Assembly (NCBI GenBank): GCA_017442805.1
Contig: JAFRZA010000014.1
Span: forward strand, 1-64,000
From: Erysipelotrichaceae bacterium
Lineage (GTDB): Bacteria > Bacillota_I > Bacilli_A > Erysipelotrichales > Erysipelotrichaceae
Length of the DNA: 64,000 bases
Reading direction: 5' to 3'
Of the stretch, positions 1-64,000 are shown one piece after another. Under the pieces are notes generated by a model. The model was not told the origin of the DNA. It ran no database searches and worked only from the letters and a program-made list of their open reading frames with translations. A program made the translations under genes and the position numbers. Position 1 is the stretch's first letter; each line of letters starts with the position of its first letter.

Positions 1-19
1 GATCAAACTCTCCGTTTGA
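1..19 (-). rRNA. 16S rRNA gene, 5' end only (runs off left edge)
   Basis: Read on the minus strand the window ends in GGAGAGTTTGATC, the conserved start of bacterial 16S rRNA (the binding site of the 27F primer). Only about the first 19 bases of the mature RNA lie inside the window, and the exact 5' end is inferred by comparison with Bacillus 16S. The gene continues to the left. A strong promoter and a boxA-like element lie upstream, as expected for an rRNA operon. Confidence 0.85.
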
Positions 20-95
20 TTATAACTCTTTTTGTTTTTCCGTTTTTATTCGTGTCCAAACGACACTCTTCGTTATTGACGTGTACTTTCTGTTT

Positions 96-109
96 GTTTC
101 TCAAAGAAC
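96..109 (-). promoter_or_regulatory. boxA-like antitermination element in the rRNA leader
   Basis: The minus strand reads GTTCTTTGAGAAAC, close to the boxA consensus (TGCTCTTTGA...) bound by NusB/S10 in rRNA leaders. It sits about 25 nt downstream of the predicted start. A small hairpin (GTGTC/GACAC, 52-66) follows before 16S. The assignment rests on position and similarity only. Confidence 0.55.
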
Positions 110-138
110 GATCGCACCATCCGCGACAGTGCTTTTAT

Positions 139-166
139 ATGATACCATATAAATAAACGTTGTCAA
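139..166 (-). promoter_or_regulatory. rRNA operon promoter (sigma-A type)
   Basis: On the minus strand a perfect -35 TTGACA (161-166) is followed after 16 bp by TATCAT (139-144). Transcription would start near 131 and give a leader of about 110 nt before 16S. The AT-rich spacer and flanks are typical of strong rRNA promoters. No second tandem promoter is evident. Confidence 0.85.
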
Positions 167-273
167 ATACTTTTTTTACTTTTTTTACAATGTTTTTTAA
201 CTTTTTTTCAACACTCCGGAAGCCCTGTTTTCCGGGTGGAAAATGTATGCGTTTTCAGCTGTTTTTCCATCGG

Positions 274-299
274 AAAAGGCCTGTTTTCAGGCCTTTTTT
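274..299 (-). terminator. hairpin terminator after the YjbR-type gene
   Basis: A perfect 10-bp stem AAAAGGCCTG/CAGGCCTTTT with a 4-nt loop lies 30 bp past the stop codon of the minus-strand gene. T runs occur on both sides, so it could work in both directions. It separates the rpoC-side transcription unit from the rRNA promoter. Confidence 0.75.
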
Positions 300-327
300 A
301 CGGGTTTTTCTCTCTGCTTTGCCGGGC

Positions 328-1362
328 TTATTCCCTGTTCAGCGTCTCGCTTAAGGCCGGGGGTATTCCCCGGGGTCCGCGCACCGCGTTGACGCCGTAG
401 GAGTTAAGCACGGCGAAGGTAAAACGCTCAGCCGGATACTCCCTCACTTTCCTGATCCTCATCAGTCTGCGGATGGTCAGATTCTCATCATGGAAGTCAT
501 AGGGGATGTCTGTTTCCAGAACTTCGCACTTGAACATGATGGCAGAATAAGGCTGACCGACATAAAGATAGACGGTATCGCCTACCTTGATGTTATTGGA
601 CTGTTTCCATTCGATCACATCGCTTTTTTCAAAGGCGCCCAGGACATCATAGTAAGCCGGATTGGCCGGTACCAGCCACTCTCTGGTCCCCAGGGACAGT
701 TCATAACTGACCCTGACCATCTCCATGACCGCTTCATCGGAAAGCGTATCATCCAGAATGACCGAGATCCAGTTCTTCTTGTTCATGTGCCAGGCCGGGA
801 AAACTCCTTCACGCTTAATGAATTCATTTACCAGCACATCGACCTTCAGGTTCATGACGTCGCTGCTGCCTTCTTCGTCAGGAAGCAGGCGGTTACGCCT
901 GATGTTCATGATGATGCCGAACCACTTTTCCGAAAGCGGGTTGCGGAAGACGCCGGTATCATCGTCGTCCTTGAAGAGAAACTCCGCTTCCACTCCATAT
1001 TCTTTCCTTATCAGCGAAGCCAGGCGGTTGGCCTGCGGGTCGCTGAAGTTCTGTTTCTCGAAGCAGCTGCCGGCGACCTCTTTCAGGATCGTTTCGTATT
1101 CCTGACGGATCTGCGCCGCATAGCCAGAGACGGTGGGCAGCCGGAAACTGAGGTACTCCTCATCCAGGTCATTCTCCATGACCCGGCCGTAGATCCTTCC
1201 ATTGGAAAGAACACGCACTTCGGCGCGGAAAGCACCGTCATGAAAGTCCCTGACGTAACAATATCCCTCATTTTCCCTTTCAAAGCCGAAGGGGATCAGG
1301 CTTTCTTCTCTGAGCGTGCTCTTGCGGAAGACTTCGTCTTCAATGGTGATTCTGCGGTTCAT
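328..1362 (-). CDS. MmcQ/YjbR-family protein with C-terminal EVE/PUA-like domain
   Basis: A 344-aa protein with three parts. An N-terminal region of about 110 residues is not recognised. The centre (about 120-245) resembles YjbR/MmcQ: the W-F-G-I-I-M-N-I stretch, then AWHMNKKNWISVIL, the usual 'W.MNK.HW' signature of this DNA-binding-like fold. The C-terminus (about 250-330) has V-I-E-W-K...GDTVYLYVG.P, like EVE/PUA-type domains that bind modified bases. The biochemical role of this family is not established. It lies just after rpoC, past a strong terminator, so it probably depends on read-through or a weak promoter in the 56-bp gap. The start ATG is preceded by GAAAGGAG. The family call is fairly firm; the function is unknown. 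Confidence 0.75.
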   Translation of the reverse strand: MNRRITIEDEVFRKSTLREESLIPFGFERENEGYCYVRDFHDGAFRAEVRVLSNGRIYGRVMENDLDEEYLSFRLPTVSGYAAQIRQEYETILKEVAGSCFEKQNFSDPQANRLASLIRKEYGVEAEFLFKDDDDTGVFRNPLSEKWFGIIMNIRRNRLLPDEEGSSDVMNLKVDVLVNEFIKREGVFPAWHMNKKNWISVILDDTLSDEAVMEMVRVSYELSLGTREWLVPANPAYYDVLGAFEKSDVIEWKQSNNIKVGDTVYLYVGQPYSAIMFKCEVLETDIPYDFHDENLTIRRLMRIRKVREYPAERFTFAVLNSYGVNAVRGPRGIPPALSETLNRE

Positions 1363-1376
1363 GGCTGTTCTCCTTT

Positions 1377-1407
1377 CAGAAAACCGGCGCGGTCATCCCG
1401 CGCCGGT
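1377..1407 (-). terminator. rpoC operon terminator
   Basis: A GC-rich perfect 10-bp stem (ACCGGCGCGG pairing with CCGCGCCGGT, loop of 5) is followed by TTTTC on the minus strand, 12 bp past the rpoC stop. It is the strongest hairpin in this part of the window and probably ends the rpoBC transcript. Confidence 0.85.
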
Positions 1408-1418
1408 CTCTTGATCAA

Positions 1419-4400
1419 TTAATCGTCAAAGCTGTCGTCGCTATCGCCGGAGATGATGTCGGCAGCCAGAGCCTGTTCCAGCAGTGAATCATTGCTGCCG
1501 GACATGACTTCGTTGATGAAGTCATCCATTTCCCTGGCCTTCTTCTCATCTTCCCTGCTCAGGCGGGAAGCCTTTTCGGCTTTCATCTCATCAGCCAGCT
1601 CGCGGATCTGGAGCGTTGACTCTCTTTCCGCTTCGCAGCCGGTTCCGGCCGGAATCATCTTGCCGATGATGACGTTTTCCTTTAAGCCCTTCAGCGTGTC
1701 GACCTTGCCCTTGACGGCGGCTTCGGTCAGGACCTTGGTGGTTTCCTGGAAGGAAGCGGCTGACAGCCAGGAATCAGTCTCAACGGAGGACTTGGAAATG
1801 CCCAGCAGGTAGGGTTTGAACTTGGCGGGTTCGCCGCCGCTGATCAGCACCTGCTTGTTGATTTCGGTGATCCGGGCCTTGGAGATGGTGGAATCCTTGG
1901 TCAGTCCGGTGTCGTTGCCTTCCTCGATGACGACCTTCCTGAGCATCTGGCAGATCATGATCTCCAGGTGCTTGTCGGAAATGTCGATACCCTGGGAGGC
2001 ATAGACCTTCTTGACTTCCTTGAGGATGTAGTCCTGGACGGCGTTGACGCCGGCCACGGCGATCAGCTCCTTCGGATTCACCTGACCTTCGGTCAGCTTG
2101 TCACCGGCTTCGATGTGCGATCCGACCTTCCACCAGGCGCGCACGGTCTGCGTGCTGTCGGCCTTGTGCTCGATCGGTTCACCCTGTTCATTGGTGATTG
2201 TGATCTTCTTGCCGGCGTCGTTTTCCATCTCTTCGATGGCCGTGATCTCACCGGAGACCTTGGCGATCAGAGCCGGATGCTTGGGCGATCTGGCCTCAAA
2301 CAGTTCTTCGACACGGGGAAGACCCTGGGTGATGTCACCGCCGGCGTTGGCAACGCCGCCGGTATGGAAGTTACGCATGGTCAGCTGGGTGCCCGGTTCA
2401 CCGATGGACTGGGCCGCCATGATGCCGACGACTTCGCCGTTTTCGACGTACTTGCCGGTCGCCATGTTGCGTCCGTAACATCTGCGGCAGACACCGTATT
2501 CGGACTGGCAGACGAAGGCGTTTCTGATCAGAACCTTCTCAATGCCGGCCTCAACGATCTGGGCGGCCTTCTTCTCATCGATGAAGCCGACCTTTCTGGT
2601 GATGTTGTTGCGCTCTCTTAACAGCGTCTGCAGTGCTTCCGCGATCTCAGGAGCGTTTTCTTCCTCGCCGTTATTGATGGCGTTGCCGAGTTCTTCGAGT
2701 CTGGCTTCGAGTTCTTCGTCCAGCTTTTCCGTTTCCGGGCAGGACAGGTAGTCGCCGTCCATGGCGGTGAAGACGATGGACTTGACCAGAGCCTTCAGTT
2801 CTTCGCCCTGAGCCGTTTCGGCCAGTTCTTCCAGCGTATCCTTCAGATCGCCGATCAGTTCGCTCTTTTCGCCGGTGTAGACGATCAGTTCGCCGGTATT
2901 GGGGTCGAAGATGTCTTCATAGGCGTAGCGGCCGACCAGGCGGTCATAAAGCTTTTCAATGGAGGTCTTTTCCTTGCGGTCGATGATCTCAGCGATCTCG
3001 TAGCCTTCGGAAGTACCGCAGTCACCTTCGCCGACGACGACGTCCTGGGCTACGTCGACCAGTCTTCTGGTCAGATAGCCTGAGGATGCGGTCTTCAGAG
3101 CGGTGTCGGTCAGACCCTTGCGGATACCGTGAGAGGAGATGAAGAATTCACTTACGTTCAGACCTTCACGGAAGTTGGAGTAGATCGGAACCTCGATGAT
3201 GGTTGACTGGTAGCCCTTGGCGCTCTTGGCCTGAGTCGGCTTACCCATCAGACCACGCATGCCGGCCAGCTGGGTGAAGTGGGACTTGTTACCACGGGCA
3301 CCGGATACTGACATCATGTTGATCGGGTTCTTCTTCGGCAGGGAATCCATCAGCTCGTCACCGATGGTGTTCTTGATGCCGTCCCAGAGGTCCATCAGCT
3401 GCTTTTCCCATTCCTGCTCAGTAAGTAAGCCTCTCTTATGCAGTCTCATCAGCTTGGCAGCCCTCTCCTTGCCTTCCTCAACGTACTTCTCCTTGTTGGG
3501 AGCGACCTTGATGTCGTCAAGGGAGATGGTCATGCCGGCGACGGTCGAGAACTTGAAGCCGTTGTCCTTGATGCGGTCGAAGTAGGTGGAAACATGCGGT
3601 CTGTCGGGGTTCTCGTCGTTGGCGTAACGGCTGTAGACCTCACCGATGACCATTCCCAGATCCTTCTTCTTGACCGGGCTGTGAACCGGCATGGCGGCGA
3701 TGTAGGCCGGGATGTCGGTACCGTAATCGACGAAGTACTCGTCGGGCAGTCTCTTGTTCCAGTCGCCCTTGACTTCGTTGACATAGGGGAAGTCGTCCGG
3801 GAACATCTGGTTGAAGATCAGCTTGCCGACGGTGGTGATCAGGTACTTTTCATTCTGTTCCCTGGTGAAGAAGTTCTTCAGGTGGTAGGGATTGACTTCC
3901 GGATCATCGCTTTCGTACTTCGGATCGTATTTGTGGAGCGATTTGGCTCTGAGGGCGATACGGCTGTGCAGATGAGTCTGCTTGGTGTCGTAGGCCATCA
4001 TGACCTCGTCGATGTCCTTGTAGATGCGGCCTTCGGAATTGCCGAAGGTTTCCCACAGCTCAGCGCTGCGCTCGTCGCCCAGCGCTCTTAGTCTTTCGGC
4101 TTCCTCAAAGAATTCCGCCTTGGTTTCCTCCATGGTCAGATAGAAGTTGCCGAGTACCATGTCCTGAGACGGGGTAACGATCGGGTTGCCGTCCTTGGGG
4201 CCCAGAATGTTGTTGGAACCCAGCATGAGGATCTGAGCCTCGGCGCAGGACTCTTCGGACAGCGGTACGTGGACAGCCATCTGGTCACCGTCGAAGTCGG
4301 CGTTGAAGGCCGTACAGACTAACGGGTGCAGACGGATGGCGCGGCCTTCGACCAGTTTCGGCATGAAGGCCTGGATACCCAGACGGTGCAGGGTCGGGGC

Positions 4401-5696
4401 GCGGTTCAGCAGAACCGGATGGCCATTGACCACCTGCTCGACGATGTCCCAGATCCGGGGATCCTGACGGTCGATCAGTTTTTCCGCACTCTTGGGGTTG
4501 GTGGAGATTTCCTGGTAAACCAGTTCGTTGATGACAAAGGGCTTGAAAAGCTGCAGAGCCATCTCGCGGGGGATGCCGCACTGGTTCATCTTCAGGTCCG
4601 GTCCGACCGCGATGACGGAACGGCCGGAGAAGTCAACACGCTTGCCCAGCAGGTTCTGACGGAAACGTCCCTGTTTGCCCTTGAGGGTGTGGGACAGAGA
4701 CTTCAGAGCCCGGTTGCCCGCGCCGGTGACCGGCTTGGAGCGGCGTCCGTTGTCGATCAGGGCGTCGACGGCCTCCTGAAGCATACGCTTCTCGTTCTGA
4801 ACGATGATGGAAGGCGTGCCCAGATCCAGCAGCTTCTGTAAGCGGTTGTTACGGGTAATTACTCTTCTGTAAAGATCGTTAAGGTCGCTGGTCGCGAAGC
4901 GGCCGCCGTCCAGCTGCATCATCGGACGCAGATCCGGCGGAATGACCGGCAGCTTGGTCAGGATCATCCATTCGGGTCTCTGACCGGACTGGCGGAAGGC
5001 GTTGATGGTGTCCAGGCGCTTGATCAGTTTCTTGCGCTTTTCACCCTGCGCGGTCTCCAGCTGAGCGGTCATGTCGCCGTATTCCTTTTCCAGATCGACG
5101 TCTTCCAGCAGTTTCCTGATGGCGGCGGCGCCGATCATGGCGGTAAAGGCGGATGAACCGTACTGCTCTCTTAATTCACGGTAACGGGCCGTGGAGATGA
5201 CCTGCTTGTAGGTCAGTTCGGTGACGTCCTTGGGATCGGTGACGATCCAGTTGACGAAGTAAACGACTTCCTCAAGCTGCTTGGGCGGAACGTCCAGCAG
5301 TAAGGCAATGCGGCTGGGGGTACCCTTGAGGTACCAGATGTGGGCTACCGGAGCGGCCAGTTCGATTCTGCCCATCCACTCTCTTCTGACGGAGCTTCTG
5401 GTAATCATGACGTCGCACTTGTCGCAGAAGATGCCCTTGTATCTTACCTTCTTGTATTTTCCGCAGGAACACTCCCAGTCCTTGGCCGGACCGAAGATCC
5501 TTTCGCAGAACAGACCGCCCTTCTCGGGCTTCTGAGAACGGTAGTTAATGGTTTCCGGCTTGGTGACGATGCCTTCAATGATGTTCTTCTCATCCTTATT
5601 GTTGGGATCCTTGTCACGGTAGCGTCTGGACCATTCGACGATGGTTTCAGGTGAGGCTAAGCCAATCTTAACAGTTGATACGTTATTGATATTCAT
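1419..5696 (-). CDS. rpoC: DNA-directed RNA polymerase subunit beta'
   Basis: Catalytic largest subunit of RNA polymerase, 1425 aa. Visible hallmarks are the N-terminal zinc site (Cys76, 78, 91, 94), the active-site NADFDGDQM near residue 464 whose three Asp bind Mg, the bridge-helix/trigger-loop block ([20 protein letters not shown]), and CxxRCYGRN followed by [18 protein letters not shown]. It is about 220 residues longer than Bacillus RpoC (1199 aa). Part of the excess is an acidic helical insertion at about residues 940-1030, between the region after the trigger loop and the second zinc motif. It follows rpoB with a 13-bp gap; AGGAGGT precedes the ATG. The tail is acidic (GDSDDSFDD). Confidence 0.99.
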
Positions 5697-5709
5697 TCAG
5701 CCATACCTC

Positions 5710-8700
5710 CTATTCAAATTCTTCGTCGTCGAAGCCGACAATGGCCTCCGGCAGAGCTTCAATGCTCTCTTCCGGACGGACTTCTTCCGGCTTCTCTTCC
5801 GGAAGTTCCTCAATGGCAGCCGGAGCAGCCGGATTGCGGTTGTCGTCATCGTTCTGGGAAATGTCCATGGCCTTGCCGTCCTTGTCGAAGACCTGAACGT
5901 CGAGAGCCAGAGCCTGCAGTTCGTGAACGAGAACGCGGAATGACTCGCCGACGGTCGGTTTCGGGATCGGCTTGCCCTTGATGATGGCTTCGTAGGTCCG
6001 GGTACGGCCGATGACGTCGTCACTCTTGACCGTCAGGATCTCGTTAAGGGTGTTGGCGGCGCCATAGGCCTCTAACGCCCATACTTCCATTTCACCGAAA
6101 CGCTGGCCGCCGTTCTGGGCCTTGCCGCCCAGAGGCTGCTGAGTAACCAGTGAGTAAGGACCGGTCGCTCTGGCGTGCAGCTTGTCGTCGACCATGTGAG
6201 CCAGCTTGATCATGTACATGACACCGACGGCGACCCTTTCGTCGAAGGCTTCGCCCGTACGGCCGTCAAACAGCTGTACCTTGCCGTCCGGCGTGGAGCC
6301 GGCTTCCTTCAGGATGCTCATCAGTTCTTCGTTGTTGATGCCGTCGAAGACCGGGGTAGCGAACTTGCAGCCCAGCTTCTCGGCAGCCAGACCCAGATGG
6401 ATCTCCAGAACCTGTCCGATGTTCATACGTGAGGGAACACCGAAGGGGTTGAGCATGATGTCGATCTGCGTGCCGTCAGCCATGTAAGGCATGTCTTCCT
6501 GCGGCAGGATCTTGGAGATGACGCCCTTGTTGCCGTGACGGCCGGCCATCTTGTCGCCTTCGGAAATCTTACGTTTCTGAACGATGTAGACCTTGATGAC
6601 TTCGTTGACGCCCGGTGAGAGGTCATGCTCGGCTCTGGTGAATCTTCTGATGCACTGGACGATACCGGCACCGCCGTGGGGGACCTTCAGGGAGTTGTCT
6701 CTGACTTCCTTGCTCTTCTCGCCGAAGATCGCGAATAACAGCTTCTCTTCCGGTGAGGAGTCGGACTGGCCCTTCGGGGTGACCTTGCCGACCAGAATGT
6801 CGCCTTCACGCACTTCCGCGCCCTTCATGATGATACCGTGGGAGTCCAGATTGCGGACAGCGGCCTCAGCCACGTTGGGGATGTCTCTGGTGATTTCTTC
6901 GTCACCGAGCTTGGTGGTGCGGCATTCGATCGAGTATTCTTCAATGTGGATCGAGGTGAAGATGTCTTCCTTGACCATCCTTTCGGACATGATGACGGCA
7001 TCTTCGTAGTTGTAGCCGTTCCAGGTCATGAAGGCGATCTTGACGTTCTGGCCCAGAGCCAGTTCGCCGTTTTCCATGGACGGGCCGTCAGCGATGACGT
7101 CGCCCTTTTCCACCTTTTCGCCGACCTGAACGATCGGAGTCTGGTTGATGCAGGTTCCGGCGTTGGAGCGGCGGAACTTGATCAGTTCGTATTCCGTCTT
7201 TTCACCGTTGTCCTCGGTGACGATGCGGGCGGCGTCAACGTAGGTGACGATGCCGTCCTTCTCGGCGACCAGGGCACTGCCGGCGTCACGGGCGATGTAG
7301 TATTCCATGCCGGTGCCGACGTTGGGTGAATGCGGCTTGAGCAGCGGTACGGCCTGTCTCTGCATGTTGGCGCCCATCAGAGCGCGGGATGCGTCGTCGT
7401 TCTCCAGGAAGGGGATGCAGGCGGCAGCGACCGAGATGATCTGCTTCGGGGAGACGTCGACCAGTTCGACTTCTTCTCTGGGCATCATGACGGTTTCGGT
7501 CTGATAACGGCAGACGCACTGATCATTGAACAGGTAGCCGTCCTTGACCTCGTTGGCCTGAGCGATGACGTAATCCATTTCATCGTCAGCGGACATGTAG
7601 ATGATGTCCTCGTCGGAGACTCTGTACCTGCCGTCTTCGGCAAAGACCTTGCGGTACGGGGTCTGAATGAAGCCGTACTCGTTGATCTTGGCGTAGGAAG
7701 TCAGGTAGTTGATAAGACCGATGTTGGGTCCTTCAGGAGTCTCTATCGGACAGATCCTGCCGTAGTGGGTAGCGTGAACGTCACGGACTTCGAAGCCCGC
7801 TCTCTCTCTGGTCAGACCGCCGGGGCCCAGCGCGGAGATACGGCGCTTGTTGGTCAGCTCAGCCAGCGGGTTCTGCTGGTCCATGAACTGCGACAGCTGT
7901 GATGAGGAGAAGAACTCCTTGACGGCCATGGTCAGGGAACGGATGTTGGTCAGGTTCTTGGCCGTGATCGAGGAAACCTCGGAAATCGACATCTTTTCCT
8001 TGACGTTCTTTTCCAGACGGGAGAAACCGATGCGGTACTGATTCTGGATCAGTTCGCCGACGGTTCTGATTCGCTTGTTACCCAGCTGGTCCACGTCGTC
8101 AACGCTGCCGACTTCGTCGGTCATGTTGAGCATGTAGGAATACTGGGCGTACATGTCGGAGATCACGATGGTCTTCTTCAGGGTCAGCGGGTCGGTGCCC
8201 AGGACCTTGACGGAATCGGTATCTTCCATGTGGTTCTTGACATAGATGACCTGACCGGCAGCGCCGACCAGATACAGCGTATAGTTCCTGCCGGCCTTGA
8301 CATCGGAAACGATGTTCTGGCGGGCAGCGTTGGTAAGGATCGGCTGCTCGGTGTCGGGGATGTAGCGGCTGACGACCAGTTCGCCATCCTTGTCCATGAC
8401 ATCGATGCCGTTTTCCAATAGACGGCCGTAGCAGTACAGTCTGCCGCCGTAATTGAGGACGGCGGAGACATTGTCGGCAGTCAGTTCAACGCCCTGAGCG
8501 ATGATGCCGCCGTAAACGGCAATTTCCTTCAGCGTGCGGCTGCGGGAGATGGCCTTGATGTCCTCTTCGGTCAGGACGGTGCCCTGTTCGAAGACATTGT
8601 CGCCGACCTTGACGGTTTCAGCCAGGATGCGGCCCTTCAGTCCGTTGCCGTAGGCCAGCGGGACGCTGACGGTATCGGGATGAGAGAACTCGTATTCCTG

Positions 8701-9861
8701 AGGCAGAGCGAGCATGTTGACGCCCTTGTCCAGGGTCTCCCTGATCAAAGCCAGGGTAGCCTTGTCGACCAGGGTGTCCTTCCTGACGACGACCCTGCCG
8801 TTTTCGTCGCACAGATCTTCCGCCAGGTAGCGGTTCTTGGCCCGGGCGTAGGCTCCGAGCTTCTTGCAGGTCTTGTAGCGGCCGGCCTTGTTGAGGTCAT
8901 AGCGGCGGGCGTCGAAGAACTTGGCGTTCATCAGGTTCTTGGCGCCTTCGACGGTATGAATGTCGTCTGATCTCTGGTTTTCGTAAACGGCCTTGAGAGC
9001 CTCGTCGGTCGTCTTGATCTTATCAGCGATCAGCGTGTTGGCGACTTCTTCGTAATTGCCGAAGATGCCGGTGAACAGCAGCAGATAATCGTTCAGGAAA
9101 TCACGCTGTTCCGCTTCGACGTCGAGGTCATAGACCGGTAAGCCGATGGCTTCCATGAACTTCCTGACGCCGGAATCGTCAAGGGCGTCCTCGCCCTTTT
9201 CCAGATTCATTGACAGGCCGACAGCCTTGAACAGAATGGTGGAAAGGATCTTACGCTTTCTGTCCACGCTCATGTTGATGATCCGGCCTAAGGCTGACTT
9301 CTTAGAGTCAGTCATGAATTCCAGCCAGGTACCTCTGGCCGGGATCAGTTCGGATGTATAGATATCCCTGCCCGTCTTCTCTTCGACGTCCTGAGCGAAA
9401 TAGGCTCCGGGCGATCTGACGATCTGGGAAACGATTACTCTTTCCGCACCGTTGATGATGAAGGTGCCGGTCGGCGTCAGCATCGGGAATTCGCCCAGAT
9501 AGACGCTCTCCGGTTCCTTGTCGATGATCTCACCGGTGGTCTGATCCTTGATGGTCAGCTTCATGGTCGTGCGTAAAGGAGCTGAATAGGTCAGCTCTCT
9601 GGTCTTGCATTCATTGACGCTGTGTTTGGGATCTTCGAACCGGTAATCCAGGAACTCAAGGGTTATGGATCCGTTGGTACTTTTGATTGGGTAGATTTCC
9701 TCAAAGACTTCCTTGATACCCTCATTCTTGAACCAGTCGAATGACTTGGTCTGGATCTCGACGAGGTTGGGAAGTTCCAGGGTTCCACTGACTTTAGAAT
9801 AGTCTCTACGAACCGCTTTCTTGCCCTTATGGACCAGGCGGTAGGTATTTTCTTTGCTCAT
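5710..9861 (-). CDS. rpoB: DNA-directed RNA polymerase subunit beta
   Basis: Second-largest polymerase subunit, 1383 aa, forming the catalytic cleft with RpoC. I chose the ATG beginning MSKENTYR because AAAAGGTG lies just upstream; an in-frame ATG 27 bp earlier has no ribosome site. Conserved blocks include LPNLVEIQ near the start, the rifampicin pocket SQLSQFMDQ...[11 protein letters not shown], and [13 protein letters not shown]. The pocket His (E. coli H526) is Asn here. The protein is about 190 aa longer than Bacillus RpoB (1193), mostly through an expanded region at about 400-560, and it ends in a Pro/Glu-rich acidic tail. Cotranscription with rpoC is likely. Confidence 0.99.
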
Positions 9862-9960
9862 AACAACACCTTTTCCAAATACATACATGGGTTAAAAACC
9901 GGACATTAACCCATTTTATTGCAATTATATATGATAACAAAAGTCAAACTGCGTGTCAAA

Positions 9961-10551
9961 CTATTTGTTTACCAATATAATCCAATAACCGTTCTTCTTT
10001 TCAATGACTTCCGTCTTTTCGCTCAGCGTCTTAAGAAAGCGCACCGCGCTTTCGGCTCCCTGCTTCTGCCGGATGACCAGATACAGCCTTCCGGCCGGCT
10101 TCAGATGATCCAGGGACTGGGCGAAAAGGGAATAGATGTTCTTCTTGCCGGTTCTGATCGGCGGGTTGGAAACGATGATGTCAAAGTGATCATCGATTTC
10201 CGCAAAGCCGTCAGAAACCACGGTATTGTTGTTCTGACCATAACGGGCGCTGTTTTCCCGCGCCAGGGTAACAGCGAGGGAATTGACATCGCTCATGGTC
10301 AGGCTGATCTGCGGGAAGCTCTTCTTCAGCAGGATGCCGATGTAGCCGATCCCGCAGCCCAGATCCAGAACGTCACCTTCGACGTTCTCTTTCATCAGCG
10401 TCTCCAGTAACAGCCGGGAACCGAAGTCCAGGGTGCTCTTGGCAAAGACGCCGTCGTCGGAAACGAAGGTTTCCAAATTAGCCAAAAACCGAAAGCTTAT
10501 TTCCTTTCGGTTTTCCTTTCTCAGAGGGTTATCGGTAAAATAATGCTCCAT
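9961..10551 (-). CDS. class I SAM-dependent rRNA methyltransferase (RsmC/YbxB-like)
   Basis: A 196-aa methyltransferase at the position of ybxB in Bacillus, between rplL and rpoB. The SAM-binding motif I is VLDLGCGIGYIGI (about 62-74) and the N6/N2-type catalytic motif is SNPPIR (about 128). The start HYFTDNP is typical of the small RsmC family, members of which methylate guanine N2 in 16S rRNA. Size and synteny make the family call strong; the exact rRNA target is inferred. An attenuator-like hairpin separates it from rplL, so expression is probably below that of the ribosomal proteins. Confidence 0.85.
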   Translation of the reverse strand: MEHYFTDNPLRKENRKEISFRFLANLETFVSDDGVFAKSTLDFGSRLLLETLMKENVEGDVLDLGCGIGYIGILLKKSFPQISLTMSDVNSLAVTLARENSARYGQNNNTVVSDGFAEIDDHFDIIVSNPPIRTGKKNIYSLFAQSLDHLKPAGRLYLVIRQKQGAESAVRFLKTLSEKTEVIEKKNGYWIILVNK

Positions 10552-10571
10552 AATGACCCCTCCCTTAAAGC

Positions 10572-10608
10572 AGGCAAAAGCCGAATGCGCGATTCGGCTC
10601 TGCCTTTT
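10572..10608 (-). terminator. attenuator/terminator between rplL and downstream genes
   Basis: A 7-bp stem GCCGAAT/ATTCGGC with loop CGCGC is followed by TTTTGCC on the minus strand. The outer bases (GGCAGA...TTTTGCC) extend the stem weakly. A short T tail suggests partial termination, the known way of making far more L7/L12 and L10 than RNA polymerase from one operon. Confidence 0.65.
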
Positions 10609-10628
10609 AGCATTTTTTCGCTTTAATC

Positions 10629-11015
10629 TTACTTGAATTCGACAACGCCGCCGGCTTCAACAACAGCCTGCTTCAGAGCGTCAGCGTCTTCAACCTTGAC
10701 CTTTTCCTTGATCAGAGCGGGTTCTTCCGGAGTGCACTTGTCTACGATCTGCTTAGCTTCCATTAAGCTTAAGCCGGTAGCTTCCTTGACAGCCTTGATG
10801 ACGGCGATCTTGGTCTGGCCAACTTCCTTCAGGTAAACATCAACTTCACTCGGGCCGGCAGCGGGAGCTTCTTCAACCGGTGCAGCGGGGCCGGCAGCTA
10901 CGACAGCGGCGGTAACGCCGAATTCTTCTTCGATAGCCTTGACTAAATCGTTGATTTCAAGAATGGTCATTTCCTTTAAAGTAGCGATGATTTCTTCATT
11001 AGTAACTTTTGCCAT
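10629..11015 (-). CDS. rplL: 50S ribosomal protein L7/L12
   Basis: 128 aa, the usual length. It forms the flexible stalk that recruits translation factors. The N-terminal dimerisation helix (EEIIATLKEMTILEINDLVKAI) is followed by an Ala/Pro hinge (AAGPAAPVEEAPAAGP) and the globular C-terminal domain with IAVIKAVKEATGLSLMEAK. It lies 16 bp after rplJ with a GGAGG site, as in all rplJL operons. Confidence 0.98.
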   Translation of the reverse strand: MAKVTNEEIIATLKEMTILEINDLVKAIEEEFGVTAAVVAAGPAAPVEEAPAAGPSEVDVYLKEVGQTKIAVIKAVKEATGLSLMEAKQIVDKCTPEEPALIKEKVKVEDADALKQAVVEAGGVVEFK

Positions 11016-11031
11016 GATTATTTCCTCCTAA

Positions 11032-11532
11032 TTAATTGGCTTGCGGCTCATTCTTATCGGCGATGGCCTTAACGGTAGCAGCGAATGAGCGGATCGGTGA
11101 CTGTAAGCATCCTAACAGCATGGCGATCATGCCGTCCTTGTTCGGTAAGGTTGATAATGCCTTGAGTTCAGCGGCATTGACGACCTTTCCGCTTACCACA
11201 CCGGATTTGACGACCAGCTTCTCATGCTTCTTGGCGAACTTGCATAAGATCCTGCTGGGTGCGACTTCATCAGCGGCGGTAGCGAAGGCGTTGGGGCCGG
11301 TTAAGGCCTCGTCCAGATCGCTTAAGCCAAGCTGATCAGCAGCGCGGCGGACCATGGTGTTCTTGTAGACGCCGAATTCGACACCTTCCTCACGCAGAAG
11401 TCTGCGCAGTTCGGTAACCTCAGCGACTGTCAGGCCACGGTACTCGACAACGACGGTGGAACCGGATTTGCCGATCTTGTCGGCCAGTTCACTTACCAGC
11501 TGCTTTTTCTGTTCCAGTACAGTTTGGTTCAT
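11032..11532 (-). CDS. rplJ: 50S ribosomal protein L10
   Basis: 166 aa, typical length. L10 anchors L7/L12 dimers to the ribosome through its C-terminal helix and binds 23S rRNA with its N-terminal domain (SGSTVVVEYRGLTVAEVTELR, about 23-43). The L10(L12) complex is known to repress its own mRNA by binding the leader, and a matching leader lies directly upstream. The ATG follows a purine-rich AAAGGAAAGGAAAGG stretch. Confidence 0.98.
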   Translation of the reverse strand: MNQTVLEQKKQLVSELADKIGKSGSTVVVEYRGLTVAEVTELRRLLREEGVEFGVYKNTMVRRAADQLGLSDLDEALTGPNAFATAADEVAPSRILCKFAKKHEKLVVKSGVVSGKVVNAAELKALSTLPNKDGMIAMLLGCLQSPIRSFAATVKAIADKNEPQAN

Positions 11533-11555
11533 AATGTCCTTTCCTTTCCTTTATA

Positions 11556-11685
11556 TTGTCAATATACCGTTGTATGGATAAAGCCCTCTTCATCACAGAC
11601 AAAGAGGGCCAAAGCTTTCCAAACTTCTTACCTCGGTAACCTTTTTAAACCAACGCGGTCGTTACTGTCTATGGTATATTGTTCA
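11556..11685 (-). promoter_or_regulatory. L10 leader RNA (autoregulatory)
   Basis: The 175-bp gap before rplJ carries the conserved Firmicutes L10 leader. Its core motifs on the minus strand are ACAGTAACGACCGCG, AAAAAGGTTACCGAGGTAA and a hairpin GCCCTCTT/AAGAGGGC (11583-11590 with 11602-11609). The last is followed by TTTAT and may act as an attenuator. A 9-bp closing stem pairs 11673-11681 with 11560-11568 (CAATATACC/GGTATATTG). Known role: binding of L10(L12) favours the terminator or blocks translation. Confidence 0.85.
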
Positions 11686-11709
11686 AAATAATTTATAGGT
11701 TTTCTTGTT

Positions 11710-12396
11710 TTACAGAGCGTGGTCGATCTTGATGCTCGGGGACATGGAAGCGCTCATGGCGACATTCTTCATGTAGGTTCCCTTAACGGCAGCAGGTCTG
11801 GCCTTTAAGATGACGTCGTAGATGGCTCTGTAGTTATCTACCAGCTTGTCATCCGCGAAGGAAGTCTTGCCGATGATGACGGCGACGTTGCCTTCCTTAT
11901 CGGTACGGTAAGTGACCTTACCTTTCTTGATCTCGTCGATGGCCTTGGCCAGGTCCATGGTGACGGTTCCGGTCTTCGGGTTCGGCATTAAGCCCTTGGG
12001 GCCTAAGATCTTACCCATCTTACCTAATTCGCCCATCATGTCCGGAGTGGCGACGATGACGTCGAAGTCGAACCATCCGCCCTTGATCTGCTCCAGCAGT
12101 TCCTTGCCGCCGACATAGTCAGCGCCGGCATCCTTGGCTTCCGTTTCCTTGGCGCCCTGGGTGATGACGAGAACTCTCTGGCTCTTGCCGGTTCCATGCG
12201 GCAGAACCATGGCACCGCGCAGCTGCTGATCAGCGTGACGCGGGTCAACGTTTAACTTGAATACCACTTCGACGGTAGCGTCGAACTTGGTATAGCAGAC
12301 CTTCTTTACCAGCTGAACTGCCTCTTCAACCGGATACAGTCTTTCCTTCTCGATGAGCTTGGCAGCTTCGAGGTACTTCTTTCCGTGCTTAGGCAT
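11710..12396 (-). CDS. rplA: 50S ribosomal protein L1
   Basis: 228 aa, normal for L1, which forms the mobile stalk at the E site and represses its own operon. I set the start at MPKHGKKY, 4 bp after the rplK stop, with GGGAG upstream; the longer open frame runs back inside rplK. Signature blocks: [22 protein letters not shown], and [10 protein letters not shown] in the RNA-binding loop. It is cotranscribed with rplK. Confidence 0.98.
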
Positions 12397-12400
12397 GTTC

Positions 12401-12817
12401 TTACTCCCATCCTTCGATCTTGATGCCCATGTTCTTGGCAGTGCCGGCAATGATTCTCATGGCGGCTTCAACATCGTTGGCATTCAGATCGCTCATCTTG
12501 TACTGTGCGATCTCTCTTAACTGATCGACAGTAATGGTTCCGGCAATGGCCGTGTTCGGGGTACCGCTGGCCTTGGCAACACCGGCAGCTTTCTTCAGTC
12601 TGACGGCGGCAGGTTCGGTCTTGCAGACGAAGTCGAATGACTTGTCTTCATAAGCTGTAATGATGACGGGGACCAACTCGCCCTTTCTGTCCTTGGTAGC
12701 ATCGTTGAATGCCTGACAGAACTGGGGCATGTTGATGCCGGCACTTGCTAATGCCGGGCCCGGTCTGGCTCCACCAGCTTCGAATTGGAGCTTACAAACT
12801 TTGGCAACTCTCTTCAT
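12401..12817 (-). CDS. rplK: 50S ribosomal protein L11
   Basis: 138 aa, slightly shorter than the usual 141. It binds the GTPase-associated centre of 23S rRNA. Conserved features are the N-terminal proline-rich [20 protein letters not shown] and the C-terminal rRNA-binding [23 protein letters not shown]. It begins the rplKA transcript; unlike Bacillus, nusG is not adjacent but about 4 kb away, separated by four unrelated genes. Confidence 0.98.
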
Positions 12818-12849
12818 AAACTTTCCTTTCTTTTAATAATGTTTATGTC

Positions 12850-12878
12850 GTGGTGTGAAGGGTTGCGCCTTCTTCCAC
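12850..12878 (-). promoter_or_regulatory. hairpin in the rplK leader (candidate L1 regulatory site)
   Basis: In the 5' leader of rplKA the minus strand folds GTGG-aa-GAAGG-loop-CCTTC-aca-CCAC: two short helices joined by an asymmetric internal loop. L1 is known to repress rplKA by binding a leader structure that mimics its 23S site. The match to that site has not been verified, so this is position plus structure only. A second small hairpin (GCTGC/GCAGC, 12895-12908) sits at the very 5' end of the transcript. Confidence 0.35.
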
Positions 12879-12914
12879 AATAAAAATATAAACCGCTGCT
12901 AAGGCAGCATATCT

Positions 12915-12943
12915 ATTCTACCTTTCGGACGCAGCGGTGTCAA
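12915..12943 (-). promoter_or_regulatory. rplKA promoter
   Basis: The minus strand has TTGACA (12938-12943), a 17-bp spacer and TAGAAT (12915-12920). This near-consensus promoter gives a leader of about 90 nt before the L11 start. Confidence 0.85.
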
Positions 12944-12960
12944 TAATAAGTTTATCCGTT

Positions 12961-14451
12961 TTACTTGTCGGCGTGGAACAGTTTCCTGGTCCGATAAACC
13001 GGATCGCAGGTCAGCATCATGCCCAGCTTGCGCAGGGTGTCCATGTCGACCTGGTTGAGGATGACGGTGGAATGCACCTGAGCGTTTTTCAGCAGCGGCA
13101 GCGCCTTGATGGCCCGGTCAGCAACCGGATTCATCTGGGCGGAAATGGTCAGGGCGACCAGCACTTCATCGATGTGCAGACGCGGGTTGTTATTTCCCAG
13201 GTAATCGACCTTCAGATGCTGAACCGGTTCAATGATGTTCGGTGACAGTAACATCGTGTCATCGGGGAACTCGCAGAGATACTTCAGGGCGTTGATGATT
13301 GCCGCGGAGGCGGCGCCCAACAGCGGGGAGTTCTTGCCGGTGACCAGCTTTCCGTCTTCCAGTTCGATGGCGACGGCCGGACCGCCGGTTTCCTCGGCTC
13401 TCTTACGAGCCGCGGGAACGACCTTGCGGTCAAGGGGCGAAATGCCGGCCTTGTTCATGATGTTCTCAAGCTTGGTAATGGCTCCCTCGCCGATGTTGCC
13501 GTTCTTGAATTCGACCTGAGTCTGGAAATAGCGTCTGATGATCTCGTCGCAGCTGGCCTTGCAGGCTAACTCGTCGTCGCTGATGCATAAGCCGATCATG
13601 TTGACGCCCATGTCGGTCGGTGAATAGTAGACGTCCTCGCCGGTGATGGCCTTCAGTATGCGGGCCAGTACCGGGAAGATCTCGACGTCGCGGTTGTAGT
13701 TGATGGCCATGATGCCGTACTTTTCCATGTGGTAGGGGTCGATCATGTTGACGTCGTCCAGGTCCACGGTGGCGGCCTCGTAAGCCAGGTTGACCGGGTG
13801 GGTCAGAGGCAGGTTGAAGATCGGGAAGGTCTCGAACTTGGCGTAGCCGGCCTGGATGCCTCTTTTGTGCTCGTGATAGAGCTGGCTCATGCAGACGGCC
13901 ATCTTGCCCGAACCCGGGCCGGGTGCGGTGACGACCACCAGCGGACGGCTGGTCTCGATGTATTCGTTCTTGCCGTAGCCCTCGTCAGAGACGATGACGT
14001 CAACGTCATTGGGATAGCCGGCGATGTAGTAGTGCTTATATACCTTATAATTACGGTTCTGCAGATTGCGGATGAAGTTGTCGACGATCGGCTTGGAAAC
14101 GTACTGGGTGATGGTGACGGAGGAGACGTAAAGACCGATGCCCTCGAAGGCGTCGATCAGACGCAGCACTTCCTGGTCATAGGTGATGTTGAGGTCGCCC
14201 CTGCGCTTGCTCTTTTCGATGTCATGAGCGTTGATGGCGATGACGATCTCCACCTCGTCAGCCATCGACAACAGCATCTTGACCTTGGTGTCGGGCTCAA
14301 AGCCGGGGATGACGCGGGAAGCGTGGTAGTCGTCAAAGAGCTTGCCGCCGAACTCCAGATAGAGCTTGTTGTTGAAGCGGTTGACCCGCTCCATGATCTT
14401 GGCCGACTGCATGCTGATGTACTTTTCCATATCAAAGGCGATCTTGTTCAT
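12961..14451 (-). CDS. DUF1846 family protein
   Basis: 496 aa, the usual length of this conserved Firmicutes/Actinobacteria family whose function is not established. Start chosen at MNKIAFDMEKY, with GGAGAACAG just upstream; the open frame extends 21 codons further without a ribosome site. Recognisable family features are the opening FDMEKYI.MQS..I..R, the glycine-rich TAPGPGSGKMAVCMSQLYHEHKRG (about 178-201; the GPGSGK loop looks nucleotide-binding), and PLTHPVNLAYEAATVDLDDVNMID. No signal peptide or membrane segment. It is a single-gene unit between the rplKA promoter and a terminator. Confidence 0.85.
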   Translation of the reverse strand: MNKIAFDMEKYISMQSAKIMERVNRFNNKLYLEFGGKLFDDYHASRVIPGFEPDTKVKMLLSMADEVEIVIAINAHDIEKSKRRGDLNITYDQEVLRLIDAFEGIGLYVSSVTITQYVSKPIVDNFIRNLQNRNYKVYKHYYIAGYPNDVDVIVSDEGYGKNEYIETSRPLVVVTAPGPGSGKMAVCMSQLYHEHKRGIQAGYAKFETFPIFNLPLTHPVNLAYEAATVDLDDVNMIDPYHMEKYGIMAINYNRDVEIFPVLARILKAITGEDVYYSPTDMGVNMIGLCISDDELACKASCDEIIRRYFQTQVEFKNGNIGEGAITKLENIMNKAGISPLDRKVVPAARKRAEETGGPAVAIELEDGKLVTGKNSPLLGAASAAIINALKYLCEFPDDTMLLSPNIIEPVQHLKVDYLGNNNPRLHIDEVLVALTISAQMNPVADRAIKALPLLKNAQVHSTVILNQVDMDTLRKLGMMLTCDPVYRTRKLFHADK

Positions 14452-14483
14452 AACTGTTCTCCGTCCGTAAAAAATACTCTTCA

Positions 14484-14492
14484 ATTCTACCA
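14484..14492 (-). promoter_or_regulatory. extended -10 promoter for the DUF1846 gene
   Basis: Minus strand TGGTAGAAT (TGn + TAGAAT) lies 33 bp before the start codon. There is no good -35, because the upstream terminator hairpin occupies that space. Confidence 0.5.
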
Positions 14493-14493
14493 T

Positions 14494-14522
14494 AAAAAAA
14501 GGCATTCTCATCACAGAATGCC
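14494..14522 (-). terminator. terminator overlapping the end of the HAD phosphatase gene
   Basis: The 8-bp stem GGCATTCT/AGAATGCC with a 6-nt loop and seven T residues on the minus strand is a canonical terminator. The stop codon at 14511-14513 lies inside the loop, so the last codons of the gene form the upstream arm. Confidence 0.9.
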
Positions 14523-15296
14523 AAATTTCTTCAGTGCCTTGTATACCCCGTCTTCCGAGGCCCGGTCAGTGATGTAATCAGCTGCCCCTTTGGCGCTGTC
14601 CATGGCGTTGCCCATGGCCACTCCCAGGCCGGCTGCCTTAAGCATCGGAATGTCGTTTTCGCTGTCGCCGAAAGCCGCGCACTGCTCGGGACTTACCCCC
14701 AGAAGCTGCGCCAGCTTCAGAAGCCCGGTTCCCTTATCGGTATGCAGGCTGTTGAGGTCGTGGATGTAGTAGCCGCCGTTGACGCAGCTGATCCGGCCGG
14801 AAAACTGACGTTGGAACATCTCCAGTTCCCTCTCCGGCACATTGACCAGTCCGCCGGCTCCCGGCAGTTCAGCCGGATCGGGGTGCAGGCCGATGATGAA
14901 GTGCTTCAGCTCGGCGTCGCATTCCGCCGCCAGCTGACTGTGGCCGGGGTAGGCGTACATGTTGTCGGCGAACTTCCAGAAGACGTCGATGTCATGCTCA
15001 AGGCAGAACGCGTTGACCTGTTCGTAGACATCTCTTTCCAGATGTTCGCTGTAGATCACCCGGCCGTCTTTGTCATAAAGGGTGGCGCCGTTACCGCCCA
15101 TGATGTAATCGGGAAAGACCAGTCCGTCCTGCACGCAGGGAACGCACAGTCCCTGCCGCCCGGTGGCGATGACCACGGCAATGCCCTTCTTACTCAGCAG
15201 CCGGCAGGCAAGCCGGCAGCTTTCCACCAGCCGGCCGTCCTTTTCCGAGGTCATGGTATTGTCGATGTCCAGAAACACCGCTCTGATCTCTTCCAT
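14511..15296 (-). CDS. HAD-superfamily (Cof-type) phosphatase
   Basis: 261 aa. The HAD motif I is FLDIDNTM (DxD near residue 8-10), motif II is VIATGRQ, and motif IV is FGDSENDIPML. The large cap domain between them is the type IIB cap of Cof/YidA-like enzymes, which hydrolyse sugar phosphates and related small phosphomonoesters. Start set at MEEIRAVF, one base after the upstream lipoprotein gene's stop; GGAGG lies 12 bp upstream. It ends the rlmA-lipoprotein-phosphatase unit. The specific substrate cannot be told from sequence. Confidence 0.85.
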   Translation of the reverse strand: MEEIRAVFLDIDNTMTSEKDGRLVESCRLACRLLSKKGIAVVIATGRQGLCVPCVQDGLVFPDYIMGGNGATLYDKDGRVIYSEHLERDVYEQVNAFCLEHDIDVFWKFADNMYAYPGHSQLAAECDAELKHFIIGLHPDPAELPGAGGLVNVPERELEMFQRQFSGRISCVNGGYYIHDLNSLHTDKGTGLLKLAQLLGVSPEQCAAFGDSENDIPMLKAAGLGVAMGNAMDSAKGAADYITDRASEDGVYKALKKFGIL

Positions 15297-15297
15297 G

Positions 15298-16128
15298 CTA
15301 GTTCTCTGCCTCCGTAAAGAAGACCAGACTGGCGCTCTGGGCGATCCGGGAAGAAAACAGCTCGTCGATGTTGATCTCCCGGTAGTAGCGCTCATCCGGT
15401 TCCAGATCCAGCTTCAGACTGTGACCGGAAAAAGCCACCTTGTAAACCACCAGCTCTTCACCTTCGTAAACGAAGATGCGGCCGGCCAGGCAGTTCTCCA
15501 GTTCGTCAAACGCCAGAGGATAAACGTAAGTGGTATCGACTTTGCCGTCCTTCAGCACGCTGATGCCGCCGCGGGATACCAGGCAGTACTTCCCGTCGGC
15601 TTCAATGAAGCCGACGTATTCGTCCTGAGACAACCGGCTGACGCTCTTTTCCTGAAGGGTACTTGCATCATAACAATGCAGACAAAGCGACTGATCGACG
15701 ATGAACAGCTCCTCGCCGTAAGCGCCGATCATCTGCACGGTGACGCTCTGGCTCAACACCTTTTTGCCGTTGGCAAAGAAGGAAACTTCACCGTCCTTCT
15801 GACAGACGAAATTACCGTCGGTGAAGCCGTATAAGAGTTCTCCCTGCACGTTTTCCAGCCGGTTGGCTTTCTTACTGAGGCTGATGAAATAGCCCTGGTA
15901 ATCGCTGCCGTCGGCGCTGAGATAGACGACGTCGCCGCACTGAACGGCGTATTCCGTTCTGTCGCATTTCAGCGAGGCGATCTGTTTCAGATTTTCGTCG
16001 ATGTACATCACTTCACCCTTGCCGTCCGGGTTGTTCAGCACGGCCAGCCAGGTGCTCTCCCTGACCGGCTGACAGCCGGCCAGCAGGATCAGCGCCAGAA
16101 CAGCTGACAGTATCTTAATCCTGTTCAT
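15298..16128 (-). CDS. predicted lipoprotein, unknown function
   Basis: 276 aa. The N-terminus is a lipoprotein signal: MNRIKI, a hydrophobic run, then the lipobox LLAGC with the acylated Cys near residue 19. The rest is soluble, with repeated short strand-turn units (YVGFIEADGKYCLVSRGGISVLKDGKV), suggesting a beta-propeller-like or all-beta fold outside the membrane. The start MNRIKI fits better than the ATG two codons earlier because AAGGAAG is then 8 bp away. It overlaps the end of rlmA by 14 bp and touches the HAD gene. No family recognised. Confidence 0.7.
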   Translation of the reverse strand: MNRIKILSAVLALILLAGCQPVRESTWLAVLNNPDGKGEVMYIDENLKQIASLKCDRTEYAVQCGDVVYLSADGSDYQGYFISLSKKANRLENVQGELLYGFTDGNFVCQKDGEVSFFANGKKVLSQSVTVQMIGAYGEELFIVDQSLCLHCYDASTLQEKSVSRLSQDEYVGFIEADGKYCLVSRGGISVLKDGKVDTTYVYPLAFDELENCLAGRIFVYEGEELVVYKVAFSGHSLKLDLEPDERYYREINIDELFSSRIAQSASLVFFTEAEN

Positions 16129-16921
16129 TCTCATTCTTCCTTTCGAAAAGCTGCAGCAGGAAGTCGACGGTGGTGTCGGCTTCGTTCATCGCCAGCAGTC
16201 TCTCATTTCCCTGACGGGAAGTCGTATGGTAGTAAGGCATCATCCGCCACAGGTTGCCGATGTCCTCAGATGTCTTCAGATGAATTTCATAGCGCACGTT
16301 TTTCTGACTGATCAGCCGGAAGTCCTCCAGCTGATAGCCGGTCTCCTCATTGTAATAGGGATTATCGTAGGCGATCTCTTTCAGCTGATAAAGGTGCTCC
16401 CGGCCCGGAGTCACCGCGATCAGATGTCCGGCAGGCCTCATCACCCGGGCGAATTCCTGAGCGCTGTAGGGGGTAAAGACGCTCATCAGTCCGTCCAGTG
16501 AGTGATCTTCAAAGGGCAGATGGAAGACGTTGCCGACGAAGCAGAAGGCCTGGGGATTGGCTTTGGCGCAGCGGGCCACCGCCTTCTTGGCGATGTCAGT
16601 GGCGTATGATTCCAGAGGCAGGTCCTTCAGAAAGCTCAGGTAGTAGCCGGTTCCGCAGCCGGCGTCCAGAAAGCTCTGGCCGGCGGACATGTTCTCATTG
16701 ACGGTTTCCCTGATCGCCTCAGCCAGCGGCTGGTAGTAGCCTTTTTTCAGAAAGGCGTCCCGGCTGGCGATGGAGCCGCTGTCGTCGCCCGGATTGGCGG
16801 AATGTTTGATCAGCAGGTTGACGTAGCCCTGAGCGGCAATGTCAAAGCTGTGCCCGTCGGCACAGCGGCAGCGTTTTTCTTCTCTGATCAGCGTTTTTCC
16901 GCAATTGGGACAGATCAGCAT
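16115..16921 (-). CDS. 23S rRNA (guanine-N1)-methyltransferase RlmA-like
   Basis: 268 aa. An N-terminal zinc knuckle (CPNCGK near 4-9, then C-R-C near 18-20 with a nearby His) precedes FDIAAQGYVNLL, a stretch diagnostic of RlmA proteins. The SAM site is FLDAGCGTGYY (about 84-94). RlmA(I)/(II) methylates G745 or G748 in domain II of 23S rRNA; in Gram-positives the G748 form affects tylosin binding. Which guanine is modified here is inferred. Start has GAGGTGAG upstream. The gene begins just after the nusG terminator. Confidence 0.88.
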   Translation of the reverse strand: MLICPNCGKTLIREEKRCRCADGHSFDIAAQGYVNLLIKHSANPGDDSGSIASRDAFLKKGYYQPLAEAIRETVNENMSAGQSFLDAGCGTGYYLSFLKDLPLESYATDIAKKAVARCAKANPQAFCFVGNVFHLPFEDHSLDGLMSVFTPYSAQEFARVMRPAGHLIAVTPGREHLYQLKEIAYDNPYYNEETGYQLEDFRLISQKNVRYEIHLKTSEDIGNLWRMMPYYHTTSRQGNERLLAMNEADTTVDFLLQLFERKNENEQD

Positions 16922-16938
16922 CTTCTCACCTCTGATTG

Positions 16939-16965
16939 AAAAAAGGATAGAATGGCTTCTATCCT
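16939..16965 (-). terminator. nusG operon terminator
   Basis: A 9-bp perfect stem AGGATAGAA/TTCTATCCT with a 4-nt loop, followed by a T run on the minus strand. The upstream arm abuts the nusG stop codon. Confidence 0.88.
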
Positions 16966-17539
16966 AATACTCTACCTTTTCCAGATCGACGTAGCTGACG
17001 TCCACCGGAGTCTCACGTCCGAAGACAATGGAAAGAACTCTGGCGGTTTCGGCGCTGTCGTCCATGCTGACAACGGTACCTTCGACGTTGACGAAGGCGC
17101 CGGAAAGGATCTTGACGCGGTCACCGACCCCGAAGTTGACGACGATCTTGTGATCGTTCTGGCCGAGCTTGCGCAGGATCGGATCGATCTCTTCATCCGG
17201 TACGGAGAACGGCTTGGCACCGCCGCCTGATGAACCGATGAATCCGGTGACGCCCGGAGTGTTACGGACAACGTACCAGATCTCGTCCGTCATGATCATT
17301 TCCACAAACAGGTATCCGGGGAACAGATTTCTGACTTTCTTGATCTGCTTGCCGTTCTTGATGTCAATTTCCTCTTCTTCGGCGATGACGATGCGGAAGA
17401 TCAGATCCTGAAGCTTTTCGTTGACAATACGGGTCTCCAGGTTATCCTTGACGTTATGCTCATGGCCGGCGTAGGTATTGACGACGTACCAGCGCTTTTC
17501 CTCTTCCGGCTTTCTGACGGTGTTGTTGTTCTCGTCCAT
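16964..17539 (-). CDS. nusG: transcription termination/antitermination factor NusG
   Basis: 191 aa. The NGN domain begins KRWYVVNTYAGHEHNVKDNLE and contains the polymerase-contacting LFPGYLFVEM. The C-terminal KOW domain is FGVGDRVKILSGAFVNVEGTV. NusG couples RNA polymerase to ribosomes and affects pausing. Its ATG overlaps the secE stop by one base (TAATG). A terminator follows at once, so unlike Bacillus the rplK operon is transcribed separately. Confidence 0.98.
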   Translation of the reverse strand: MDENNNTVRKPEEEKRWYVVNTYAGHEHNVKDNLETRIVNEKLQDLIFRIVIAEEEEIDIKNGKQIKKVRNLFPGYLFVEMIMTDEIWYVVRNTPGVTGFIGSSGGGAKPFSVPDEEIDPILRKLGQNDHKIVVNFGVGDRVKILSGAFVNVEGTVVSMDDSAETARVLSIVFGRETPVDVSYVDLEKVEY

Positions 17540-17769
17540 TACTTACCTACCCCAATCAGAACCAGGAATTCGGAGATCAGCAGATCGCAGATCACGAAGA
17601 AAATGGCGAACAGAACGCAGAAGACGATGACCTTGCCGGTGTTGCTCATCAGTTCGGAGAACTTCGGCCATCTGACTCTCTTGGCTTCCGTGTTGACGCC
17701 GGTGAAGAATCCGGTGATCTTTTCCCAGATGCTGTTATTCTTTGTCTGTTTAGTATTGTCCTTTGCCAT
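17539..17769 (-). CDS. secE: preprotein translocase subunit SecE
   Basis: 76 aa, the usual size for the single-helix Gram-positive SecE. An amphipathic segment (TEAKRVRWPKFSELMSNT) is followed by one membrane helix (VIVFCVLFAIFFVICDLLI). SecE clamps SecY in the SecYEG channel. It sits between rpmG and nusG as in most Bacillota; AGGAGG overlaps the rpmG stop. Confidence 0.97.
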   Translation of the reverse strand: MAKDNTKQTKNNSIWEKITGFFTGVNTEAKRVRWPKFSELMSNTGKVIVFCVLFAIFFVICDLLISEFLVLIGVGK

Positions 17770-17780
17770 AATCGGGCCTC

Positions 17781-17930
17781 CTATTTCGTTTCCTTATGCA
17801 GCGTGTGCTTACCGCATTTCTTACAGTACTTTACCAACTCAAGCCTCTCGGTACGGGTTTTCCGGTTACGAGTGGTAGTGTAATTTCTGGATAGGCATTC
17901 GCTGCAGGTCAGTATTACCTTATCGCTCAT
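17781..17930 (-). CDS. rpmG: 50S ribosomal protein L33
   Basis: 49 aa. The translation begins [17 protein letters not shown] and ends [16 protein letters not shown]: two CxxC pairs (Cys9/12, Cys36/39) as in the zinc-binding C+ form of L33. Bacillus has rpmGB at this same place before secE. CAGGAGG lies at the ideal distance from the ATG. The conserved Thr-Arg-Asn-x-Lys-x-Thr core ([12 protein letters not shown]) is present. Confidence 0.96.
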
Positions 17931-17957
17931 AAAAAAAACCTCCTGACAGGTACCTAT

Positions 17958-17986
17958 ACTTTACCACAGCAGAAGGCATTAGTCAA
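17958..17986 (-). promoter_or_regulatory. rpmG-secE-nusG promoter
   Basis: Minus strand TTGACT (17981-17986), 17-bp spacer ending TGG, TAAAGT (17958-17963). The -35 overlaps the last codons of the sigma-factor gene, so the operon can be expressed apart from it. Confidence 0.75.
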
Positions 17987-18572
17987 ATAAATATGAAATC
18001 TTCTTGCGGATGCGCTGAACGGCATTGTCGACGTCCTTTTTGCGGATGCCCAGTATCGAAGCCGTTTCCTGATAGGTGTAGCCCTGAACGCGCAGGCTGA
18101 GCACCCGGCTGTCCAGCGGATTGTCCTCCAGCTGCCGGTAGATCTGCGCCAGCAAGGCGCGGTAGCGGCTGATGCTCCGGGGATCCAGCGAGCTGTCGCG
18201 GCTCAGGGTATCGCCCAGATAGAGCTCGTCGCAGTCCGGGATCAGCCGGTCCATCGACATCGAACTGAGATAGTCGAGCCGGCTGATGCGCTTATGGTGG
18301 CGCAGGGCGGAATACATCTGCCTTTCCACGCACATCAGGATGAAGTTGCGGAAGCTCATCTTCCGGTCTTCCCGGAAGTAGTAGACGGCGTTGATCACGC
18401 CCAGCCAGGCCGCCTGCCTGGCTTCGTCGCTTTCAAAGGACGGCCAGTGAACGGCAATGGAAGCGTAGGTCTTGATGACAAAGGGAAGAACCATCTTCAT
18501 TAACAGGTCCAATGCCTGCAGATCACCCTTGCGGTACATGTACAGCAGTTCGTACTCGTTGTCATCATTCAT
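17979..18572 (-). CDS. SigH-like RNA polymerase sigma factor
   Basis: 197 aa. A region 2 core (SFRNFILMCVERQMYSALRHHKR, about 72-94) resembles SigH's promoter-melting segment, and a C-terminal region 4 helix-turn-helix (YTYQETASILGIRKKDVDNAVQRIRKKI, about 166-193) would read the -35. It sits exactly where Bacillus sigH lies, between rlmB and rpmG-secE-nusG, so orthology is likely despite divergence. In Bacillus SigH controls early sporulation and competence; comFA and comFC occur at the far end of this window. The YacP gene found between rlmB and sigH in Bacillus is absent. Confidence 0.82.
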   Translation of the reverse strand: MNDDNEYELLYMYRKGDLQALDLLMKMVLPFVIKTYASIAVHWPSFESDEARQAAWLGVINAVYYFREDRKMSFRNFILMCVERQMYSALRHHKRISRLDYLSSMSMDRLIPDCDELYLGDTLSRDSSLDPRSISRYRALLAQIYRQLEDNPLDSRVLSLRVQGYTYQETASILGIRKKDVDNAVQRIRKKISYLFD

Positions 18573-18583
18573 ACCCTTTCCCT

Positions 18584-19309
18584 CTATCTGACGGGAAAGC
18601 GGCTGTCGTAGATCCTGTAGAGCATGATGCCGGCGGCGACTGAGGCGTTCAGGGAGTCCATGCCGTTTTCCAGGGGCATCTTCACCAGAATGTCGCAGTT
18701 TTCCTCGACCAGCCGTCTCATGCCTTCGCCTTCCGAGCCGATCACCAGAACCACCGGCATGTCGTAGTCGACTTCGCGGTAATCCCTGTCGGCCTTCAGG
18801 GAAGTTCCCACGACCCAGTAGCCTTCCTTCTTCAGGGCGATCAGGGTCTGGGAGAGATTGGCGACTTCGGCGACTGGCACGATGTCGATGGCTCCGGTCG
18901 AGACCTTGGCCACCGTGGCGTTCAGCGATACCGAGCGGGTCTTCTCAATGATCAGTCCGTCGGCGCCGGCGCAGGCTGCCGTTCTGAGGATGGCCCCCAG
19001 GTTGTGAGGATCCTGAAGCTGGTCCAGTGCCACCAGCAGCGGCTGATGGCCCGGCTGCACCGTTTCAAGCAGCTGCTTGAGCGTACAGGTCGGATAGTCT
19101 TCCACCAGCGCCACATAGCCCTGATGGTTGCCGTTGACCAGCCTGTCCAGATGCTTTCTTTCCGTGACTTCCATGTTGACGCCCAGACTTCTGGCCAGTC
19201 TTTCCACCTCATCGTCCCTGCGGCCTTTCTGGATCCAGAGTTTTTCCACTTTCTTCTGCGTTTTCAGAAGGCTGAGAATCACGCTTTTCCCGTAAACATA
19301 TTGTGCCAT
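18584..19309 (-). CDS. rlmB: 23S rRNA 2'-O-methyltransferase RlmB-like (SpoU family)
   Basis: 241 aa. An N-terminal substrate-binding domain (VYGKSVILSLLK...) is followed by a SPOUT trefoil-knot methyltransferase with the three family motifs: DQLQDPHNLGAILRTA, VIGSEGEGMRRLV and PLENGMDSLNASVAAGIMLY. RlmB methylates ribose at G2251 in E. coli 23S rRNA. Synteny (mrnC upstream, sigma gene downstream) matches Bacillus rlmB (yacO). Confidence 0.93.
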   Translation of the reverse strand: MAQYVYGKSVILSLLKTQKKVEKLWIQKGRRDDEVERLARSLGVNMEVTERKHLDRLVNGNHQGYVALVEDYPTCTLKQLLETVQPGHQPLLVALDQLQDPHNLGAILRTAACAGADGLIIEKTRSVSLNATVAKVSTGAIDIVPVAEVANLSQTLIALKKEGYWVVGTSLKADRDYREVDYDMPVVLVIGSEGEGMRRLVEENCDILVKMPLENGMDSLNASVAAGIMLYRIYDSRFPVR

Positions 19310-19313
19310 ACTT

Positions 19314-19697
19314 CTAATCCTCTATGGTTTCAATTAAGTCCCAGATTTGTTCCAGGCGCTGCTGCATGCCGTTAAGATACCAGTAGCCCCAGACGGCTTC
19401 AAAGCCGGTGGAGATGCGGTAGGTCACCGCGTCGGTGTTCTTGGGCGCTCCGTGTCCCTTGGCGTTGCGGCCCTTCTTGAAGATCTCCAGTTCTTCCTCA
19501 TTCAGGATTCCCTGATCGATCAGATAATGGGAGATCCGGGCCTGCCGTCTGGCGCTGCAGTAATCGGCAGCGTACTTCTGCATGTCGTTGATTTTAGCAT
19601 GCTTTTCCGCCGCCTTCTGCTTGACCGTCAGGTTGTAGTGGGCATCGCCGACAAAGGCGAGCGCCAGAGGACTGTACTTATTGAGTATTCCGTTCAT
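19314..19697 (-). CDS. mrnC: Mini-ribonuclease 3
   Basis: 127 aa, typical. It has the RNase III catalytic fold without the dsRNA-binding domain. The catalytic block is LALAFVGDAHYNL (Asp near 18), and the second acidic motif lies in NTDAVTYRISTGFEAVWGYWYL. Mini-III trims 23S rRNA ends in Bacillus. It lies between cysS and rlmB as in Bacillus, with 1- and 4-bp gaps. Confidence 0.95.
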   Translation of the reverse strand: MNGILNKYSPLALAFVGDAHYNLTVKQKAAEKHAKINDMQKYAADYCSARRQARISHYLIDQGILNEEELEIFKKGRNAKGHGAPKNTDAVTYRISTGFEAVWGYWYLNGMQQRLEQIWDLIETIED

Positions 19698-19698
19698 C

Positions 19699-21033
19699 TT
19701 ACAGAATGCCGCGCTGCTGCAGCTGTTCTCTCAGGCTGTCGGCCGTGGCGAAATCCTTGGCTGCCTTGGCATCCATCCACTGCTGGTAGAGTTTCTTATC
19801 TTCATCGCTGAATTCGAGCTTATCGATCCTGATGCCCAGGATGTCCAGCATCATCCGCAAGGCGTTGTAGTCCTTGGAGACGATGTCGCCGTCAATGACG
19901 CGGCTGCGCAGCGACTGGTTGAGCTGCTTGACCACATCTCTCATGACGGTATAGGCGTTGGGGGTATTCAGGTCATCTTCCATGTCCTGAAGGAATTCAT
20001 TGTAGCGGTCAACGTTGAAGCTTTCCTTTAAGGTCAGCTGACCGAGCTGCTGTTTCACCTCGACCTGCTTGAGCACCTGAACGATCTTGTCCAGTTCACT
20101 GCGGGCCGCGGCGATGGCATCATCGGTGAAGTTCAGCACGTCGCGGTAGCGTACGGAAAGCAGGAAGTAACGGGTCAGGTTGGCGCCCAGCTGGCCGATG
20201 ACGTCCTTGGCCAGACGGACATTGCCCAGAGACTTGCTCATCTTCTCGCCGTCGAACGCCAGCATGCCGTTGTGGATCCAGTAGTTGGCCAGATGGTGGT
20301 GGTTGACGATCTCCGACTGGGCGACTTCGTTTTCATGGTGCGGGAACTTGAGGTCCTTGCCGCCGCCGTGAATGTCGATCATGCCCTGGCCGAACTGCTT
20401 GCCGATCATCACTACGCATTCGGTATGCCAGCCCGGTCTTCCTCTTCCCCAGGGAGAATCCCACTGAATGCCCTTGTCGGTCTTCTTCCACAGGGCGAAG
20501 TCCAGGGGGTTCTTCTTCTGGCTGTTTTCCTCGACGCGGGCACCGACCTGCAGCTCATCGACGCGCTGATGGGACAGCTCGCCATACTTGTTGTCGGCGT
20601 CAACGGAGAAGTAGACGTCGCCGTTGACTTCATAGGCCGCCCCTTCCTCGACCAGCCTGGCGATGAAGGCGATGATCTCATCCATGGTCCGGGTCACTCT
20701 GGGCGTGGCGTCCAGAGGAATGACGTTGAGCTGGGAACGGACGTTGTTGTAGGCGTCGATGTAGGTCTCGGCAACGGTATTCTCATCGATGCCGTCCTCG
20801 ATGGCCTTGTTGATGATCTTGTCGTCAACATCGGTGAAATTGGATACATATGTTACCTTATAGCCGCAGGCTTCCAGCACTCTTCTGAGCGTGTCGAAGA
20901 CGACGATGGGACGGGCGTTGCCGACATGGGCGTGGTTGTAGACCGTCGGTCCGCAGACGTACATGCTGACTTCACCTTCCTTAATGGGTTTGAATTCCTC
21001 AACCTGCAGGCTGTAAGTGTTATAGAGTTTCAT
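19699..21033 (-). CDS. cysS: cysteinyl-tRNA synthetase
   Basis: 444 aa, slightly short for the family (about 460). The class I HIGH motif appears as HAHVGN (about 36-41) with the zinc-ligand Cys just before it (VCGPTVYNHAHVG). The second motif KMSKSLGN is near 264. GWHTECVVMIGKQFG is the conserved zinc/specificity region. A short 5' leader from an extended -10 promoter leaves no room for a T-box riboswitch. It heads the cysS-mrnC-rlmB-sigma operon. Confidence 0.97.
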   Translation of the reverse strand: MKLYNTYSLQVEEFKPIKEGEVSMYVCGPTVYNHAHVGNARPIVVFDTLRRVLEACGYKVTYVSNFTDVDDKIINKAIEDGIDENTVAETYIDAYNNVRSQLNVIPLDATPRVTRTMDEIIAFIARLVEEGAAYEVNGDVYFSVDADNKYGELSHQRVDELQVGARVEENSQKKNPLDFALWKKTDKGIQWDSPWGRGRPGWHTECVVMIGKQFGQGMIDIHGGGKDLKFPHHENEVAQSEIVNHHHLANYWIHNGMLAFDGEKMSKSLGNVRLAKDVIGQLGANLTRYFLLSVRYRDVLNFTDDAIAAARSELDKIVQVLKQVEVKQQLGQLTLKESFNVDRYNEFLQDMEDDLNTPNAYTVMRDVVKQLNQSLRSRVIDGDIVSKDYNALRMMLDILGIRIDKLEFSDEDKKLYQQWMDAKAAKDFATADSLREQLQQRGIL

Positions 21034-21062
21034 AATAAAACCTCCTGAATATCAGTAAGTCC

Positions 21063-21071
21063 ATTATATCA
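21063..21071 (-). promoter_or_regulatory. cysS operon promoter (extended -10)
   Basis: Minus strand TGATATAAT, a full extended -10, 30 bp before the cysS ATG; AGGAGG follows. No convincing -35 is present. Confidence 0.6.
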
Positions 21072-21117
21072 CGATATTACTTCTGCACCCGCCGGATTTA
21101 CATGCGCACCCGCTTTC

Positions 21118-21146
21118 TTGATAAGCCTCGGCTTTCCCTCTATACT
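21118..21146 (+). promoter_or_regulatory. promoter of the GNAT gene
   Basis: TTGATA (21118-21123), 17-bp spacer, TATACT (21141-21146). It fits a start at about 21153 and a short leader with GGGAGG before the ATG at 21174. Confidence 0.7.
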
Positions 21147-21173
21147 TGTCTTAGAACAGGGAGGCTGATAATC

Positions 21174-21716
21174 ATGATCACCAGAAGAGCCAGCGTCAGC
21201 GATTTTGACAGGCTTAACGCTTTCTACGACGCCGTCATCGATCAGCAGCGCTTCGACCAGTACGGACCCGACTGGACCAAAGGAGTCTACCCTTCTGAAG
21301 ACGACATCCGCAGCCATCTGGAGAAGGGCGAGTTTCTGCTGGTCTGCCAGGGTGACATGATCGCCGCGGCAGCCGTCCTGAGCATCGGCGAAGAGGAAAT
21401 GTACAAGGCCGGCGGCTGGTCCAGAAAAGTCCCTGATGAGGAAGTGGCGGTCGTCCACCTGCTGGCAATTGCCCCGCCGTTGAGGGGAAAGGGCGTCAGC
21501 CGCGTGCTGATGGAATACCTGCTTGAGGAAGCCCGCAAACAGGCCAGGGTCATCCATCTGGACGTGGTCTGCGGCAACCTGCCCGCCCTGAGGCTTTATC
21601 AGCGCCATGGCTTCACTTCGGCCGGGCAGCTGGAAGTCTATTACGAAGATACCGGTAACATTGTCGTCGAACTGCTGGAACGCGATCTGGAAAAGCCGGG
21701 GGAAGAAAGCCTCTGA
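21174..21716 (+). CDS. GNAT-family N-acetyltransferase
   Basis: 180 aa. It starts MITRRASVSDFDRLNAFYD, a common GNAT opening. The acetyl-CoA binding motif A is VVHLLAIAPPLRGKGVSRVLMEYLLEEAR (about 102-130, RGKGVS being the pyrophosphate loop), and motif B is ALRLYQRHGFTSAG (about 142-155). The substrate is unknown. I rejected a start 24 codons upstream because the promoter lies within that stretch. It reads divergently from cysS. Confidence 0.88.
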   Translation: MITRRASVSDFDRLNAFYDAVIDQQRFDQYGPDWTKGVYPSEDDIRSHLEKGEFLLVCQGDMIAAAAVLSIGEEEMYKAGGWSRKVPDEEVAVVHLLAIAPPLRGKGVSRVLMEYLLEEARKQARVIHLDVVCGNLPALRLYQRHGFTSAGQLEVYYEDTGNIVVELLERDLEKPGEESL

Positions 21717-21741
21717 CCTTCTTCATCGGCTGAGGCGGTTA

Positions 21742-21750
21742 TGATATAAT
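21742..21750 (+). promoter_or_regulatory. extended -10 promoter of the PfkB-family kinase gene
   Basis: TGATATAAT, 30 bp before the ATG at 21780, with CAGGAG as ribosome site. The -35 is weak. Confidence 0.55.
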
Positions 21751-21779
21751 TTAATGGAACAAAACAGGAGATATTCATA

Positions 21780-22658
21780 ATGGAAATTTTAGTATTCGGT
21801 TCGCTTAACATTGACCACGATTATCATATGCATCACATCTGCGCTCCCAAGGAAACCACCTTCGCCGACGAGTACACCGTCGTGGCCGGCGGCAAGGGCC
21901 TGAACGCCTCCATCGCCCTGGCGAGAAGCAGCGCGCACGTCTATCTGGCCGGCAACATCGGCAATGACGCTGCTCTTCTGGAGAAGGTCCTTGAGGAAAA
22001 CGGCGTCGACATGACCTATCTCAACCATGTCGATGAGCCCAACGGCCACGCCGTCATTCAGATCGATGAGAAGGGTGAAAACGCCATCTTCATCTACGGC
22101 GGTTCCAACCAGTCGATCAGCGAAGAATACATCGACGAAGTGCTTTCCCACTTCCACGAGGGTGACCTGATCATTCTGCAGAATGAGATCAACAATAACG
22201 CCAAGGTCATCGAAAAGGCCCATGAGAAGGGCCTGACCGTCATGCTCAACCCCTCGCCCATCAACGACCTGTTATTCACTTACCCGCTGGATAAGGTCGA
22301 CTACTTCTTCATCAACGAAGTCGAGGGTGCCGCCCTGACCGGTAAGAAGGAGTTCAGTGAGATCCTGGCCGAATTCCGCGTCAGGTATCCCAACGCCAGA
22401 CTGGTCATGACCGTCGGCGCTGAAGGCGCCTACTACCAGGACAGCGAAAAGCAGCTGTTCCAGCCGGCCTTCAAGGTCAACGCCATTGACACCGTCGGCG
22501 CCGGAGATACCTTCATGGGCTACTTCAGCTACGGTCTCTCTCAGGGATACGACATTGCGGAATGCCTGCGGCTGGCTGCCAGGGCCGCTTCGATCACCGT
22601 CACCCGCCGCGGTGCCGCTGATTCGATTCCGACGCTTCAGGAAGTCAACAGCCTGTAA
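21780..22658 (+). CDS. PfkB-family carbohydrate kinase (ribokinase-like)
   Basis: 292 aa. Motif 1 of the family is VVAGGKGLNASIALAR (about 34-49) and motif 2, with the catalytic base Asp, is DTVGAGDTFMGYF (about 240-252). The GGKGxN form, together with the NPSP stretch (about 160), is closest to ribokinases, but PfkB substrates are hard to assign by eye; other nucleoside or sugar kinases remain possible. It has its own promoter and terminator and stands alone. Confidence 0.85.
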   Translation: MEILVFGSLNIDHDYHMHHICAPKETTFADEYTVVAGGKGLNASIALARSSAHVYLAGNIGNDAALLEKVLEENGVDMTYLNHVDEPNGHAVIQIDEKGENAIFIYGGSNQSISEEYIDEVLSHFHEGDLIILQNEINNNAKVIEKAHEKGLTVMLNPSPINDLLFTYPLDKVDYFFINEVEGAALTGKKEFSEILAEFRVRYPNARLVMTVGAEGAYYQDSEKQLFQPAFKVNAIDTVGAGDTFMGYFSYGLSQGYDIAECLRLAARAASITVTRRGAADSIPTLQEVNSL

Positions 22659-22668
22659 ACGATCACTC

Positions 22669-22693
22669 AAGCCGCCTTATGGCGGCTTTCATT
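22669..22693 (+). terminator. terminator after the PfkB-family kinase
   Basis: Perfect 8-bp stem AAGCCGCC/GGCGGCTT with a TTAT loop and TTTCATT tail, 10 bp after the stop. Confidence 0.8.
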
Positions 22694-22699
22694 ATGATG

Positions 22700-22708
22700 T
22701 GCTATAAT
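22700..22708 (+). promoter_or_regulatory. extended -10 promoter of the ABC-F gene
   Basis: TGCTATAAT. The start would be near 22715, giving a 68-nt leader before the ABC-F start codon. Confidence 0.55.
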
Positions 22709-22725
22709 GAGCCCGAGGTGAGAAG

Positions 22726-22737
22726 ATGAGAAATTAA
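22726..22737 (+). other. candidate minimal upstream ORF (Met-Arg-Asn)
   Basis: ATGAGAAATTAA is preceded by GAGGTGAG at a normal ribosome-site distance (22715-22722), which puts a translatable three-codon ORF at the very start of the leader of an ABC-F gene. Several antibiotic-resistance ABC-F genes are controlled by short leader ORFs and attenuation. No clear terminator hairpin is seen in the following 45 nt, so the link is speculative. Confidence 0.3.
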
Positions 22738-22782
22738 CCGAATTACATTGATAGCGGAATTAAGGTAAGGAGGTTTTTCATC

Positions 22783-24309
22783 ATGCTCAAAATAAACAAT
22801 CTTAACGTAACAACTCTGAAGGGAAGAGAGCTGATCAGCGATTTCAGCTTTGTTTTAAATGACGGCGAGCACATCGCCCTGATCGGTGAGGAAGGCAACG
22901 GCAAGAGCACGCTGCTTAAGATCATCGCCGGCGAGGATGTGTCTGATTATGTCAATTTCAGCGGCCGGATAACTGCCGACGAGACCGTCGGTTATCTGCG
23001 CCAGCAGATCGACCCTGCCTGGAACCAGCGCACCGTGCTGCAGTTTCTCAGCCATCCGGAAACTGACGGCTATGGTCTCTACGAACACTACGCTGACCTG
23101 CTCAGCGCTCTTAATACGGTCGGACTGAACAGCGACATTCTGGAAAGAAGGATCGCCACCCTTTCCGGCGGCGAAAAGGTCAAGATGGCTCTGGCCGAGC
23201 TGCTCTACCACCGCTACGGCATTCTGTTACTGGACGAGCCGACCAATGACCTGGACCTGCAGACCATCATCTGGCTGGAGGATTTCATTACCGGCTGTGA
23301 GCGGGCCATCCTGTTCATCAGCCACGACGAGACCTTATTGGAAAACTGCGCCGAAGGCATCATCCACATCGAACAGCTCAAGCGCAAGACCGAGCCTCAT
23401 GTCACCGTCGCCCATCAGCCCTACCGCCAGTACGCTGAAGAGCGGCTGCATAACATCGAAAGGACCAATGCCATCAGCCGCAAGGAGAATGCCGCCTTCC
23501 GGGCCCAGATGGAAAAGTACCGCCGGATCTATCAGCGTGTTCAGCATGAACAGGCTGCCGTTTCCCGTCAGGACCCCCACGCCGCGATGATGCTGAAGCG
23601 CAAGATGCACGCCGTCAAGTCGCTGGGCCGGAGAATGGAAGAAAAAAAGGAAAACCTGACTCAGAAGTACGAACCGGAAGAAGCCATTGAAATTTACTTC
23701 CCGGACATCGACCTCAATCCTTCCAAGGTGATCCTCGATCTCAGTCTTCCTGAACTTAAGGCCGGCGACAAACTGCTGGCGGAAAACGTCGCCCTGCATG
23801 TCAGGGGTGAAGACAAGCTGTGCATCATCGGCCGCAACGGTTCCGGCAAGAGCACCCTGATGAGGATCATCAGAGAGAAGCTGGCCGAAAAGCAGGAACT
23901 GAAGGTCGGCTACATGCCCCAGAAATATGAAGAGGTCATGGACTATGACCTCACGCCGACGCAGTTTCTGAATCCGGAAAAACTGAAGGACACCAACTCG
24001 CTGGTCAACAGCTACCTCGGCGCCTTGAAATTCACTACTGAAGAAATGGGCCGGCCGATCAGCGGACTTTCCGAAGGGCAGAAATGCAAGCTGTTATTGC
24101 TGAAGCTGATCGTGGAGCGCTGCCAGGTGCTGTTACTGGACGAACCGACCCGCAACCTCTCACCGCTGAGTTCCCCGCAGGTGCGGCAGATGCTGATTGA
24201 GTATAAGGGCTGTATCATCGCCGTCAGCCATGACCGCAAGTTCATTAACGAAGTGGCTAACCGGGTGTGCCTGCTGGAAGACGGACAGCTGAAATCACTT
24301 CAACAATAA
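22783..24309 (+). CDS. ABC-F family ATPase (ribosome-associated)
   Basis: 508 aa with two ATP-binding cassettes and no membrane domain. NBD1: Walker A GEEGNGKST (about 37-45), signature LSGGE, Walker B LLLDEPTNDLD. A charged linker of about 90 residues (IERTNAISRKENAAFRAQMEKYRRIYQR...) is the part that reaches the peptidyl-transferase centre in ABC-F factors. NBD2: GRNGSGKST, but an altered signature LSEGQ and DEPTRNLSPLS in place of the usual DEPTNHLD. The family includes antibiotic ribosome-protection proteins (Vga/Lsa/Msr) and housekeeping factors such as EttA; this one resembles the first group in layout, not certainly in function. AAGGAGG precedes the ATG. Confidence 0.85.
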   Translation: MLKINNLNVTTLKGRELISDFSFVLNDGEHIALIGEEGNGKSTLLKIIAGEDVSDYVNFSGRITADETVGYLRQQIDPAWNQRTVLQFLSHPETDGYGLYEHYADLLSALNTVGLNSDILERRIATLSGGEKVKMALAELLYHRYGILLLDEPTNDLDLQTIIWLEDFITGCERAILFISHDETLLENCAEGIIHIEQLKRKTEPHVTVAHQPYRQYAEERLHNIERTNAISRKENAAFRAQMEKYRRIYQRVQHEQAAVSRQDPHAAMMLKRKMHAVKSLGRRMEEKKENLTQKYEPEEAIEIYFPDIDLNPSKVILDLSLPELKAGDKLLAENVALHVRGEDKLCIIGRNGSGKSTLMRIIREKLAEKQELKVGYMPQKYEEVMDYDLTPTQFLNPEKLKDTNSLVNSYLGALKFTTEEMGRPISGLSEGQKCKLLLLKLIVERCQVLLLDEPTRNLSPLSSPQVRQMLIEYKGCIIAVSHDRKFINEVANRVCLLEDGQLKSLQQ

Positions 24310-24317
24310 GCCATGTT

Positions 24318-24339
24318 AAAAGGCGCCTAGGCGCCTTTT
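24318..24339. terminator. bidirectional terminator between abc-F and nagA
   Basis: A 22-bp perfect palindrome (AAAAGGCGCCT and its complement) sits between two convergent genes, with T runs on both strands. Confidence 0.85.
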
Positions 24340-24345
24340 GTCTGT

Positions 24346-25485
24346 TTATAGCATTTCCTGACCCATGACGTAGGTCTGAACGGGCTCGAAGTCTTTGTCC
24401 AGCACTACGATGTCGGCATCGTAGTTTTCCTTGATGTAGCCCTTGCAGTAGTCGTAGCCTAACAGGCAGGCCGGGTTGGCCGTGCAGGAGTTGATGGCGG
24501 TGACCACGTCAATGCCGGCGTTCTCAATCTCTCTTTTCAGAATGGTGTTGAGGCGGTTGCAGCTGCCGGCAATCGTGCCATTCTCCAGCCGGCCGACGCC
24601 GTCTTCGCAGATCCTGACCTTGACCCCGGAATCCCGGTCCATGATCTCTCCGACCGGCAGGCCTTTAATGGCTACCGAGTCAGTGATGGAGATCAGCCTG
24701 TCCTTACCCTTGATGCGGGCGAGAATGCTGCAGCTGGGGAAGCTGACGTGCACGCCGTCACCGATCAGCTCAGCGTACATGTCGTCGTAGTACATCGCCG
24801 CTCCCAGCGTGCCGGGCTCCCGGTGATGCAGACCACGCATGCCGTTATAGGTATGGGTGAATGATCTCGCTCCGGCGTTACGGGCCCTTGAGCAGGTCTC
24901 AAAATCAGCACCGCTGTGGCCGATGGCCACCTTCAGTCCCCTGGAGACGCAGTATTTGATGACGTCCATGTCCGGCAGTTCCTCAGGAGCTACCATGACA
25001 TACTGAAGCAGGCCATTGGAAGCTTCCAGGTACTCATCGATGATTTCTCTGGTGGGAACGGTCTTGTTGGCCAGATCCTGAGCACCGCGGTATTTCTCGC
25101 TCATGAACGGTCCTTCGGAATAGATGCCCAGAATGTTGGCGCCCTTATAGTCTTCCTCAAAGACCGCAGCGATGTTGCGCATCCCTTCCAGAATGTCTTC
25201 ATGCCTGGCGCTGCTGGTGGTCGGTAAAGTCGAGGTGACGCCTTCGGAAGGCAGATAGGCCATCCACTCTCTGACCCACTGTTTAGTGGCGTGGTTGGCT
25301 TCCAGGCCATTATAGCCGTGGTTATGGATGTCGATCAGCCCCGGCAGGATCCAGTTGTCGCCGTAGTCATGGTCGACTTTCTCGACGCCGTAGGGCATCA
25401 CGGAAACGATCCTGTATCCCTCTATTTCCACCTGTAAGGGCTGCAGTTTTTCCTGATAGTAGACGTTGCGGCTCTGAATTATCAT
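24346..25485 (-). CDS. nagA: N-acetylglucosamine-6-phosphate deacetylase
   Basis: 379 aa. Amidohydrolase fold with ILPGLIDIHNHG (HxH near 54-56), SEGPFM (metal Glu, near 123), IGHSGA (His near 194), THTYNGMR (His near 215) and the catalytic Asp in SITDSVA (near 276). NagA removes the acetyl group from GlcNAc-6-P so that NagB can feed fructose-6-P to glycolysis. No nagB or PTS gene is adjacent. It reads divergently from add from nearly touching promoters. Confidence 0.93.
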   Translation of the reverse strand: MIIQSRNVYYQEKLQPLQVEIEGYRIVSVMPYGVEKVDHDYGDNWILPGLIDIHNHGYNGLEANHATKQWVREWMAYLPSEGVTSTLPTTSSARHEDILEGMRNIAAVFEEDYKGANILGIYSEGPFMSEKYRGAQDLANKTVPTREIIDEYLEASNGLLQYVMVAPEELPDMDVIKYCVSRGLKVAIGHSGADFETCSRARNAGARSFTHTYNGMRGLHHREPGTLGAAMYYDDMYAELIGDGVHVSFPSCSILARIKGKDRLISITDSVAIKGLPVGEIMDRDSGVKVRICEDGVGRLENGTIAGSCNRLNTILKREIENAGIDVVTAINSCTANPACLLGYDYCKGYIKENYDADIVVLDKDFEPVQTYVMGQEML

Positions 25486-25504
25486 TGTATGTTCCTCCGG
25501 ATAT

Positions 25505-25528
25505 ATTATAACCCCATCGTGCTATAAT
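25505..25528. promoter_or_regulatory. back-to-back promoters for nagA (-) and add (+)
   Basis: TATAAT on the minus strand at 25505-25510 (for nagA) and TGCTATAAT on the plus strand ending at 25528 (for add). The -10 boxes are only 12 bp apart and each -35 zone lies across the other promoter, so simultaneous use is probably limited. Confidence 0.65.
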
Positions 25529-25556
25529 ATAGACATTAAAACAAGGAGAATAAATC

Positions 25557-26570
25557 ATGAGATACCCGTTCCCGAAAGCTGATCTGCATTTCCATCTCGA
25601 TGGATCAATGGTTCCTGAAGTCACCTGGAAACTGGCTAAGGAAAGAAATATCCCCATGCCGGCTGATTCTTTGGAAGGATTCAAGGCCTACCTCGTCAGA
25701 ACCGCCAACTGCGGCGATGTCGGCGAATATCTTTCCCGCTTTGACCTGAACACCGCCATTCTGCAGGACTTTGACGCTCTGAAGGAGATCACCTACACCA
25801 CCATCGGCAACGTTGCCGACACTCTGAACTATGTGGAGATCCGCTTTGCCCCGCAGCTGCACACTCAGAAACAATTGACTCAGCGCGGCGCCATTGACGC
25901 CGTACTGGAAGGCAGAAGGCAGGCAGCCATCGACTTCCCCCAGATCAAGACCAACATCATTCTCTGCTGCATGATCGCCCTCAACAATGTCAACCGCGAC
26001 ATGAACCTGGAGACCGTCCGGCTGTTTGAAGAATACTACAGCGAAGACGGCGTTGTGGGACTGGATCTGGCCGGCTTCGAGGACAGCGTACCGATGAAGG
26101 AATATGCCGAACTGTTTGTCTCACCGAGAGAAAAGGGCATGAACATGACCATTCACGCCGGCGACAACGGCATCCCGGAGAACTGCTCCACCGTCATTGA
26201 CTACGGCGCCAAGCGAATTGGTCACGGCCATCACAGTTACTATGACGCTGAAATCGCCCGCAAGGTCGTCAATACCAAAACTGCTCTGGAGATCTGCCTC
26301 ACCAGCAACATCCAGTGCAAGACCGAGCCTTCCTACGTTAAGCATCCGGCCAAGAACCTGCTGGACATGGGTGCCCTGGTTACCCTGAATACCGACAACA
26401 TGATCCTTTCCGACATCACCATTGAAGACGAATACGATCATGCCCTCAATGAGTGCGGATTTACCTGGAACGACCTGATCACCTGCAACATCAACTCCTT
26501 CAGAACTTCGTTCATGAAGGAAGAGGACAAAGCTCCCTACATCGAGAAGCTGAAGACGTTCTACAGATAA
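25557..26570 (+). CDS. add: adenosine deaminase
   Basis: 337 aa. Metal-binding HFHLDGS (about 11-17), catalytic IHAGDN (about 199-204, with the metal His), RIGHGHH (His near 222) and TDNMILSD (catalytic Asp near 280; the more common form is TDDP). The enzyme converts adenosine to inosine in purine salvage. A nucleoside hydrolase gene occurs 9 kb away. AAGGAG lies 9 bp before the ATG. Confidence 0.92.
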   Translation: MRYPFPKADLHFHLDGSMVPEVTWKLAKERNIPMPADSLEGFKAYLVRTANCGDVGEYLSRFDLNTAILQDFDALKEITYTTIGNVADTLNYVEIRFAPQLHTQKQLTQRGAIDAVLEGRRQAAIDFPQIKTNIILCCMIALNNVNRDMNLETVRLFEEYYSEDGVVGLDLAGFEDSVPMKEYAELFVSPREKGMNMTIHAGDNGIPENCSTVIDYGAKRIGHGHHSYYDAEIARKVVNTKTALEICLTSNIQCKTEPSYVKHPAKNLLDMGALVTLNTDNMILSDITIEDEYDHALNECGFTWNDLITCNINSFRTSFMKEEDKAPYIEKLKTFYR

Positions 26571-26595
26571 TCAAAGAAGCTTTATCGAATAACAT

Positions 26596-26630
26596 GAAAA
26601 AAATAGACGGTTTTCACAAGCCGCCTATTC
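26596..26630 (-). terminator. terminator of the HTH/nucleotidyltransferase module
   Basis: Minus strand AATAGGCGG and CCGTCTATT form a 9-bp stem (one G-U) with a 10-nt loop and a run of seven T. It may also stop add transcripts, although the plus-strand version has a mismatch. Confidence 0.75.
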
Positions 26631-26658
26631 TTTTGGACAAATCTGCACAAATCGCATT

Positions 26659-27390
26659 TCATTTATGATTACTGTCTTCTTTCCTCTTCTCCAAAATTCC
26701 CAGTATGTCATTAACATTTTTGTCAGTCACACTCCCCGGGTAATTATCGTTGAAATCAATAAGCTGCTCTCTGGCGGCTTTCTCGTTTTCCTGAGCCAAT
26801 TCATATGTTTTTGAATAATTGCCGTTGGACACAGTTTTTAGCATGAACTCTCTGGCACCATCAGGAAACCCTTTCCACGATCCATAGAGGTCAATCACCG
26901 CTTTTTCAATCCGACTGAAGGTAAACGCATCTCCTCGTTTCTCATGTTCAGCCATTATGCCAATAATGTCTGAAACATCGTTCTTATACTGCCTGAAAGA
27001 ATGAAGTTTCATGGCAACAAGATATTCACCGTTTATTGTTCTGACATCCAACACATGACTAAAATTACGATAAAGCTCTGAGTATTGTACAAGTTTTTCG
27101 CTGTATGATCCTGTTTTTACAAGGTCACTGTTAAGCCACCCGTTTGGCAAATCATACTTATCCCCAACACGATTTATCGCTTCTTTCATTATTGAAGAGG
27201 AATTGATGATAGCATCAACATCTGTTGTCATATTACGGAACCCGTAATTCTCAACTATGGCAGCTCCACCTATGAGGATTACTTCCGCAGGCATATTCTT
27301 TCCCGCCAGTTTTCTGTATTCTTTAGACAACTCCTTCAGATATAAATCAAGGTTATCTTTGCTAAATGCTGCCGGTTTTTCAGACGACAT
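26659..27390 (-). CDS. nucleotidyltransferase-fold protein (AbiEii/DUF6036-like), candidate toxin
   Basis: 243 aa from the ATG at 27390; a GTG at 27402 is an alternative start. The Pol-beta-type nucleotidyltransferase signature is visible: ILIGGAAIVENYGF followed by TTDVDAII (GG...DxD, about 38-63), then an AMKLHSFRQYKNDVSDIIGI block (about 126-145) like the K-x6-K-D-x2-D motif of AbiEii-type enzymes. The upstream helix-turn-helix gene overlaps its start by 11 bp. AbiEii and MenT-type relatives act as toxins that add nucleotides to tRNA or other targets; that activity is inferred. Codon use and base composition are more AT-rich than in the flanking genes, which suggests transfer. Confidence 0.7.
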   Translation of the reverse strand: MSSEKPAAFSKDNLDLYLKELSKEYRKLAGKNMPAEVILIGGAAIVENYGFRNMTTDVDAIINSSSIMKEAINRVGDKYDLPNGWLNSDLVKTGSYSEKLVQYSELYRNFSHVLDVRTINGEYLVAMKLHSFRQYKNDVSDIIGIMAEHEKRGDAFTFSRIEKAVIDLYGSWKGFPDGAREFMLKTVSNGNYSKTYELAQENEKAAREQLIDFNDNYPGSVTDKNVNDILGILEKRKEDSNHK

Positions 27391-27949
27391 CCCTGATCTC
27401 ACTTTCTACGATATTAAACCGAATGAATTCCGGAATAGAATCCTCTATTGCCTTTTCTTTAATCCGCTCATCCTGCATTACGGCGGCAGACATGATTACG
27501 CTTGAAGGAAAGACAGTTTCTCTTAGTTTTGCTTTTCGAATCTCACTGTAACTGTCACACAAGGGAACATCATTGATTCTGCTTATGTAATCTACCATGG
27601 CGAGTAAATAAAGACTTTCCGGATACCAGGATCTTTCATAAAAAGTAACGATGTCGCCACTCTCAATGGACCTGACTAAAAATTCTATGTCACCAAGTTC
27701 CTTCAGTTGATGACAGACATTGCTCTTAAACAGATCAAACGATATTCTGGGCGACATATAAGGTTCCAGCAGTTCTTCCATGGTTACATCAAGGACCTTT
27801 GAAAGTTTATACACCGTTTCAGCGCTGCACTTGCCAAGATTGGTTTTGCCACTGCAGATGTCGCTCAAAGTCATATACGGAACTCCGCTGCTGTTGGCAA
27901 CGCTGTATTTGGACACACCCCTCTTCTTCATGATTTCGTTAATATTCAT
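27380..27949 (-). CDS. XRE-type helix-turn-helix regulator, candidate antitoxin
   Basis: 189 aa. The N-terminal HTH is MNINEIMKKRGVSKYSVANSSGVPYMTLSDICSGK (helix-turn-helix about 12-40) followed by a Cro/C1-like tail with KLSKVLDVTMEELLEPY. The rest (70-189) is not recognised but is conserved in kind with proteins encoded before DUF6036 genes. Start at MNINE: AAGGTGATA sits 7 bp upstream. A palindromic operator abutting its own -10 indicates autorepression, the usual arrangement of toxin-antitoxin operons. Confidence 0.75.
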   Translation of the reverse strand: MNINEIMKKRGVSKYSVANSSGVPYMTLSDICSGKTNLGKCSAETVYKLSKVLDVTMEELLEPYMSPRISFDLFKSNVCHQLKELGDIEFLVRSIESGDIVTFYERSWYPESLYLLAMVDYISRINDVPLCDSYSEIRKAKLRETVFPSSVIMSAAVMQDERIKEKAIEDSIPEFIRFNIVESEIRDVV

Positions 27950-27968
27950 CACTATCACCTTCACTTAT

Positions 27969-27997
27969 ATTATAACGGTATACCGTGATATTTTCAA
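27969..27997 (-). promoter_or_regulatory. promoter with palindromic operator for the HTH module
   Basis: Minus strand TTGAAA (27992-27997), 17-bp spacer, TATAAT (27969-27974). The spacer holds a perfect 12-bp palindrome ACGGTATACCGT (27975-27986) touching the -10, so bound repressor would block the polymerase. Confidence 0.8.
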
Positions 27998-28016
27998 CGA
28001 CTAACCTTTCTTTTTT

Positions 28017-28029
28017 CAAGCAATGCTTG
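28017..28029. repeat. inverted repeat CAAGCA-A-TGCTTG
   Basis: Perfect 6-bp arms around one base, in the gap between the HTH module and hutH. It has no T tail in the right place for a terminator and could be a regulator site for the hut operon. TTGCCC followed 16 bp later by TATTTT (28027 onward) is a possible weak hut promoter overlapping it. Confidence 0.4.
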
Positions 28030-28112
28030 CCCATATGTAACATAATTGTATTTTCACTAATGACAATACATAAGAGGAGATGAAAATCAGTCTGTTTTGA
28101 CTTACAATATAG

Positions 28113-28122
28113 TTGTATACAA
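28113..28122 (+). promoter_or_regulatory. palindrome TTGTATACAA before hutH
   Basis: A 10-bp perfect palindrome 17 bp before the hutH start, partly doubled by an upstream ACAATATAG half. GntR/HutC-type repressors bind sites with a GTATAC-like core, so this is a reasonable operator candidate. A TTGACT lies at 28097-28102 but no well-spaced -10 follows. No regulator gene is adjacent on the hut side. Confidence 0.4.
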
Positions 28123-28139
28123 ATGAAGAGAGAATGATA

Positions 28140-29702
28140 ATGAAGACTGCAGAATCAATAAAGAAAGTAGTACTGACGGGCCATGACCTGACCTTGTCGC
28201 AGCTGGTAGCGGTAGCCCGTTTTTATTGTGAGGTTTCGATAGACGAAGCCTCCATGGAGAAGATCCGGGAGTGCCGTCAGCGGGTGGACCGGATAACCGA
28301 AGACAATCAGGTTGCCTACGGCATCACCACCGGCTTCGGCGGTCTGTCCAAGGTCAAGGTTTCAACGGAAATGTCCAGGCAGCTTTCCAACAACCTGGTG
28401 CTCTCCCACAGCGTCGCTACCGGCGAGCCGTACCGTGAAGAACAGGTCAGAGGAATGATGTTACTGCTGATAAACGCTTTCTGTCACGGCGTCAGCGGCT
28501 TAAGACCGCTGGTCGCGGAAACCTATGTGCAGATGCTCAACCGCAACATCGTTCCCGTCGTGCCTCAGAAGGGCTCGCTGGGAGCCAGCGGTGACCTTGC
28601 TCCGTTAAGCCACATCGCTCTGGTCGTTCTGGGAAAAGGCGAGGCTTTCTATAAAGGGGAAAGAATGCCGGGAGCCAAAGCCATGCGGCTGGCCGGCATT
28701 GAACCGGTTGATACCCTTTTCTCCAAGGAAGCTCTGGCCATCACCAACGGAACCTACGCGATGACTTCCGTCGGTGCCCTGAACCTTTATGACGCTCTGG
28801 ATCTGATCGCCATGGCCGATGTGACCGCGGCGCTGTCGCTTTCCGCCCTGACCGGTCAGCTTGATGCCTTTGATCCCCGGATCCATCAGGAAAGAGGCCA
28901 GAAAGGCCAGCAGAAGACGGCGGAGAACATCCGCATCCTGACCGAAGAAAACCAGATGCTGAAGGACAGCCAGGGTTTAAGAGTTCAGGATTCCTATTCC
29001 CTAAGATGCATTCCCCAGGTTCACGGGGCCATCCGGGACGCCCTGGCCTATGTCCGGGAAAAGACTGACATCGAACTTAACGCCGTTACCGACAACCCGC
29101 TCATCTTTGAAGACGGCGACGTCGTTTCCGGCGGCAACTTCCATGGCGAACCCATGGCGCTGGCCTATGATTTCCTGGGCATTGCCTTAAGCGAGATCGC
29201 GTCCATTTCGGAAAGAAGAATCGAGAAGATGGTCAATTCTGCCATCTCCAATGGTCTGACCTGCTTTCTGACCACCGATCCTGGCATCAACAGCGGCTTC
29301 ATGATCGTGCAGTATTCCGCCGCCAGCATGGTCTCCGAAAACAAGGTGCTGGCCCATCCGGCTTCCGTGGACTCCATTCCCAGCAGCGCCAATCAGGAAG
29401 ACTTCGTCTCCATGGGTACCACGGCAGCCCGCAAAAGCGGCTGGATCCTGGAAAACAGCACCTCGGTGCTGGCCTATGAACTGCTCACCGCCTGCCAGGC
29501 CATCGACATCAGAAGACGCCTCGGTCAGGTTTCTCCGCAGCTCTCGCCGGTACTGGAAGGCGTCTACCGCCTGGTAAGAGAAGACATTGACTTCATGGAA
29601 ACAGACCGGGAAATACGAATTGACATCGCCAAGATCGAAAAGCTGATCCGCAGCGGAAAGATACTGGAAACAGTCAGGAAATACATGCCTGACTTTGAAT
29701 AA
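28140..29702 (+). CDS. hutH: histidine ammonia-lyase
   Basis: 520 aa. It removes ammonia from L-histidine to give urocanate. The MIO prosthetic group forms from Ala-Ser-Gly in GSLGASGDLAPLSH (about 142-155). The active-site YGITTGFGGLS (about 53-63) and the FHGEPMA motif are intact. The start is MKTAES, with AAGAGAG 7 bp upstream; longer frames begin at TTG inside the operator. First gene of a five-step operon. Confidence 0.97.
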   Translation: MKTAESIKKVVLTGHDLTLSQLVAVARFYCEVSIDEASMEKIRECRQRVDRITEDNQVAYGITTGFGGLSKVKVSTEMSRQLSNNLVLSHSVATGEPYREEQVRGMMLLLINAFCHGVSGLRPLVAETYVQMLNRNIVPVVPQKGSLGASGDLAPLSHIALVVLGKGEAFYKGERMPGAKAMRLAGIEPVDTLFSKEALAITNGTYAMTSVGALNLYDALDLIAMADVTAALSLSALTGQLDAFDPRIHQERGQKGQQKTAENIRILTEENQMLKDSQGLRVQDSYSLRCIPQVHGAIRDALAYVREKTDIELNAVTDNPLIFEDGDVVSGGNFHGEPMALAYDFLGIALSEIASISERRIEKMVNSAISNGLTCFLTTDPGINSGFMIVQYSAASMVSENKVLAHPASVDSIPSSANQEDFVSMGTTAARKSGWILENSTSVLAYELLTACQAIDIRRRLGQVSPQLSPVLEGVYRLVREDIDFMETDREIRIDIAKIEKLIRSGKILETVRKYMPDFE

Positions 29703-29716
29703 TCGGAGGAAAGAAA

Positions 29717-31738
29717 ATGGAACTGAATTACCAAGACGCCATGATCATCAGACTGGATGAAGAACTGCCGGAATATCCGGATATCCTGCCGGGTATCCGC
29801 CGGGCTCCCAAGCGCGAATCGGAACTGTCGGAAAGCGACATGAAGCTCGCCATCACTAACGCCCTGCGCTACATTCATCCCAAGCACCATAAGCAGATGG
29901 CCAGAGAATTTGCCGAAGAACTGAAGACCAGAGGCCGCATCTACGGATACCGCTTCCGCCCGGCCGGCCAGATCATCGGCAAGCCGATCGATGAGTACAA
30001 GGGCAACTGCATCGAAGGCAAGGCCATTCAGGTCATGATCGACAACAACCTGGACTTTGAAACCGCCCTGTACCCTTACGAACTGGTTACCTACGGGGAG
30101 ACCGGACAGGTCTGCCAGAACTGGATGCAGTACCGGCTGATCAAGAAATATCTGGAACAGCTGACCGACCAGCAGACGCTGGTGGTCATGAGCGGCCATC
30201 CCCTCGGACTGTTCCATTCCCATAAGCTGGCCCCGCGGGTCATCATCACCAACGGCCTGATGGTCGGCAACTACGACACCCAGAAGGACTTCAACCGGGC
30301 CGCCGCCCTGGGCGTAGCCAACTACGGCCAGATGACCGCCGGCGGCTGGATGTACATCGGTCCTCAGGGCATCGTCCACGGCACCTTCAACACCCTGCTG
30401 AACGCCGGCCGGCTGAAGCTCGGCGTTCCCGAAGACGGCAACCTGGCCGGCAAGCTGTTCGTGTCCGCCGGTCTGGGCGGCATGAGCGGCGCTCAGGGCA
30501 AGGCGGCAGAAATCGCCGGCGCGGTGGCCATCATCGCCGAAGTCGACGAAAGCCGCATCGACACCCGCCTCAAGCAGGGCTGGGTAAGCGAGAAGACCGC
30601 CAGCCTTGACGAAGCGCTGGCTTCTGCCCGCAGACATCTGGAAAAGAAGGAACCCTGCGCCATTGCCTATCTCGGTAACGTCGTGGACCTTCTGGAATAT
30701 CTCTATGACAAGAACGTCCATGTCGATCTGATGAGCGACCAGACCAGCTGCCACGTTCCCTATGACGGCGGCTACTGCCCGGTGGAACTGACCTTCGGGC
30801 AGCGGACGAAAATGCTGGCGGAAGACCGCGATCAGTTCAAGGTCCTGGTCAACCGCAGCCTGCAGCGCCACTTCCGCATCATCCAGAAATTCCACGAGAG
30901 AGGAACCTACTTCTTTGACTACGGCAACAGCTTCCTGAAGGCCGTCTACGATTCCGGCATGAAGGAGATCTGCCGCAACGGTGAAAACGACCTGGACGGC
31001 TTCATTTTCCCGTCATATGTCGAAGACATTCTCGGACCGCAGCTGTTTGACTACGGCTACGGACCGTTCAGATGGTGCTGTCTGAGCCGCAAACCGGAAG
31101 ATCTGGCCAAGACCGACGCGGCCGCGGCCGAATACATCATCAGTCACAACAGAAGATATCAGGACTACGATAACTACGTCTGGGTAAGAGACGCCGGCAA
31201 GAACAAGATGGTCGTCGGCACCCAGTGCCGCATCCTCTATCAGGATGCCATCGGCCGTCTTAACATTTCCCTGAAATTCAACGAAATGGTCCGCAACGGT
31301 GAGATCGGTCCGGTCATCCTGGGCCGTGACCATCATGACACCGGCGGAACCGACTCTCCGTTCAGGGAAACTTCCAACATCAAGGACGGCTCGAACATCA
31401 TGGCCGACATGGCCGTACAGTGCTACGCCGGCAATGCAGCCCGCGGCATGAGCTACATCGCCCTGCATAACGGCGGCGGTGTCGGCATCGGCAAGGCCGT
31501 CAATGGCGGCTTCGGCATGGTGCTTGATGGCAGTGAACGGGTCGACGAGATCCTGAAGATGAGCATGCCATGGGATACCATGGTCGGCGTCGCCCGCCGC
31601 AGCTGGGCCCGCAATGAAAACGCCATGAGCGTCGCCGCGGAGTACAACCGCGACAATCAGGGCGCTGACCACATCACCCTTCCCTACCTCGCTGATGCTA
31701 AGCTGGTTGAGGAAGCCCTGCAGGAAGCCGCGGAATAA
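29717..31738 (+). CDS. hutU: urocanate hydratase (long form)
   Basis: 673 aa; it converts urocanate to imidazolonepropionate using tightly bound NAD. The common bacterial HutU is about 555 aa, whereas this length matches the long form first known from animals. N-terminal part: LPGIRRAPKRE; core: GETGQVCQNWMQYRLI, VMSGHPLGLFHSH, YGQMTAGGWMYIGPQGIVHGT, and HNGGGVGIGKAVNGGFGMVLDGS near the C-terminus. GGAGG lies 8 bp upstream, and its stop overlaps the hutI start (TAATG). Confidence 0.95.
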   Translation: MELNYQDAMIIRLDEELPEYPDILPGIRRAPKRESELSESDMKLAITNALRYIHPKHHKQMAREFAEELKTRGRIYGYRFRPAGQIIGKPIDEYKGNCIEGKAIQVMIDNNLDFETALYPYELVTYGETGQVCQNWMQYRLIKKYLEQLTDQQTLVVMSGHPLGLFHSHKLAPRVIITNGLMVGNYDTQKDFNRAAALGVANYGQMTAGGWMYIGPQGIVHGTFNTLLNAGRLKLGVPEDGNLAGKLFVSAGLGGMSGAQGKAAEIAGAVAIIAEVDESRIDTRLKQGWVSEKTASLDEALASARRHLEKKEPCAIAYLGNVVDLLEYLYDKNVHVDLMSDQTSCHVPYDGGYCPVELTFGQRTKMLAEDRDQFKVLVNRSLQRHFRIIQKFHERGTYFFDYGNSFLKAVYDSGMKEICRNGENDLDGFIFPSYVEDILGPQLFDYGYGPFRWCCLSRKPEDLAKTDAAAAEYIISHNRRYQDYDNYVWVRDAGKNKMVVGTQCRILYQDAIGRLNISLKFNEMVRNGEIGPVILGRDHHDTGGTDSPFRETSNIKDGSNIMADMAVQCYAGNAARGMSYIALHNGGGVGIGKAVNGGFGMVLDGSERVDEILKMSMPWDTMVGVARRSWARNENAMSVAAEYNRDNQGADHITLPYLADAKLVEEALQEAAE

Positions 31739-32985
31739 TGAAAACGCTGATCAGAAACATCGGAACCCTGGTCACTCCGCAGGGAAAAGAAGCCCTGAGG
31801 GGAGAACATCAGGGTGACGTCAGAGTCATTCATGACGCCTGGCTCCTGGCTGAAGACGGCATCATCACCAAAATCGGTGAAGGAGCCTGTCCATGTGAAG
31901 CCGAGCAGATAATCGATGCTCAGGGAAAGCTGGTGACTCCGGGACTGGTAGACAGCCACAGCCACCTGATCTTCGGAGGCTGGCGCAATAACGAGATGGA
32001 ACAGAAACTCAAGGGCGTTCCCTATCTGGAAATCCTGGCTTCCGGCGGCGGCATTCATTCCACCGTCCGGGCTACCCGCAGCGCCTCTTCAGAAGAACTG
32101 GCCCAAAAGGGCCGGGAAGCTCTTAATGAAATGCTGAACTATGGTACGACGACCTGCGAAATCAAGAGCGGCTACGGACTGAATACGGAAACCGAGATCC
32201 GCCAGCTGGAAGTCATCCGGCAGCTTAACGATACTCATCCCATGGATCTGGTCGCCACCTTCTTAGGCGCCCATGCCCTGCCAAAGGAATATGCCTGTGA
32301 CCGGGAAGGCTACATCGACCTTCTCTGTCAGAGAATGATACCGGAAGTAGCGGATCGCAAACTAGCGGAATTCTGCGATGTCTTCTGCGAAGAAGGCGTT
32401 TTCACCGCTGAAGAAAGCCGCAAGATCCTATTGACCGGACAGCAATACGGCCTCAAGTCAAAGATCCACGCCGATGAACTTTATCCGATCGGCGGTTCAC
32501 AACTGGCCGGACAGCTCGGCGCTGTCAGCGCCGAGCATCTGATCGTCTGCACAGACGAAGGCATCGACGCCTTAAGCAGAGGCGGGGTAATTGCCTGCCT
32601 GTTACCGGCAACCAGCCACTATCTCAACGCCGGCTATGCGCCGGCCAGAAAGATGGTGGAAAAAGGCGTTGCCGTTGCTCTGGCTACCGATTACAATCCG
32701 GGAACCTGCCCCTGTCTGAATCTGCAGCTGGTCATGACGCTGGGCTGCCTGAAATACAAGTTGACACCTGAAGAGGTGCTGACCGCGGTAACGCTCAACG
32801 CTGCCGCCGCCATCAACAGAGCGGATGTCATCGGTAGCCTTGAGGAAGGCAAGCAGGCGGACCTGGTGATCTGGAACGCCGAAGAGCTGAGTTATGTCTG
32901 TTACCGCCTCGGCAGCAATCTCGTCACCACCGTCATCAAGAAAGGACAAATCGTCAAAGGAGGACCCGATGAGAAAGCTTGTTGA
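31738..32985 (+). CDS. hutI: imidazolonepropionase
   Basis: 415 aa. It opens imidazolonepropionate to formiminoglutamate. Amidohydrolase metal motif HSHLIFGG (HxH near 79-81), KSGYG (substrate site), FLGAHALP, KIHADEL (His), and the catalytic Asp in ALATDYNPGTCP. It overlaps hutU by one base and ftcD by 17 bp, which points to translational coupling. Confidence 0.96.
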   Translation: MKTLIRNIGTLVTPQGKEALRGEHQGDVRVIHDAWLLAEDGIITKIGEGACPCEAEQIIDAQGKLVTPGLVDSHSHLIFGGWRNNEMEQKLKGVPYLEILASGGGIHSTVRATRSASSEELAQKGREALNEMLNYGTTTCEIKSGYGLNTETEIRQLEVIRQLNDTHPMDLVATFLGAHALPKEYACDREGYIDLLCQRMIPEVADRKLAEFCDVFCEEGVFTAEESRKILLTGQQYGLKSKIHADELYPIGGSQLAGQLGAVSAEHLIVCTDEGIDALSRGGVIACLLPATSHYLNAGYAPARKMVEKGVAVALATDYNPGTCPCLNLQLVMTLGCLKYKLTPEEVLTAVTLNAAAAINRADVIGSLEEGKQADLVIWNAEELSYVCYRLGSNLVTTVIKKGQIVKGGPDEKAC

Positions 32986-33874
32986 ATTCATTCCCAACTT
33001 CAGTGTCTCAAGTCAGAAGGACGAAGAGACCTTTAACCGGTTGGTTGAAGTCGCTCAGAGCGTTCCGGGCTGTACGCTTTTGGACGCCCAGAGCGACGGC
33101 AGTCATAACCGCAGCGTCTTTACGATGACCGGTTCACCCCAAGCCATTGAGGAGGTGGCCTTCCGGCTCTGTAAGAAGGCGGCGGAAACCATCGATCTCA
33201 GGAAGCATCAGGGTGCTCATCCCCGCATGGGCGCCACCGATGTCATGCCATTCGTCCCGACGCAGGATGTTTCGCTGGAAGAATGCATCGCCCTTTCCAA
33301 AAGGGTCGCGGAAAGGATCTGGAACGAACTTAAGATACCGTGCTTCCTGTATGAAGATTCCTGCAGCAGCGAGGAAAGAAGAAACCTGGCAACGATCCGC
33401 AGGGGCGAATTTGAGGGCATGGCGGAAAAGCTGTTATTGCCTGAATGGCAGCCCGACTACGGAGACAGAAAGCCGCATCCCACTGCCGGCGTAACCGCCG
33501 TGGGTGCCCGTATGCCGCTGGTTGCCTTCAACGTTAATTTGGACAGCGATGACCTGGAGATTGCCAAGACGATTGCCAAAACCATCAGGGGATCTTCCGG
33601 AGGCTTCAAGTACTGCAAGGCCATGGGCGTAAGGATCGAAGAGACCGGAAAGGTCCAGGTCAGCATGAACATGGTCAATTATGAGAAAACCGCGCTTTAC
33701 GAAACCTTTGATGCGATAAAGAAACTGGCCGGTGAAGCCGGCATCAGCATCACCGGCAGCGAGATCGTCGGCCTGACGCCGGCCAAGGCGCTGATCGACG
33801 TCGCTGCTCACTACCTGAAGCTGGAAGGCTTTGACTGTTACAAGCAGGTCATGGAATATCATCTGGGGGAATAA
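32969..33874 (+). CDS. ftcD: glutamate formimidoyltransferase
   Basis: 301 aa, the length of the stand-alone transferase domain. It moves the formimino group from formiminoglutamate to tetrahydrofolate, releasing glutamate. It opens MRKLVEFIPNFSVS (family: L.E.VPNFSEG), with HQGAHPRMGATDVMPFVP (catalytic His region, about 77-94) and KPHPTAGVTAVGAR. Start chosen at MRKLVEF because AAAGGAGG lies just upstream inside hutI; the longer open frame lies wholly within hutI. Confidence 0.95.
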   Translation: MRKLVEFIPNFSVSSQKDEETFNRLVEVAQSVPGCTLLDAQSDGSHNRSVFTMTGSPQAIEEVAFRLCKKAAETIDLRKHQGAHPRMGATDVMPFVPTQDVSLEECIALSKRVAERIWNELKIPCFLYEDSCSSEERRNLATIRRGEFEGMAEKLLLPEWQPDYGDRKPHPTAGVTAVGARMPLVAFNVNLDSDDLEIAKTIAKTIRGSSGGFKYCKAMGVRIEETGKVQVSMNMVNYEKTALYETFDAIKKLAGEAGISITGSEIVGLTPAKALIDVAAHYLKLEGFDCYKQVMEYHLGE

Positions 33875-33880
33875 AAGAAT

Positions 33881-34510
33881 ATGGAACTTGTAGAACTTAA
33901 GGTAAGAGAATTCATGGATGAACTGGCATCTTCATCACCGGCACCGGGCGGCGGATCCGTCGCGGCGGTGGAAGCCGGCTATGGCGCTTCGCTATTGGCC
34001 ATGGTGTGCAATCTGACGCTGGGGCGCAGGAAATACGCCGATTACCAGAAACTGGCAGAGGAAACGGAAAAGCAGGCTCAGGAAATGAAGGAAGATCTGC
34101 TCAGACTGGTCGATGAAGACACGGCCGCCTACAATCTGGTCGCCGCTGCCTATAAGCTGCCCAAGGAAAGCGAAGAGGAAAAACAATACCGCCACGATCA
34201 GATCCAGGCCGGCCTGCGGGAAAGCTGCCAGCCGCCTCTAAAGGTGATCATGCTGGCTCAGCAGTGTCTGACCCTCCTGAATGAAGTCTGGAGTAATCTG
34301 AATAAGTCCTGCGCCAGTGACCTTTACGTCGCTGCCCTTTCCCTGAAAGCCGGTCTGAACGGAGCTTATGCCAACGTGCTGATCAACCTGGCCGGCCTGG
34401 AAGATGAAAAATATGTTGCCGAAACCAAGGCCACGCTGAAGGAAAAAGTCGGCGAATACAACGCTCTGGCTGACCGTCTGTTGGAAGATTTGTCTGCCGG
34501 ATTGGAATGA
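33881..34510 (+). CDS. fchA: formimidoyl-tetrahydrofolate cyclodeaminase
   Basis: 209 aa, a helical protein of the FTCD-C family. It turns 5-formimino-THF into 5,10-methenyl-THF and ammonia. Family features: FMDELASSSPAPGGGSVAAVEAGYGASLL (about 10-38), VDEDTAAYNLV (about 73-83) and LKAGLNGAYANVLINL (about 153-168). With ftcD it makes the two halves of the bifunctional animal enzyme as separate proteins. Only 6 bp separate it from ftcD. Confidence 0.95.
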   Translation: MELVELKVREFMDELASSSPAPGGGSVAAVEAGYGASLLAMVCNLTLGRRKYADYQKLAEETEKQAQEMKEDLLRLVDEDTAAYNLVAAAYKLPKESEEEKQYRHDQIQAGLRESCQPPLKVIMLAQQCLTLLNEVWSNLNKSCASDLYVAALSLKAGLNGAYANVLINLAGLEDEKYVAETKATLKEKVGEYNALADRLLEDLSAGLE

Positions 34511-34541
34511 GATAATATAAGATAAATGAGGAGGTGAACTC

Positions 34542-34796
34542 ATGTTACCGAGAAGAAGAAAAGGAAATGTCAGATATAACCCGCGCTACGAAAGAAAGAA
34601 CGTCACCGATGACGTTCCCAGATCTCTGAAGCGCAAGCCGAGAGCCTATACCATGGTCTCTCCCGAAGCCCGTAAGCAAGACGAGAAAAAGACGCAGGAA
34701 ACCGAAAACAAGCTCTATTGCCCATCCTGCGGAGCGGAGATCAAGAAGAGCCAGAAATACTGCCCGGCCTGTGGCAGGGTTATCGAAGAAGACTAA
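34542..34796 (+). CDS. small basic zinc-ribbon protein
   Basis: 84 aa. A very basic N-terminal half (MLPRRRKGNVRYNPRYERKN...SLKRKPRAY) is followed by a C-terminal zinc ribbon, CPSCGAEIKKSQKYCPACGR (two CxxC, about 59-78). Such zinc-ribbon proteins are common and have no set function; nucleic-acid or protein binding is likely from charge. GAGGAGGTG is a strong ribosome site. It is last in the hut operon or has its own promoter (a TAATATAAG stretch lies 20 bp upstream). Confidence 0.7.
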   Translation: MLPRRRKGNVRYNPRYERKNVTDDVPRSLKRKPRAYTMVSPEARKQDEKKTQETENKLYCPSCGAEIKKSQKYCPACGRVIEED

Positions 34797-34821
34797 TGAC
34801 GGTTATCCGTCATTTTTCTTT
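34795..34821 (+). terminator. hut operon terminator
   Basis: 8-bp stem AATGACGG/CCGTCATT with a TTAT loop followed by TTTCTTTT. It overlaps the stop codon of the zinc-ribbon gene and lies between convergent genes. Confidence 0.85.
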
Positions 34822-35493
34822 TCAGAACACTTCCATCTGCTGCGCCAGAGAGCGAAGATACTCAGCCTTGATGATTCGGTAATTCCGTTTCTGTTTTTCC
34901 AGTGTCCCCTGACTGACCAGATCGTTCATGACCTTTTCAAGATGCCGGTAGGAAACGCCCAGACTCTCAGCGATGACAGTCTTTTTTATCTGCATTCCCT
35001 CCGGCGTGCTGTTTGTCAGGATGAACTGCGCCAGACGGTTGATCAGCGGAAAGGAGACATAATGAGCCAGCCTGATGGCGTGTGTTCTTTCCTTGTCGAC
35101 AAGATCAGAACAGAGCTGATACAGAAAGTCAGGACTGTTGAGCAGGCTGTCTCTGGCCTTGTCAACCGGCAGGGCCAAAAGCAGGACTTCCGTGATGCTT
35201 TCAACGCTGAAAGGAACATCCCGGTTGATCAGCTCGATCTCACCGATCAGGCAAGGAGCTTCCAGGCTGTTGATGATGACGGTCCGCCCGTTTTCCATGA
35301 CTGCAGAAACTTTGCAACGGCCAGAAAGCAGGTAATAGAGATAAGCGGATTTTTCGCCCTGCCTGATGATCTGTTCATTCTGTCTTAGTGATGCCAGCTG
35401 GAAATGCCGGTCCAGCTGAGCGGGAAAATAACGGCGTACTGACGCGCTGTTGAGATGTTTCCGCAGCAAATCATCATTATCAATGAATTTCAT
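34822..35493 (-). CDS. Crp/Fnr-family transcription regulator (YeiL-like)
   Basis: 223 aa. An N-terminal cyclic-nucleotide-binding-type beta barrel (IIRQGEKSAYLYYLLSGRCKV..., about 42-62, then SLEAPCLIGEIELI) joins a dimerisation helix and a C-terminal winged helix (IKKTVIAESLGVSYRHLEKVMNDLVSQGTLEK, about 168-199). The phosphate-binding RxS of cAMP receptors is not evident and there is no Fnr-type cysteine cluster, so the effector is unknown. It reads divergently from a nucleoside hydrolase; in E. coli the Crp/Fnr-type gene yeiL also adjoins the nucleoside hydrolase gene rihB, which supports a role in nucleoside use. Confidence 0.82.
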   Translation of the reverse strand: MKFIDNDDLLRKHLNSASVRRYFPAQLDRHFQLASLRQNEQIIRQGEKSAYLYYLLSGRCKVSAVMENGRTVIINSLEAPCLIGEIELINRDVPFSVESITEVLLLALPVDKARDSLLNSPDFLYQLCSDLVDKERTHAIRLAHYVSFPLINRLAQFILTNSTPEGMQIKKTVIAESLGVSYRHLEKVMNDLVSQGTLEKQKRNYRIIKAEYLRSLAQQMEVF

Positions 35494-35507
35494 GGTTTCC
35501 CTTCAAT

Positions 35508-35525
35508 ATAGGAGATATCTCCTAT
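35508..35525. promoter_or_regulatory. 18-bp palindromic operator, probable Crp/Fnr-type site
   Basis: ATAGGAGATATCTCCTAT is perfectly palindromic and lies in the 85-bp gap between the divergent regulator and hydrolase genes. Its centre is about 42 bp upstream of the predicted hydrolase start site, the class II activation distance for Crp/Fnr proteins. It falls just downstream of the regulator's own predicted start (TGGTACAAT on the minus strand), where binding would repress. Confidence 0.75.
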
Positions 35526-35546
35526 TTTTCCTTTATTGTACCATAT

Positions 35547-35552
35547 TATAAT
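35547..35552 (+). promoter_or_regulatory. -10 of the nucleoside hydrolase promoter
   Basis: TATAAT without a recognisable -35 (ATTTTT at the expected place), as is usual when an activator supplies the contact. AAGGAGA then precedes the ATG at 35579. Confidence 0.65.
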
Positions 35553-35578
35553 GAGGTCATAAACAAGGAGACAAGACA

Positions 35579-36508
35579 ATGGAAAGAATCAAGATGATAC
35601 TTGACTGTGATACTGGTCACGATGACGCCATCGCCCTGATGGTAGCGGCCAGACACCCGCAGATCGACCTGCTGGGGGTCACCGTCGTTGCCGGCAATCA
35701 GACCCTCGATAAGACTCTGCCCAACACCCTGCACGTCTGCCAGCATCTGGGACTGGATGTTCCCGTCTACGGCGGCATGGACCGCCCGATGGTCAGAGAC
35801 CAGGTAACCGCCGGTGACGTCCACGGGGAAAGCGGCCTGGACGGCCCGGTCTTTGAACCGCTCAGATATAAAGCCGAAGAAAAACACGCCGTCAGCTATC
35901 TGGTTGATACCCTGATGGCTTCCGATGGCGACATTACCCTGGTACCGGTCGGACCGCTGAGCAACATCGCGATGGCCATGCGCCTGGAACCGAGGATCAT
36001 TAACAAGATAAAGAGGATAGTCCTGATGGGCGGAGCCGTAGGCCTGGGAAATGTTACCCCGGCCGCTGAATTCAACACCTATGTTGACCCTGAGGCTGCC
36101 CATGTGGTCTTTACTTCCGGCGTACCGCTGGTGATGATGGGACTTAACCTCACCAACAACGTCCGCGCTGACATGGACATCATTGAAAGAATGGAAGCCA
36201 TCGGCAACAGAGCCGGCAAGCTGTTCGGCGACATCATGCGCTTCACCTTCCGCTCTCAGGCGGTCAACGGCCTTTCTTCCGGACCGGTACATGACGTAAC
36301 GGCGGTCACTTATCTCATCGCTCCGGAGATCTACGAAACCCAGGACATGTTCGTGGAAGTTGAACTCAACCATGGCCCCAGCTATGGCCAGACGGTCTGC
36401 GACATCAACAACCGCTTCCATAAGCAGGCCAATGTCACGGTAGGCCTGAGCTGTCAGCTGGAACCCTTCTGGAACATCGTTGAGGATACCCTGAGAAGAC
36501 ACATCTGA
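35579..36508 (+). CDS. inosine-uridine preferring nucleoside hydrolase
   Basis: 309 aa. Nucleoside N-glycosidase: the calcium-binding [12 protein letters not shown] (about 9-20), [34 protein letters not shown] (about 141-162) and GPVHDVTAV (about 238, catalytic-site Asp) are all family hallmarks. It splits purine or pyrimidine ribonucleosides into base and ribose; exact preference is unknown, though the position next to a YeiL-like regulator recalls RihB. A ribokinase-like gene 14 kb away could use the ribose. Confidence 0.92.
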
Positions 36509-36526
36509 TCACTGATCCACGCACGT

Positions 36527-36559
36527 AAAAAACAGCCTTCGTGAAGAAGGCTGTTTTCA
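36527..36559. terminator. bidirectional terminator between nucleoside hydrolase and gapA
   Basis: 12-bp stem AAAACAGCCTTC/GAAGGCTGTTTT with loop GTGAA; T runs on both strands serve the two convergent genes. Confidence 0.88.
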
Positions 36560-36589
36560 TTTGAGTACTATCGATACGTCAGTTAGCAA

Positions 36590-37663
36590 TTAGATGTTTG
36601 CCAGATACTTGATCGTTCTGACCATCTGTGAAGTGTAGCTGTTCTCGTTGTCGTACCAGGAAACTACCTGTACCAGATAAGTGCCGTCGCCCATATCGGA
36701 TACCATGGTCTGGTTGGCATCGAACAGTGATCCGAACTTCATGCCGATGATGTCGGAGGAAACGAGCTTTTCGGTGGTGTAGCCGAATGATTCGTTAGCC
36801 TGAGCCTTCATGGCAGCGTTGATGCCGTCAACAGTGATGTTCTCACCTTTGACAACAGCGTGCAGGATGGTGGTTGAACCGGTAGCGGTCGGAACTCTCT
36901 GAGCAGCGCCGATCAGCTTGCCGTTCAGTTCGGGGATGACCAGGCCGATGGCCTTGGCAGCACCGGTTGAGTTGGGAACGATGTTGACAGCGCCGGCTCT
37001 TGCTCTCTGCAGGTCGCCTTTTCTGTGCGGTCCGTCCAGAATCATCTGGTCGCCGGTGTAGGCATGAACAGTGGTCATGATACCGGACTGGATCGGAGCG
37101 TAGTCATTCAGAGCCTTGGTCATCGGGGCCAGGCAGTTGGTGGTGCAGGAAGCAGCGGAGATGATCTTGTCATCTGCGGTCAGAGTCTTGTGGTTTACAT
37201 TGTAGACGATGGTCGGCAGGTCATTGCCGGCAGGAGCGGAAATGACGACCTTCTTGGCGCCGGCGTCGATGTGAGCCTGAGCCTTGGCCTTTGAGGTATA
37301 GAAACCGGTGCATTCCAGAACTACGTCAACACCGAGCTTGCCCCAGGGCAGATCCTGAGCCTTCGGCTTTGAGTAGATGGTGATCTCCTTGCCGTCGACA
37401 GTGATGGAACTGTCTTCCTTGACTTCCTTGGTCTCTTCGTCGATGACGGGTTCCTTGGAAGTAACAGTGTGCTTGGCTTCTTCGCCGAAGACACCGCAAT
37501 AGCCACCCTGAGCTGAGTCATACTTTAATAAGTTGGCGAGCATCTTGGGGCTGGTCAGGTCGTTGATGGCAACGACTTCGTAGCCTTCAGCACCGAACAT
37601 CTGTCTGAATGCCAGACGGCCGATACGTCCGAAACCGTTAATAGCAACTTTTACAACTGACAT
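36590..37663 (-). CDS. gap: glyceraldehyde-3-phosphate dehydrogenase
   Basis: 357 aa, slightly long for the glycolytic NAD enzyme (about 335). NAD-binding [14 protein letters not shown] (about 8-21), an Asp in AINDLT that favours NAD over NADP, the active-site [12 protein letters not shown] with the nucleophilic Cys, and SWYDNE near the C-terminus. An extra acidic loop ([18 protein letters not shown], about 69-86) accounts for part of the length. It has a strong promoter of its own and no linked pgk. Confidence 0.98.
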
Positions 37664-37701
37664 TTGAATATCCTCCTATTTGTCATTTTATACGCAAGTA
37701 A

Positions 37702-37730
37702 ATTATAGAAACAAACGCCTTCAAAGTCAA
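37702..37730 (-). promoter_or_regulatory. gap promoter
   Basis: Minus strand TTGACT (37725-37730), 17-bp spacer, TATAAT (37702-37707); TAGGAGG follows before the ATG. Confidence 0.85.
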
Positions 37731-37784
37731 TCGGACAGAAAGCGCGCTCTTTCCCTAATCCACCTGTTTTTCCTTATCTTTTTT

Positions 37785-38324
37785 CTAATAATTTTCCTCG
37801 TTGACCTGGAAGTAGGCCTGCGGATGAGCGCATACCGGGCAGACAGCCGGAGCCTTCTTGCCGAAGTAGAGGTGGCCGCAGTTACGGCAGATCCACATGG
37901 TGTCGGTCAGCTTCTCGAAGACTTCGTTCTTCTCGATGTTTTCGGCCAGCTTGCGGTATCTTTCCTCATGATGCTTTTCGATGGCGGCTACGCCTTCCAT
38001 CTGGGCAGCGATCCTTAAGAAGCCTTCTTCCCGGGCTTCTTCAGCCATCTTCTTGTACATGTCGGTCCATTCGAAGTTCTCACCGTCGGCAGCGTCCTTC
38101 AGATTCTCCAGCGTTGAGGGAATGCCGCCGTCATGGAGGGCCTTGAACCACATCTTGGCGTGTTCCTTTTCGTTTTCAGCGGTTTCCATGAAGATGGCAG
38201 CGATCTGCTCGTAGCCTTCCTTCTTGGCCTTGGAAGCGTAATAGGTGTACTTGTTTCTGGCCTGGCTTTCACCGGCAAAAGCGGTTAATAAATTCTGTTC
38301 TGTCTTTGAACCCTTCAGTTCCAT
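37785..38324 (-). CDS. rubrerythrin
   Basis: 179 aa. A four-helix ferritin-like diiron domain with two E-x2-H motifs ([10 protein letters not shown] about 49-58; IEKHHEERY about 115-123) is followed by a C-terminal rubredoxin-type iron site [20 protein letters not shown] (about 146-165). It reduces hydrogen peroxide using electrons from rubredoxin or NADH oxidoreductases and is typical of anaerobes. It stands alone; minus-strand TATAAT (38363-38368) lies 39 bp upstream. Confidence 0.95.
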
Positions 38325-38362
38325 GAAAAAACCTCCTTATGTGTTTTTCTTTTCCTGAACTC

Positions 38363-38368
38363 ATTATA
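38363..38368 (-). promoter_or_regulatory. -10 of the rubrerythrin promoter
   Basis: TATAAT on the minus strand, with AAGGAGG before the ATG. No good -35 and no PerR-box palindrome is visible. Confidence 0.5.
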
Positions 38369-38408
38369 CACGATAAGGAGGGCGTATGGCGTCGATTTGA
38401 CCGATATT

Positions 38409-39320
38409 TCAGTAATATTCTTCGGAAAGATAAAGCGGCTTGCCGCCCAGGGCGAAGGCCTCGCGGCTGGAGCGCGCATTGGCGTTGAAGAGCCGGTTGA
38501 ACATCTCCAGATCGTTGATCCGGGCCACCGCCGTGGTTTCCAGGCGGTAGCGGATCTTCGGGAAGGCCCGGGTCAGATCCTCGTTTTCCGAAGTGTAGAG
38601 GCGGATGCTGCTCTTAAGGCGCAGGGCGTAACAGACCAGCCTGGTCAGGGCGGTGCCGTTATTGTAGATTATCTCCACTACCGAGACCTTGCCGGCCTCG
38701 ATGTAGTAGATCATGTAGCCCTGAGGCCTGTTTTCTTCATCGCGGAAGACGGCCAGGTTGTAGCGCTTGAATCTCAGCAGTTCAATCAGCCGGTTCCAGT
38801 ACCTGCGGTCCCGATGGACATAGCCGTTGAAGTGGCTTACGAAGCCGTCATAGAGCTTCATCAGATCGTCAATCGCGAAGTCCTTGGAAACGCCCTTGTA
38901 GGAGGCGTTGTCCAGATGCGAGCGGCTGATGGTATAGACTCTCTTGCGGTAGATCTCCTCAAAGCCGTACTTGCCGTAGTCCTTGGGAGAATCGGTGGGA
39001 ATGATGGTGATCAGCGTGCGGTACTTCTGCTGCTCGGTCACCTCGCCGATCAGCGCGTTGATGTCCTTCAGGCCGCGGGAGTAGTCGTAGAACTGCCCCA
39101 GCAGCGTTCCGGCGGCCAGCTTGCGGCCGTTGATCATCAGCGGACAGAAGTCGACCTGAACGGAGGCACAGATGTGCCCGTTTACTTCATTGACAATGAC
39201 GTTCTCCGGTATGAATTTCCGGGCGAAGTAATCCTCCCGGTTTACGAAGCCGGAACTGTTGGAACGTCCGTACAGGTCAAAGATGCCCGTTCTGTCTTCC
39301 TTACGGCCGCGGCGGATCAT
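38409..39320 (-). CDS. GNAT-family acetyltransferase, Eis-like
   Basis: 303 aa. The opening MIRRGRKEDRTGIFDLYGRSN...FVNREDYFARKFIPENVIV and a later LLGQFYDYSRGLKDINALIGEV resemble the first GNAT domain of Eis-type proteins, although the acetyl-CoA loop (usually RxxGxG/A) is degenerate here. A second half (about 140-303) may be a second, inactive GNAT fold. Function unknown. It is last in the yvcK-whiA-small membrane protein unit, 3 bp after the preceding gene. Confidence 0.6.
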   Translation of the reverse strand: MIRRGRKEDRTGIFDLYGRSNSSGFVNREDYFARKFIPENVIVNEVNGHICASVQVDFCPLMINGRKLAAGTLLGQFYDYSRGLKDINALIGEVTEQQKYRTLITIIPTDSPKDYGKYGFEEIYRKRVYTISRSHLDNASYKGVSKDFAIDDLMKLYDGFVSHFNGYVHRDRRYWNRLIELLRFKRYNLAVFRDEENRPQGYMIYYIEAGKVSVVEIIYNNGTALTRLVCYALRLKSSIRLYTSENEDLTRAFPKIRYRLETTAVARINDLEMFNRLFNANARSSREAFALGGKPLYLSEEYY

Positions 39321-39323
39321 TCC

Positions 39324-39527
39324 TTATTCCTCTTTCTTCTGCTGAGCGGCGAAATAGGCCTCGGGATCCTTTTCGATCTCCTCTCTGACCTGCTTGCTGT
39401 CGTGAGCGACCTTGATTCCGAAGATCACGGTCAGAATCAGCACGATCAAAGCGAACCACTTGATCAGCGGCCAGAGGATGAGAAACAGGATGATGGATCC
39501 GATGGTCATGATGATGTCAACTGTCAT
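39324..39527 (-). CDS. small membrane protein, unknown
   Basis: 67 aa starting MTVDIIMTIG, with GAGGGAGG upstream inside whiA (overlap 11 bp). Two closely spaced hydrophobic stretches (IIMTIGSIILFLILWPL and WFALIVLILTVIFGI, about 5-21 and 24-38) are followed by a charged tail (DSKQVREEIEKDPEAYFAAQQKKEE). Probably a helical hairpin in the membrane. No family recognised. Confidence 0.7.
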   Translation of the reverse strand: MTVDIIMTIGSIILFLILWPLIKWFALIVLILTVIFGIKVAHDSKQVREEIEKDPEAYFAAQQKKEE

Positions 39528-40473
39528 GTTCTTCCTCCCTCTTGCGGTATTTTTCAACCAGCTTGTAGATGTTCTCAAAGCGGTGGCGGATGCCTGACTT
39601 GGTCAGTTCAACTCCGCTCTGCTGCTGGTAAATCTTGCTTAATTCCTTTAATGAAGCGTCCGGGTTGGCGTATCTCACCATGGCGATCTGCCGGTCCTTT
39701 TCGCTCAGATAACGCAGTAATCCCCGGTCCTTCAGATAGCTGATCGCCTCGATCTGCTCATCAGCCACCTTCAGGCTCTTCTGCTCGTTGGCGATCTTGA
39801 CGTTGTCCAGCCTGTGCAGGCTGTTGATGAAGTCGCGCTGGATGCGCTCGTCCTCAAACTCCATGACCGCCTCGCTGGCGCCCAGCAGCCTGAGCATGTC
39901 GGCGATGGTTTCCGCCGATTTCATGTAGACCACATGATGCTTGCGCCTTACCGTCATCCTGGCGGGGATGTTTTCCTTCTCCAGCAGCTTCTGCATGAAC
40001 TGTCCCTGCCCTTCGCTGCTGGCGGTGATCTCCAGATGATAACTGGTCGAACGGGGTGAATTGATGGACCCGCCGGCCATGAAGCAGCCGGCCAGATAGG
40101 AACGCACCATCTCCTCGTGGTTGAGAAAACCCATGCGGGGGTGTTCCTGCAGGCCCTTGCCGGTCCACAGGTCGAGGTCCTCGAGGATCTCCCTGGCCTT
40201 TTCAGTGATGATGAGGGTGTAGATGTTGCGCTTGTCCAGGTTCTTCTGTCTGGTCGCTTCGATGTCGCAGCGCAGGCCGTACAGAGCCCGGACATCCATG
40301 GCAACGCGCTTGATCACTTTGGCGTTGGTACAGGTGATGTTAAGACTGAGGCCCCGGCTGGAAATGGACAGGCTGGCCAAAAGCTGAAACAAAGCGGACA
40401 GCTGGGCCTTCTTGGAACTGTCGGACAGCTCGATGCCGGCTAATTCGTCCTTGACGTCACTGGTGAATGACAT
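39517..40473 (-). CDS. whiA: DNA-binding protein WhiA
   Basis: 318 aa. An N-terminal LAGLIDADG-like domain (SFTSDVKDELAGIE..., later YLAGCFMAGGSINSP) lacks endonuclease residues, as in all WhiA; the C-terminal helix-turn-helix is DASLKELSKIYQQQSGVELTKSGIRHRFENI. In Actinobacteria it regulates sporulation septation; in Bacillus it affects cell division and chromosome segregation. Start overlaps the yvcK stop (TAATG). Confidence 0.95.
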   Translation of the reverse strand: MSFTSDVKDELAGIELSDSSKKAQLSALFQLLASLSISSRGLSLNITCTNAKVIKRVAMDVRALYGLRCDIEATRQKNLDKRNIYTLIITEKAREILEDLDLWTGKGLQEHPRMGFLNHEEMVRSYLAGCFMAGGSINSPRSTSYHLEITASSEGQGQFMQKLLEKENIPARMTVRRKHHVVYMKSAETIADMLRLLGASEAVMEFEDERIQRDFINSLHRLDNVKIANEQKSLKVADEQIEAISYLKDRGLLRYLSEKDRQIAMVRYANPDASLKELSKIYQQQSGVELTKSGIRHRFENIYKLVEKYRKREEEHDS

Positions 40474-41417
40474 TATCCCATCTTCCTCATTACTTCTTCG
40501 AAGCTTCTTCTGGTCTTTTCGTCGTCATGCCTGATGACGTTGTTGCGGAAGTTCAGCAGGCTGTGACGGTAGACCTGGTATTCGTGTTCCTCATCCCGGA
40601 TGAATACGGGAGCGGCGTGTTCGCGGGCGTAGGACTGCAGGCAGACTTCGGGAATCCCGTCGTTGGGAAAGACCACGGCGTCGAGGACCCGCTTCTGCAG
40701 GTGGCGCTCCAGCGCTTCCACGTGATCTTCCATGGAAAAGCCGTCCGTCTCGCCGTGCTCGGACATGCAGTTGCAGTAGTAGATGACCTTGCCCTTACAG
40801 CTGCCCAGGGCGGTCTTGATGTCGCTGATGATCAGGTTGGGAAGGATCGAGGTAAACAGCGAGCCGATGCCGACGATGATGTAGTCGGCGTCATAGATGG
40901 CCTCAACGGCGGCCGGGTAGGCCTTGACCTCTCCGTCATAGAAGACCTCATCGATGATGCTCTCGCTCTCTCTGAGTTCGCTTTCGCCGGAAATGACGCA
41001 GCCGTCCTTCATGTTGGCCTTCAGCGTCACGTCTTCAATGGTGCTGGGCAGGATGCGTCCCCTGACCTTCAAAGCTGATGACAGGTCTTCAATGGCCTGC
41101 AGAAAATCACCGCTGCCCTGAGCCAGAGCGGAGATGATGATGTTGCCTAAGTTATGACCGGACAGTTCGCCGGAATTCCTGTCAAAGCGGTAGTTCATGA
41201 TGGAGGTCATCAGATCTTCTCTTTCGGCCAGGGCCACCATGACGCTGCGGATGTCACCCATGGCGGGCAGATGCAGCTGATTGCGCAGACGGCCGGTTGA
41301 TCCGCCGTCATCGGCTACGGCCACGATGGCGGTCAGTTCGATGTCTTCGATTTTCTTCAGCCCTCTTAACAGAGCTGACTGGCCGGTTCCGCCGCCGATA
41401 CATACGACTTTCTTCAT
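40473..41417 (-). CDS. yvcK: YvcK/GlmR family protein
   Basis: 314 aa. It opens VVCIGGGTGQSALLRGLK (nucleotide-sugar binding loop) and has ADDGGSTGRLR, MGDIRSVMVALA and SGHNLGNIIISAL, all diagnostic. In Bacillus GlmR binds UDP-GlcNAc and helps steer carbon into peptidoglycan precursors on gluconeogenic substrates. rapZ (yvcJ), normally just upstream, is absent here. First gene of the unit with whiA. Confidence 0.95.
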   Translation of the reverse strand: MKKVVCIGGGTGQSALLRGLKKIEDIELTAIVAVADDGGSTGRLRNQLHLPAMGDIRSVMVALAEREDLMTSIMNYRFDRNSGELSGHNLGNIIISALAQGSGDFLQAIEDLSSALKVRGRILPSTIEDVTLKANMKDGCVISGESELRESESIIDEVFYDGEVKAYPAAVEAIYDADYIIVGIGSLFTSILPNLIISDIKTALGSCKGKVIYYCNCMSEHGETDGFSMEDHVEALERHLQKRVLDAVVFPNDGIPEVCLQSYAREHAAPVFIRDEEHEYQVYRHSLLNFRNNVIRHDDEKTRRSFEEVMRKMG

Positions 41418-41437
41418 TGAATCACTTCCTGTTTTTC

Positions 41438-41466
41438 ATTATAGCACACATTCCCGGCTGTACCAA
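41438..41466 (-). promoter_or_regulatory. yvcK-whiA promoter
   Basis: Minus strand TTGGTA (41461-41466), 17-bp spacer ending TGC, TATAAT (41438-41443): a consensus extended -10 with a fair -35. Confidence 0.75.
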
Positions 41467-41482
41467 TTACGCCGGTCAAATG

Positions 41483-41503
41483 AAAAGGGCACGTCAGTGC
41501 CCC
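41483..41503 (-). terminator. terminator after the MBL-fold gene
   Basis: 6-bp stem GGGCAC/GTGCCC, loop TGAC, then TTTTCATT on the minus strand, 12 bp past the stop. Confidence 0.75.
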
Positions 41504-41514
41504 TCGTCGTTTTT

Positions 41515-42489
41515 CTATTCCACCGTATCCATCGAATACTTCAGGTCGCTGCCGAACTGATAGATCATCTTGGCATACAGACTGTGTTCAAAGAACTGGA
41601 CCTTGGTGTCATACCAGTCAGGATGTTCGATGATCCGGTTGGCGGTGTCGATGATGTACTGCAGGGTTACCGGGTGCAGGTCGATGGCGCCGTGTCCCGG
41701 GAAGATTCCGGTCATCTGCTCGCCATACTTGTCCAATGCCTTCTGCATGTGGTCTCTCAGCGAACGGACCGTGCACAGCTCGGGATGCTGCTCCCAGGAT
41801 TCCTTCAAGGCGCTGGTGGTATCGCCGATGAAGAAGCAGCCGGTCTGCTTATCGTAGAGACCGGACTGGCCGGCGGTATGGCCGCTCAGCAGCATCAGTT
41901 CTACTTCATAGCCCTCGCCTAAATCAAAGGTATATCCGTCAGGCACGCCGACGATTTCGTATTCCCTGAAAGGCGCCAGATAAGCCGGGTCAAAATCGGC
42001 ATATCTGCCCTTGCCGTTTTCATCAAGCATCTGGGAAGGGAAGTAGTCCGGCGTCATCTGTCTCTTCAGACCGTAGACATCGTATTCATTGATGTAGACC
42101 TTGTCAAAATAGTAATTGCCGCCGATGTGGTCGAGATGGTTGTGGGTGTTGACACAGATGACTTCCTTGCCCTTGGCGAGGAACTCGGCCAGCTTTCTGA
42201 TGTTGCCCAGACCCAGAGCAGTATCGATGAGCAGAGCCTTTTGCGGACCGATGATCAGGTAATTCCACATATCGCCCAGAGATGCCAGGGCGCTGGGGAC
42301 GAAGATGCAGTAGGTGTTCTCTCTGAATTTGTAGCACTCGGCATAGGGATTGATCTCCGGATAGAATTCCAGCAGGTCACTGTGTTCTCTCAGCACTTTC
42401 AGAAAGCTCCATCTGGAGACCTTTTCCTTTTCCGGTTTGCGGTTATGGAGCTCCACGGCTCCCTTGATTTCTCTGGGGTTCAGGTTCAT
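41515..42489 (-). CDS. MBL-fold metallo-hydrolase
   Basis: 324 aa. The metallo-beta-lactamase zinc motif is THNHLDHIGG (HxHxDH, about 114-123); further ligands are in LLSGHTAGQSG (His near 203), FIGDTTS (Asp) and FPGHGAID (His near 265). The first about 85 residues are an unusual extension before the fold (FYPEINPYAECYKFRENTYCIFVPSALASLGDMWNYLIIG). Members hydrolyse thioesters, lactones, lactams or RNA; the substrate here cannot be guessed. Single gene with its own promoter and terminator. Confidence 0.85.
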   Translation of the reverse strand: MNLNPREIKGAVELHNRKPEKEKVSRWSFLKVLREHSDLLEFYPEINPYAECYKFRENTYCIFVPSALASLGDMWNYLIIGPQKALLIDTALGLGNIRKLAEFLAKGKEVICVNTHNHLDHIGGNYYFDKVYINEYDVYGLKRQMTPDYFPSQMLDENGKGRYADFDPAYLAPFREYEIVGVPDGYTFDLGEGYEVELMLLSGHTAGQSGLYDKQTGCFFIGDTTSALKESWEQHPELCTVRSLRDHMQKALDKYGEQMTGIFPGHGAIDLHPVTLQYIIDTANRIIEHPDWYDTKVQFFEHSLYAKMIYQFGSDLKYSMDTVE

Positions 42490-42514
42490 TGTTGTTACTC
42501 CTTTATCTGCGTTA

Positions 42515-42544
42515 ATTTTATCTTACTCATGGGTCGGTCTTCAA
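42515..42544 (-). promoter_or_regulatory. promoter of the MBL-fold gene
   Basis: Minus strand TTGAAG (42539-42544), 18-bp spacer, TAAAAT (42515-42520), then AAAGGAG before the ATG. Confidence 0.6.
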
Positions 42545-42588
42545 TGGCTATGCTCAAAAGGCAAATGAACAATCTGAATCCCCGTTTA

Positions 42589-42597
42589 TGTTAAAAT
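42589..42597 (+). promoter_or_regulatory. extended -10 promoter of the TalC-like gene
   Basis: TGTTAAAAT, 32 bp before the ATG at 42629; no clear -35. Confidence 0.5.
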
Positions 42598-42628
42598 GAA
42601 GGCAGAAAACAACCCGGAGGAAATAATC

Positions 42629-43351
42629 ATGAAATTAAGAGTCTACACTGCCTGCAGCAACAATCCCGCCGACTATGACGAAGCCCGGGCTCTGGGGGTC
42701 ATCGGCGTACTCACCAACTCCAACATCGTTCTGGACCTCTACGGTCCGGAAATGACCCTTAAGGATTCCGCCAAGCGGATGCTCGACGACAGCCGGGATC
42801 TGCTGGTATTTCAGTCTATTCACGGTGAAAAGGCTCAGGACATCGTTGACAAGGCCTTGGACATCTATGAACTTGACCCAACCCGGCTGGGTTTCAAGAT
42901 CGCCTGCAACGTCGAAGGCTTCAAGGCGATGAGAGAACTAGCCAACCGCGGCATCAGAACGATCGCCACCGCGATGTTCACCTATGAACAGGCCTACATG
43001 GCCGCCGTAGCCGGCTGCTACGCCATCTCGCCGTTCTACGGCCGGGGAAGCAAGGCCGGCTATGACATGAGTCAGACCATCCGCGACATCCGCGCTCTTT
43101 ACGACCGCATCGAGGATCATCCGGTACCGGAACTGCTGGCAGCATCAATTCATAACGCCGACGAGGCCAGAGCCTGTTTCCTGGCCGGCGCTGACTCGGT
43201 AGCCTGTAGCCTGGACACCCTGAAGCAGATGTGCTGTAACCCCTACAGCCGGGAAACCGAAGAAGCCTTCGGAGCCGCCTTTGCCTCCATTAAAGGCGAA
43301 GACGTTTCCTACCTGAAACTAAGGAACACGGATTCAGATTATCAGGAATAA
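42629..43351 (+). CDS. transaldolase / fructose-6-phosphate aldolase family protein
   Basis: 240 aa, a little longer than TalC/FSA proteins (about 215-220). A TIM-barrel class I aldolase: the Schiff-base Lys is expected in LGFKIACNVEGFKAM (about 96-110; family V-K-I-P-x-T-x-E-G), and TAMFTYEQAYMAAVAGCYAISPFYGR (about 120-145) matches the ATAIF...QA..AA.AGA.YVSPFVGR block. LTNSNIVL near 33 matches the T-x-P/N-x strand. It could interconvert fructose-6-P, dihydroxyacetone and glyceraldehyde-3-P or act as a transaldolase. GGAGG lies 9 bp before the chosen ATG; an earlier ATG coincides with the -10. Confidence 0.82.
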   Translation: MKLRVYTACSNNPADYDEARALGVIGVLTNSNIVLDLYGPEMTLKDSAKRMLDDSRDLLVFQSIHGEKAQDIVDKALDIYELDPTRLGFKIACNVEGFKAMRELANRGIRTIATAMFTYEQAYMAAVAGCYAISPFYGRGSKAGYDMSQTIRDIRALYDRIEDHPVPELLAASIHNADEARACFLAGADSVACSLDTLKQMCCNPYSRETEEAFGAAFASIKGEDVSYLKLRNTDSDYQE

Positions 43352-43372
43352 AAACTTCAATCAGAGAACATA

Positions 43373-43402
43373 AAAGCGGACTGCCGTCCGCTTTCTTTGT
43401 TT
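43373..43402. terminator. terminator between talC-like gene and a convergent membrane protein gene
   Basis: 8-bp stem AAAGCGGA/TCCGCTTT, loop CTGCCG, tail TTCTTTGTTTT on plus and TATG-rich on minus; it lies between convergent genes. Confidence 0.75.
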
Positions 43403-43418
43403 TCAAATGATTCGATTA

Positions 43419-44240
43419 CTAGATGATCTGTACTCTGCTTACCGCGAAGGCGATGATGGCAACCGCCTCAACGTCCTCGTCACGGCAGGAAACCCGGTAC
43501 AGGCCGCTGCTCATGGCAACGTTTCTTAAGCCCTGCTTGCCTTCGTACTGCGGCAGCACGTTGGTGCCGGCGCACTTCAGATCAGCGACCTCAACGCCGT
43601 AGTGTCTGATCCGGAAGGAGAACGCCACGGGGTCCAGATACGGTTCAACGGAATAGCCCATCTCGGCGATGTATTCCCAGATGTTCTTTCCGTCAATCTT
43701 GAAGTAGGACTTGTCGACCAGTGAGAAGTTGTCGGAACCGTAGGAAACAGTCATGGTGTGGGTGACATTGCTGGTGAACTCCTTGCCGGTCAGATGGTTC
43801 TTGAAGGTGAAGATGAAGTCATTTACCATGCCCATCTTGTCACAGTTGATCTCATAGGTCGGTTCTCTGTCAGTTGTCTCCAGAATGTAGCTCTGGTTCA
43901 GCTTGCCGCAGTAATGGAAGTAGTAGTCCTTCAGCGGGGAATTGCTGCTTCTGATGGCTTCAATGACCGCCGGGTCAACAGCTCCTTTATCCACCTGATC
44001 AAAGTAGTTGGTCTGCTCCAGCGTGGTCGTGGCAACGTTCTTGAGGCCTCTGAAGCCAAAAACGATCATGACAAGACCCACGAGGGCGAAGATGATGCTC
44101 ATCAGCGGTGAGCTGTCAGACGACCAGGATGGTAAGACCAGCGGCAGAATGGTGAAGACCAGAAAGCCGATGCCTACCAGCAGCATCACAAAATGGGTGC
44201 TGCCCTTTTCGTATTTTTTCAGTAAGTTCAGAAATTTCAT
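43419..44240 (-). CDS. two-helix membrane protein with beta-rich C-terminal domain, unknown
   Basis: 273 aa. Two membrane helices near the N-terminus (FVMLLVGIGFLVFTILPLVLP, about 17-37; LMSIIFALVGLVMIVFGF, about 46-63) precede a soluble domain of about 200 residues rich in alternating strands (TYEINCDKMGMVNDFIFTFKNHLTGKEF..., FKIDGKNIWEYIAEMGYSVEPYL). The domain recalls LURP-one/Tubby-like barrels seen in other small Firmicutes membrane proteins, but I cannot confirm that. Own promoter; no operon partner. Confidence 0.6.
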   Translation of the reverse strand: MKFLNLLKKYEKGSTHFVMLLVGIGFLVFTILPLVLPSWSSDSSPLMSIIFALVGLVMIVFGFRGLKNVATTTLEQTNYFDQVDKGAVDPAVIEAIRSSNSPLKDYYFHYCGKLNQSYILETTDREPTYEINCDKMGMVNDFIFTFKNHLTGKEFTSNVTHTMTVSYGSDNFSLVDKSYFKIDGKNIWEYIAEMGYSVEPYLDPVAFSFRIRHYGVEVADLKCAGTNVLPQYEGKQGLRNVAMSSGLYRVSCRDEDVEAVAIIAFAVSRVQII

Positions 44241-44269
44241 TATCTCTTCCTCTTTCTATTTACTTATCT

Positions 44270-44299
44270 AGTCTATCACCACAGGTCACGTTTTTTCAA
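44270..44299 (-). promoter_or_regulatory. promoter of the two-helix membrane protein gene
   Basis: Minus strand TTGAAA (44294-44299), 18-bp spacer ending TGA, TAGACT (44270-44275); AAGAGG precedes the ATG. Confidence 0.6.
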
Positions 44300-44335
44300 C
44301 ACAGACCGCTCAGACATTTCAGGCGTTTCAATTCA

Positions 44336-44361
44336 GAAGAAAGGGCGGCATGGCCGTCCTT
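44336..44361 (-). terminator. probable terminator after trxB
   Basis: 9-bp stem AAGGACGGC/GCCGCCCTT with one mismatch and a 3-nt loop, then TCTTCT. The weak tail makes it a modest terminator. Confidence 0.5.
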
Positions 44362-44372
44362 CATTTTACTCA

Positions 44373-45293
44373 TCAGTGCTTCTGCAGGTACTTAATGACG
44401 CTGTTGGCCGCGATGGCGCCGTCATTGGTGGCGGTGACCACCTGGCGCAGGTCCTTCTGACAGACATCTCCGGCCCCGTAAATGCCCGGGTGAGAGGTAG
44501 ACATGTCGCTGTTGACCAGCAGATAGCCCCTTTCATCCAAAAGGCTCTTATCCAGGAAAGACGTTGAAGCGTCAGCCCCGATGTAGGGGAAGATGCCTGA
44601 GCAGGCGACTTTTCTAAGACTGCCGTCTTCCACGCTCTTGAGCATGATGCCGGTGATCTTATCGTCTTCAATTATCAGGCTCTCCGGAAGGTGCTTGTAG
44701 ATGATTTCGATCTTATCATTGGCCAGGACCTTGTCGACGACCGAGGCCTCAGCCCGGAACTGGTCGCGTCTGATGACGATATAGACCTTGTTGACCAGAG
44801 AGGTCAGATAAAGGGATTCCTCCAGGGCGCTGTTGCCCCCGCCGATGACGACGACGTCCTGATTGCGGTAGAAGGCTCCGTCGCAGACGGCGCAGTAGGA
44901 GATGCCCCGGCCGGTGAAGCGCTGAGCTTCGGGAAGGTCGAGTTCTCTTTCCTTCGTCCCTGTAGCAACAATTACCGCCCTGGCCTTCAGGCTCCGGCCG
45001 TCAGCCAGACGGACGATCTTGTTTTCCCCGTCGTCTTCCACGGCCGTCACGGTGCCGCTTTCCAGCTGAGCACCGAAGCTTAAGCCGTGTTCCATCAGTT
45101 CGATTGCCAGATCAACGCCGGCGATCTTCTTAATGCCGGGGTAGTTCTCAATTTCATAGGTCTTGACCAGCTTGCCGCCGGGCGCTCCTTCCTCAACGAC
45201 AGCTGCCGAGAGATTGGCTCTGGTGGCATAGATGGCCGCGGTCAGGCCGGCCGGGCCGGCTCCGATGATGACTACATCAAATTGCCTGTCCAT
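44373..45293 (-). CDS. trxB: thioredoxin reductase
   Basis: 306 aa. FAD-binding IIGAGPAGLTAAIYATRA (about 9-26), the redox CAVC in ISYCAVCDGAFY (about 131-142), NADPH-binding VVIGGGNSALEESLYL (about 147-162) and the second FAD motif YGAGDVCQKDLRQV (about 267-280). It reduces thioredoxin with NADPH. The stop of the upstream lgt fusion lies 22 bp inside this gene. Confidence 0.96.
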   Translation of the reverse strand: MDRQFDVVIIGAGPAGLTAAIYATRANLSAAVVEEGAPGGKLVKTYEIENYPGIKKIAGVDLAIELMEHGLSFGAQLESGTVTAVEDDGENKIVRLADGRSLKARAVIVATGTKERELDLPEAQRFTGRGISYCAVCDGAFYRNQDVVVIGGGNSALEESLYLTSLVNKVYIVIRRDQFRAEASVVDKVLANDKIEIIYKHLPESLIIEDDKITGIMLKSVEDGSLRKVACSGIFPYIGADASTSFLDKSLLDERGYLLVNSDMSTSHPGIYGAGDVCQKDLRQVVTATNDGAIAANSVIKYLQKH

Positions 45294-46729
45294 CTGTGGT
45301 CCTCCTTCAGTATGTCGATGATCTCCGCAAGATCATGGATCAGCTTATTGGGTTTGGCGTCAACCAGCTGGGTTTCGCGGATCGGGTTGCTGGAATAGGC
45401 AATGGCATAGACGCCGGCGTTCTGCGCGGCCTTGACGTCGCTGACCACGTCCCCGACATAGATGGCGTCGTCCAGTCTTCCGCCCAGAAGCTGATAGCCC
45501 TTGACGATGACTTCCTTGTCAGGCTTGGGCTTTTCGATTTCCTCAACGCCGACGATGTTGTCGCCGAAGTAATCCTGCAGGCCGGCAGCTTCCAGACCGA
45601 GCTTGATGATCTCGGTGGTCTTGGAGGAAGCGATGCCAAAGCGGTAGCCGTTGTCCTTCAGGTAATCAAGCAGTTCCTTGGCGTGCGGGAAGGCCTTTAC
45701 CAGTTTCTTCTGCATTTCCCGGTTATGAACGCGGTACTTCTCCACCAGCTTTTCCACGTCTTCATCAGGCAGATATTTCCTGAAGGTCTGCTGGAGGGTC
45801 GGGCCCATGAAGTCCGCCTTTTCTTCGTCGGTGAACACTCTGTCAGGCAGGTATTCCTCAAAGACGTGCAGGAATGATGCCTCAATGGCCCCTCTGGTAT
45901 CCAGCAGGGTGCCGTCAAGGTCAAAGATGACAACCGGCTTGTCCCGGTCAATGAATCTGTCAAAGACGCCCAGCAGTCCGGCAATGCCGATGACCATTAA
46001 AATGATGGAGATGATCTGAGCAATGCGCAGACCCAGGAACATCAGCGAGTCGGTGCGCTGGGATTCGATCCAGAAGCGGATGGCGCCGTACCAGGCCATG
46101 TAGGCAAAGACGCCGCAGCCGCGGGTGGTCTTGCTGGTGCGGCGGTAAAGCTGAATCAGGATGAACCCGGTCAGACACAGCGTGCTTTCGATGAAGAACA
46201 TCGGCATGCGGTACTGGCCGTTGATGAACATGCCTTCCTTCAGAAAGGAGAGGATGCCGTCGTAGAAGCTCTCGTCAACGACGCCGCCGTAGCACTCCTG
46301 GTTGGCGTAGTTGCCCCAGCGGCCCAGACACTGGCCGATCAGCACCCAGGGCATCACGATGTCCGCCAGGTGCCAGAATGAGAAGTTCTTGCTCTTACAG
46401 TAGATGAGAACGAACAGTAATCCGGCAAAGACGCCGCCGTGAATGGCCAGACCGCCGTCCCAGATTTCGAAGATGCTGATGGGGTTGGAAAAATATCCTT
46501 TGGCGTCGTAGAACAGGCAGTACCATAAACGGGCGCCCAGAATGCCGAAGGCCAGAGCGCCGATGAAGATGTCATCGAAGATCTCGCCGTCATAGCCGGC
46601 TTTCTTACCCTGACGCTGGGCGCCGAGATAAGCCAGAACGGCTCCGGTCAGGATGCATACCGCGTACCAGCGGATCTCAATGCCTTCGCCGATACGCAGG
46701 AAGATTTCTCTGCTTGGGAAAAACGTCAT
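45272..46729 (-). CDS. lgt: Lgt fused to a PpaX-like HAD phosphatase
   Basis: 485 aa in one uninterrupted frame. Residues 1-260 are prolipoprotein diacylglyceryl transferase: several membrane helices, IWDGGLAIHGGVFAG (about 89-103) and the signature GQCLGRWGNYANQECYGG (about 132-149). Residues about 265-480 are a HAD phosphatase: VVIFDLDGTLLDTRGAIEASF (motif I), GIASSKT (motif II), KPKPDKEVI and YVGDVVSDVKAAQNAG (motif IV), closest in form to PpaX/Gph. In Bacillus hprK, lgt and ppaX are consecutive separate genes; PpaX hydrolyses the pyrophosphate released when HPrK dephosphorylates Ser-P-HPr. Here the last two are one polypeptide, which ties the phosphatase to the membrane. Confidence 0.9.
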   Translation of the reverse strand: MTFFPSREIFLRIGEGIEIRWYAVCILTGAVLAYLGAQRQGKKAGYDGEIFDDIFIGALAFGILGARLWYCLFYDAKGYFSNPISIFEIWDGGLAIHGGVFAGLLFVLIYCKSKNFSFWHLADIVMPWVLIGQCLGRWGNYANQECYGGVVDESFYDGILSFLKEGMFINGQYRMPMFFIESTLCLTGFILIQLYRRTSKTTRGCGVFAYMAWYGAIRFWIESQRTDSLMFLGLRIAQIISIILMVIGIAGLLGVFDRFIDRDKPVVIFDLDGTLLDTRGAIEASFLHVFEEYLPDRVFTDEEKADFMGPTLQQTFRKYLPDEDVEKLVEKYRVHNREMQKKLVKAFPHAKELLDYLKDNGYRFGIASSKTTEIIKLGLEAAGLQDYFGDNIVGVEEIEKPKPDKEVIVKGYQLLGGRLDDAIYVGDVVSDVKAAQNAGVYAIAYSSNPIRETQLVDAKPNKLIHDLAEIIDILKEDHRWTGNLM

Positions 46730-46730
46730 T

Positions 46731-47672
46731 TCAGTTTTCTCCTTTCTGTCGATTGATCAGGTCAATGACCCGCTGCTCCAGTTCGTTGGAGGAGTCAATG
46801 CCCCGGCTGCGCAGGATCTGGTTGGTCACCGCCGCCTCGATGATGACGGCCACGGAGCGGCCCTCACTGACCGGAATGATCAGTCTGGGGATATTGACGC
46901 CGAAGAAGTTCACCACCTGCTGATCGTTATCCAGGTTCAGCCGGTCGTATTCCGTATCATCTGACCATTTGTCCAGGTCGATGACGTAGTCGATGTCCGA
47001 CTTCTCGGTAGTGGAAGCGATGCCGAACATGCTGGTGACATTGATGATGCCCACGCCTCTGATTTCCAGCAGGTTTCTGAGGATCTCCGGAGCTTCACCG
47101 GTGATGGAGTTGTGGACGCGGTAGATGTCTACCCGGTCATCTGCGACCAGGATGTGGCCTCTCTTGATCAGTTCCAGGGCGATCTCGCTCTTTCCCAGGC
47201 CGCTGTCGCCCCTGATCAGCACGCCGCGGCCGAACACCTGCATCAGGACGCCGTGAACGCTTTCGATGGGAGCGAAGAATTCCTCCAGGAAGGAAACCAG
47301 CTCAACGACCAGTGAATTGGTCGGAGCATAGGAAGAGAACACCGGGAAGTTCTTCTGATAGGCTATCTCGCCCAGAATCGGCGGGCAGTCCATGTCCCGG
47401 GAGATCAGGATCATGGGGATCTGATCGCCGGTCAGGTAGTCGAAGACCTTTCGCTGGGACTGTTCATCCATGGTGCGGATGTAGTTCATTTCCTTTTCGC
47501 CGATGACCACGATGCGCTTGGTTACGTGATCGTCCAGATAGCCGGAGAGTTCCAGGCCGGGACGGTTGGTGTTGGCTTCCTTGATCTCGCGGTTCAGGGA
47601 ATCATCATCACCGACGATCTGGCGGTAGCCGAAGTACTCCCAGATGTCGCGGACGGTTACGGTCTTATGCAT
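46731..47672 (-). CDS. hprK: HPr kinase/phosphorylase
   Basis: 313 aa. It phosphorylates and dephosphorylates HPr on Ser46 to set carbon catabolite repression. Walker A GDSGLGKSEIALELIKRGH (about 150-168), LVADDRVDIYRV (the D-D-R catalytic block) and the signature EIRGVGIINV (about 197-206). The N-terminal domain is present. The start MHKTVT has AAGGAGG upstream; it overlaps the uvrA stop by 8 bp and lgt follows one base after its end. Confidence 0.96.
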   Translation of the reverse strand: MHKTVTVRDIWEYFGYRQIVGDDDSLNREIKEANTNRPGLELSGYLDDHVTKRIVVIGEKEMNYIRTMDEQSQRKVFDYLTGDQIPMILISRDMDCPPILGEIAYQKNFPVFSSYAPTNSLVVELVSFLEEFFAPIESVHGVLMQVFGRGVLIRGDSGLGKSEIALELIKRGHILVADDRVDIYRVHNSITGEAPEILRNLLEIRGVGIINVTSMFGIASTTEKSDIDYVIDLDKWSDDTEYDRLNLDNDQQVVNFFGVNIPRLIIPVSEGRSVAVIIEAAVTNQILRSRGIDSSNELEQRVIDLINRQKGEN

Positions 47673-50502
47673 TTCTGCCTCCTTCCCGGGCAAATACCTT
47701 CTTAAGGTACTGTCCCGTGTAGCTCTGCGCTACTTCACTTACTTCCTTCGGGGTGCCGCAGGCAACCAGCGTTCCGCCGTCATCGCCGCCTTCGGGTCCC
47801 AGGTCAATTATGTAGTCGGCGTTCTTGATGACGTCGAGATTGTGTTCGATGACCAGAACGGTGTCGCCGTGATCGACCAGCCGGTGCAGGACGTTCAGAA
47901 GCTTTCTGACGTCGTGCATGTGCAGGCCGGTAGTCGGCTCGTCGAGAATGAACATCGTTCTCCCCGTTGCCTTTCTCTGCAGTTCACTGGCCAGTTTGAC
48001 CCGCTGGGCTTCGCCGCCGGAGATGGTAACGGCCGACTGGCCGACCTTCATGTAGCCTAAACCGACATCCAGCAGGGTCTGCAGCTTGGTCTTGATCTTG
48101 GGAATGTTGACAAACAGGTCATAGGCTTCCTCAATGGTCATCTCCAGAACGTCGGAGATGTTCTTGCCCTTGAAGGTGACCTGCAGGGTCTCTTCGTTGT
48201 AGCGTTTGCCCTTGCAGATGTCGCAGGGCACATAGACGTCGGGCAGGAAATTCATCGAGATCCGCTTGACGCCGTCGCCCCAGCAGGCTTCGCAGCGGCC
48301 GCCGGAAACGTTGAAGGAGAAGCGCGACTTGGTGTAGCCGCGGATCTTGGCTTCCGGGGTCTGGGCGAACAGGTCGCGGATGTCGTCGAAGACGCCGGTG
48401 TAGGTGGCCGGGTTGGAACGGGGCGTACGGCCGATGGGATTCTGGTCAATGATGATGACCTTGTCGATGTTCTCCATGCCGGTGACCTTTTCCACCTTGC
48501 CCGGTCTGATCCTGGTCCTTCCCAGATTCTTCATCAGCGACTTGCCGATGATCTCATTTACCAGGGTGCTCTTGCCGCTGCCGGAAACGCCGGTCACCAG
48601 GGTCAGAGTTCCCAGGGGGATGCTGACATTGAGGTCCTTGAGGTTGTTTTCCGCCGCCTTGCGGATGGTCAGCTTCTTGCCGTTGCCCTTGCGGTACTTC
48701 TGGGGCGAGTCGATGCGAAGCTGGCCGGACAGGTATTTGCCGGTAATGCTCTTGGGGCAGTCAATGATGCCCTCAGCCGGACCGTTATAGACGATCTGGC
48801 CGCCGTGGATGCCGGCTTTAGGTCCGCAGTCGCAGATCCAGTCGCACTGCCTCATGGTATCTTCGTCATGCTCGACGACGATCAGGGTATTGCCCAGATC
48901 GCGCATGTTCTTCAGCGTCTGCAACAGCTTGTCGTTGTCCTTCTGGTGCAGGCCGATGCTCGGTTCGTCCAGGACATAGAGCACGCCGGTGAGCTTGGAG
49001 CCGATCTGGGTAGCCAGCCGGATCCGCTGGGCTTCACCGCCGGAGAGCGTTCCGGCCATGCGGTCCAGGGTCAGGTATTCCAGGCCGACGTCCTTCAGGA
49101 AGTTCAGCCGGGACAGGATCTCCCGGATGGCCAGCTTGCCGATGGTCTTCTGCGATTCGGTGAGATCCAGGCCTTCGATGAACTCAATGGCCTGCTTGAT
49201 GCTCATCTGCGTCCATTCGATGATGTTTTTGCCGCCGATCAGCACGCTCAGAGCCATCTCGTTAAGTCTCTTGCCCTGACAGGTTGGGCAGGGCAGATTC
49301 ATCATGTAGGAACCGTACCACTCCCGGCTCATGGCGCTGCTTGTTTCCACGTAGCGCCTTTCAATCAGGGAGATGACGCCTTCCACGAAGGAAGTGCTCT
49401 TTCTGGTGGTGCCGCCCCGGGAGGTGATTGAGTAACTGATCGGCTCATCGGAGCCGTAGAGAATGATGTCCATTTCCCTTTTGGTGAAGTTCTTAAGCGG
49501 CTTGTCGGGATCGATGTGATAATGGTCAAGCAATACCTGGAAGTTCTTCCACTCCAGGTTTTCAGTATTGACGATGTTCTTGTAGTACCTGATGCCGCCC
49601 TCGTTGATGGACAGGCTGTCATCGGGTATCAGGATGTCGATGTCGACCTTCTGCTTGAAGCCCAGGCCGTTGCAGTCGGGGCAGGCGCCCAAGGGCGAGT
49701 TGAAGGAGAACAGCCGCGGTTCCAGCTTGGGAACGGAGAAGCCGCAGTACTTGCAGGCGAAGTGGGAGCTGAACAGCATCTCCTCCTCACCGGTCCGCAC
49801 GACGGCCAGGCCGTCAGCCAGATTGAGGGCGGTCTCCAGGGAATCGTGAATGCGGCCCCGGTTTTCGTCCTTTCTGACCATGCGGTCGATGACGACGTAG
49901 ATGTCGTGCTTGCGGTTCTTATCGAGGTTTATCTCTTCTTCCAACATCTTCATTTCGCCATCCACTTCCGCTCTGACGTAGCCGTCGCGGAACAGCTTGG
50001 CCAGAAGGTCCTTGTGGGTGCCCTTCTGTTGATGGATGACGGGAGCCATGATGATGATCCGGCTGCCTTCCGGTAAGGCCATCACGCTTTCCAGCATCTC
50101 GCTGATGGTCTGGGAGGTGATGGGGATATGATGATTAGGGCAATACGGTACGCCGATTCTGGCGAAAAGCAAACGCAGGTAGTCATATATCTCGGTGATC
50201 GTTCCCACGGTGGAACGGGGGTTGTTGCTGGTGGATTTCTGATCGATGGCGATGGCCGGAGAAAGGCCTTCGATGGAGTCGACGTCGGGCTTGCTGACGC
50301 CGCCTAAAAACTGCCGGGCATAGGTAGAGAGCGATTCCACGTAGCGTCTCTGCCCCTCGGCATAGATGGTGTCAAAGGCCAGCGACGTCTTTCCGGAGCC
50401 GCTCAGGCCGGTCATGACGATGAACTTGTTGCGGGGCAGTTCGAGGGAAACGTTCTGAAGGTTGTTTTCCCGGGCTCCCCTGATGACGATCTCGTCCTTC
50501 AT
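47665..50502 (-). CDS. uvrA: excinuclease ABC subunit A
   Basis: 945 aa from MKDEIVIRG (a TTG five codons earlier is less likely). DNA-damage sensor of nucleotide excision repair with two ABC ATPase modules: Walker A GLSGSGKTSLAF (about 32) and GVSGSGKSTLV (about 635), signatures LSGGEAQR and ISGGEAQR, and zinc-finger pairs including CKYCGF...CPDCNGLG and CEACWGDG...CDICKGKR. uvrB, its usual neighbour, is not within the window. It heads the uvrA-hprK-lgt-trxB operon. Confidence 0.97.
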   Translation of the reverse strand: MKDEIVIRGARENNLQNVSLELPRNKFIVMTGLSGSGKTSLAFDTIYAEGQRRYVESLSTYARQFLGGVSKPDVDSIEGLSPAIAIDQKSTSNNPRSTVGTITEIYDYLRLLFARIGVPYCPNHHIPITSQTISEMLESVMALPEGSRIIIMAPVIHQQKGTHKDLLAKLFRDGYVRAEVDGEMKMLEEEINLDKNRKHDIYVVIDRMVRKDENRGRIHDSLETALNLADGLAVVRTGEEEMLFSSHFACKYCGFSVPKLEPRLFSFNSPLGACPDCNGLGFKQKVDIDILIPDDSLSINEGGIRYYKNIVNTENLEWKNFQVLLDHYHIDPDKPLKNFTKREMDIILYGSDEPISYSITSRGGTTRKSTSFVEGVISLIERRYVETSSAMSREWYGSYMMNLPCPTCQGKRLNEMALSVLIGGKNIIEWTQMSIKQAIEFIEGLDLTESQKTIGKLAIREILSRLNFLKDVGLEYLTLDRMAGTLSGGEAQRIRLATQIGSKLTGVLYVLDEPSIGLHQKDNDKLLQTLKNMRDLGNTLIVVEHDEDTMRQCDWICDCGPKAGIHGGQIVYNGPAEGIIDCPKSITGKYLSGQLRIDSPQKYRKGNGKKLTIRKAAENNLKDLNVSIPLGTLTLVTGVSGSGKSTLVNEIIGKSLMKNLGRTRIRPGKVEKVTGMENIDKVIIIDQNPIGRTPRSNPATYTGVFDDIRDLFAQTPEAKIRGYTKSRFSFNVSGGRCEACWGDGVKRISMNFLPDVYVPCDICKGKRYNEETLQVTFKGKNISDVLEMTIEEAYDLFVNIPKIKTKLQTLLDVGLGYMKVGQSAVTISGGEAQRVKLASELQRKATGRTMFILDEPTTGLHMHDVRKLLNVLHRLVDHGDTVLVIEHNLDVIKNADYIIDLGPEGGDDGGTLVACGTPKEVSEVAQSYTGQYLKKVFAREGGRNA

Positions 50503-50520
50503 TAAGCAATCACCCAATTC

Positions 50521-50529
50521 ATTTTAGCA
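50521..50529 (-). promoter_or_regulatory. extended -10 promoter of uvrA
   Basis: Minus strand TGCTAAAAT, only 19 bp before the ATG, so the leader would be very short. No LexA box (CGAAC-N4-GTTCG) is seen. Confidence 0.45.
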
Positions 50530-50619
50530 CAATTAACCGCTTATTTTTCCCCGAAGTGCCTGCTTAAAAACGGCGCGGTTTTTCGCGGTATGATATAGAA
50601 CACACAATATTAATTGGTA

Positions 50620-50625
50620 TATAAT
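50620..50625 (+). promoter_or_regulatory. -10 of the xpaC-AAA-telA operon promoter
   Basis: TATAAT within an AT-rich block (ATTGGTATATAATATATC). No good -35 is present, so a regulator or alternative sigma factor is possible. A second candidate, TGATATAGA, lies 30 bp upstream. Confidence 0.45.
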
Positions 50626-50646
50626 ATATCAGAAAGGAATAAGGTT

Positions 50647-51651
50647 ATGGCACGTTACGTATATAACAGGCGATATCGCAGGCAGTCCAGTTTCCCCTGG
50701 GGTCTGATCTTCTTCTTTCTGATGACCTCGGGCTTTCTGGAAGTCGCCTTTGACTTTGCCGGAGACCTTTTCGATCTGATTATTATGGCAGGAGCAATTT
50801 TACTTGTATTTGGCATCCCGATCCTCATGTTTGTGGGATTCATTTCTCTGATCGGCAAGCTGATCGGCGCGGTCGGAAAGAAAAAAGTTTCCCGCTCAGC
50901 TACCAGCGTCTCCACCAAGGAACTGCTGAGCATTTTCCAGTCCTATTTTGAATACAACGATAAGCTTTACATCGATAACGATACCTACATTGTCAAGACC
51001 AGTGCTGCCGGAGCTTCGCTGGAGGAATACGATCTGTTCATGAACGATGAATACGTATCCGACCTCAAGCTGTTCGCCAACAGCTTCCCCAGCGGCTTCA
51101 ACAGCTTCGCCAACGTGGTCAAGGACCTGACTTCCAGCAAGAAGAAAAAGAAGAAGCAGAAGGAAGTCGAAGAACCCATCAAGAAAGAGGAAAAGAAGGA
51201 AGAGACCGTCGCACCGGCTACCGACTGCGCTTTCTACATCAGCCGTCTTACCTCCCTTTCCAGCAGCATCTCCAACCAGCAGATCCGTGAAGGCCTGGCG
51301 GAAAGCATCAAGTACCTGAATCAGATCAAGAAGATCGAAGACGAATTCAGCGAATGCAAGAACAAGACCACCAAGCTGTATCAGTACTATCTGCCGATGC
51401 TGACGGACATTCTGCAGAACTACGTAAGACTGAGTTCCAACACCTTCGAAAGCGAAGACCTCAAGGCTTCCGAGGACCGTCTGCTGAAGACCATCGTTCT
51501 GATCAACGGCGCTCTGAAGACCATCTCCTCATCGCTGACCGAAGACTACTATACCGACCTCAAGGTTGACATGAAGACTCTGGAATCCGTCCTGAAGAAG
51601 GACGGCCTGGTCGATGAAATGAACCAGACCGGTTCAGGGGAGGGCGAATAA
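50647..51651 (+). CDS. XpaC-like membrane protein
   Basis: 334 aa starting MARYVYNRRY, with AAGGAATAAGG upstream. Two membrane helices (about 16-38 and 44-72, SSFPWGLIFFFLMTSGFLEVAF and LIIMAGAILLVFGIPILMFVGFISLI) are followed by a cytosolic region with a Lys/Glu-rich linker (about 165-190) and a helical C-terminal domain (DCAFYISRLTSLSSSISNQQIREGLAESIKYLNQI...) resembling the '5-bromo-4-chloroindolyl phosphate hydrolysis' (XpaC) family. XpaC has no proven enzymatic role; in Bacillus xpaC precedes yaaN (telA family). Here telA lies three genes on, which strengthens the call. One-base overlap with the next gene. Confidence 0.7.
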   Translation: MARYVYNRRYRRQSSFPWGLIFFFLMTSGFLEVAFDFAGDLFDLIIMAGAILLVFGIPILMFVGFISLIGKLIGAVGKKKVSRSATSVSTKELLSIFQSYFEYNDKLYIDNDTYIVKTSAAGASLEEYDLFMNDEYVSDLKLFANSFPSGFNSFANVVKDLTSSKKKKKKQKEVEEPIKKEEKKEETVAPATDCAFYISRLTSLSSSISNQQIREGLAESIKYLNQIKKIEDEFSECKNKTTKLYQYYLPMLTDILQNYVRLSSNTFESEDLKASEDRLLKTIVLINGALKTISSSLTEDYYTDLKVDMKTLESVLKKDGLVDEMNQTGSGEGE

Positions 51652-52178
51652 TGGCTACCAATAAGAGCTGGAACGATTCTCTGGACGAACTGCTGGCCAA
51701 ACTGAACAACGGCGACTTCGTCGATCAGTCGGTCAGGGAATTCGCCAAGACCGTCAGCAACACCACTTCCGGATATACTTCCAGCGGGACTAATTCCCGC
51801 TACACTTCCTCGACCTACCGCAGCGTCATTCCGCACGTCAACCGGACGATCGAAAGTACCAGCTATGCTTCCCGTTACCTCCAGGTCGTGACCTGCATGG
51901 AAAACATCGTCTACGGCAAGTACCCCGCCAGCAAGAAGGACGGCTACCAGCAGTGCATCACGCGCTACATCGAAGAATGCAAGAACCATTCCTCCAACCT
52001 CAAGGTCGTTGAGGAATCGGTAACCAAGGACATGAATGAATACAAGGCCAAGGTCAATTCCGTGACCGTTGACGGCTTCCTGCAGGGGTATTACGATGCC
52101 CTGTTGATGGTCAAGAAGCTGCTCTACAACTCCAAGCTGGCCCGTCTTCAGGTCCTTACTAATAAGGTGAGCAGATAA
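51651..52178 (+). CDS. unrecognised 175-aa protein of the xpaC-AAA-telA operon
   Basis: 175 aa, soluble. The opening NKSWNDSLDELLAKLNNGDFVDQSVREFAKTVS is helical; a Ser/Thr/Tyr-rich low-complexity stretch follows (TTSGYTSSGTNSRYTSSTYRS, about 38-58), then a long helical part (MENIVYGKYPASKKDGYQQCITRYIEECK..., about 83-160). It starts and ends with one-base TAATG overlaps, so its product is probably made in fixed ratio with XpaC and the ATPase. No family recognised; an adaptor or substrate of the ATPase is one guess. Confidence 0.75.
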   Translation: MATNKSWNDSLDELLAKLNNGDFVDQSVREFAKTVSNTTSGYTSSGTNSRYTSSTYRSVIPHVNRTIESTSYASRYLQVVTCMENIVYGKYPASKKDGYQQCITRYIEECKNHSSNLKVVEESVTKDMNEYKAKVNSVTVDGFLQGYYDALLMVKKLLYNSKLARLQVLTNKVSR

Positions 52179-54202
52179 TGGCTAAGTCAAGAGAAGAAGA
52201 AAAAAGAGAACTGATGGAGAAGGTTTTCGGCAAGGACGCTCCGAACCGCAAGCTGACCGATGAAGACAAGGCGGTCCTGAACAAGAACCCCTTTACCGGT
52301 GAGCTGATTTCCGACGAACTGGAAAAGCTGAAACAGAACAGTGAGATCATCAACAAGCAGTTTGAGGAAATCAACGGACTGTTCACCGACAGCGGACTGG
52401 ATGAGCTCTCCCAGAGTCTGAAGACCGACTTCGGTGAGGACTTTGATCTGGGCAAGGAAGAAAGCCTGAACATCGTCTTTGACCAGAACAGCCTGGGCGA
52501 CAAGTTCACCGCCATCGAAGCGGCTGTCGGCGAGGAAGTGCTCTGCCAGGACGAATATCTGCAGGCTCTCTCCAAGGCCTTCCGGCGTCCCTTCGTCATG
52601 GGACAGCAGCCCAGCGGTCTCAACTGCGCCATGCTGATAACCGGAGGCAACGATACCGGCCGCCACACTTCCGTCGAACAGATGGTCAGACAGCTCAAGG
52701 CCAACAACCTGCTGGCCAATGACGCCATCGCCACCATCGACCTGGAGAAGTATGCCAGCAAGGAAGATGAGAATAACTTCATCATCGACCTCTACGGCGC
52801 CATCAACAACAGCCAGGTCATCATCTTCGACAACATTCAGTACTGCTCCGCCAGCTATCTGACCTACATCGAGGAGATCCTGCTTGAAGGCAAGCTCTCC
52901 CTGTCCAAGCGCTACATACTCAACAACAAGCAGCTGGTGGAAACCACCAACTCGCTGGCCAAGAACACCATCAAGCAGCTGAGCTTTGCCGGCAAGTTTC
53001 TGGTGTTCATCACCCCGCTGAAGACCAGCAAGCTGCTCAACGTCGTCGGATCCCGCTTCATCAACAACCTCTCCGATTCCCTGGTCACCCGTGACCTGAC
53101 GGTAGAGGACATGATAAAGATCTTCCCGAAGAAGCTCAACGGTCTGAAGACCCGCTGTCTGACGACCCTGAACCTGCTTCTGGAAGCCGATGAATCGATG
53201 AACGACTACATCCGCGACCGCTACAACGGTGAAAACGCCGGATTCCTGGTCAACCTGATCACCCTGCTGTACAACGGCCTGTCCGAATACAAGCTGCAGA
53301 ATCTGGTCAACGAGACCCAGAACGCCGTGATCAGCTACCGGGACAACCAGCTGTTCATCAACGAAGACCCCTTCGACAAGTACCTTCCGGTCATTGTCGA
53401 CAATGCCATCGAGGAAGTCCGCAAGGAACTCGATCAGCTGGTCGGCCTGACCGAAGTCAAGAAGTACATCTACTCCCTGCAGGACTTCTATGCAGCCCAG
53501 CAGATGCGTAAGTCCCAGGGTCTCAAGACCACCGAGGTTTCCAAGCACATGATCTTCACGGGCAACCCGGGCACTGGCAAGACCACCATCGCCCGCATCC
53601 TGGCCAAGTACCTTAAGGCCATCGGCGTGCTGTCCAACGGCCAGCTCATTGAAGTATCGAGAAGCGACCTGGTTGGCAAGTACGTCGGCCACACCGCTCC
53701 GCTGACCATGCAGGTCATCAAGTCGGCCATCGGCGGCATCCTGTTCATCGATGAAGCCTACTCGCTCTACCGCGGGGAAAACGACTCCTTCGGTCTGGAA
53801 GCCATCGACACCCTGGTCAAGGCGATGGAAGACAACCGCGAAGACCTGATCGTCATACTGGCGGGCTACACCAGGGAAATGAAGACCTTCCTGACTTCCA
53901 ACTCCGGTCTGCAGTCCCGTTTCCCCAACCAGATCGAATTCCCGGACTACACCGGCGAAGAGCTCTTCGGCATCGCTCAGATCAATGCCAAGAGCGCCGG
54001 CTATAAGATCGACGAAGGCGCCGCGGAGGCGCTGACCGCCTACTTCACCAAGGTCCAGGAAAACGACTCGGTACGCTCCGGCAACGGCCGTCTCTCCCGC
54101 AACATGGTCGAGGCCGCCATTCTCAATCAGTCCAAGCGCGTGCTCAACGACAGGGATGCCGCGATCGACGTGCTTCTGCTTGAAGACTTTGATCTCAGTT
54201 AG
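52178..54202 (+). CDS. double AAA protein: degenerate Clp-D2-like module plus CbxX/SpoVK-type AAA+ ATPase
   Basis: 674 aa. An N-terminal acidic coiled region (1-110) leads to LCQDEYLQALSKAFRRPF (about 122-139), which looks like the start of a ClpA/B D2 module. Its Walker A is broken (ITGGNDTGRHTS, about 152-163, no GK[ST]) and its Walker B ends FDN rather than DE (VIIFDNIQ, about 213). The second module (about 415-674) is intact: VGLTEVKKYI, Walker A GNPGTGKTTIA (about 463-473), SRSDLVGKYVGHTA (pore-loop region), Walker B GILFIDEAYSLY (about 521), sensor VILAGYT and arginine finger SRFP. CbxX/SpoVK relatives remodel protein complexes (Rubisco activase CbbX). The dead first module may be structural. 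Confidence 0.85.
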   Translation: MAKSREEEKRELMEKVFGKDAPNRKLTDEDKAVLNKNPFTGELISDELEKLKQNSEIINKQFEEINGLFTDSGLDELSQSLKTDFGEDFDLGKEESLNIVFDQNSLGDKFTAIEAAVGEEVLCQDEYLQALSKAFRRPFVMGQQPSGLNCAMLITGGNDTGRHTSVEQMVRQLKANNLLANDAIATIDLEKYASKEDENNFIIDLYGAINNSQVIIFDNIQYCSASYLTYIEEILLEGKLSLSKRYILNNKQLVETTNSLAKNTIKQLSFAGKFLVFITPLKTSKLLNVVGSRFINNLSDSLVTRDLTVEDMIKIFPKKLNGLKTRCLTTLNLLLEADESMNDYIRDRYNGENAGFLVNLITLLYNGLSEYKLQNLVNETQNAVISYRDNQLFINEDPFDKYLPVIVDNAIEEVRKELDQLVGLTEVKKYIYSLQDFYAAQQMRKSQGLKTTEVSKHMIFTGNPGTGKTTIARILAKYLKAIGVLSNGQLIEVSRSDLVGKYVGHTAPLTMQVIKSAIGGILFIDEAYSLYRGENDSFGLEAIDTLVKAMEDNREDLIVILAGYTREMKTFLTSNSGLQSRFPNQIEFPDYTGEELFGIAQINAKSAGYKIDEGAAEALTAYFTKVQENDSVRSGNGRLSRNMVEAAILNQSKRVLNDRDAAIDVLLLEDFDLS

Positions 54203-54209
54203 CTATAAT
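54180..54209 (+). promoter_or_regulatory. candidate internal promoter before telA
   Basis: TTGAAG (54180-54185), 18-bp spacer, TATAAT (54204-54209) straddle the end of the ATPase gene. The 43-bp gap before telA is the only sizeable one in this operon, so telA may also be expressed alone. Confidence 0.6.
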
Positions 54210-54245
54210 TTAGTTAATCAGATATAAATTGGAGGAATTGCATAA

Positions 54246-55382
54246 ATGGATAACGAAAACATTGTTCTGACTCTCGAATCCAAGGCCGAACAGCTCACCG
54301 AAGAGCCAATCGTTCAGGAAAAGAAAGACATTCAGCCCGCCAAGCTGGACACTTCCATGCTGACGGAAGCCGACCAGAAGATGGTCGATGAATTCTCCGA
54401 GAAGATCGACATCACCCAGACCGACATCATCATGTCCTACGGTTCCGACGCTCAGAAGAAAGTCGCTGACTTCTCTTCCAACGCCCTCAACGACGTCAAG
54501 ACCAAGGACCTCGGTCAGATCGGCGACATGATCTCCGACCTGGTCGTCGAACTGAAGGGCTTTGAGATCGACAATCAGGAAAAGGGCATCAAGTCCTGGT
54601 TCAAGAAATCAGCCAACAAGGTTCAGGGCCTGAAGGCCAAGTACGACAAGGCTGAAGTCAATGTCAACAAGATCTGCGACCTGCTCGAAGGCCATCAGAT
54701 TCAGCTGCTGAAGGACATTGCCCTGCTGGATGAACTCTATGACAAGAACGAGATCAACAAGAAGGAACTGACCATGTACATCCTGGCCGGTCAGAAAAAG
54801 CTGAAATACGCCCAGGAAGTTGAACTGCCGAAGCTGGTCGCCACCGCTCAGGAAACCGGTCTTACCGAAGATTCCCAGAGAGCCAACGACTACGCCAACC
54901 TGATCAACCGCTTCGAGAAGAAGCTCCATGACCTGGAACTGACCAGAATGATCTCCATCCAGATGGCCCCGCAGATCAGACTCATTCAGAACAATGACAC
55001 CCTGATGGCGGAAAAGATCCAGTCCACCCTGGTCAACACCATCCCGCTGTGGAAGAGCCAGATGGTCATCGCCCTCGGCCTGTCCCATTCTCAGGAAGCC
55101 ATCGAAGCCGAAAAGGCTGTCGATGCCATGACCAACGAACTTCTCAAGAAGAACGCCGAAGCTCTGAAGCAGGGCACCATCGCTACGGCCGAAGCCAGCG
55201 AAAAGGGCATTGTCGAGCTTGAGACTCTGCAGTTCACCAACAAGTCCCTGATTGAGACTCTGGACGAAGTCCTGAAGATCCAGACCGAAGGACGTCAGAA
55301 GAGAACGGCTGCTGAAGTCGAACTCCGCAAGCTGGAAGCCGAATTAAGAGAAAAGCTTCTGGAAGTCAAGAAGTTCAACTAA
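54246..55382 (+). CDS. TelA/YaaN-family toxic-anion resistance protein
   Basis: 378 aa, almost wholly helical and soluble. The family core is visible in KGIKSWFKKSANKVQGLKAKYDKAEVNVNKICDLLEGHQIQLLKDIALLDELYDKN (about 112-166), then LELTRMISIQMAPQIRLIQNNDTLMAEKIQSTLVNTIPLWKSQMVIAL (about 225-273), which matches TelA/KlaA proteins tied to tellurite resistance. The biochemical function of TelA is unknown; links to envelope stress and Ter systems have been proposed. GGAGG lies 9 bp upstream. A terminator follows, which closes the four-gene unit. Confidence 0.88.
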   Translation: MDNENIVLTLESKAEQLTEEPIVQEKKDIQPAKLDTSMLTEADQKMVDEFSEKIDITQTDIIMSYGSDAQKKVADFSSNALNDVKTKDLGQIGDMISDLVVELKGFEIDNQEKGIKSWFKKSANKVQGLKAKYDKAEVNVNKICDLLEGHQIQLLKDIALLDELYDKNEINKKELTMYILAGQKKLKYAQEVELPKLVATAQETGLTEDSQRANDYANLINRFEKKLHDLELTRMISIQMAPQIRLIQNNDTLMAEKIQSTLVNTIPLWKSQMVIALGLSHSQEAIEAEKAVDAMTNELLKKNAEALKQGTIATAEASEKGIVELETLQFTNKSLIETLDEVLKIQTEGRQKRTAAEVELRKLEAELREKLLEVKKFN

Positions 55383-55401
55383 GCATCATTACTAAGGATC
55401 G

Positions 55402-55431
55402 AAACCTCCGGATCACCGGAGGTTTTCTTTC
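55402..55431 (+). terminator. terminator after telA
   Basis: Perfect 10-bp stem AAACCTCCGG/CCGGAGGTTT, loop ATCA, tail TCTTT. Confidence 0.9.
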
Positions 55432-55451
55432 GCTCCGGCTGACTGAGCGGA

Positions 55452-55467
55452 TTTTGTCAGAACAAAA
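55452..55467. repeat. inverted repeat upstream of the PPi-PFK promoter
   Basis: TTTTGT-cagA-ACAAAA: 6-bp arms with a 4-bp centre, just upstream of the -35 (55479-55484). Possible operator, not tied to a known regulator. Confidence 0.35.
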
Positions 55468-55478
55468 GCGCAAGTGCC

Positions 55479-55507
55479 TTAAAAACAGCCGCAAAAAATA
55501 GTATTAT
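55479..55507 (+). promoter_or_regulatory. PPi-PFK promoter
   Basis: TTAAAA (55479-55484), 17-bp spacer, TATTAT (55502-55507); AAGGAG follows 25 bp later. Confidence 0.55.
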
Positions 55508-55541
55508 TATATTAACGAACAACAAAAGAAGGAGAATGAAC

Positions 55542-57200
55542 ATGAAATTATCACCTCTTCAGATTGCCAGATACCAGTATCAGCCCAAACTGCCCGGCAT
55601 GCTGAGAAACGGCATCGCCGAGATCAGCGTCAGAACCGGCGAAAAAACCGCCAGCGTCGCTGACCAGCAGAAGATCGCGGCCTTATTCCCCAACACCTAC
55701 GGCAAGGAGGAAATCACTTTTGAAAAGGGTGCCAACACCTCGCCGGCGCGCAAGCATAAGGTCGGCGTCATCCTTTCCGGCGGCCAGGCTCCGGGCGGAC
55801 ATAACGTCGTCTGCGGACTTTATGACGCTCTGAAAGCCACCGACGGAGACAACGTTCTCTACGGATTCAAGAACGGCCCCATCGGCATCCTCAAGGATGA
55901 CTACGTCATCTTTGACGACGAACTGATCGATCAGTACCGCAACACCGGCGGCTTTGACATCATCGGTTCCGGCAGAACCAAGCTGGAAACGGAAGACCAG
56001 TTCGAAGTGGCCGCTGAGGTCTGCCGCAGCCACGGCATCACCGCCATCGTCATCATCGGCGGTGACGACTCCAATACCAACGCCGCTGTTCTGGCGGAAT
56101 ACTTTGCCGCCCATGATACCGGCGTTCAGGTCATCGGCTGCCCCAAGACCATCGACGGCGACCTGAAGAACGAAGACATCGAATGCTCCTTCGGCTTCGA
56201 TACCGCCACCAAGACCTACAGCGAACTGATCGGCAACATTGAAAGAGATGCCAATTCTGCCAAGAAATACTGGCACTTCATCAAGGTCATGGGCCGCTCC
56301 GCTTCCCATGTCGCCCTGGAATGCGCGCTGAAGACGCAGCCGAACATCTGCCTGATCGGCGAGGAAGTCGCCGCCAGGAAAATGTCACTGTCACAGATCG
56401 CCGACTACATCGCCGATTCCGTATGCGCCCGCGCGGAAAGAGGAATGAATTTCGGCGTTGCCATCATTCCGGAAGGCATCGTCGAATTCGTCCCCGAATT
56501 CTCGGTGCTGATCGCCGAGATCAACGAAATGCTGGCAGGCCAGAAGGCTGACGCGTTCAACGCTCTGGCCAGCTGGGAAGAGAAGTACGCCTTCATTGAA
56601 AAGGGTCTTACCGCCGAATCAATGAAGGTATTCGCCATCCTGCCTCAGGGCATCCAGCAGCAGCTCTTCCTGGAAAGAGATCCGCACGGCAACGTTCAGG
56701 TTTCCCTGATCGAATCCGAAAAGCTGTTCTCCGCTCTGGTTAAGGACAAGCTCGCCCAGCGTAAGCAGGCCGGGACCTACAACGGCAAGTTCTCCCCCCT
56801 GCATCACTTCTTCGGTTACGAAGGAAGATGCGCCTTCCCGTCCAATTTCGACGCCGACTACTGCTACTCTCTGGGCTACAATGCCTTCATGCTGATCCAG
56901 TACGGCTACACCGGTTATCTCTCCAAGGTATCCAATCTGGCCAAGCCGGCGGAACAGTGGGTCGCCGGCGGCATGCCGATCACCAAGATGATGAACATTG
57001 AAAGAAGAAACGGTGAAGACAAGCCGGTCATCAGAAAAGCCCTGGTTGAGCTGGACGGTAATCCCTTCAAATACTTTGCCGCCCACCGTCAGCAGTGGGC
57101 TGTCGAAACGGCCTTCACCTATCCCGGCGCCATTCAGTACTACGGACCGTCTGAAGTCTGCGACATCACGACGGAGACCCTGGCTCTGGAAAAAGCCTAG
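55542..57200 (+). CDS. pfp: diphosphate-fructose-6-phosphate 1-phosphotransferase (PPi-PFK)
   Basis: 552 aa, the long PPi-type rather than the 320-aa ATP-PfkA. It phosphorylates fructose-6-P with pyrophosphate, reversibly. Visible: GVILSGGQAPGGHNVV (about 71-86), IIGGDDSNTNA (about 168-178, where the GGDD form replaces the GGDGS of ATP enzymes and marks PPi use), CPKTIDGDLKNEDI (about 195-208, catalytic TxDxD) and KVMGRSASHVALECAL. Start chosen at MKLSPLQ, because AAGGAG is then 7 bp away; an ATG two codons earlier is too close to it. Own promoter; two terminators follow. Confidence 0.93.
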   Translation: MKLSPLQIARYQYQPKLPGMLRNGIAEISVRTGEKTASVADQQKIAALFPNTYGKEEITFEKGANTSPARKHKVGVILSGGQAPGGHNVVCGLYDALKATDGDNVLYGFKNGPIGILKDDYVIFDDELIDQYRNTGGFDIIGSGRTKLETEDQFEVAAEVCRSHGITAIVIIGGDDSNTNAAVLAEYFAAHDTGVQVIGCPKTIDGDLKNEDIECSFGFDTATKTYSELIGNIERDANSAKKYWHFIKVMGRSASHVALECALKTQPNICLIGEEVAARKMSLSQIADYIADSVCARAERGMNFGVAIIPEGIVEFVPEFSVLIAEINEMLAGQKADAFNALASWEEKYAFIEKGLTAESMKVFAILPQGIQQQLFLERDPHGNVQVSLIESEKLFSALVKDKLAQRKQAGTYNGKFSPLHHFFGYEGRCAFPSNFDADYCYSLGYNAFMLIQYGYTGYLSKVSNLAKPAEQWVAGGMPITKMMNIERRNGEDKPVIRKALVELDGNPFKYFAAHRQQWAVETAFTYPGAIQYYGPSEVCDITTETLALEKA

Positions 57201-57217
57201 AAATACCGTTGATACCG

Positions 57218-57247
57218 AAAGCGTGAGCCACCGGCTTACGCTTTTTT
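57218..57247 (+). terminator. PPi-PFK terminator
   Basis: 12-bp stem AAAGCGTGAGCC/GGCTTACGCTTT (one G-U), loop ACC, T run. It lies 18 bp past the stop. Confidence 0.85.
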
Positions 57248-57260
57248 CGGCTCTCTGATC

Positions 57261-57297
57261 AAAAAAACAGCGGCGCTGCCGCTGTTTCGCTTTTTTC
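57261..57297. terminator. second, bidirectional terminator before the vanX-like gene
   Basis: 10-bp stem AAACAGCGGC/GCCGCTGTTT with loop GCT; seven T on the minus strand and a CGCTTTTTT tail on plus. It stops the convergent VanX-like gene and any PPi-PFK read-through. Confidence 0.85.
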
Positions 57298-57302
57298 TCT
57301 GC

Positions 57303-57962
57303 CTAGCCTTTCAGGGACTGCCGGCAGTTGGGGAATTCAAAGTAGGTATCGGGATAAGGCTCATCGGCCATCGTGAAATGCCACCACTCGCAGTCGTAGG
57401 GCACAAAGCCGCCGTTGACCATAAGATCCTGCAGGAACCTGCGGTTTTCGTACTGCTCATGAGTGACCAGCCGGCTGTCCGGATGGGAAACCTCGCTGAA
57501 GAAGTCAAAGGGTGAGCCCATGTCCACTTCCTTGCCCGTTGTCATGTCCAATAAGGTCAGATCGACGGTGCTGCCCCGGCAATGACTGGACTGGCTGGCG
57601 ATGTAGCCCTTGGCGAAGAGTTCCTGTTTCTCAAGGTCAGGATAGAAGAAGGGCTTCATGCGCTGGTCGAGGTCCTCAATGCCCCAGAGGATGAAGTGCC
57701 TGACCGCCTTGGCCGGACGGTAGGCGTCAAAGATCTTCAGCCGGTAGCCGGCTACCATGGCCCGGCCGGCAATCGCCTTGAGGGCCCGGGCCGACTCCCT
57801 GGTCATGATGGCGCAGGGTTCCTCATAGCCGTCAATGCGCTCGCCGACGAAGTTGAAGGTGGAGAAGTAACGAATCTCCTGGACGATCTCGGGAACATAG
57901 TCGGACAGCAGCACGAAGCCGGAAGCGTCCATCTGGGCCTTTTTCTGAAAGTCAGTAGTCAT
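57303..57962 (-). CDS. D-alanyl-D-alanine dipeptidase (VanX/DdpX family)
   Basis: 219 aa, the usual VanX length. The zinc and catalytic residues are in SSHCRGSTVDLTL (SxHxxGxxxD, about 122-134) and CEWWHF (catalytic Glu and zinc His, about 191-196); FDAYRPAKA (about 78) holds the conserved Arg. It splits free D-Ala-D-Ala. No vanH, vanA or vanRS gene is adjacent, so a role in peptidoglycan turnover or D-Ala recovery is more likely than glycopeptide resistance. There is no signal peptide; it is cytosolic. Confidence 0.92.
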   Translation of the reverse strand: MTTDFQKKAQMDASGFVLLSDYVPEIVQEIRYFSTFNFVGERIDGYEEPCAIMTRESARALKAIAGRAMVAGYRLKIFDAYRPAKAVRHFILWGIEDLDQRMKPFFYPDLEKQELFAKGYIASQSSHCRGSTVDLTLLDMTTGKEVDMGSPFDFFSEVSHPDSRLVTHEQYENRRFLQDLMVNGGFVPYDCEWWHFTMADEPYPDTYFEFPNCRQSLKG

Positions 57963-57991
57963 GGCGTTAACCTCTCCTTTTCATCATCTGT

Positions 57992-58020
57992 ATTATGCGC
58001 TCAATTCGGCGCTTTCGCAA
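57992..58020 (-). promoter_or_regulatory. promoter of the vanX-like gene
   Basis: Minus strand TTGCGA (58015-58020), 17-bp spacer, CATAAT (57992-57997); AAGGAGAGG then precedes the ATG. Confidence 0.6.
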
Positions 58021-58027
58021 TTACCGG

Positions 58028-58057
58028 GCAAAAGAAAGAACGGCCTGAGCCGTTCCT
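58028..58057 (-). terminator. bactofilin operon terminator
   Basis: 7-bp stem GAACGGC/GCCGTTC, loop TCAG, then TTTCTTTT on the minus strand. Confidence 0.85.
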
Positions 58058-58076
58058 TCACTTATTGTCTTCTCTC

Positions 58077-58520
58077 TTACTTGTGCTTGATGACCATGTT
58101 GCCTTCCAGCAGAGCGCCGGCGGCGACAGACAGTCTTTCGGCACTGACAGCACCGTTGATCTCAGCGGATGAGAGAACATCCAGCTGATTGTTTACTTCG
58201 ATGTTGCCGTTGACCAGAGCGTCAATGCTGGCGTTCTTGGCCTTCATGTCAGCCGAGATCTTGCTGCCCTTTTCGACAGTCAGGGTAGCGCGGCTGGTAA
58301 TGGTGCCGTCGATCTTGGCACCGTCAACGATCAGGATGTCGTTAGCCTTGATGCTGCCCTGCAGAGTTCCGGAAATGTAGGCGTTGCCTTCGGACTTCAG
58401 GGTACCGTTGAACTGACCCTTCAGCTCGACGTCACCACCGCAGGTGATGGTGCCGGCCAGGCCTTCGATAACGGTTGATGAACCGATTATGGTCTTGCTG
58501 TTTTCAATAATCTCACTCAT
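58077..58520 (-). CDS. bactofilin (polymer-forming cytoskeletal protein) 1
   Basis: 147 aa. A right-handed beta-helix built of short repeats (LKGQFNGTLKSEGNAYISGTLQGSIKANDILIVDGAKIDGTI...), the bactofilin (DUF583) core, with short tails. Bactofilins assemble nucleotide-free filaments at the membrane and guide cell-wall enzymes in rod- or stalk-forming bacteria. It lies 10 bp after a second bactofilin, sharing the first four residues MSEI; the pair may co-assemble. Confidence 0.9.
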   Translation of the reverse strand: MSEIIENSKTIIGSSTVIEGLAGTITCGGDVELKGQFNGTLKSEGNAYISGTLQGSIKANDILIVDGAKIDGTITSRATLTVEKGSKISADMKAKNASIDALVNGNIEVNNQLDVLSSAEINGAVSAERLSVAAGALLEGNMVIKHK

Positions 58521-58530
58521 AGCCTACTCC

Positions 58531-59127
58531 TTACCGTCTGATGGTCAAACGACCGTTGATTACGGCGCCACCGTCAACTGACAGGTTTTCAGCTGTGATG
58601 TCACCGTTGATGATGGCGGAACCGCCAATTCTCAGAACTGAAACAATATCGACATCGCCCTGGATGGCCGCTTCGATTGAAGCGTTCTTGGCATTGACGT
58701 TGCCGACAATGTTGCTGTTCTGGGCCATGTTGAAGTCGTTCTGGCAGACGATGTTGCCATTGACCTTGCCTTCGCTCTTGATATCCAGTTCGCCGGTTTC
58801 GATGTCGCCTTCCACGCTTCCGTAGATGACGGCCTTGCCCTGGACGACCAGTTTACCCAGAATGGATCCTCTGATCTCGATGTTGCCGCCGCAGGTAACG
58901 TTGCTGTTGACAACGGTGGAAGCACCAATTACGGTGGTTTCATCATCTGCCGCTGAGATGACTCTCGGCTTGCCGGCAGCTGCCTTCGGCTTTTCTACAT
59001 GAGCGAACGGTGTCTCAAAGGCGGTCTCCTGGAATAAGGGGACATCCGCCATTTCCGGACCGTCAATGTTGTCCATGTCTGAAATAATTTTCTCTAAATC
59101 TTCTTCGTTCTTAATTATTTCACTCAT
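58531..59127 (-). CDS. bactofilin 2, with acidic N-terminal extension
   Basis: 198 aa. A 65-residue acidic, Pro/Ala-rich tail (NEEDLEKIISDMDNIDGPEMADV...) precedes the bactofilin beta-helix (about 66-190: VIGASTVVNSNVTCGGNIEIRGSILGKLVVQGKAVIYGSVEGDI...). Such tails often mediate membrane or partner binding. It probably arose with its neighbour by duplication. First gene of the pair. Confidence 0.9.
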   Translation of the reverse strand: MSEIIKNEEDLEKIISDMDNIDGPEMADVPLFQETAFETPFAHVEKPKAAAGKPRVISAADDETTVIGASTVVNSNVTCGGNIEIRGSILGKLVVQGKAVIYGSVEGDIETGELDIKSEGKVNGNIVCQNDFNMAQNSNIVGNVNAKNASIEAAIQGDVDIVSVLRIGGSAIINGDITAENLSVDGGAVINGRLTIRR

Positions 59128-59156
59128 ATTGCTCTCCGTTTCTATACCTTTCCTTT

Positions 59157-59179
59157 ATTATAACTTGAATTATGTCAAG
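59157..59179 (-). promoter_or_regulatory. bactofilin promoter region with inverted repeat
   Basis: Minus strand TATAAT (59157-59162) lies 29 bp before the start codon. Upstream the imperfect palindrome CTTGAcataatTCAAG (59164-59179) contains a TTGACA too close to serve as its -35. The repeat may be an operator or the remains of a prfB terminator. Confidence 0.45.
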
Positions 59180-59192
59180 AATAAACAGTTTT

Positions 59193-60297
59193 TCATTCCA
59201 CTATCGTGCTCTTGAGATAGGCATTGATGAACTCGTCGATTTCGCCGTTCATCACCTTGTCAACATTATTCTCCGCGTAATTGGTGCGGTGATCCTTGAC
59301 CAGGGTGTAGGGACAGAAGACATAGCTGCGGATCTGTGATCCCCATTCGATCTTCTTCTGCTCGCCCTTGATGGCCGCCATGCGGCTCTCCTGCTCCTCG
59401 ATGTAGCGCTGATAGAGCTTGCTCTTGAGCATGTTCATCGCCCGCTCGCGGTTCTGGATCTGGCTTCTTTCCGACTGGCAGGTGGTAACGATGCCGGTCG
59501 GCTTGTGGATGATCCGGACCGCTGAGTCGGTCTTGTTGATGTGCTGGCCGCCCGCTCCGGAAGCCCGGTGGGTCTCCACCTCAATGTCCTCCGGCTTGAT
59601 GTCGATCTGAATGTCGTCGTTGAATTCCGGCATCACATCGACGGAAGCGAAAGATGTATGCCGGCGGGCGCTGGAATCAAAGGGAGAAATGCGCACCAGG
59701 CGGTGCACGCCCCGTTCACCCTTGAGATAGCCGTAGGCCATGTATCCCTCGATCAGAATGCTGCAGGACTTGATGCCCGCTTCTTCCCCGTCCAGCATGT
59801 CCAGCAGGGTCACCTTGTAACCCTTCAGGGCTGCCCAGCGGGTGTACATGCGGTAAAGCATCAGTGCCCAGTCCTGACTCTCAGTGCCACCGGCACCAGG
59901 ATGCAGTTCCAGAATGGCGTTGTACTGGTCATACGGGTGGGACAGCAGGACGCTGATCTCAAAGTCCTCGTAGTCATGGGACAGCTGGCGGTATTCCTCC
60001 TCCAGCAGCATAATCATTTCCTCGTCCGACTCATCCTTCAGTTCCCTTAACAGGTCTTCCGATTCGCTGATGGTCTTTTCCAGGGAATTCATCTTGCGGA
60101 GGATCTCGTTGTTGTGGTTGGCTTCATTGATCAGGGCCTGGGCTTTCTTTCTGTCATCCCAGAAACCCTCCTGAAGCATCAGCTGACCGATCTCATCGCT
60201 TCTCTTCTGTTTCGCTTCGGTGTCAAAGAGACTCCTTCAGCTTGTAAAAGCGTTCGGCACAGCTGGATAAACCCTGTCTGATTTCATATAGTTCCAT
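59193..60297 (-). CDS. prfB: peptide chain release factor 2, with programmed +1 frameshift
   Basis: 367 aa in two frames. Codons 1-24 run from the ATG at 60297 to CTT (60226-60228), where an in-frame TGA (60223-60225) follows. Skipping one base reads GAC and opens the long downstream frame (343 codons). The site AAGGAG-TCT-CTT-TGA-C carries the internal Shine-Dalgarno and slippery CTT-TGA-C known from prfB, by which RF2 controls its own level. The main frame has the SPF stop-recognition tripeptide ([11 protein letters not shown]) and the peptidyl-transferase GGQ ([10 protein letters not shown]). RF2 reads TGA and TAA. The start lies 5 bp after secA, with AAGGAAG overlapping the secA stop. Confidence 0.96.
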
Positions 60298-60302
60298 CAG
60301 TC

Positions 60303-62648
60303 TTACTTCCTTTCGATGGTAATGCGGCAGTTCATGCAGAAGCTGACGACTTCCCGGGAGATGTTGTTCATCATCGTCTCAAACATCTCGTAACCTTCGG
60401 AAGTGTAGGCCTTCAGCGGATTGTCCTGAGCATAGGAGCGCAGGTGAATGCCGTCTCTCAGCTTGCTCATCAGATCGATGTGGTCGATCCACTTGGCGTC
60501 GATGATCTTCAGGACCATGACCTTTTCGATCCTGGTCATCTCCGGCTTGATCTCCTCGATCTTCTTCTCATAGTCATTCCAGAGAACATTGAAGGCGGCG
60601 TCCTTGATCTCATCCAGATCGCGCAGCGGCTCAATGGCCTTTCTGGCCTCCTGGCCATCGGCGTTCATCTTCGTCAGCGCCTCGATCAGGGTCTCTTTAT
60701 TGACCACATTGCCCTTAAGTTCGGGATCGATGTGGGCTTCCACCAGATCATCAGCCACTCTCTGGAACATTGACTCGACCACCCCGTGAACATCCGGATG
60801 CTCGAGGATCTCGTCACGCTGCTGGTAGATGGTCTCGCGCTGCTGCCGTAAGACATCGTCGTATTCCAGCAGGGTCTTACGGACGTCGAAGTTGTTGCCT
60901 TCAACGCGCTTCTGAGCGGACTCGATGGCCTTGGAGACCATCTTGGACTCGATGGAAGCGTCACCCAGCTGGTTGAACATCTCGGTGATCCTCTCGCTGC
61001 CGAAGCGCACCATCAGATCATCCTGCAGGGAGACGTAGAACTGCGAACAGCCCGGGTCGCCCTGACGGCCGGAACGGCCGCGCAGCTGATTGTCGATACG
61101 TCTGGACTCGTGTCTTTCCGAGCCGATGACGGCCAGACCGCCCAGTTCGACGACGCCGGGTCCCAGCTTGATGTCGGTACCACGGCCGGCCATGTTGGTG
61201 GCGATGGTAACGGCGCCTTTCAGACCGGCCTTGGCGATGATCTCAGCCTCACGCTTGTGGTTCTTGGCGTTGAGGACTTCATGCCGAACCTTTCTCTGGG
61301 AAAGCATCTTGCTGATGAATTCGGACACCTCGACGGAAATGGTGCCGACCAGTACCGGCTGGCCCTTGGAATGCCGTTCCATGACGTCCCTGATCAGGGC
61401 TTCATACTTGGCCTTCTTGGTTCCGAAGATGGCGTCGGGGTAGTCCGTTCTGATTACCGCCTTGTTAGTCGGGATCTCGGTTACCCGCATGTTGTAAATG
61501 GCGATGAATTCCTCTTCTTCGGTCTTGGCCGTACCGGTCATGCCGCACAGCTTGTTGTAGAGACGGAAGAAGTTCTGATAGGTAATGGTCGCCAGAGTCG
61601 AAGTCTCCTGCTTGATCGGCACGTTTTCCTTGGCTTCAATGGCCTGGTGCAGACCGTCGGAGAAGACACGGCCTTCCATGATACGGCCGGTGAACTCGTC
61701 AACGATGTAGACCTGACGGTCTCTGACCAGATACTCGACTTCATTGCTCATGGTATAGTTGGCCTTCAGGGCCTGGTTGATGTGGTGAACGATGGCGGTG
61801 TATTCCGGCTGATACAGGTTTTCCACCTTGAAGTACTCTTCCGCCTTGGCGACGCCTTCCTCGGTAAGGACGACGCTCTTGGACTGCACGTCGATGGAGT
61901 AGTCCTCGTCTTCCTTCAGCCGCTTGACGAACTTGTCGGCCTTGATGTAGAGGTTGGCGGTGTCCTTCTTGCCGCCGGAGATGATCAGCGGGGTACGCGA
62001 TTCATCGATGAGGATCGAGTCGACCTCGTCGACCAGCGCCATGTTCAGACCCCTGAGAACACGATCCTCGACTCTGGTGACCATGTTGTCACGCAGGTAG
62101 TCGAAACCAAGTTCGGAGTTGGTGGTGTAGGTAATGTCACAGGCGTAAGCCGCCTTTTTCTGGGAAGGGTTGAGAGCGTGGCGGTTCAGACCGACGGTCA
62201 GGCCCAGAAAACGGTGGATCTGTCCCATCCACTGGGAGTCTCTTTCCGCCAGGTAATCGTTGACGGTGACGACGTGAACGCCCTTGCCGGCCAGCGCGTT
62301 GAGGTAGACCGGGAAGATGGATGTCAGGGTCTTGCCTTCACCGGTCTTCATCTCGGCGATGTCGCCCTGGTGCAGGACCACGCCGCCGATCAGCTGAACG
62401 TGATAGGCGCGCTCGCCGATGACGCGGGCGGCCGCTTCCCTGACGACCGCGTAGGCCTCGGGAAGAATGTCATCCAGCGTAGCTCCATTAGCTAACTGTT
62501 CCTTAAAATACGGTGTCTTGGCCTTGAGCTGTTCATCGCTCAGGCTCTTCATTTCCTCTTCGTATGCTTCAATCGGCGCAACCCGCTTTTCCAGGTTCGC
62601 CAGTTCTCTTTTATTTGAATCAAAAAGCTTATTCAACAATGATGCCAT
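60303..62648 (-). CDS. secA: preprotein translocase ATPase SecA
   Basis: 781 aa, short for SecA (E. coli 901), as in other Gram-positives. Walker A MKTGEGKT (about 99-106), DEAD-type VDEVDSILIDESRTPLIISGG, preprotein cross-linking domain and the second nucleotide fold IATNMAGRGTDI with GSERHESRRIDNQLRGRSGRQGD. It ends NCRITIERK, so the usual C-terminal linker and zinc-binding (SecB-binding) CxCxSGxxxxxCH tail is absent. Followed by prfB, a common Firmicutes pairing. Confidence 0.97.
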   Translation of the reverse strand: MASLLNKLFDSNKRELANLEKRVAPIEAYEEEMKSLSDEQLKAKTPYFKEQLANGATLDDILPEAYAVVREAAARVIGERAYHVQLIGGVVLHQGDIAEMKTGEGKTLTSIFPVYLNALAGKGVHVVTVNDYLAERDSQWMGQIHRFLGLTVGLNRHALNPSQKKAAYACDITYTTNSELGFDYLRDNMVTRVEDRVLRGLNMALVDEVDSILIDESRTPLIISGGKKDTANLYIKADKFVKRLKEDEDYSIDVQSKSVVLTEEGVAKAEEYFKVENLYQPEYTAIVHHINQALKANYTMSNEVEYLVRDRQVYIVDEFTGRIMEGRVFSDGLHQAIEAKENVPIKQETSTLATITYQNFFRLYNKLCGMTGTAKTEEEEFIAIYNMRVTEIPTNKAVIRTDYPDAIFGTKKAKYEALIRDVMERHSKGQPVLVGTISVEVSEFISKMLSQRKVRHEVLNAKNHKREAEIIAKAGLKGAVTIATNMAGRGTDIKLGPGVVELGGLAVIGSERHESRRIDNQLRGRSGRQGDPGCSQFYVSLQDDLMVRFGSERITEMFNQLGDASIESKMVSKAIESAQKRVEGNNFDVRKTLLEYDDVLRQQRETIYQQRDEILEHPDVHGVVESMFQRVADDLVEAHIDPELKGNVVNKETLIEALTKMNADGQEARKAIEPLRDLDEIKDAAFNVLWNDYEKKIEEIKPEMTRIEKVMVLKIIDAKWIDHIDLMSKLRDGIHLRSYAQDNPLKAYTSEGYEMFETMMNNISREVVSFCMNCRITIERK

Positions 62649-62669
62649 GGTAAAACCTCCATCCTGTTA

Positions 62670-62678
62670 ATTGTACCA
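62670..62678 (-). promoter_or_regulatory. extended -10 promoter of secA-prfB
   Basis: Minus strand TGGTACAAT, 22 bp before the ATG; GGAGG precedes the start codon. The -35 is poor. Confidence 0.55.
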
Positions 62679-62691
62679 TATGCCGGCCGGA

Positions 62692-62720
62692 AAGAAAACA
62701 AAGGCGAGAGCGCCTTTGTT
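62692..62720 (-). terminator. cold-shock gene terminator
   Basis: 10-bp perfect stem AACAAAGGCG/CGCCTTTGTT, loop CTCT, tail TTCTTT on the minus strand. Confidence 0.88.
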
Positions 62721-62726
62721 AACCGG

Positions 62727-62924
62727 TTATTTTCTGACGATCTGTTTCGCCTGAAGTCCGCGGTCTGTTTCAACCAGTTCGAACTCGACTTCAGCACCGT
62801 CTTCAATGGTCTTGAATCCGTCCATGACCAATTCGGAGTAATGGAAGAAGACGTCCTTATCACCTTCGATGGTGATGAAGCCGTAGCCTTTTTCCTTACT
62901 GAACATCTTTACTTTTCCCAACAT
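62727..62924 (-). CDS. cold-shock domain protein
   Basis: 65 aa, standard Csp size. It opens MLGKVKMFSKEKGYGFITIEGDKDVFFHYSEL; RNP1 is KGYGFI and RNP2 is DVFFHY, which stack on single-stranded RNA/DNA. Start set at MLGKV with AGAGG upstream; the open frame extends back to a TTG without family similarity. Its leader is about 40 nt, shorter than in strongly cold-induced cspA genes. Confidence 0.93.
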   Translation of the reverse strand: MLGKVKMFSKEKGYGFITIEGDKDVFFHYSELVMDGFKTIEDGAEVEFELVETDRGLQAKQIVRK

Positions 62925-62961
62925 ACGATAAGAAACCTCTGCTTTCTGCTTTCGCAACTGA

Positions 62962-62990
62962 ATTATACCTTTTTACCCGGGCTTTGTAAA
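62962..62990 (-). promoter_or_regulatory. cold-shock gene promoter
   Basis: Minus strand TTTACA (62985-62990), 17-bp spacer, TATAAT (62962-62967). Confidence 0.75.
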
Positions 62991-63074
62991 TGATAAGGCC
63001 CGGCCAAGAAAAATGGTCTCAGACGTCCGGTTAGCCGGAAAGCCTTACGCCAAAAGGGAAAACACGCTTTTTCT

Positions 63075-63725
63075 TCAGAGAAAAATCTTCTGAAAAAGCC
63101 GTTCCGGTTGGCTGAGAAAGCGCTGATTATAGCTCATGGTCAGCGCCTTAACCTCAGCTGCCCGGCCTCTTACCAGCCGGTAACCGGCGCGCATGGTGGC
63201 TCCCGAAGTCACGATGTCATCGACCAGCAGGATCTTCTTTCCCTCCAGACTGATGCCGTCCTTCAGGGCGATCTGACCGTAGATCTGCCGGCGCTGCTTG
63301 AAAGTCCGCGATTTCTGGTCGATGTCGTTCTTCTTGTACAGACCGTCGATTACCGGCAGGCCCAGCAGGCTGAAGATCAGATCGACCGGCTTGAAGCCCC
63401 GCCTTTCAAGGGCCTGAGAGGAAGAAGGCAGCGGCAGCAGTTCATAACCCCGGTACCTGCGCTTCAGCCTTTCGGCGCAGGGATAGAGAAACAGCGGATA
63501 GAGAGCTTCATCATTGTACTCCTTGAACTGGATCAGGGTGTCACGCAACAGACCCTGATACAGGTAGAGTCCCTCGATCCTGAGTTCTGGCGTCTTAATG
63601 GTCCGGGGAAAATAAGCCAGCTGAGCCCGGCATGACGAACAGATGCAGTCATTGACATAGAACATTTCCTCCAGCGAGCCTTCGGCGCGGATGTCGCGGT
63701 TACAGATCAGGCAGTAGCTATTCAC
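63075..63725 (-). CDS. comFC: ComF-family protein (ComFC)
   Basis: 216 aa, starting at a GTG that overlaps the comFA stop (GTGAATAG). The N-terminus has a zinc ribbon (CLICNRD and CSSC), followed by LLPLPSSSQALERRGFKP (family: PVPL...R...RG.N) and the phosphoribosyltransferase loop KILLVDDIVTSGATMRAGYRLV (about 165-186). ComFC takes part in DNA uptake; the exact role is unresolved. Bases 62991-63074 after it hold two weak hairpins and no clear terminator. Confidence 0.9.
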   Translation of the reverse strand: MNSYCLICNRDIRAEGSLEEMFYVNDCICSSCRAQLAYFPRTIKTPELRIEGLYLYQGLLRDTLIQFKEYNDEALYPLFLYPCAERLKRRYRGYELLPLPSSSQALERRGFKPVDLIFSLLGLPVIDGLYKKNDIDQKSRTFKQRRQIYGQIALKDGISLEGKKILLVDDIVTSGATMRAGYRLVRGRAAEVKALTMSYNQRFLSQPERLFQKIFL

Positions 63726-64000
63726 AGCTGTTCGCCCTCTTTATGCTGGCAAGGCAGCGGTCGATGTTCTCGCTGCGCTGCTGCGCCAGAAACAGACACT
63801 GACCATAGGGGTCGCTGACGCTGCGGCCGACCCTTCCGGCCATCTGGGTCAGCGACGCTTCATCAAAGCGGCCGGAATGGGCATAGAGAACGATGATGTT
63901 CACCGAGGCGATGGTTATGCCCCTTTCCAGAACCGTGGTGGATATGCACAGCCGGTATCTGCCGCCCCGGAAGTCAGAGATCAGCTCGTCGCGGTTTTCC
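63718..64000 (-). CDS. comFA: competence helicase ComFA, C-terminal fragment
   Basis: Only the last 93 codons are in the window; the gene continues past the right edge. The visible part contains helicase motif V-like STTVLERGITIASVNIIVLY and motif VI LTQMAGRVGRSVSDPYG, which match the C-terminal RecA domain of the DEAD-box ATPase ComFA. It powers entry of single-stranded DNA during transformation. It overlaps comFC by 8 bp, as expected for a comF operon. Confidence 0.9.
   Translation of the reverse strand, partial: ENRDELISDFRGGRYRLCISTTVLERGITIASVNIIVLYAHSGRFDEASLTQMAGRVGRSVSDPYGQCLFLAQQRSENIDRCLASIKRANSCE

Follow-up and report, generated by a model that had tools for sequence, protein, structure and literature searches.

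Four adjacent genes of an Erysipelotrichaceae bacterium encode, in order, a divergent XpaC-like protein (XpaC1), a protein of 175 residues (p175), a protein with two AAA modules (double AAA) and TelA, and the linkage of these four is well supported by their gene neighbourhoods and their joint occurrence across genomes. XpaC and TelA occur widely; both are members of cell-envelope stress regulons and influence the tolerance of antimicrobial peptides. We give a rough probability of 0.55 to a reading in which they form a sub-membrane envelope-stress complex that is assembled or taken apart by a dedicated two-ring AAA+ protein, through a mechanism that we infer. The data suggest that the TelA/XpaC stress response of gut Erysipelotrichaceae is powered by a motor that remodels proteins.

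The four genes and their products

Coordinates refer to the window, that is, the whole 64,000-nt stretch of contig JAFRZA010000014.1 (GCA_017442805.1) that was analysed. Four ORFs were verified between 50647 and 55382, all on the + strand (Table 1); an in-frame TTG lies at 50614, 5' of the XpaC1 start. TAATG overlaps join XpaC1 to p175 (51649-51653) and p175 to the double AAA gene (52176-52180). TelA starts without an overlap, after a 43-nt gap and with its own GGAGG ribosome-binding site, and the promoter-like site before it is one of five such sites in the region, where 2.7 are expected. The hairpin after telA has a predicted stability of -20.1 kcal/mol (z -4.4), which none of 200 shuffles equalled. 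The four genes, the overlaps among the first three and the strong terminator had all been described in a sequence-only reading of this DNA, and the ORF calls and hairpin statistics show them to be real. In comparison with locus L040, whose double AAA protein is 93% identical to that of the window, dN/dS for the four genes is 0.10, 0.10, 0.09 and 0.05; since all are under purifying selection, they are not chance ORFs. Downstream of the unit are two bactofilin-type genes, one at 58077-58520 (-; PF04519) and an adjoining one of 198 aa, and the pair keeps its position in L040, L042, L050 and L051. Bactofilins polymerise into cytoskeletal structures associated with the membrane.

Table 1. Features of the XpaC1-p175-double AAA-TelA locus, in window coordinates
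Feature	Coordinates	Strand	Description
XpaC1	50647..51651	+	334 aa; ATG start; predicted divergent XpaC-family membrane protein
p175	51651..52178	+	175 aa; new family; adjoins XpaC1 in 39/39 genomes
Double AAA protein	52178..54202	+	674 aa
ClpC/ClpB-D2-like module, predicted dead	52499..53350	+	double AAA residues ~108-391
CbbX/SpoVK-type AAA domain, predicted active	53411..54196	+	double AAA residues ~412-673
Promoter-like site before telA	54180..54209	+	TTGAAG-18-TATAAT; consensus match only
TelA	54246..55382	+	378 aa; PF05816
Intrinsic terminator hairpin after telA	55401..55426	+	T-rich tail

The window XpaC1 gives a weak match to PF10112 (E=0.0067; 16.9 bits, below the Pfam cut-off of 29.8), and across its family 29/38 members match at E<=0.01, the best at 1e-24. 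Judged from these profiles gene 1 is a divergent XpaC, a label that is weak for the window protein itself. The sequence-only reading had called it an XpaC-like membrane protein. In the structural model, helices at residues 18-75, which probably form two transmembrane segments, are followed by an alpha/beta domain (90-172) and a helical bundle (194-318) in the XpaC region; at a pTM of 0.44, the packing of these domains is unsure. A fold search of XpaC1 against the PDB returned no match at E<=0.001, and the XpaC profile found no solved relative among PDB sequences. Two further kinds of gene were seen upstream of XpaC1. One, which lies immediately 5' of XpaC1 at L069:4905-5741 and at 11 further loci, those of Solobacterium-like genomes among them, encodes an orphan protein of ~280 aa with no Pfam match and may represent a further component. 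The other is transcribed divergently and encodes a highly charged helical protein of ~200 aa (L108:919-1524 (-) and 10 other loci), mainly in genomes without a linked TelA.

For p175 no significant match was found in Pfam, NCBIfam, PHROGs or PADLOC, and a fold search against the PDB gave none at E<=0.001, hence we make no claim about its fold; the novelty first ascribed to this protein stands. Profile comparison using hhalign showed no relation to XpaC or TelA. The p175 model has low-confidence N-terminal helices and then a confident helical bundle (residues ~61-175). A search of 392 genomes from the phylum placed p175 in Erysipelotrichales alone, three marginal matches excepted. Solobacterium-like genomes have XpaC1 and the double AAA gene without p175, and in one of them (G012) a shortened gene that looks p175-like by eye occupies its place. 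Conversely, p175 and XpaC1 occur without any double AAA in G070, G095 and G099 (L153, L154), which ties p175 closer to XpaC1 than to the ATPase. In G070 and G095 the XpaC1 gene is duplicated in tandem.

The C-terminal half of the double AAA protein is a CbbX/SpoVK-type ring, with profile E-values of 8e-94 for SpoVK (TIGR02881), 5e-74 for CbbX and 3e-73 for EccA, and it lies under all three equivalog cut-offs, at 313/423, 249/459 and 247/467 bits. In the window this ring carries GNPGTGKTT, FIDEAYSL and the pore-loop motif KYVG, and its Walker A, Walker B and pore-loop tyrosine are kept in 77/77 homologues. As a single sequence the N-terminal half aligns to positions 554-849 of ClpB, in D2 (E=4e-6), and as a family profile it matches ClpC at 4.5e-20 and ClpB at 5e-18. 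Its Walker A reads GRH in the window, against the canonical GKT/S, and the Walker B glutamate is replaced (DN). Among the 77 homologues the Lys-Ser/Thr pair of this Walker A is RH in 47, KH in 29 and RY in one, with histidine at the Ser/Thr position in 76, and none keeps the Walker B glutamate. Furthermore, the module has a shortened version of the segment that bears the D2 pore loop in ClpC and ClpB, and its profile shows a residue other than arginine at the Arg-finger position. Judged by these motif states, the first ring is conserved but dead and the second is an intact motor; the sequence-only reading had likewise called the one dead and the other active.

Proteins of 919-1131 aa with a match to the Clp-D2-like module were seen in G518, G538, G552, G667 and G697, so larger architectures that contain it may exist. 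Distant relatives of the module are also encoded on two short contigs labelled Bacteriophage sp. (MT837216.1 and MT836432.1), which are possibly bacterial. A plasmid or phage origin was considered and rejected: the distant AAA relatives there amount to one plasmid and the two phage-labelled contigs, and the window locus bears no signs of mobility. Anti-phage defence was likewise rejected, as all PADLOC matches were weak ones to AAA domains, the best being IetA at 5.5e-8.

Gene 4 is certainly TelA by sequence, matching PF05816 over its full length (E=1e-112; 377 bits against a cut-off of 30). The TelA profile found no solved relative among PDB sequences. In three genomes of one genus (G006, G114 and G145; L169, L170 and L171) telA lies away from the double AAA gene, directly after an apparent rsmG-noc-parA-parB cluster, an arrangement read by eye in L169. 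Such clusters are typical of the replication origin.

Gene neighbourhoods and co-occurrence across genomes

We scanned 84,980 species genomes and took the 80 best loci as a neighbourhood set. In this set, with the window included, all 32 p175 genes are preceded by XpaC1 and followed by the double AAA gene. TelA is present on 20 of the 80 best loci, usually just downstream; nine of these 20 have a second, short XpaC between the AAA gene and TelA (PF10112 at 1e-13 in L043), and in these nine LemA and TPM genes lie 3' of TelA. Counted by genome in Erysipelotrichales, p175 and the AAA gene are linked in 28/35. XpaC1 adjoins p175 in 39/39, XpaC1 and the AAA gene are linked in 47/54, and the AAA gene and TelA are within 6 kb in 23/55, these being lower bounds on account of contig ends; many of the genomes are fragmented assemblies. 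The conserved block is XpaC1-p175(-AAA), and the order of all four genes is just one of the arrangements seen. The expectation of recurrence in the same order held for this block; TelA is often elsewhere, many relatives have a second, short XpaC before TelA, genomes of the Solobacterium type lack p175, and in Clostridia the AAA gene stands alone.

Co-occurrence was counted in 148 Erysipelotrichales genomes, in which the double AAA is carried by 56, p175 by 39, TelA (over cut-off) by 64 and XpaC1-type genes by 59. Both the AAA protein and TelA are found in 55 genomes, the AAA protein only in one, TelA only in nine and neither in 83 (Fisher value 8e-30, which ignores phylogeny and is a summary of the counts only). 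The AAA carriers span 23 genera, and carriers and non-carriers are found within the same family. Six of the nine genomes with TelA and no AAA protein also lack XpaC1; the already mentioned G070, G095 and G099 combine XpaC1, p175 and TelA, which shows that the ATPase is not always needed.

In a quick tree of the AAA protein the XpaC-linked forms, which are from Erysipelotrichales, group together, and a single lone member on a long branch (L119) falls among them. Lone AAA genes are found in Lachnospiraceae, Oscillospiraceae and Christensenellaceae, and their neighbours in Clostridia are varied. TelA is nevertheless present in 35/35 of the Clostridia with a lone AAA gene, against a base rate of 88/196 genomes (near 45%) in one order that has lone AAA genes; three of those 196 genomes, the centre genome included, have a strong AAA match and all three have TelA. 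XpaC lies directly 5' of TelA in 15/15 of the TelA genes examined in lone-AAA Clostridia, with LemA and TPM 3' in six. Hence the ATPase goes together with XpaC-TelA even in genomes where its gene lies apart from theirs, and a joint role is better evidenced than by the operon alone. On a Lachnospiraceae contig that also carries a double AAA gene (L084), a ClpX-like AAA with a ClpX zinc finger is encoded at 5419-6906, directly 5' of XpaC and TelA.

These counts bear on a reading of the ATPase as a general chaperone, similar to CbbX/SpoVK, whose gene happens to adjoin xpaC and telA in this lineage, the pattern then reflecting a shared gut-Bacillota lifestyle or envelope with no complex involved. 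The lone genes with varied neighbours in Clostridia would fit such a chaperone, as would the finding that fewer than half of the genomes have TelA within 6 kb of the AAA gene. The joint counts of the two families (55/1/9/83), with carriers and non-carriers in one family, the excess of TelA in the Clostridia and the conserved XpaC1-AAA adjacency all run against it, and we consider it unlikely. The claim that the four genes make up one system is supported by recurrence (39/39 and 28/35) and co-occurrence, and not as regards a conserved four-gene unit.

TelA is annotated as a toxic-anion protein and occurs in Ter operons (PMC7824862), so the locus might be a variant of the tellurite system in which TelA works with TerD/TerC/TerB-type partners against toxic anions. 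TerD is present in only 3/148 genomes, in two of which (G094 and G123) its neighbour is a more distant TelA and no AAA protein is encoded, and in only 1/56 of the genomes with the AAA protein (G093). This variant thus seems very improbable to us. A classical Ter system is rejected by the same distribution, there being no TerD in the window genome (G000).

A possible remodelling mechanism

In the favoured reading of a sub-membrane complex with its own motor, XpaC1 would anchor the complex through its N-terminal helices, and p175, as the partner of XpaC1 in the cytosol, would serve as an adaptor for recruiting the ATPase to XpaC1. The dead Clp-D2-like module might act as a docking or oligomerisation platform that does not translocate, and the CbbX/SpoVK-like ring would grip a tail of TelA or XpaC via its pore-loop tyrosine, pull, and so recycle or switch the complex. 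The output would be tolerance of membrane-active or cell-wall-active insults. Analogies for the pulling step are provided by CbbX, which remodels Rubisco, and Vps4, which remodels ESCRT-III. The AAA protein could act on other proteins. The co-occurrence of a dedicated ATPase with XpaC/TelA across Erysipelotrichales and Clostridia makes the mechanism testable, the question being what the ring pulls on.

XpaC-TelA may even be a bacterial system that remodels membranes and is recycled by an ATPase of its own, similar to ESCRT-III/Vps4 but made of unrelated parts, in which a pseudo-Clp ring joined to a CbbX-type motor in one protein is docked via p175 on the membrane anchor XpaC1 and acts on TelA; we offer this as a tentative and somewhat doubtful extension. 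A different link to remodelling would be that the protein is a PspA-associated double AAA which serves PspA, with TelA and XpaC as side components. A 2024 survey of PSP systems reports a two-AAA protein with an inactive N-terminal domain that co-occurs with PspA in some bacteria, a feature that the window protein fits, and describes TPM genes beside PspA (PMC11237479), much as TPM genes lie beside TelA here. Set against this, the window unit contains no PspA, and PspA is not among the 25 commonest families encoded within two genes of lone AAA genes in either direction. We judge a service to PspA to be quite improbable.

Comparison with known systems

The pairing of XpaC with TelA is already known. 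The xpaC-yaaN (xpaC-telA) operon of Bacillus, Listeria and Lactococcus encodes the two families together, as does the window gene cluster with XpaC1 and telA, and belongs to envelope-stress regulons (PMC3498285, PMC3139573, PMC12791056): xpaC-yaaN is a member of the sigma-W regulon (PMC3498285), expression of xpaC-telA goes up when CesSR responds in Lactococcus (PMC3139573) and the Listeria pair is induced by a bacteriocin (PMC12791056). In Enterococcus faecium, xpaC also belongs to the LiaR response (PMC10269926), and, according to the citing passage in PMC12791056, telA disruption in Listeria increased sensitivity to nisin 4-fold and to tellurite 2-fold. Of the proposed role in envelope stress or against toxic anions, the first half is consistent with this literature, which links the two families chiefly to envelope stress and cationic peptides, whereas the toxic-anion half derives from a Pfam family name only. 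The window differs from these operons in that no ATPase or p175 is described for Bacillus, Listeria or Lactococcus in the cited literature, in the extra alpha/beta domain of XpaC1 and in having no short XpaC.

Our literature search found no description of a double AAA coupled to XpaC-TelA, of the p175 family or of the XpaC1 variant. Within that search the XpaC-TelA coupling and p175 fit the proposal of an undescribed system; for the AAA protein, a PspA partner with two AAA domains, of which the N-terminal one is inactive, had been noted in 2024. That protein (PMC11237479, in a section on Vps4 and further AAA+ ATPases), for which ATP-dependent membrane remodelling is proposed, resembles ours in its described architecture; it is reported with PspA rather than with XpaC, TelA or p175, and neither XpaC nor TelA is named in the main text of that survey. 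The Ter system (TerB/C/D/F with TelA) shares the TelA family and differs in the TerD that is absent here, and its TelA in the same order scores far lower, at about 250 bits against 377-428.

With the CbbX/SpoVK/EccA family the window protein shares a C-terminal ring of ~250 aa (E 1e-73 to 1e-94) with intact motifs and pore loop, and differs in falling below the equivalog cut-offs and in bearing the N-terminal module. That module aligns across both the large and small D2 subdomains of ClpC/ClpB (4.5e-20) but has lost the residues for nucleotide binding and hydrolysis, the Arg finger and the pore-loop segment. A conserved pseudo-ATPase ring joined to a CbbX-type motor in one protein is an unusual AAA+ architecture.
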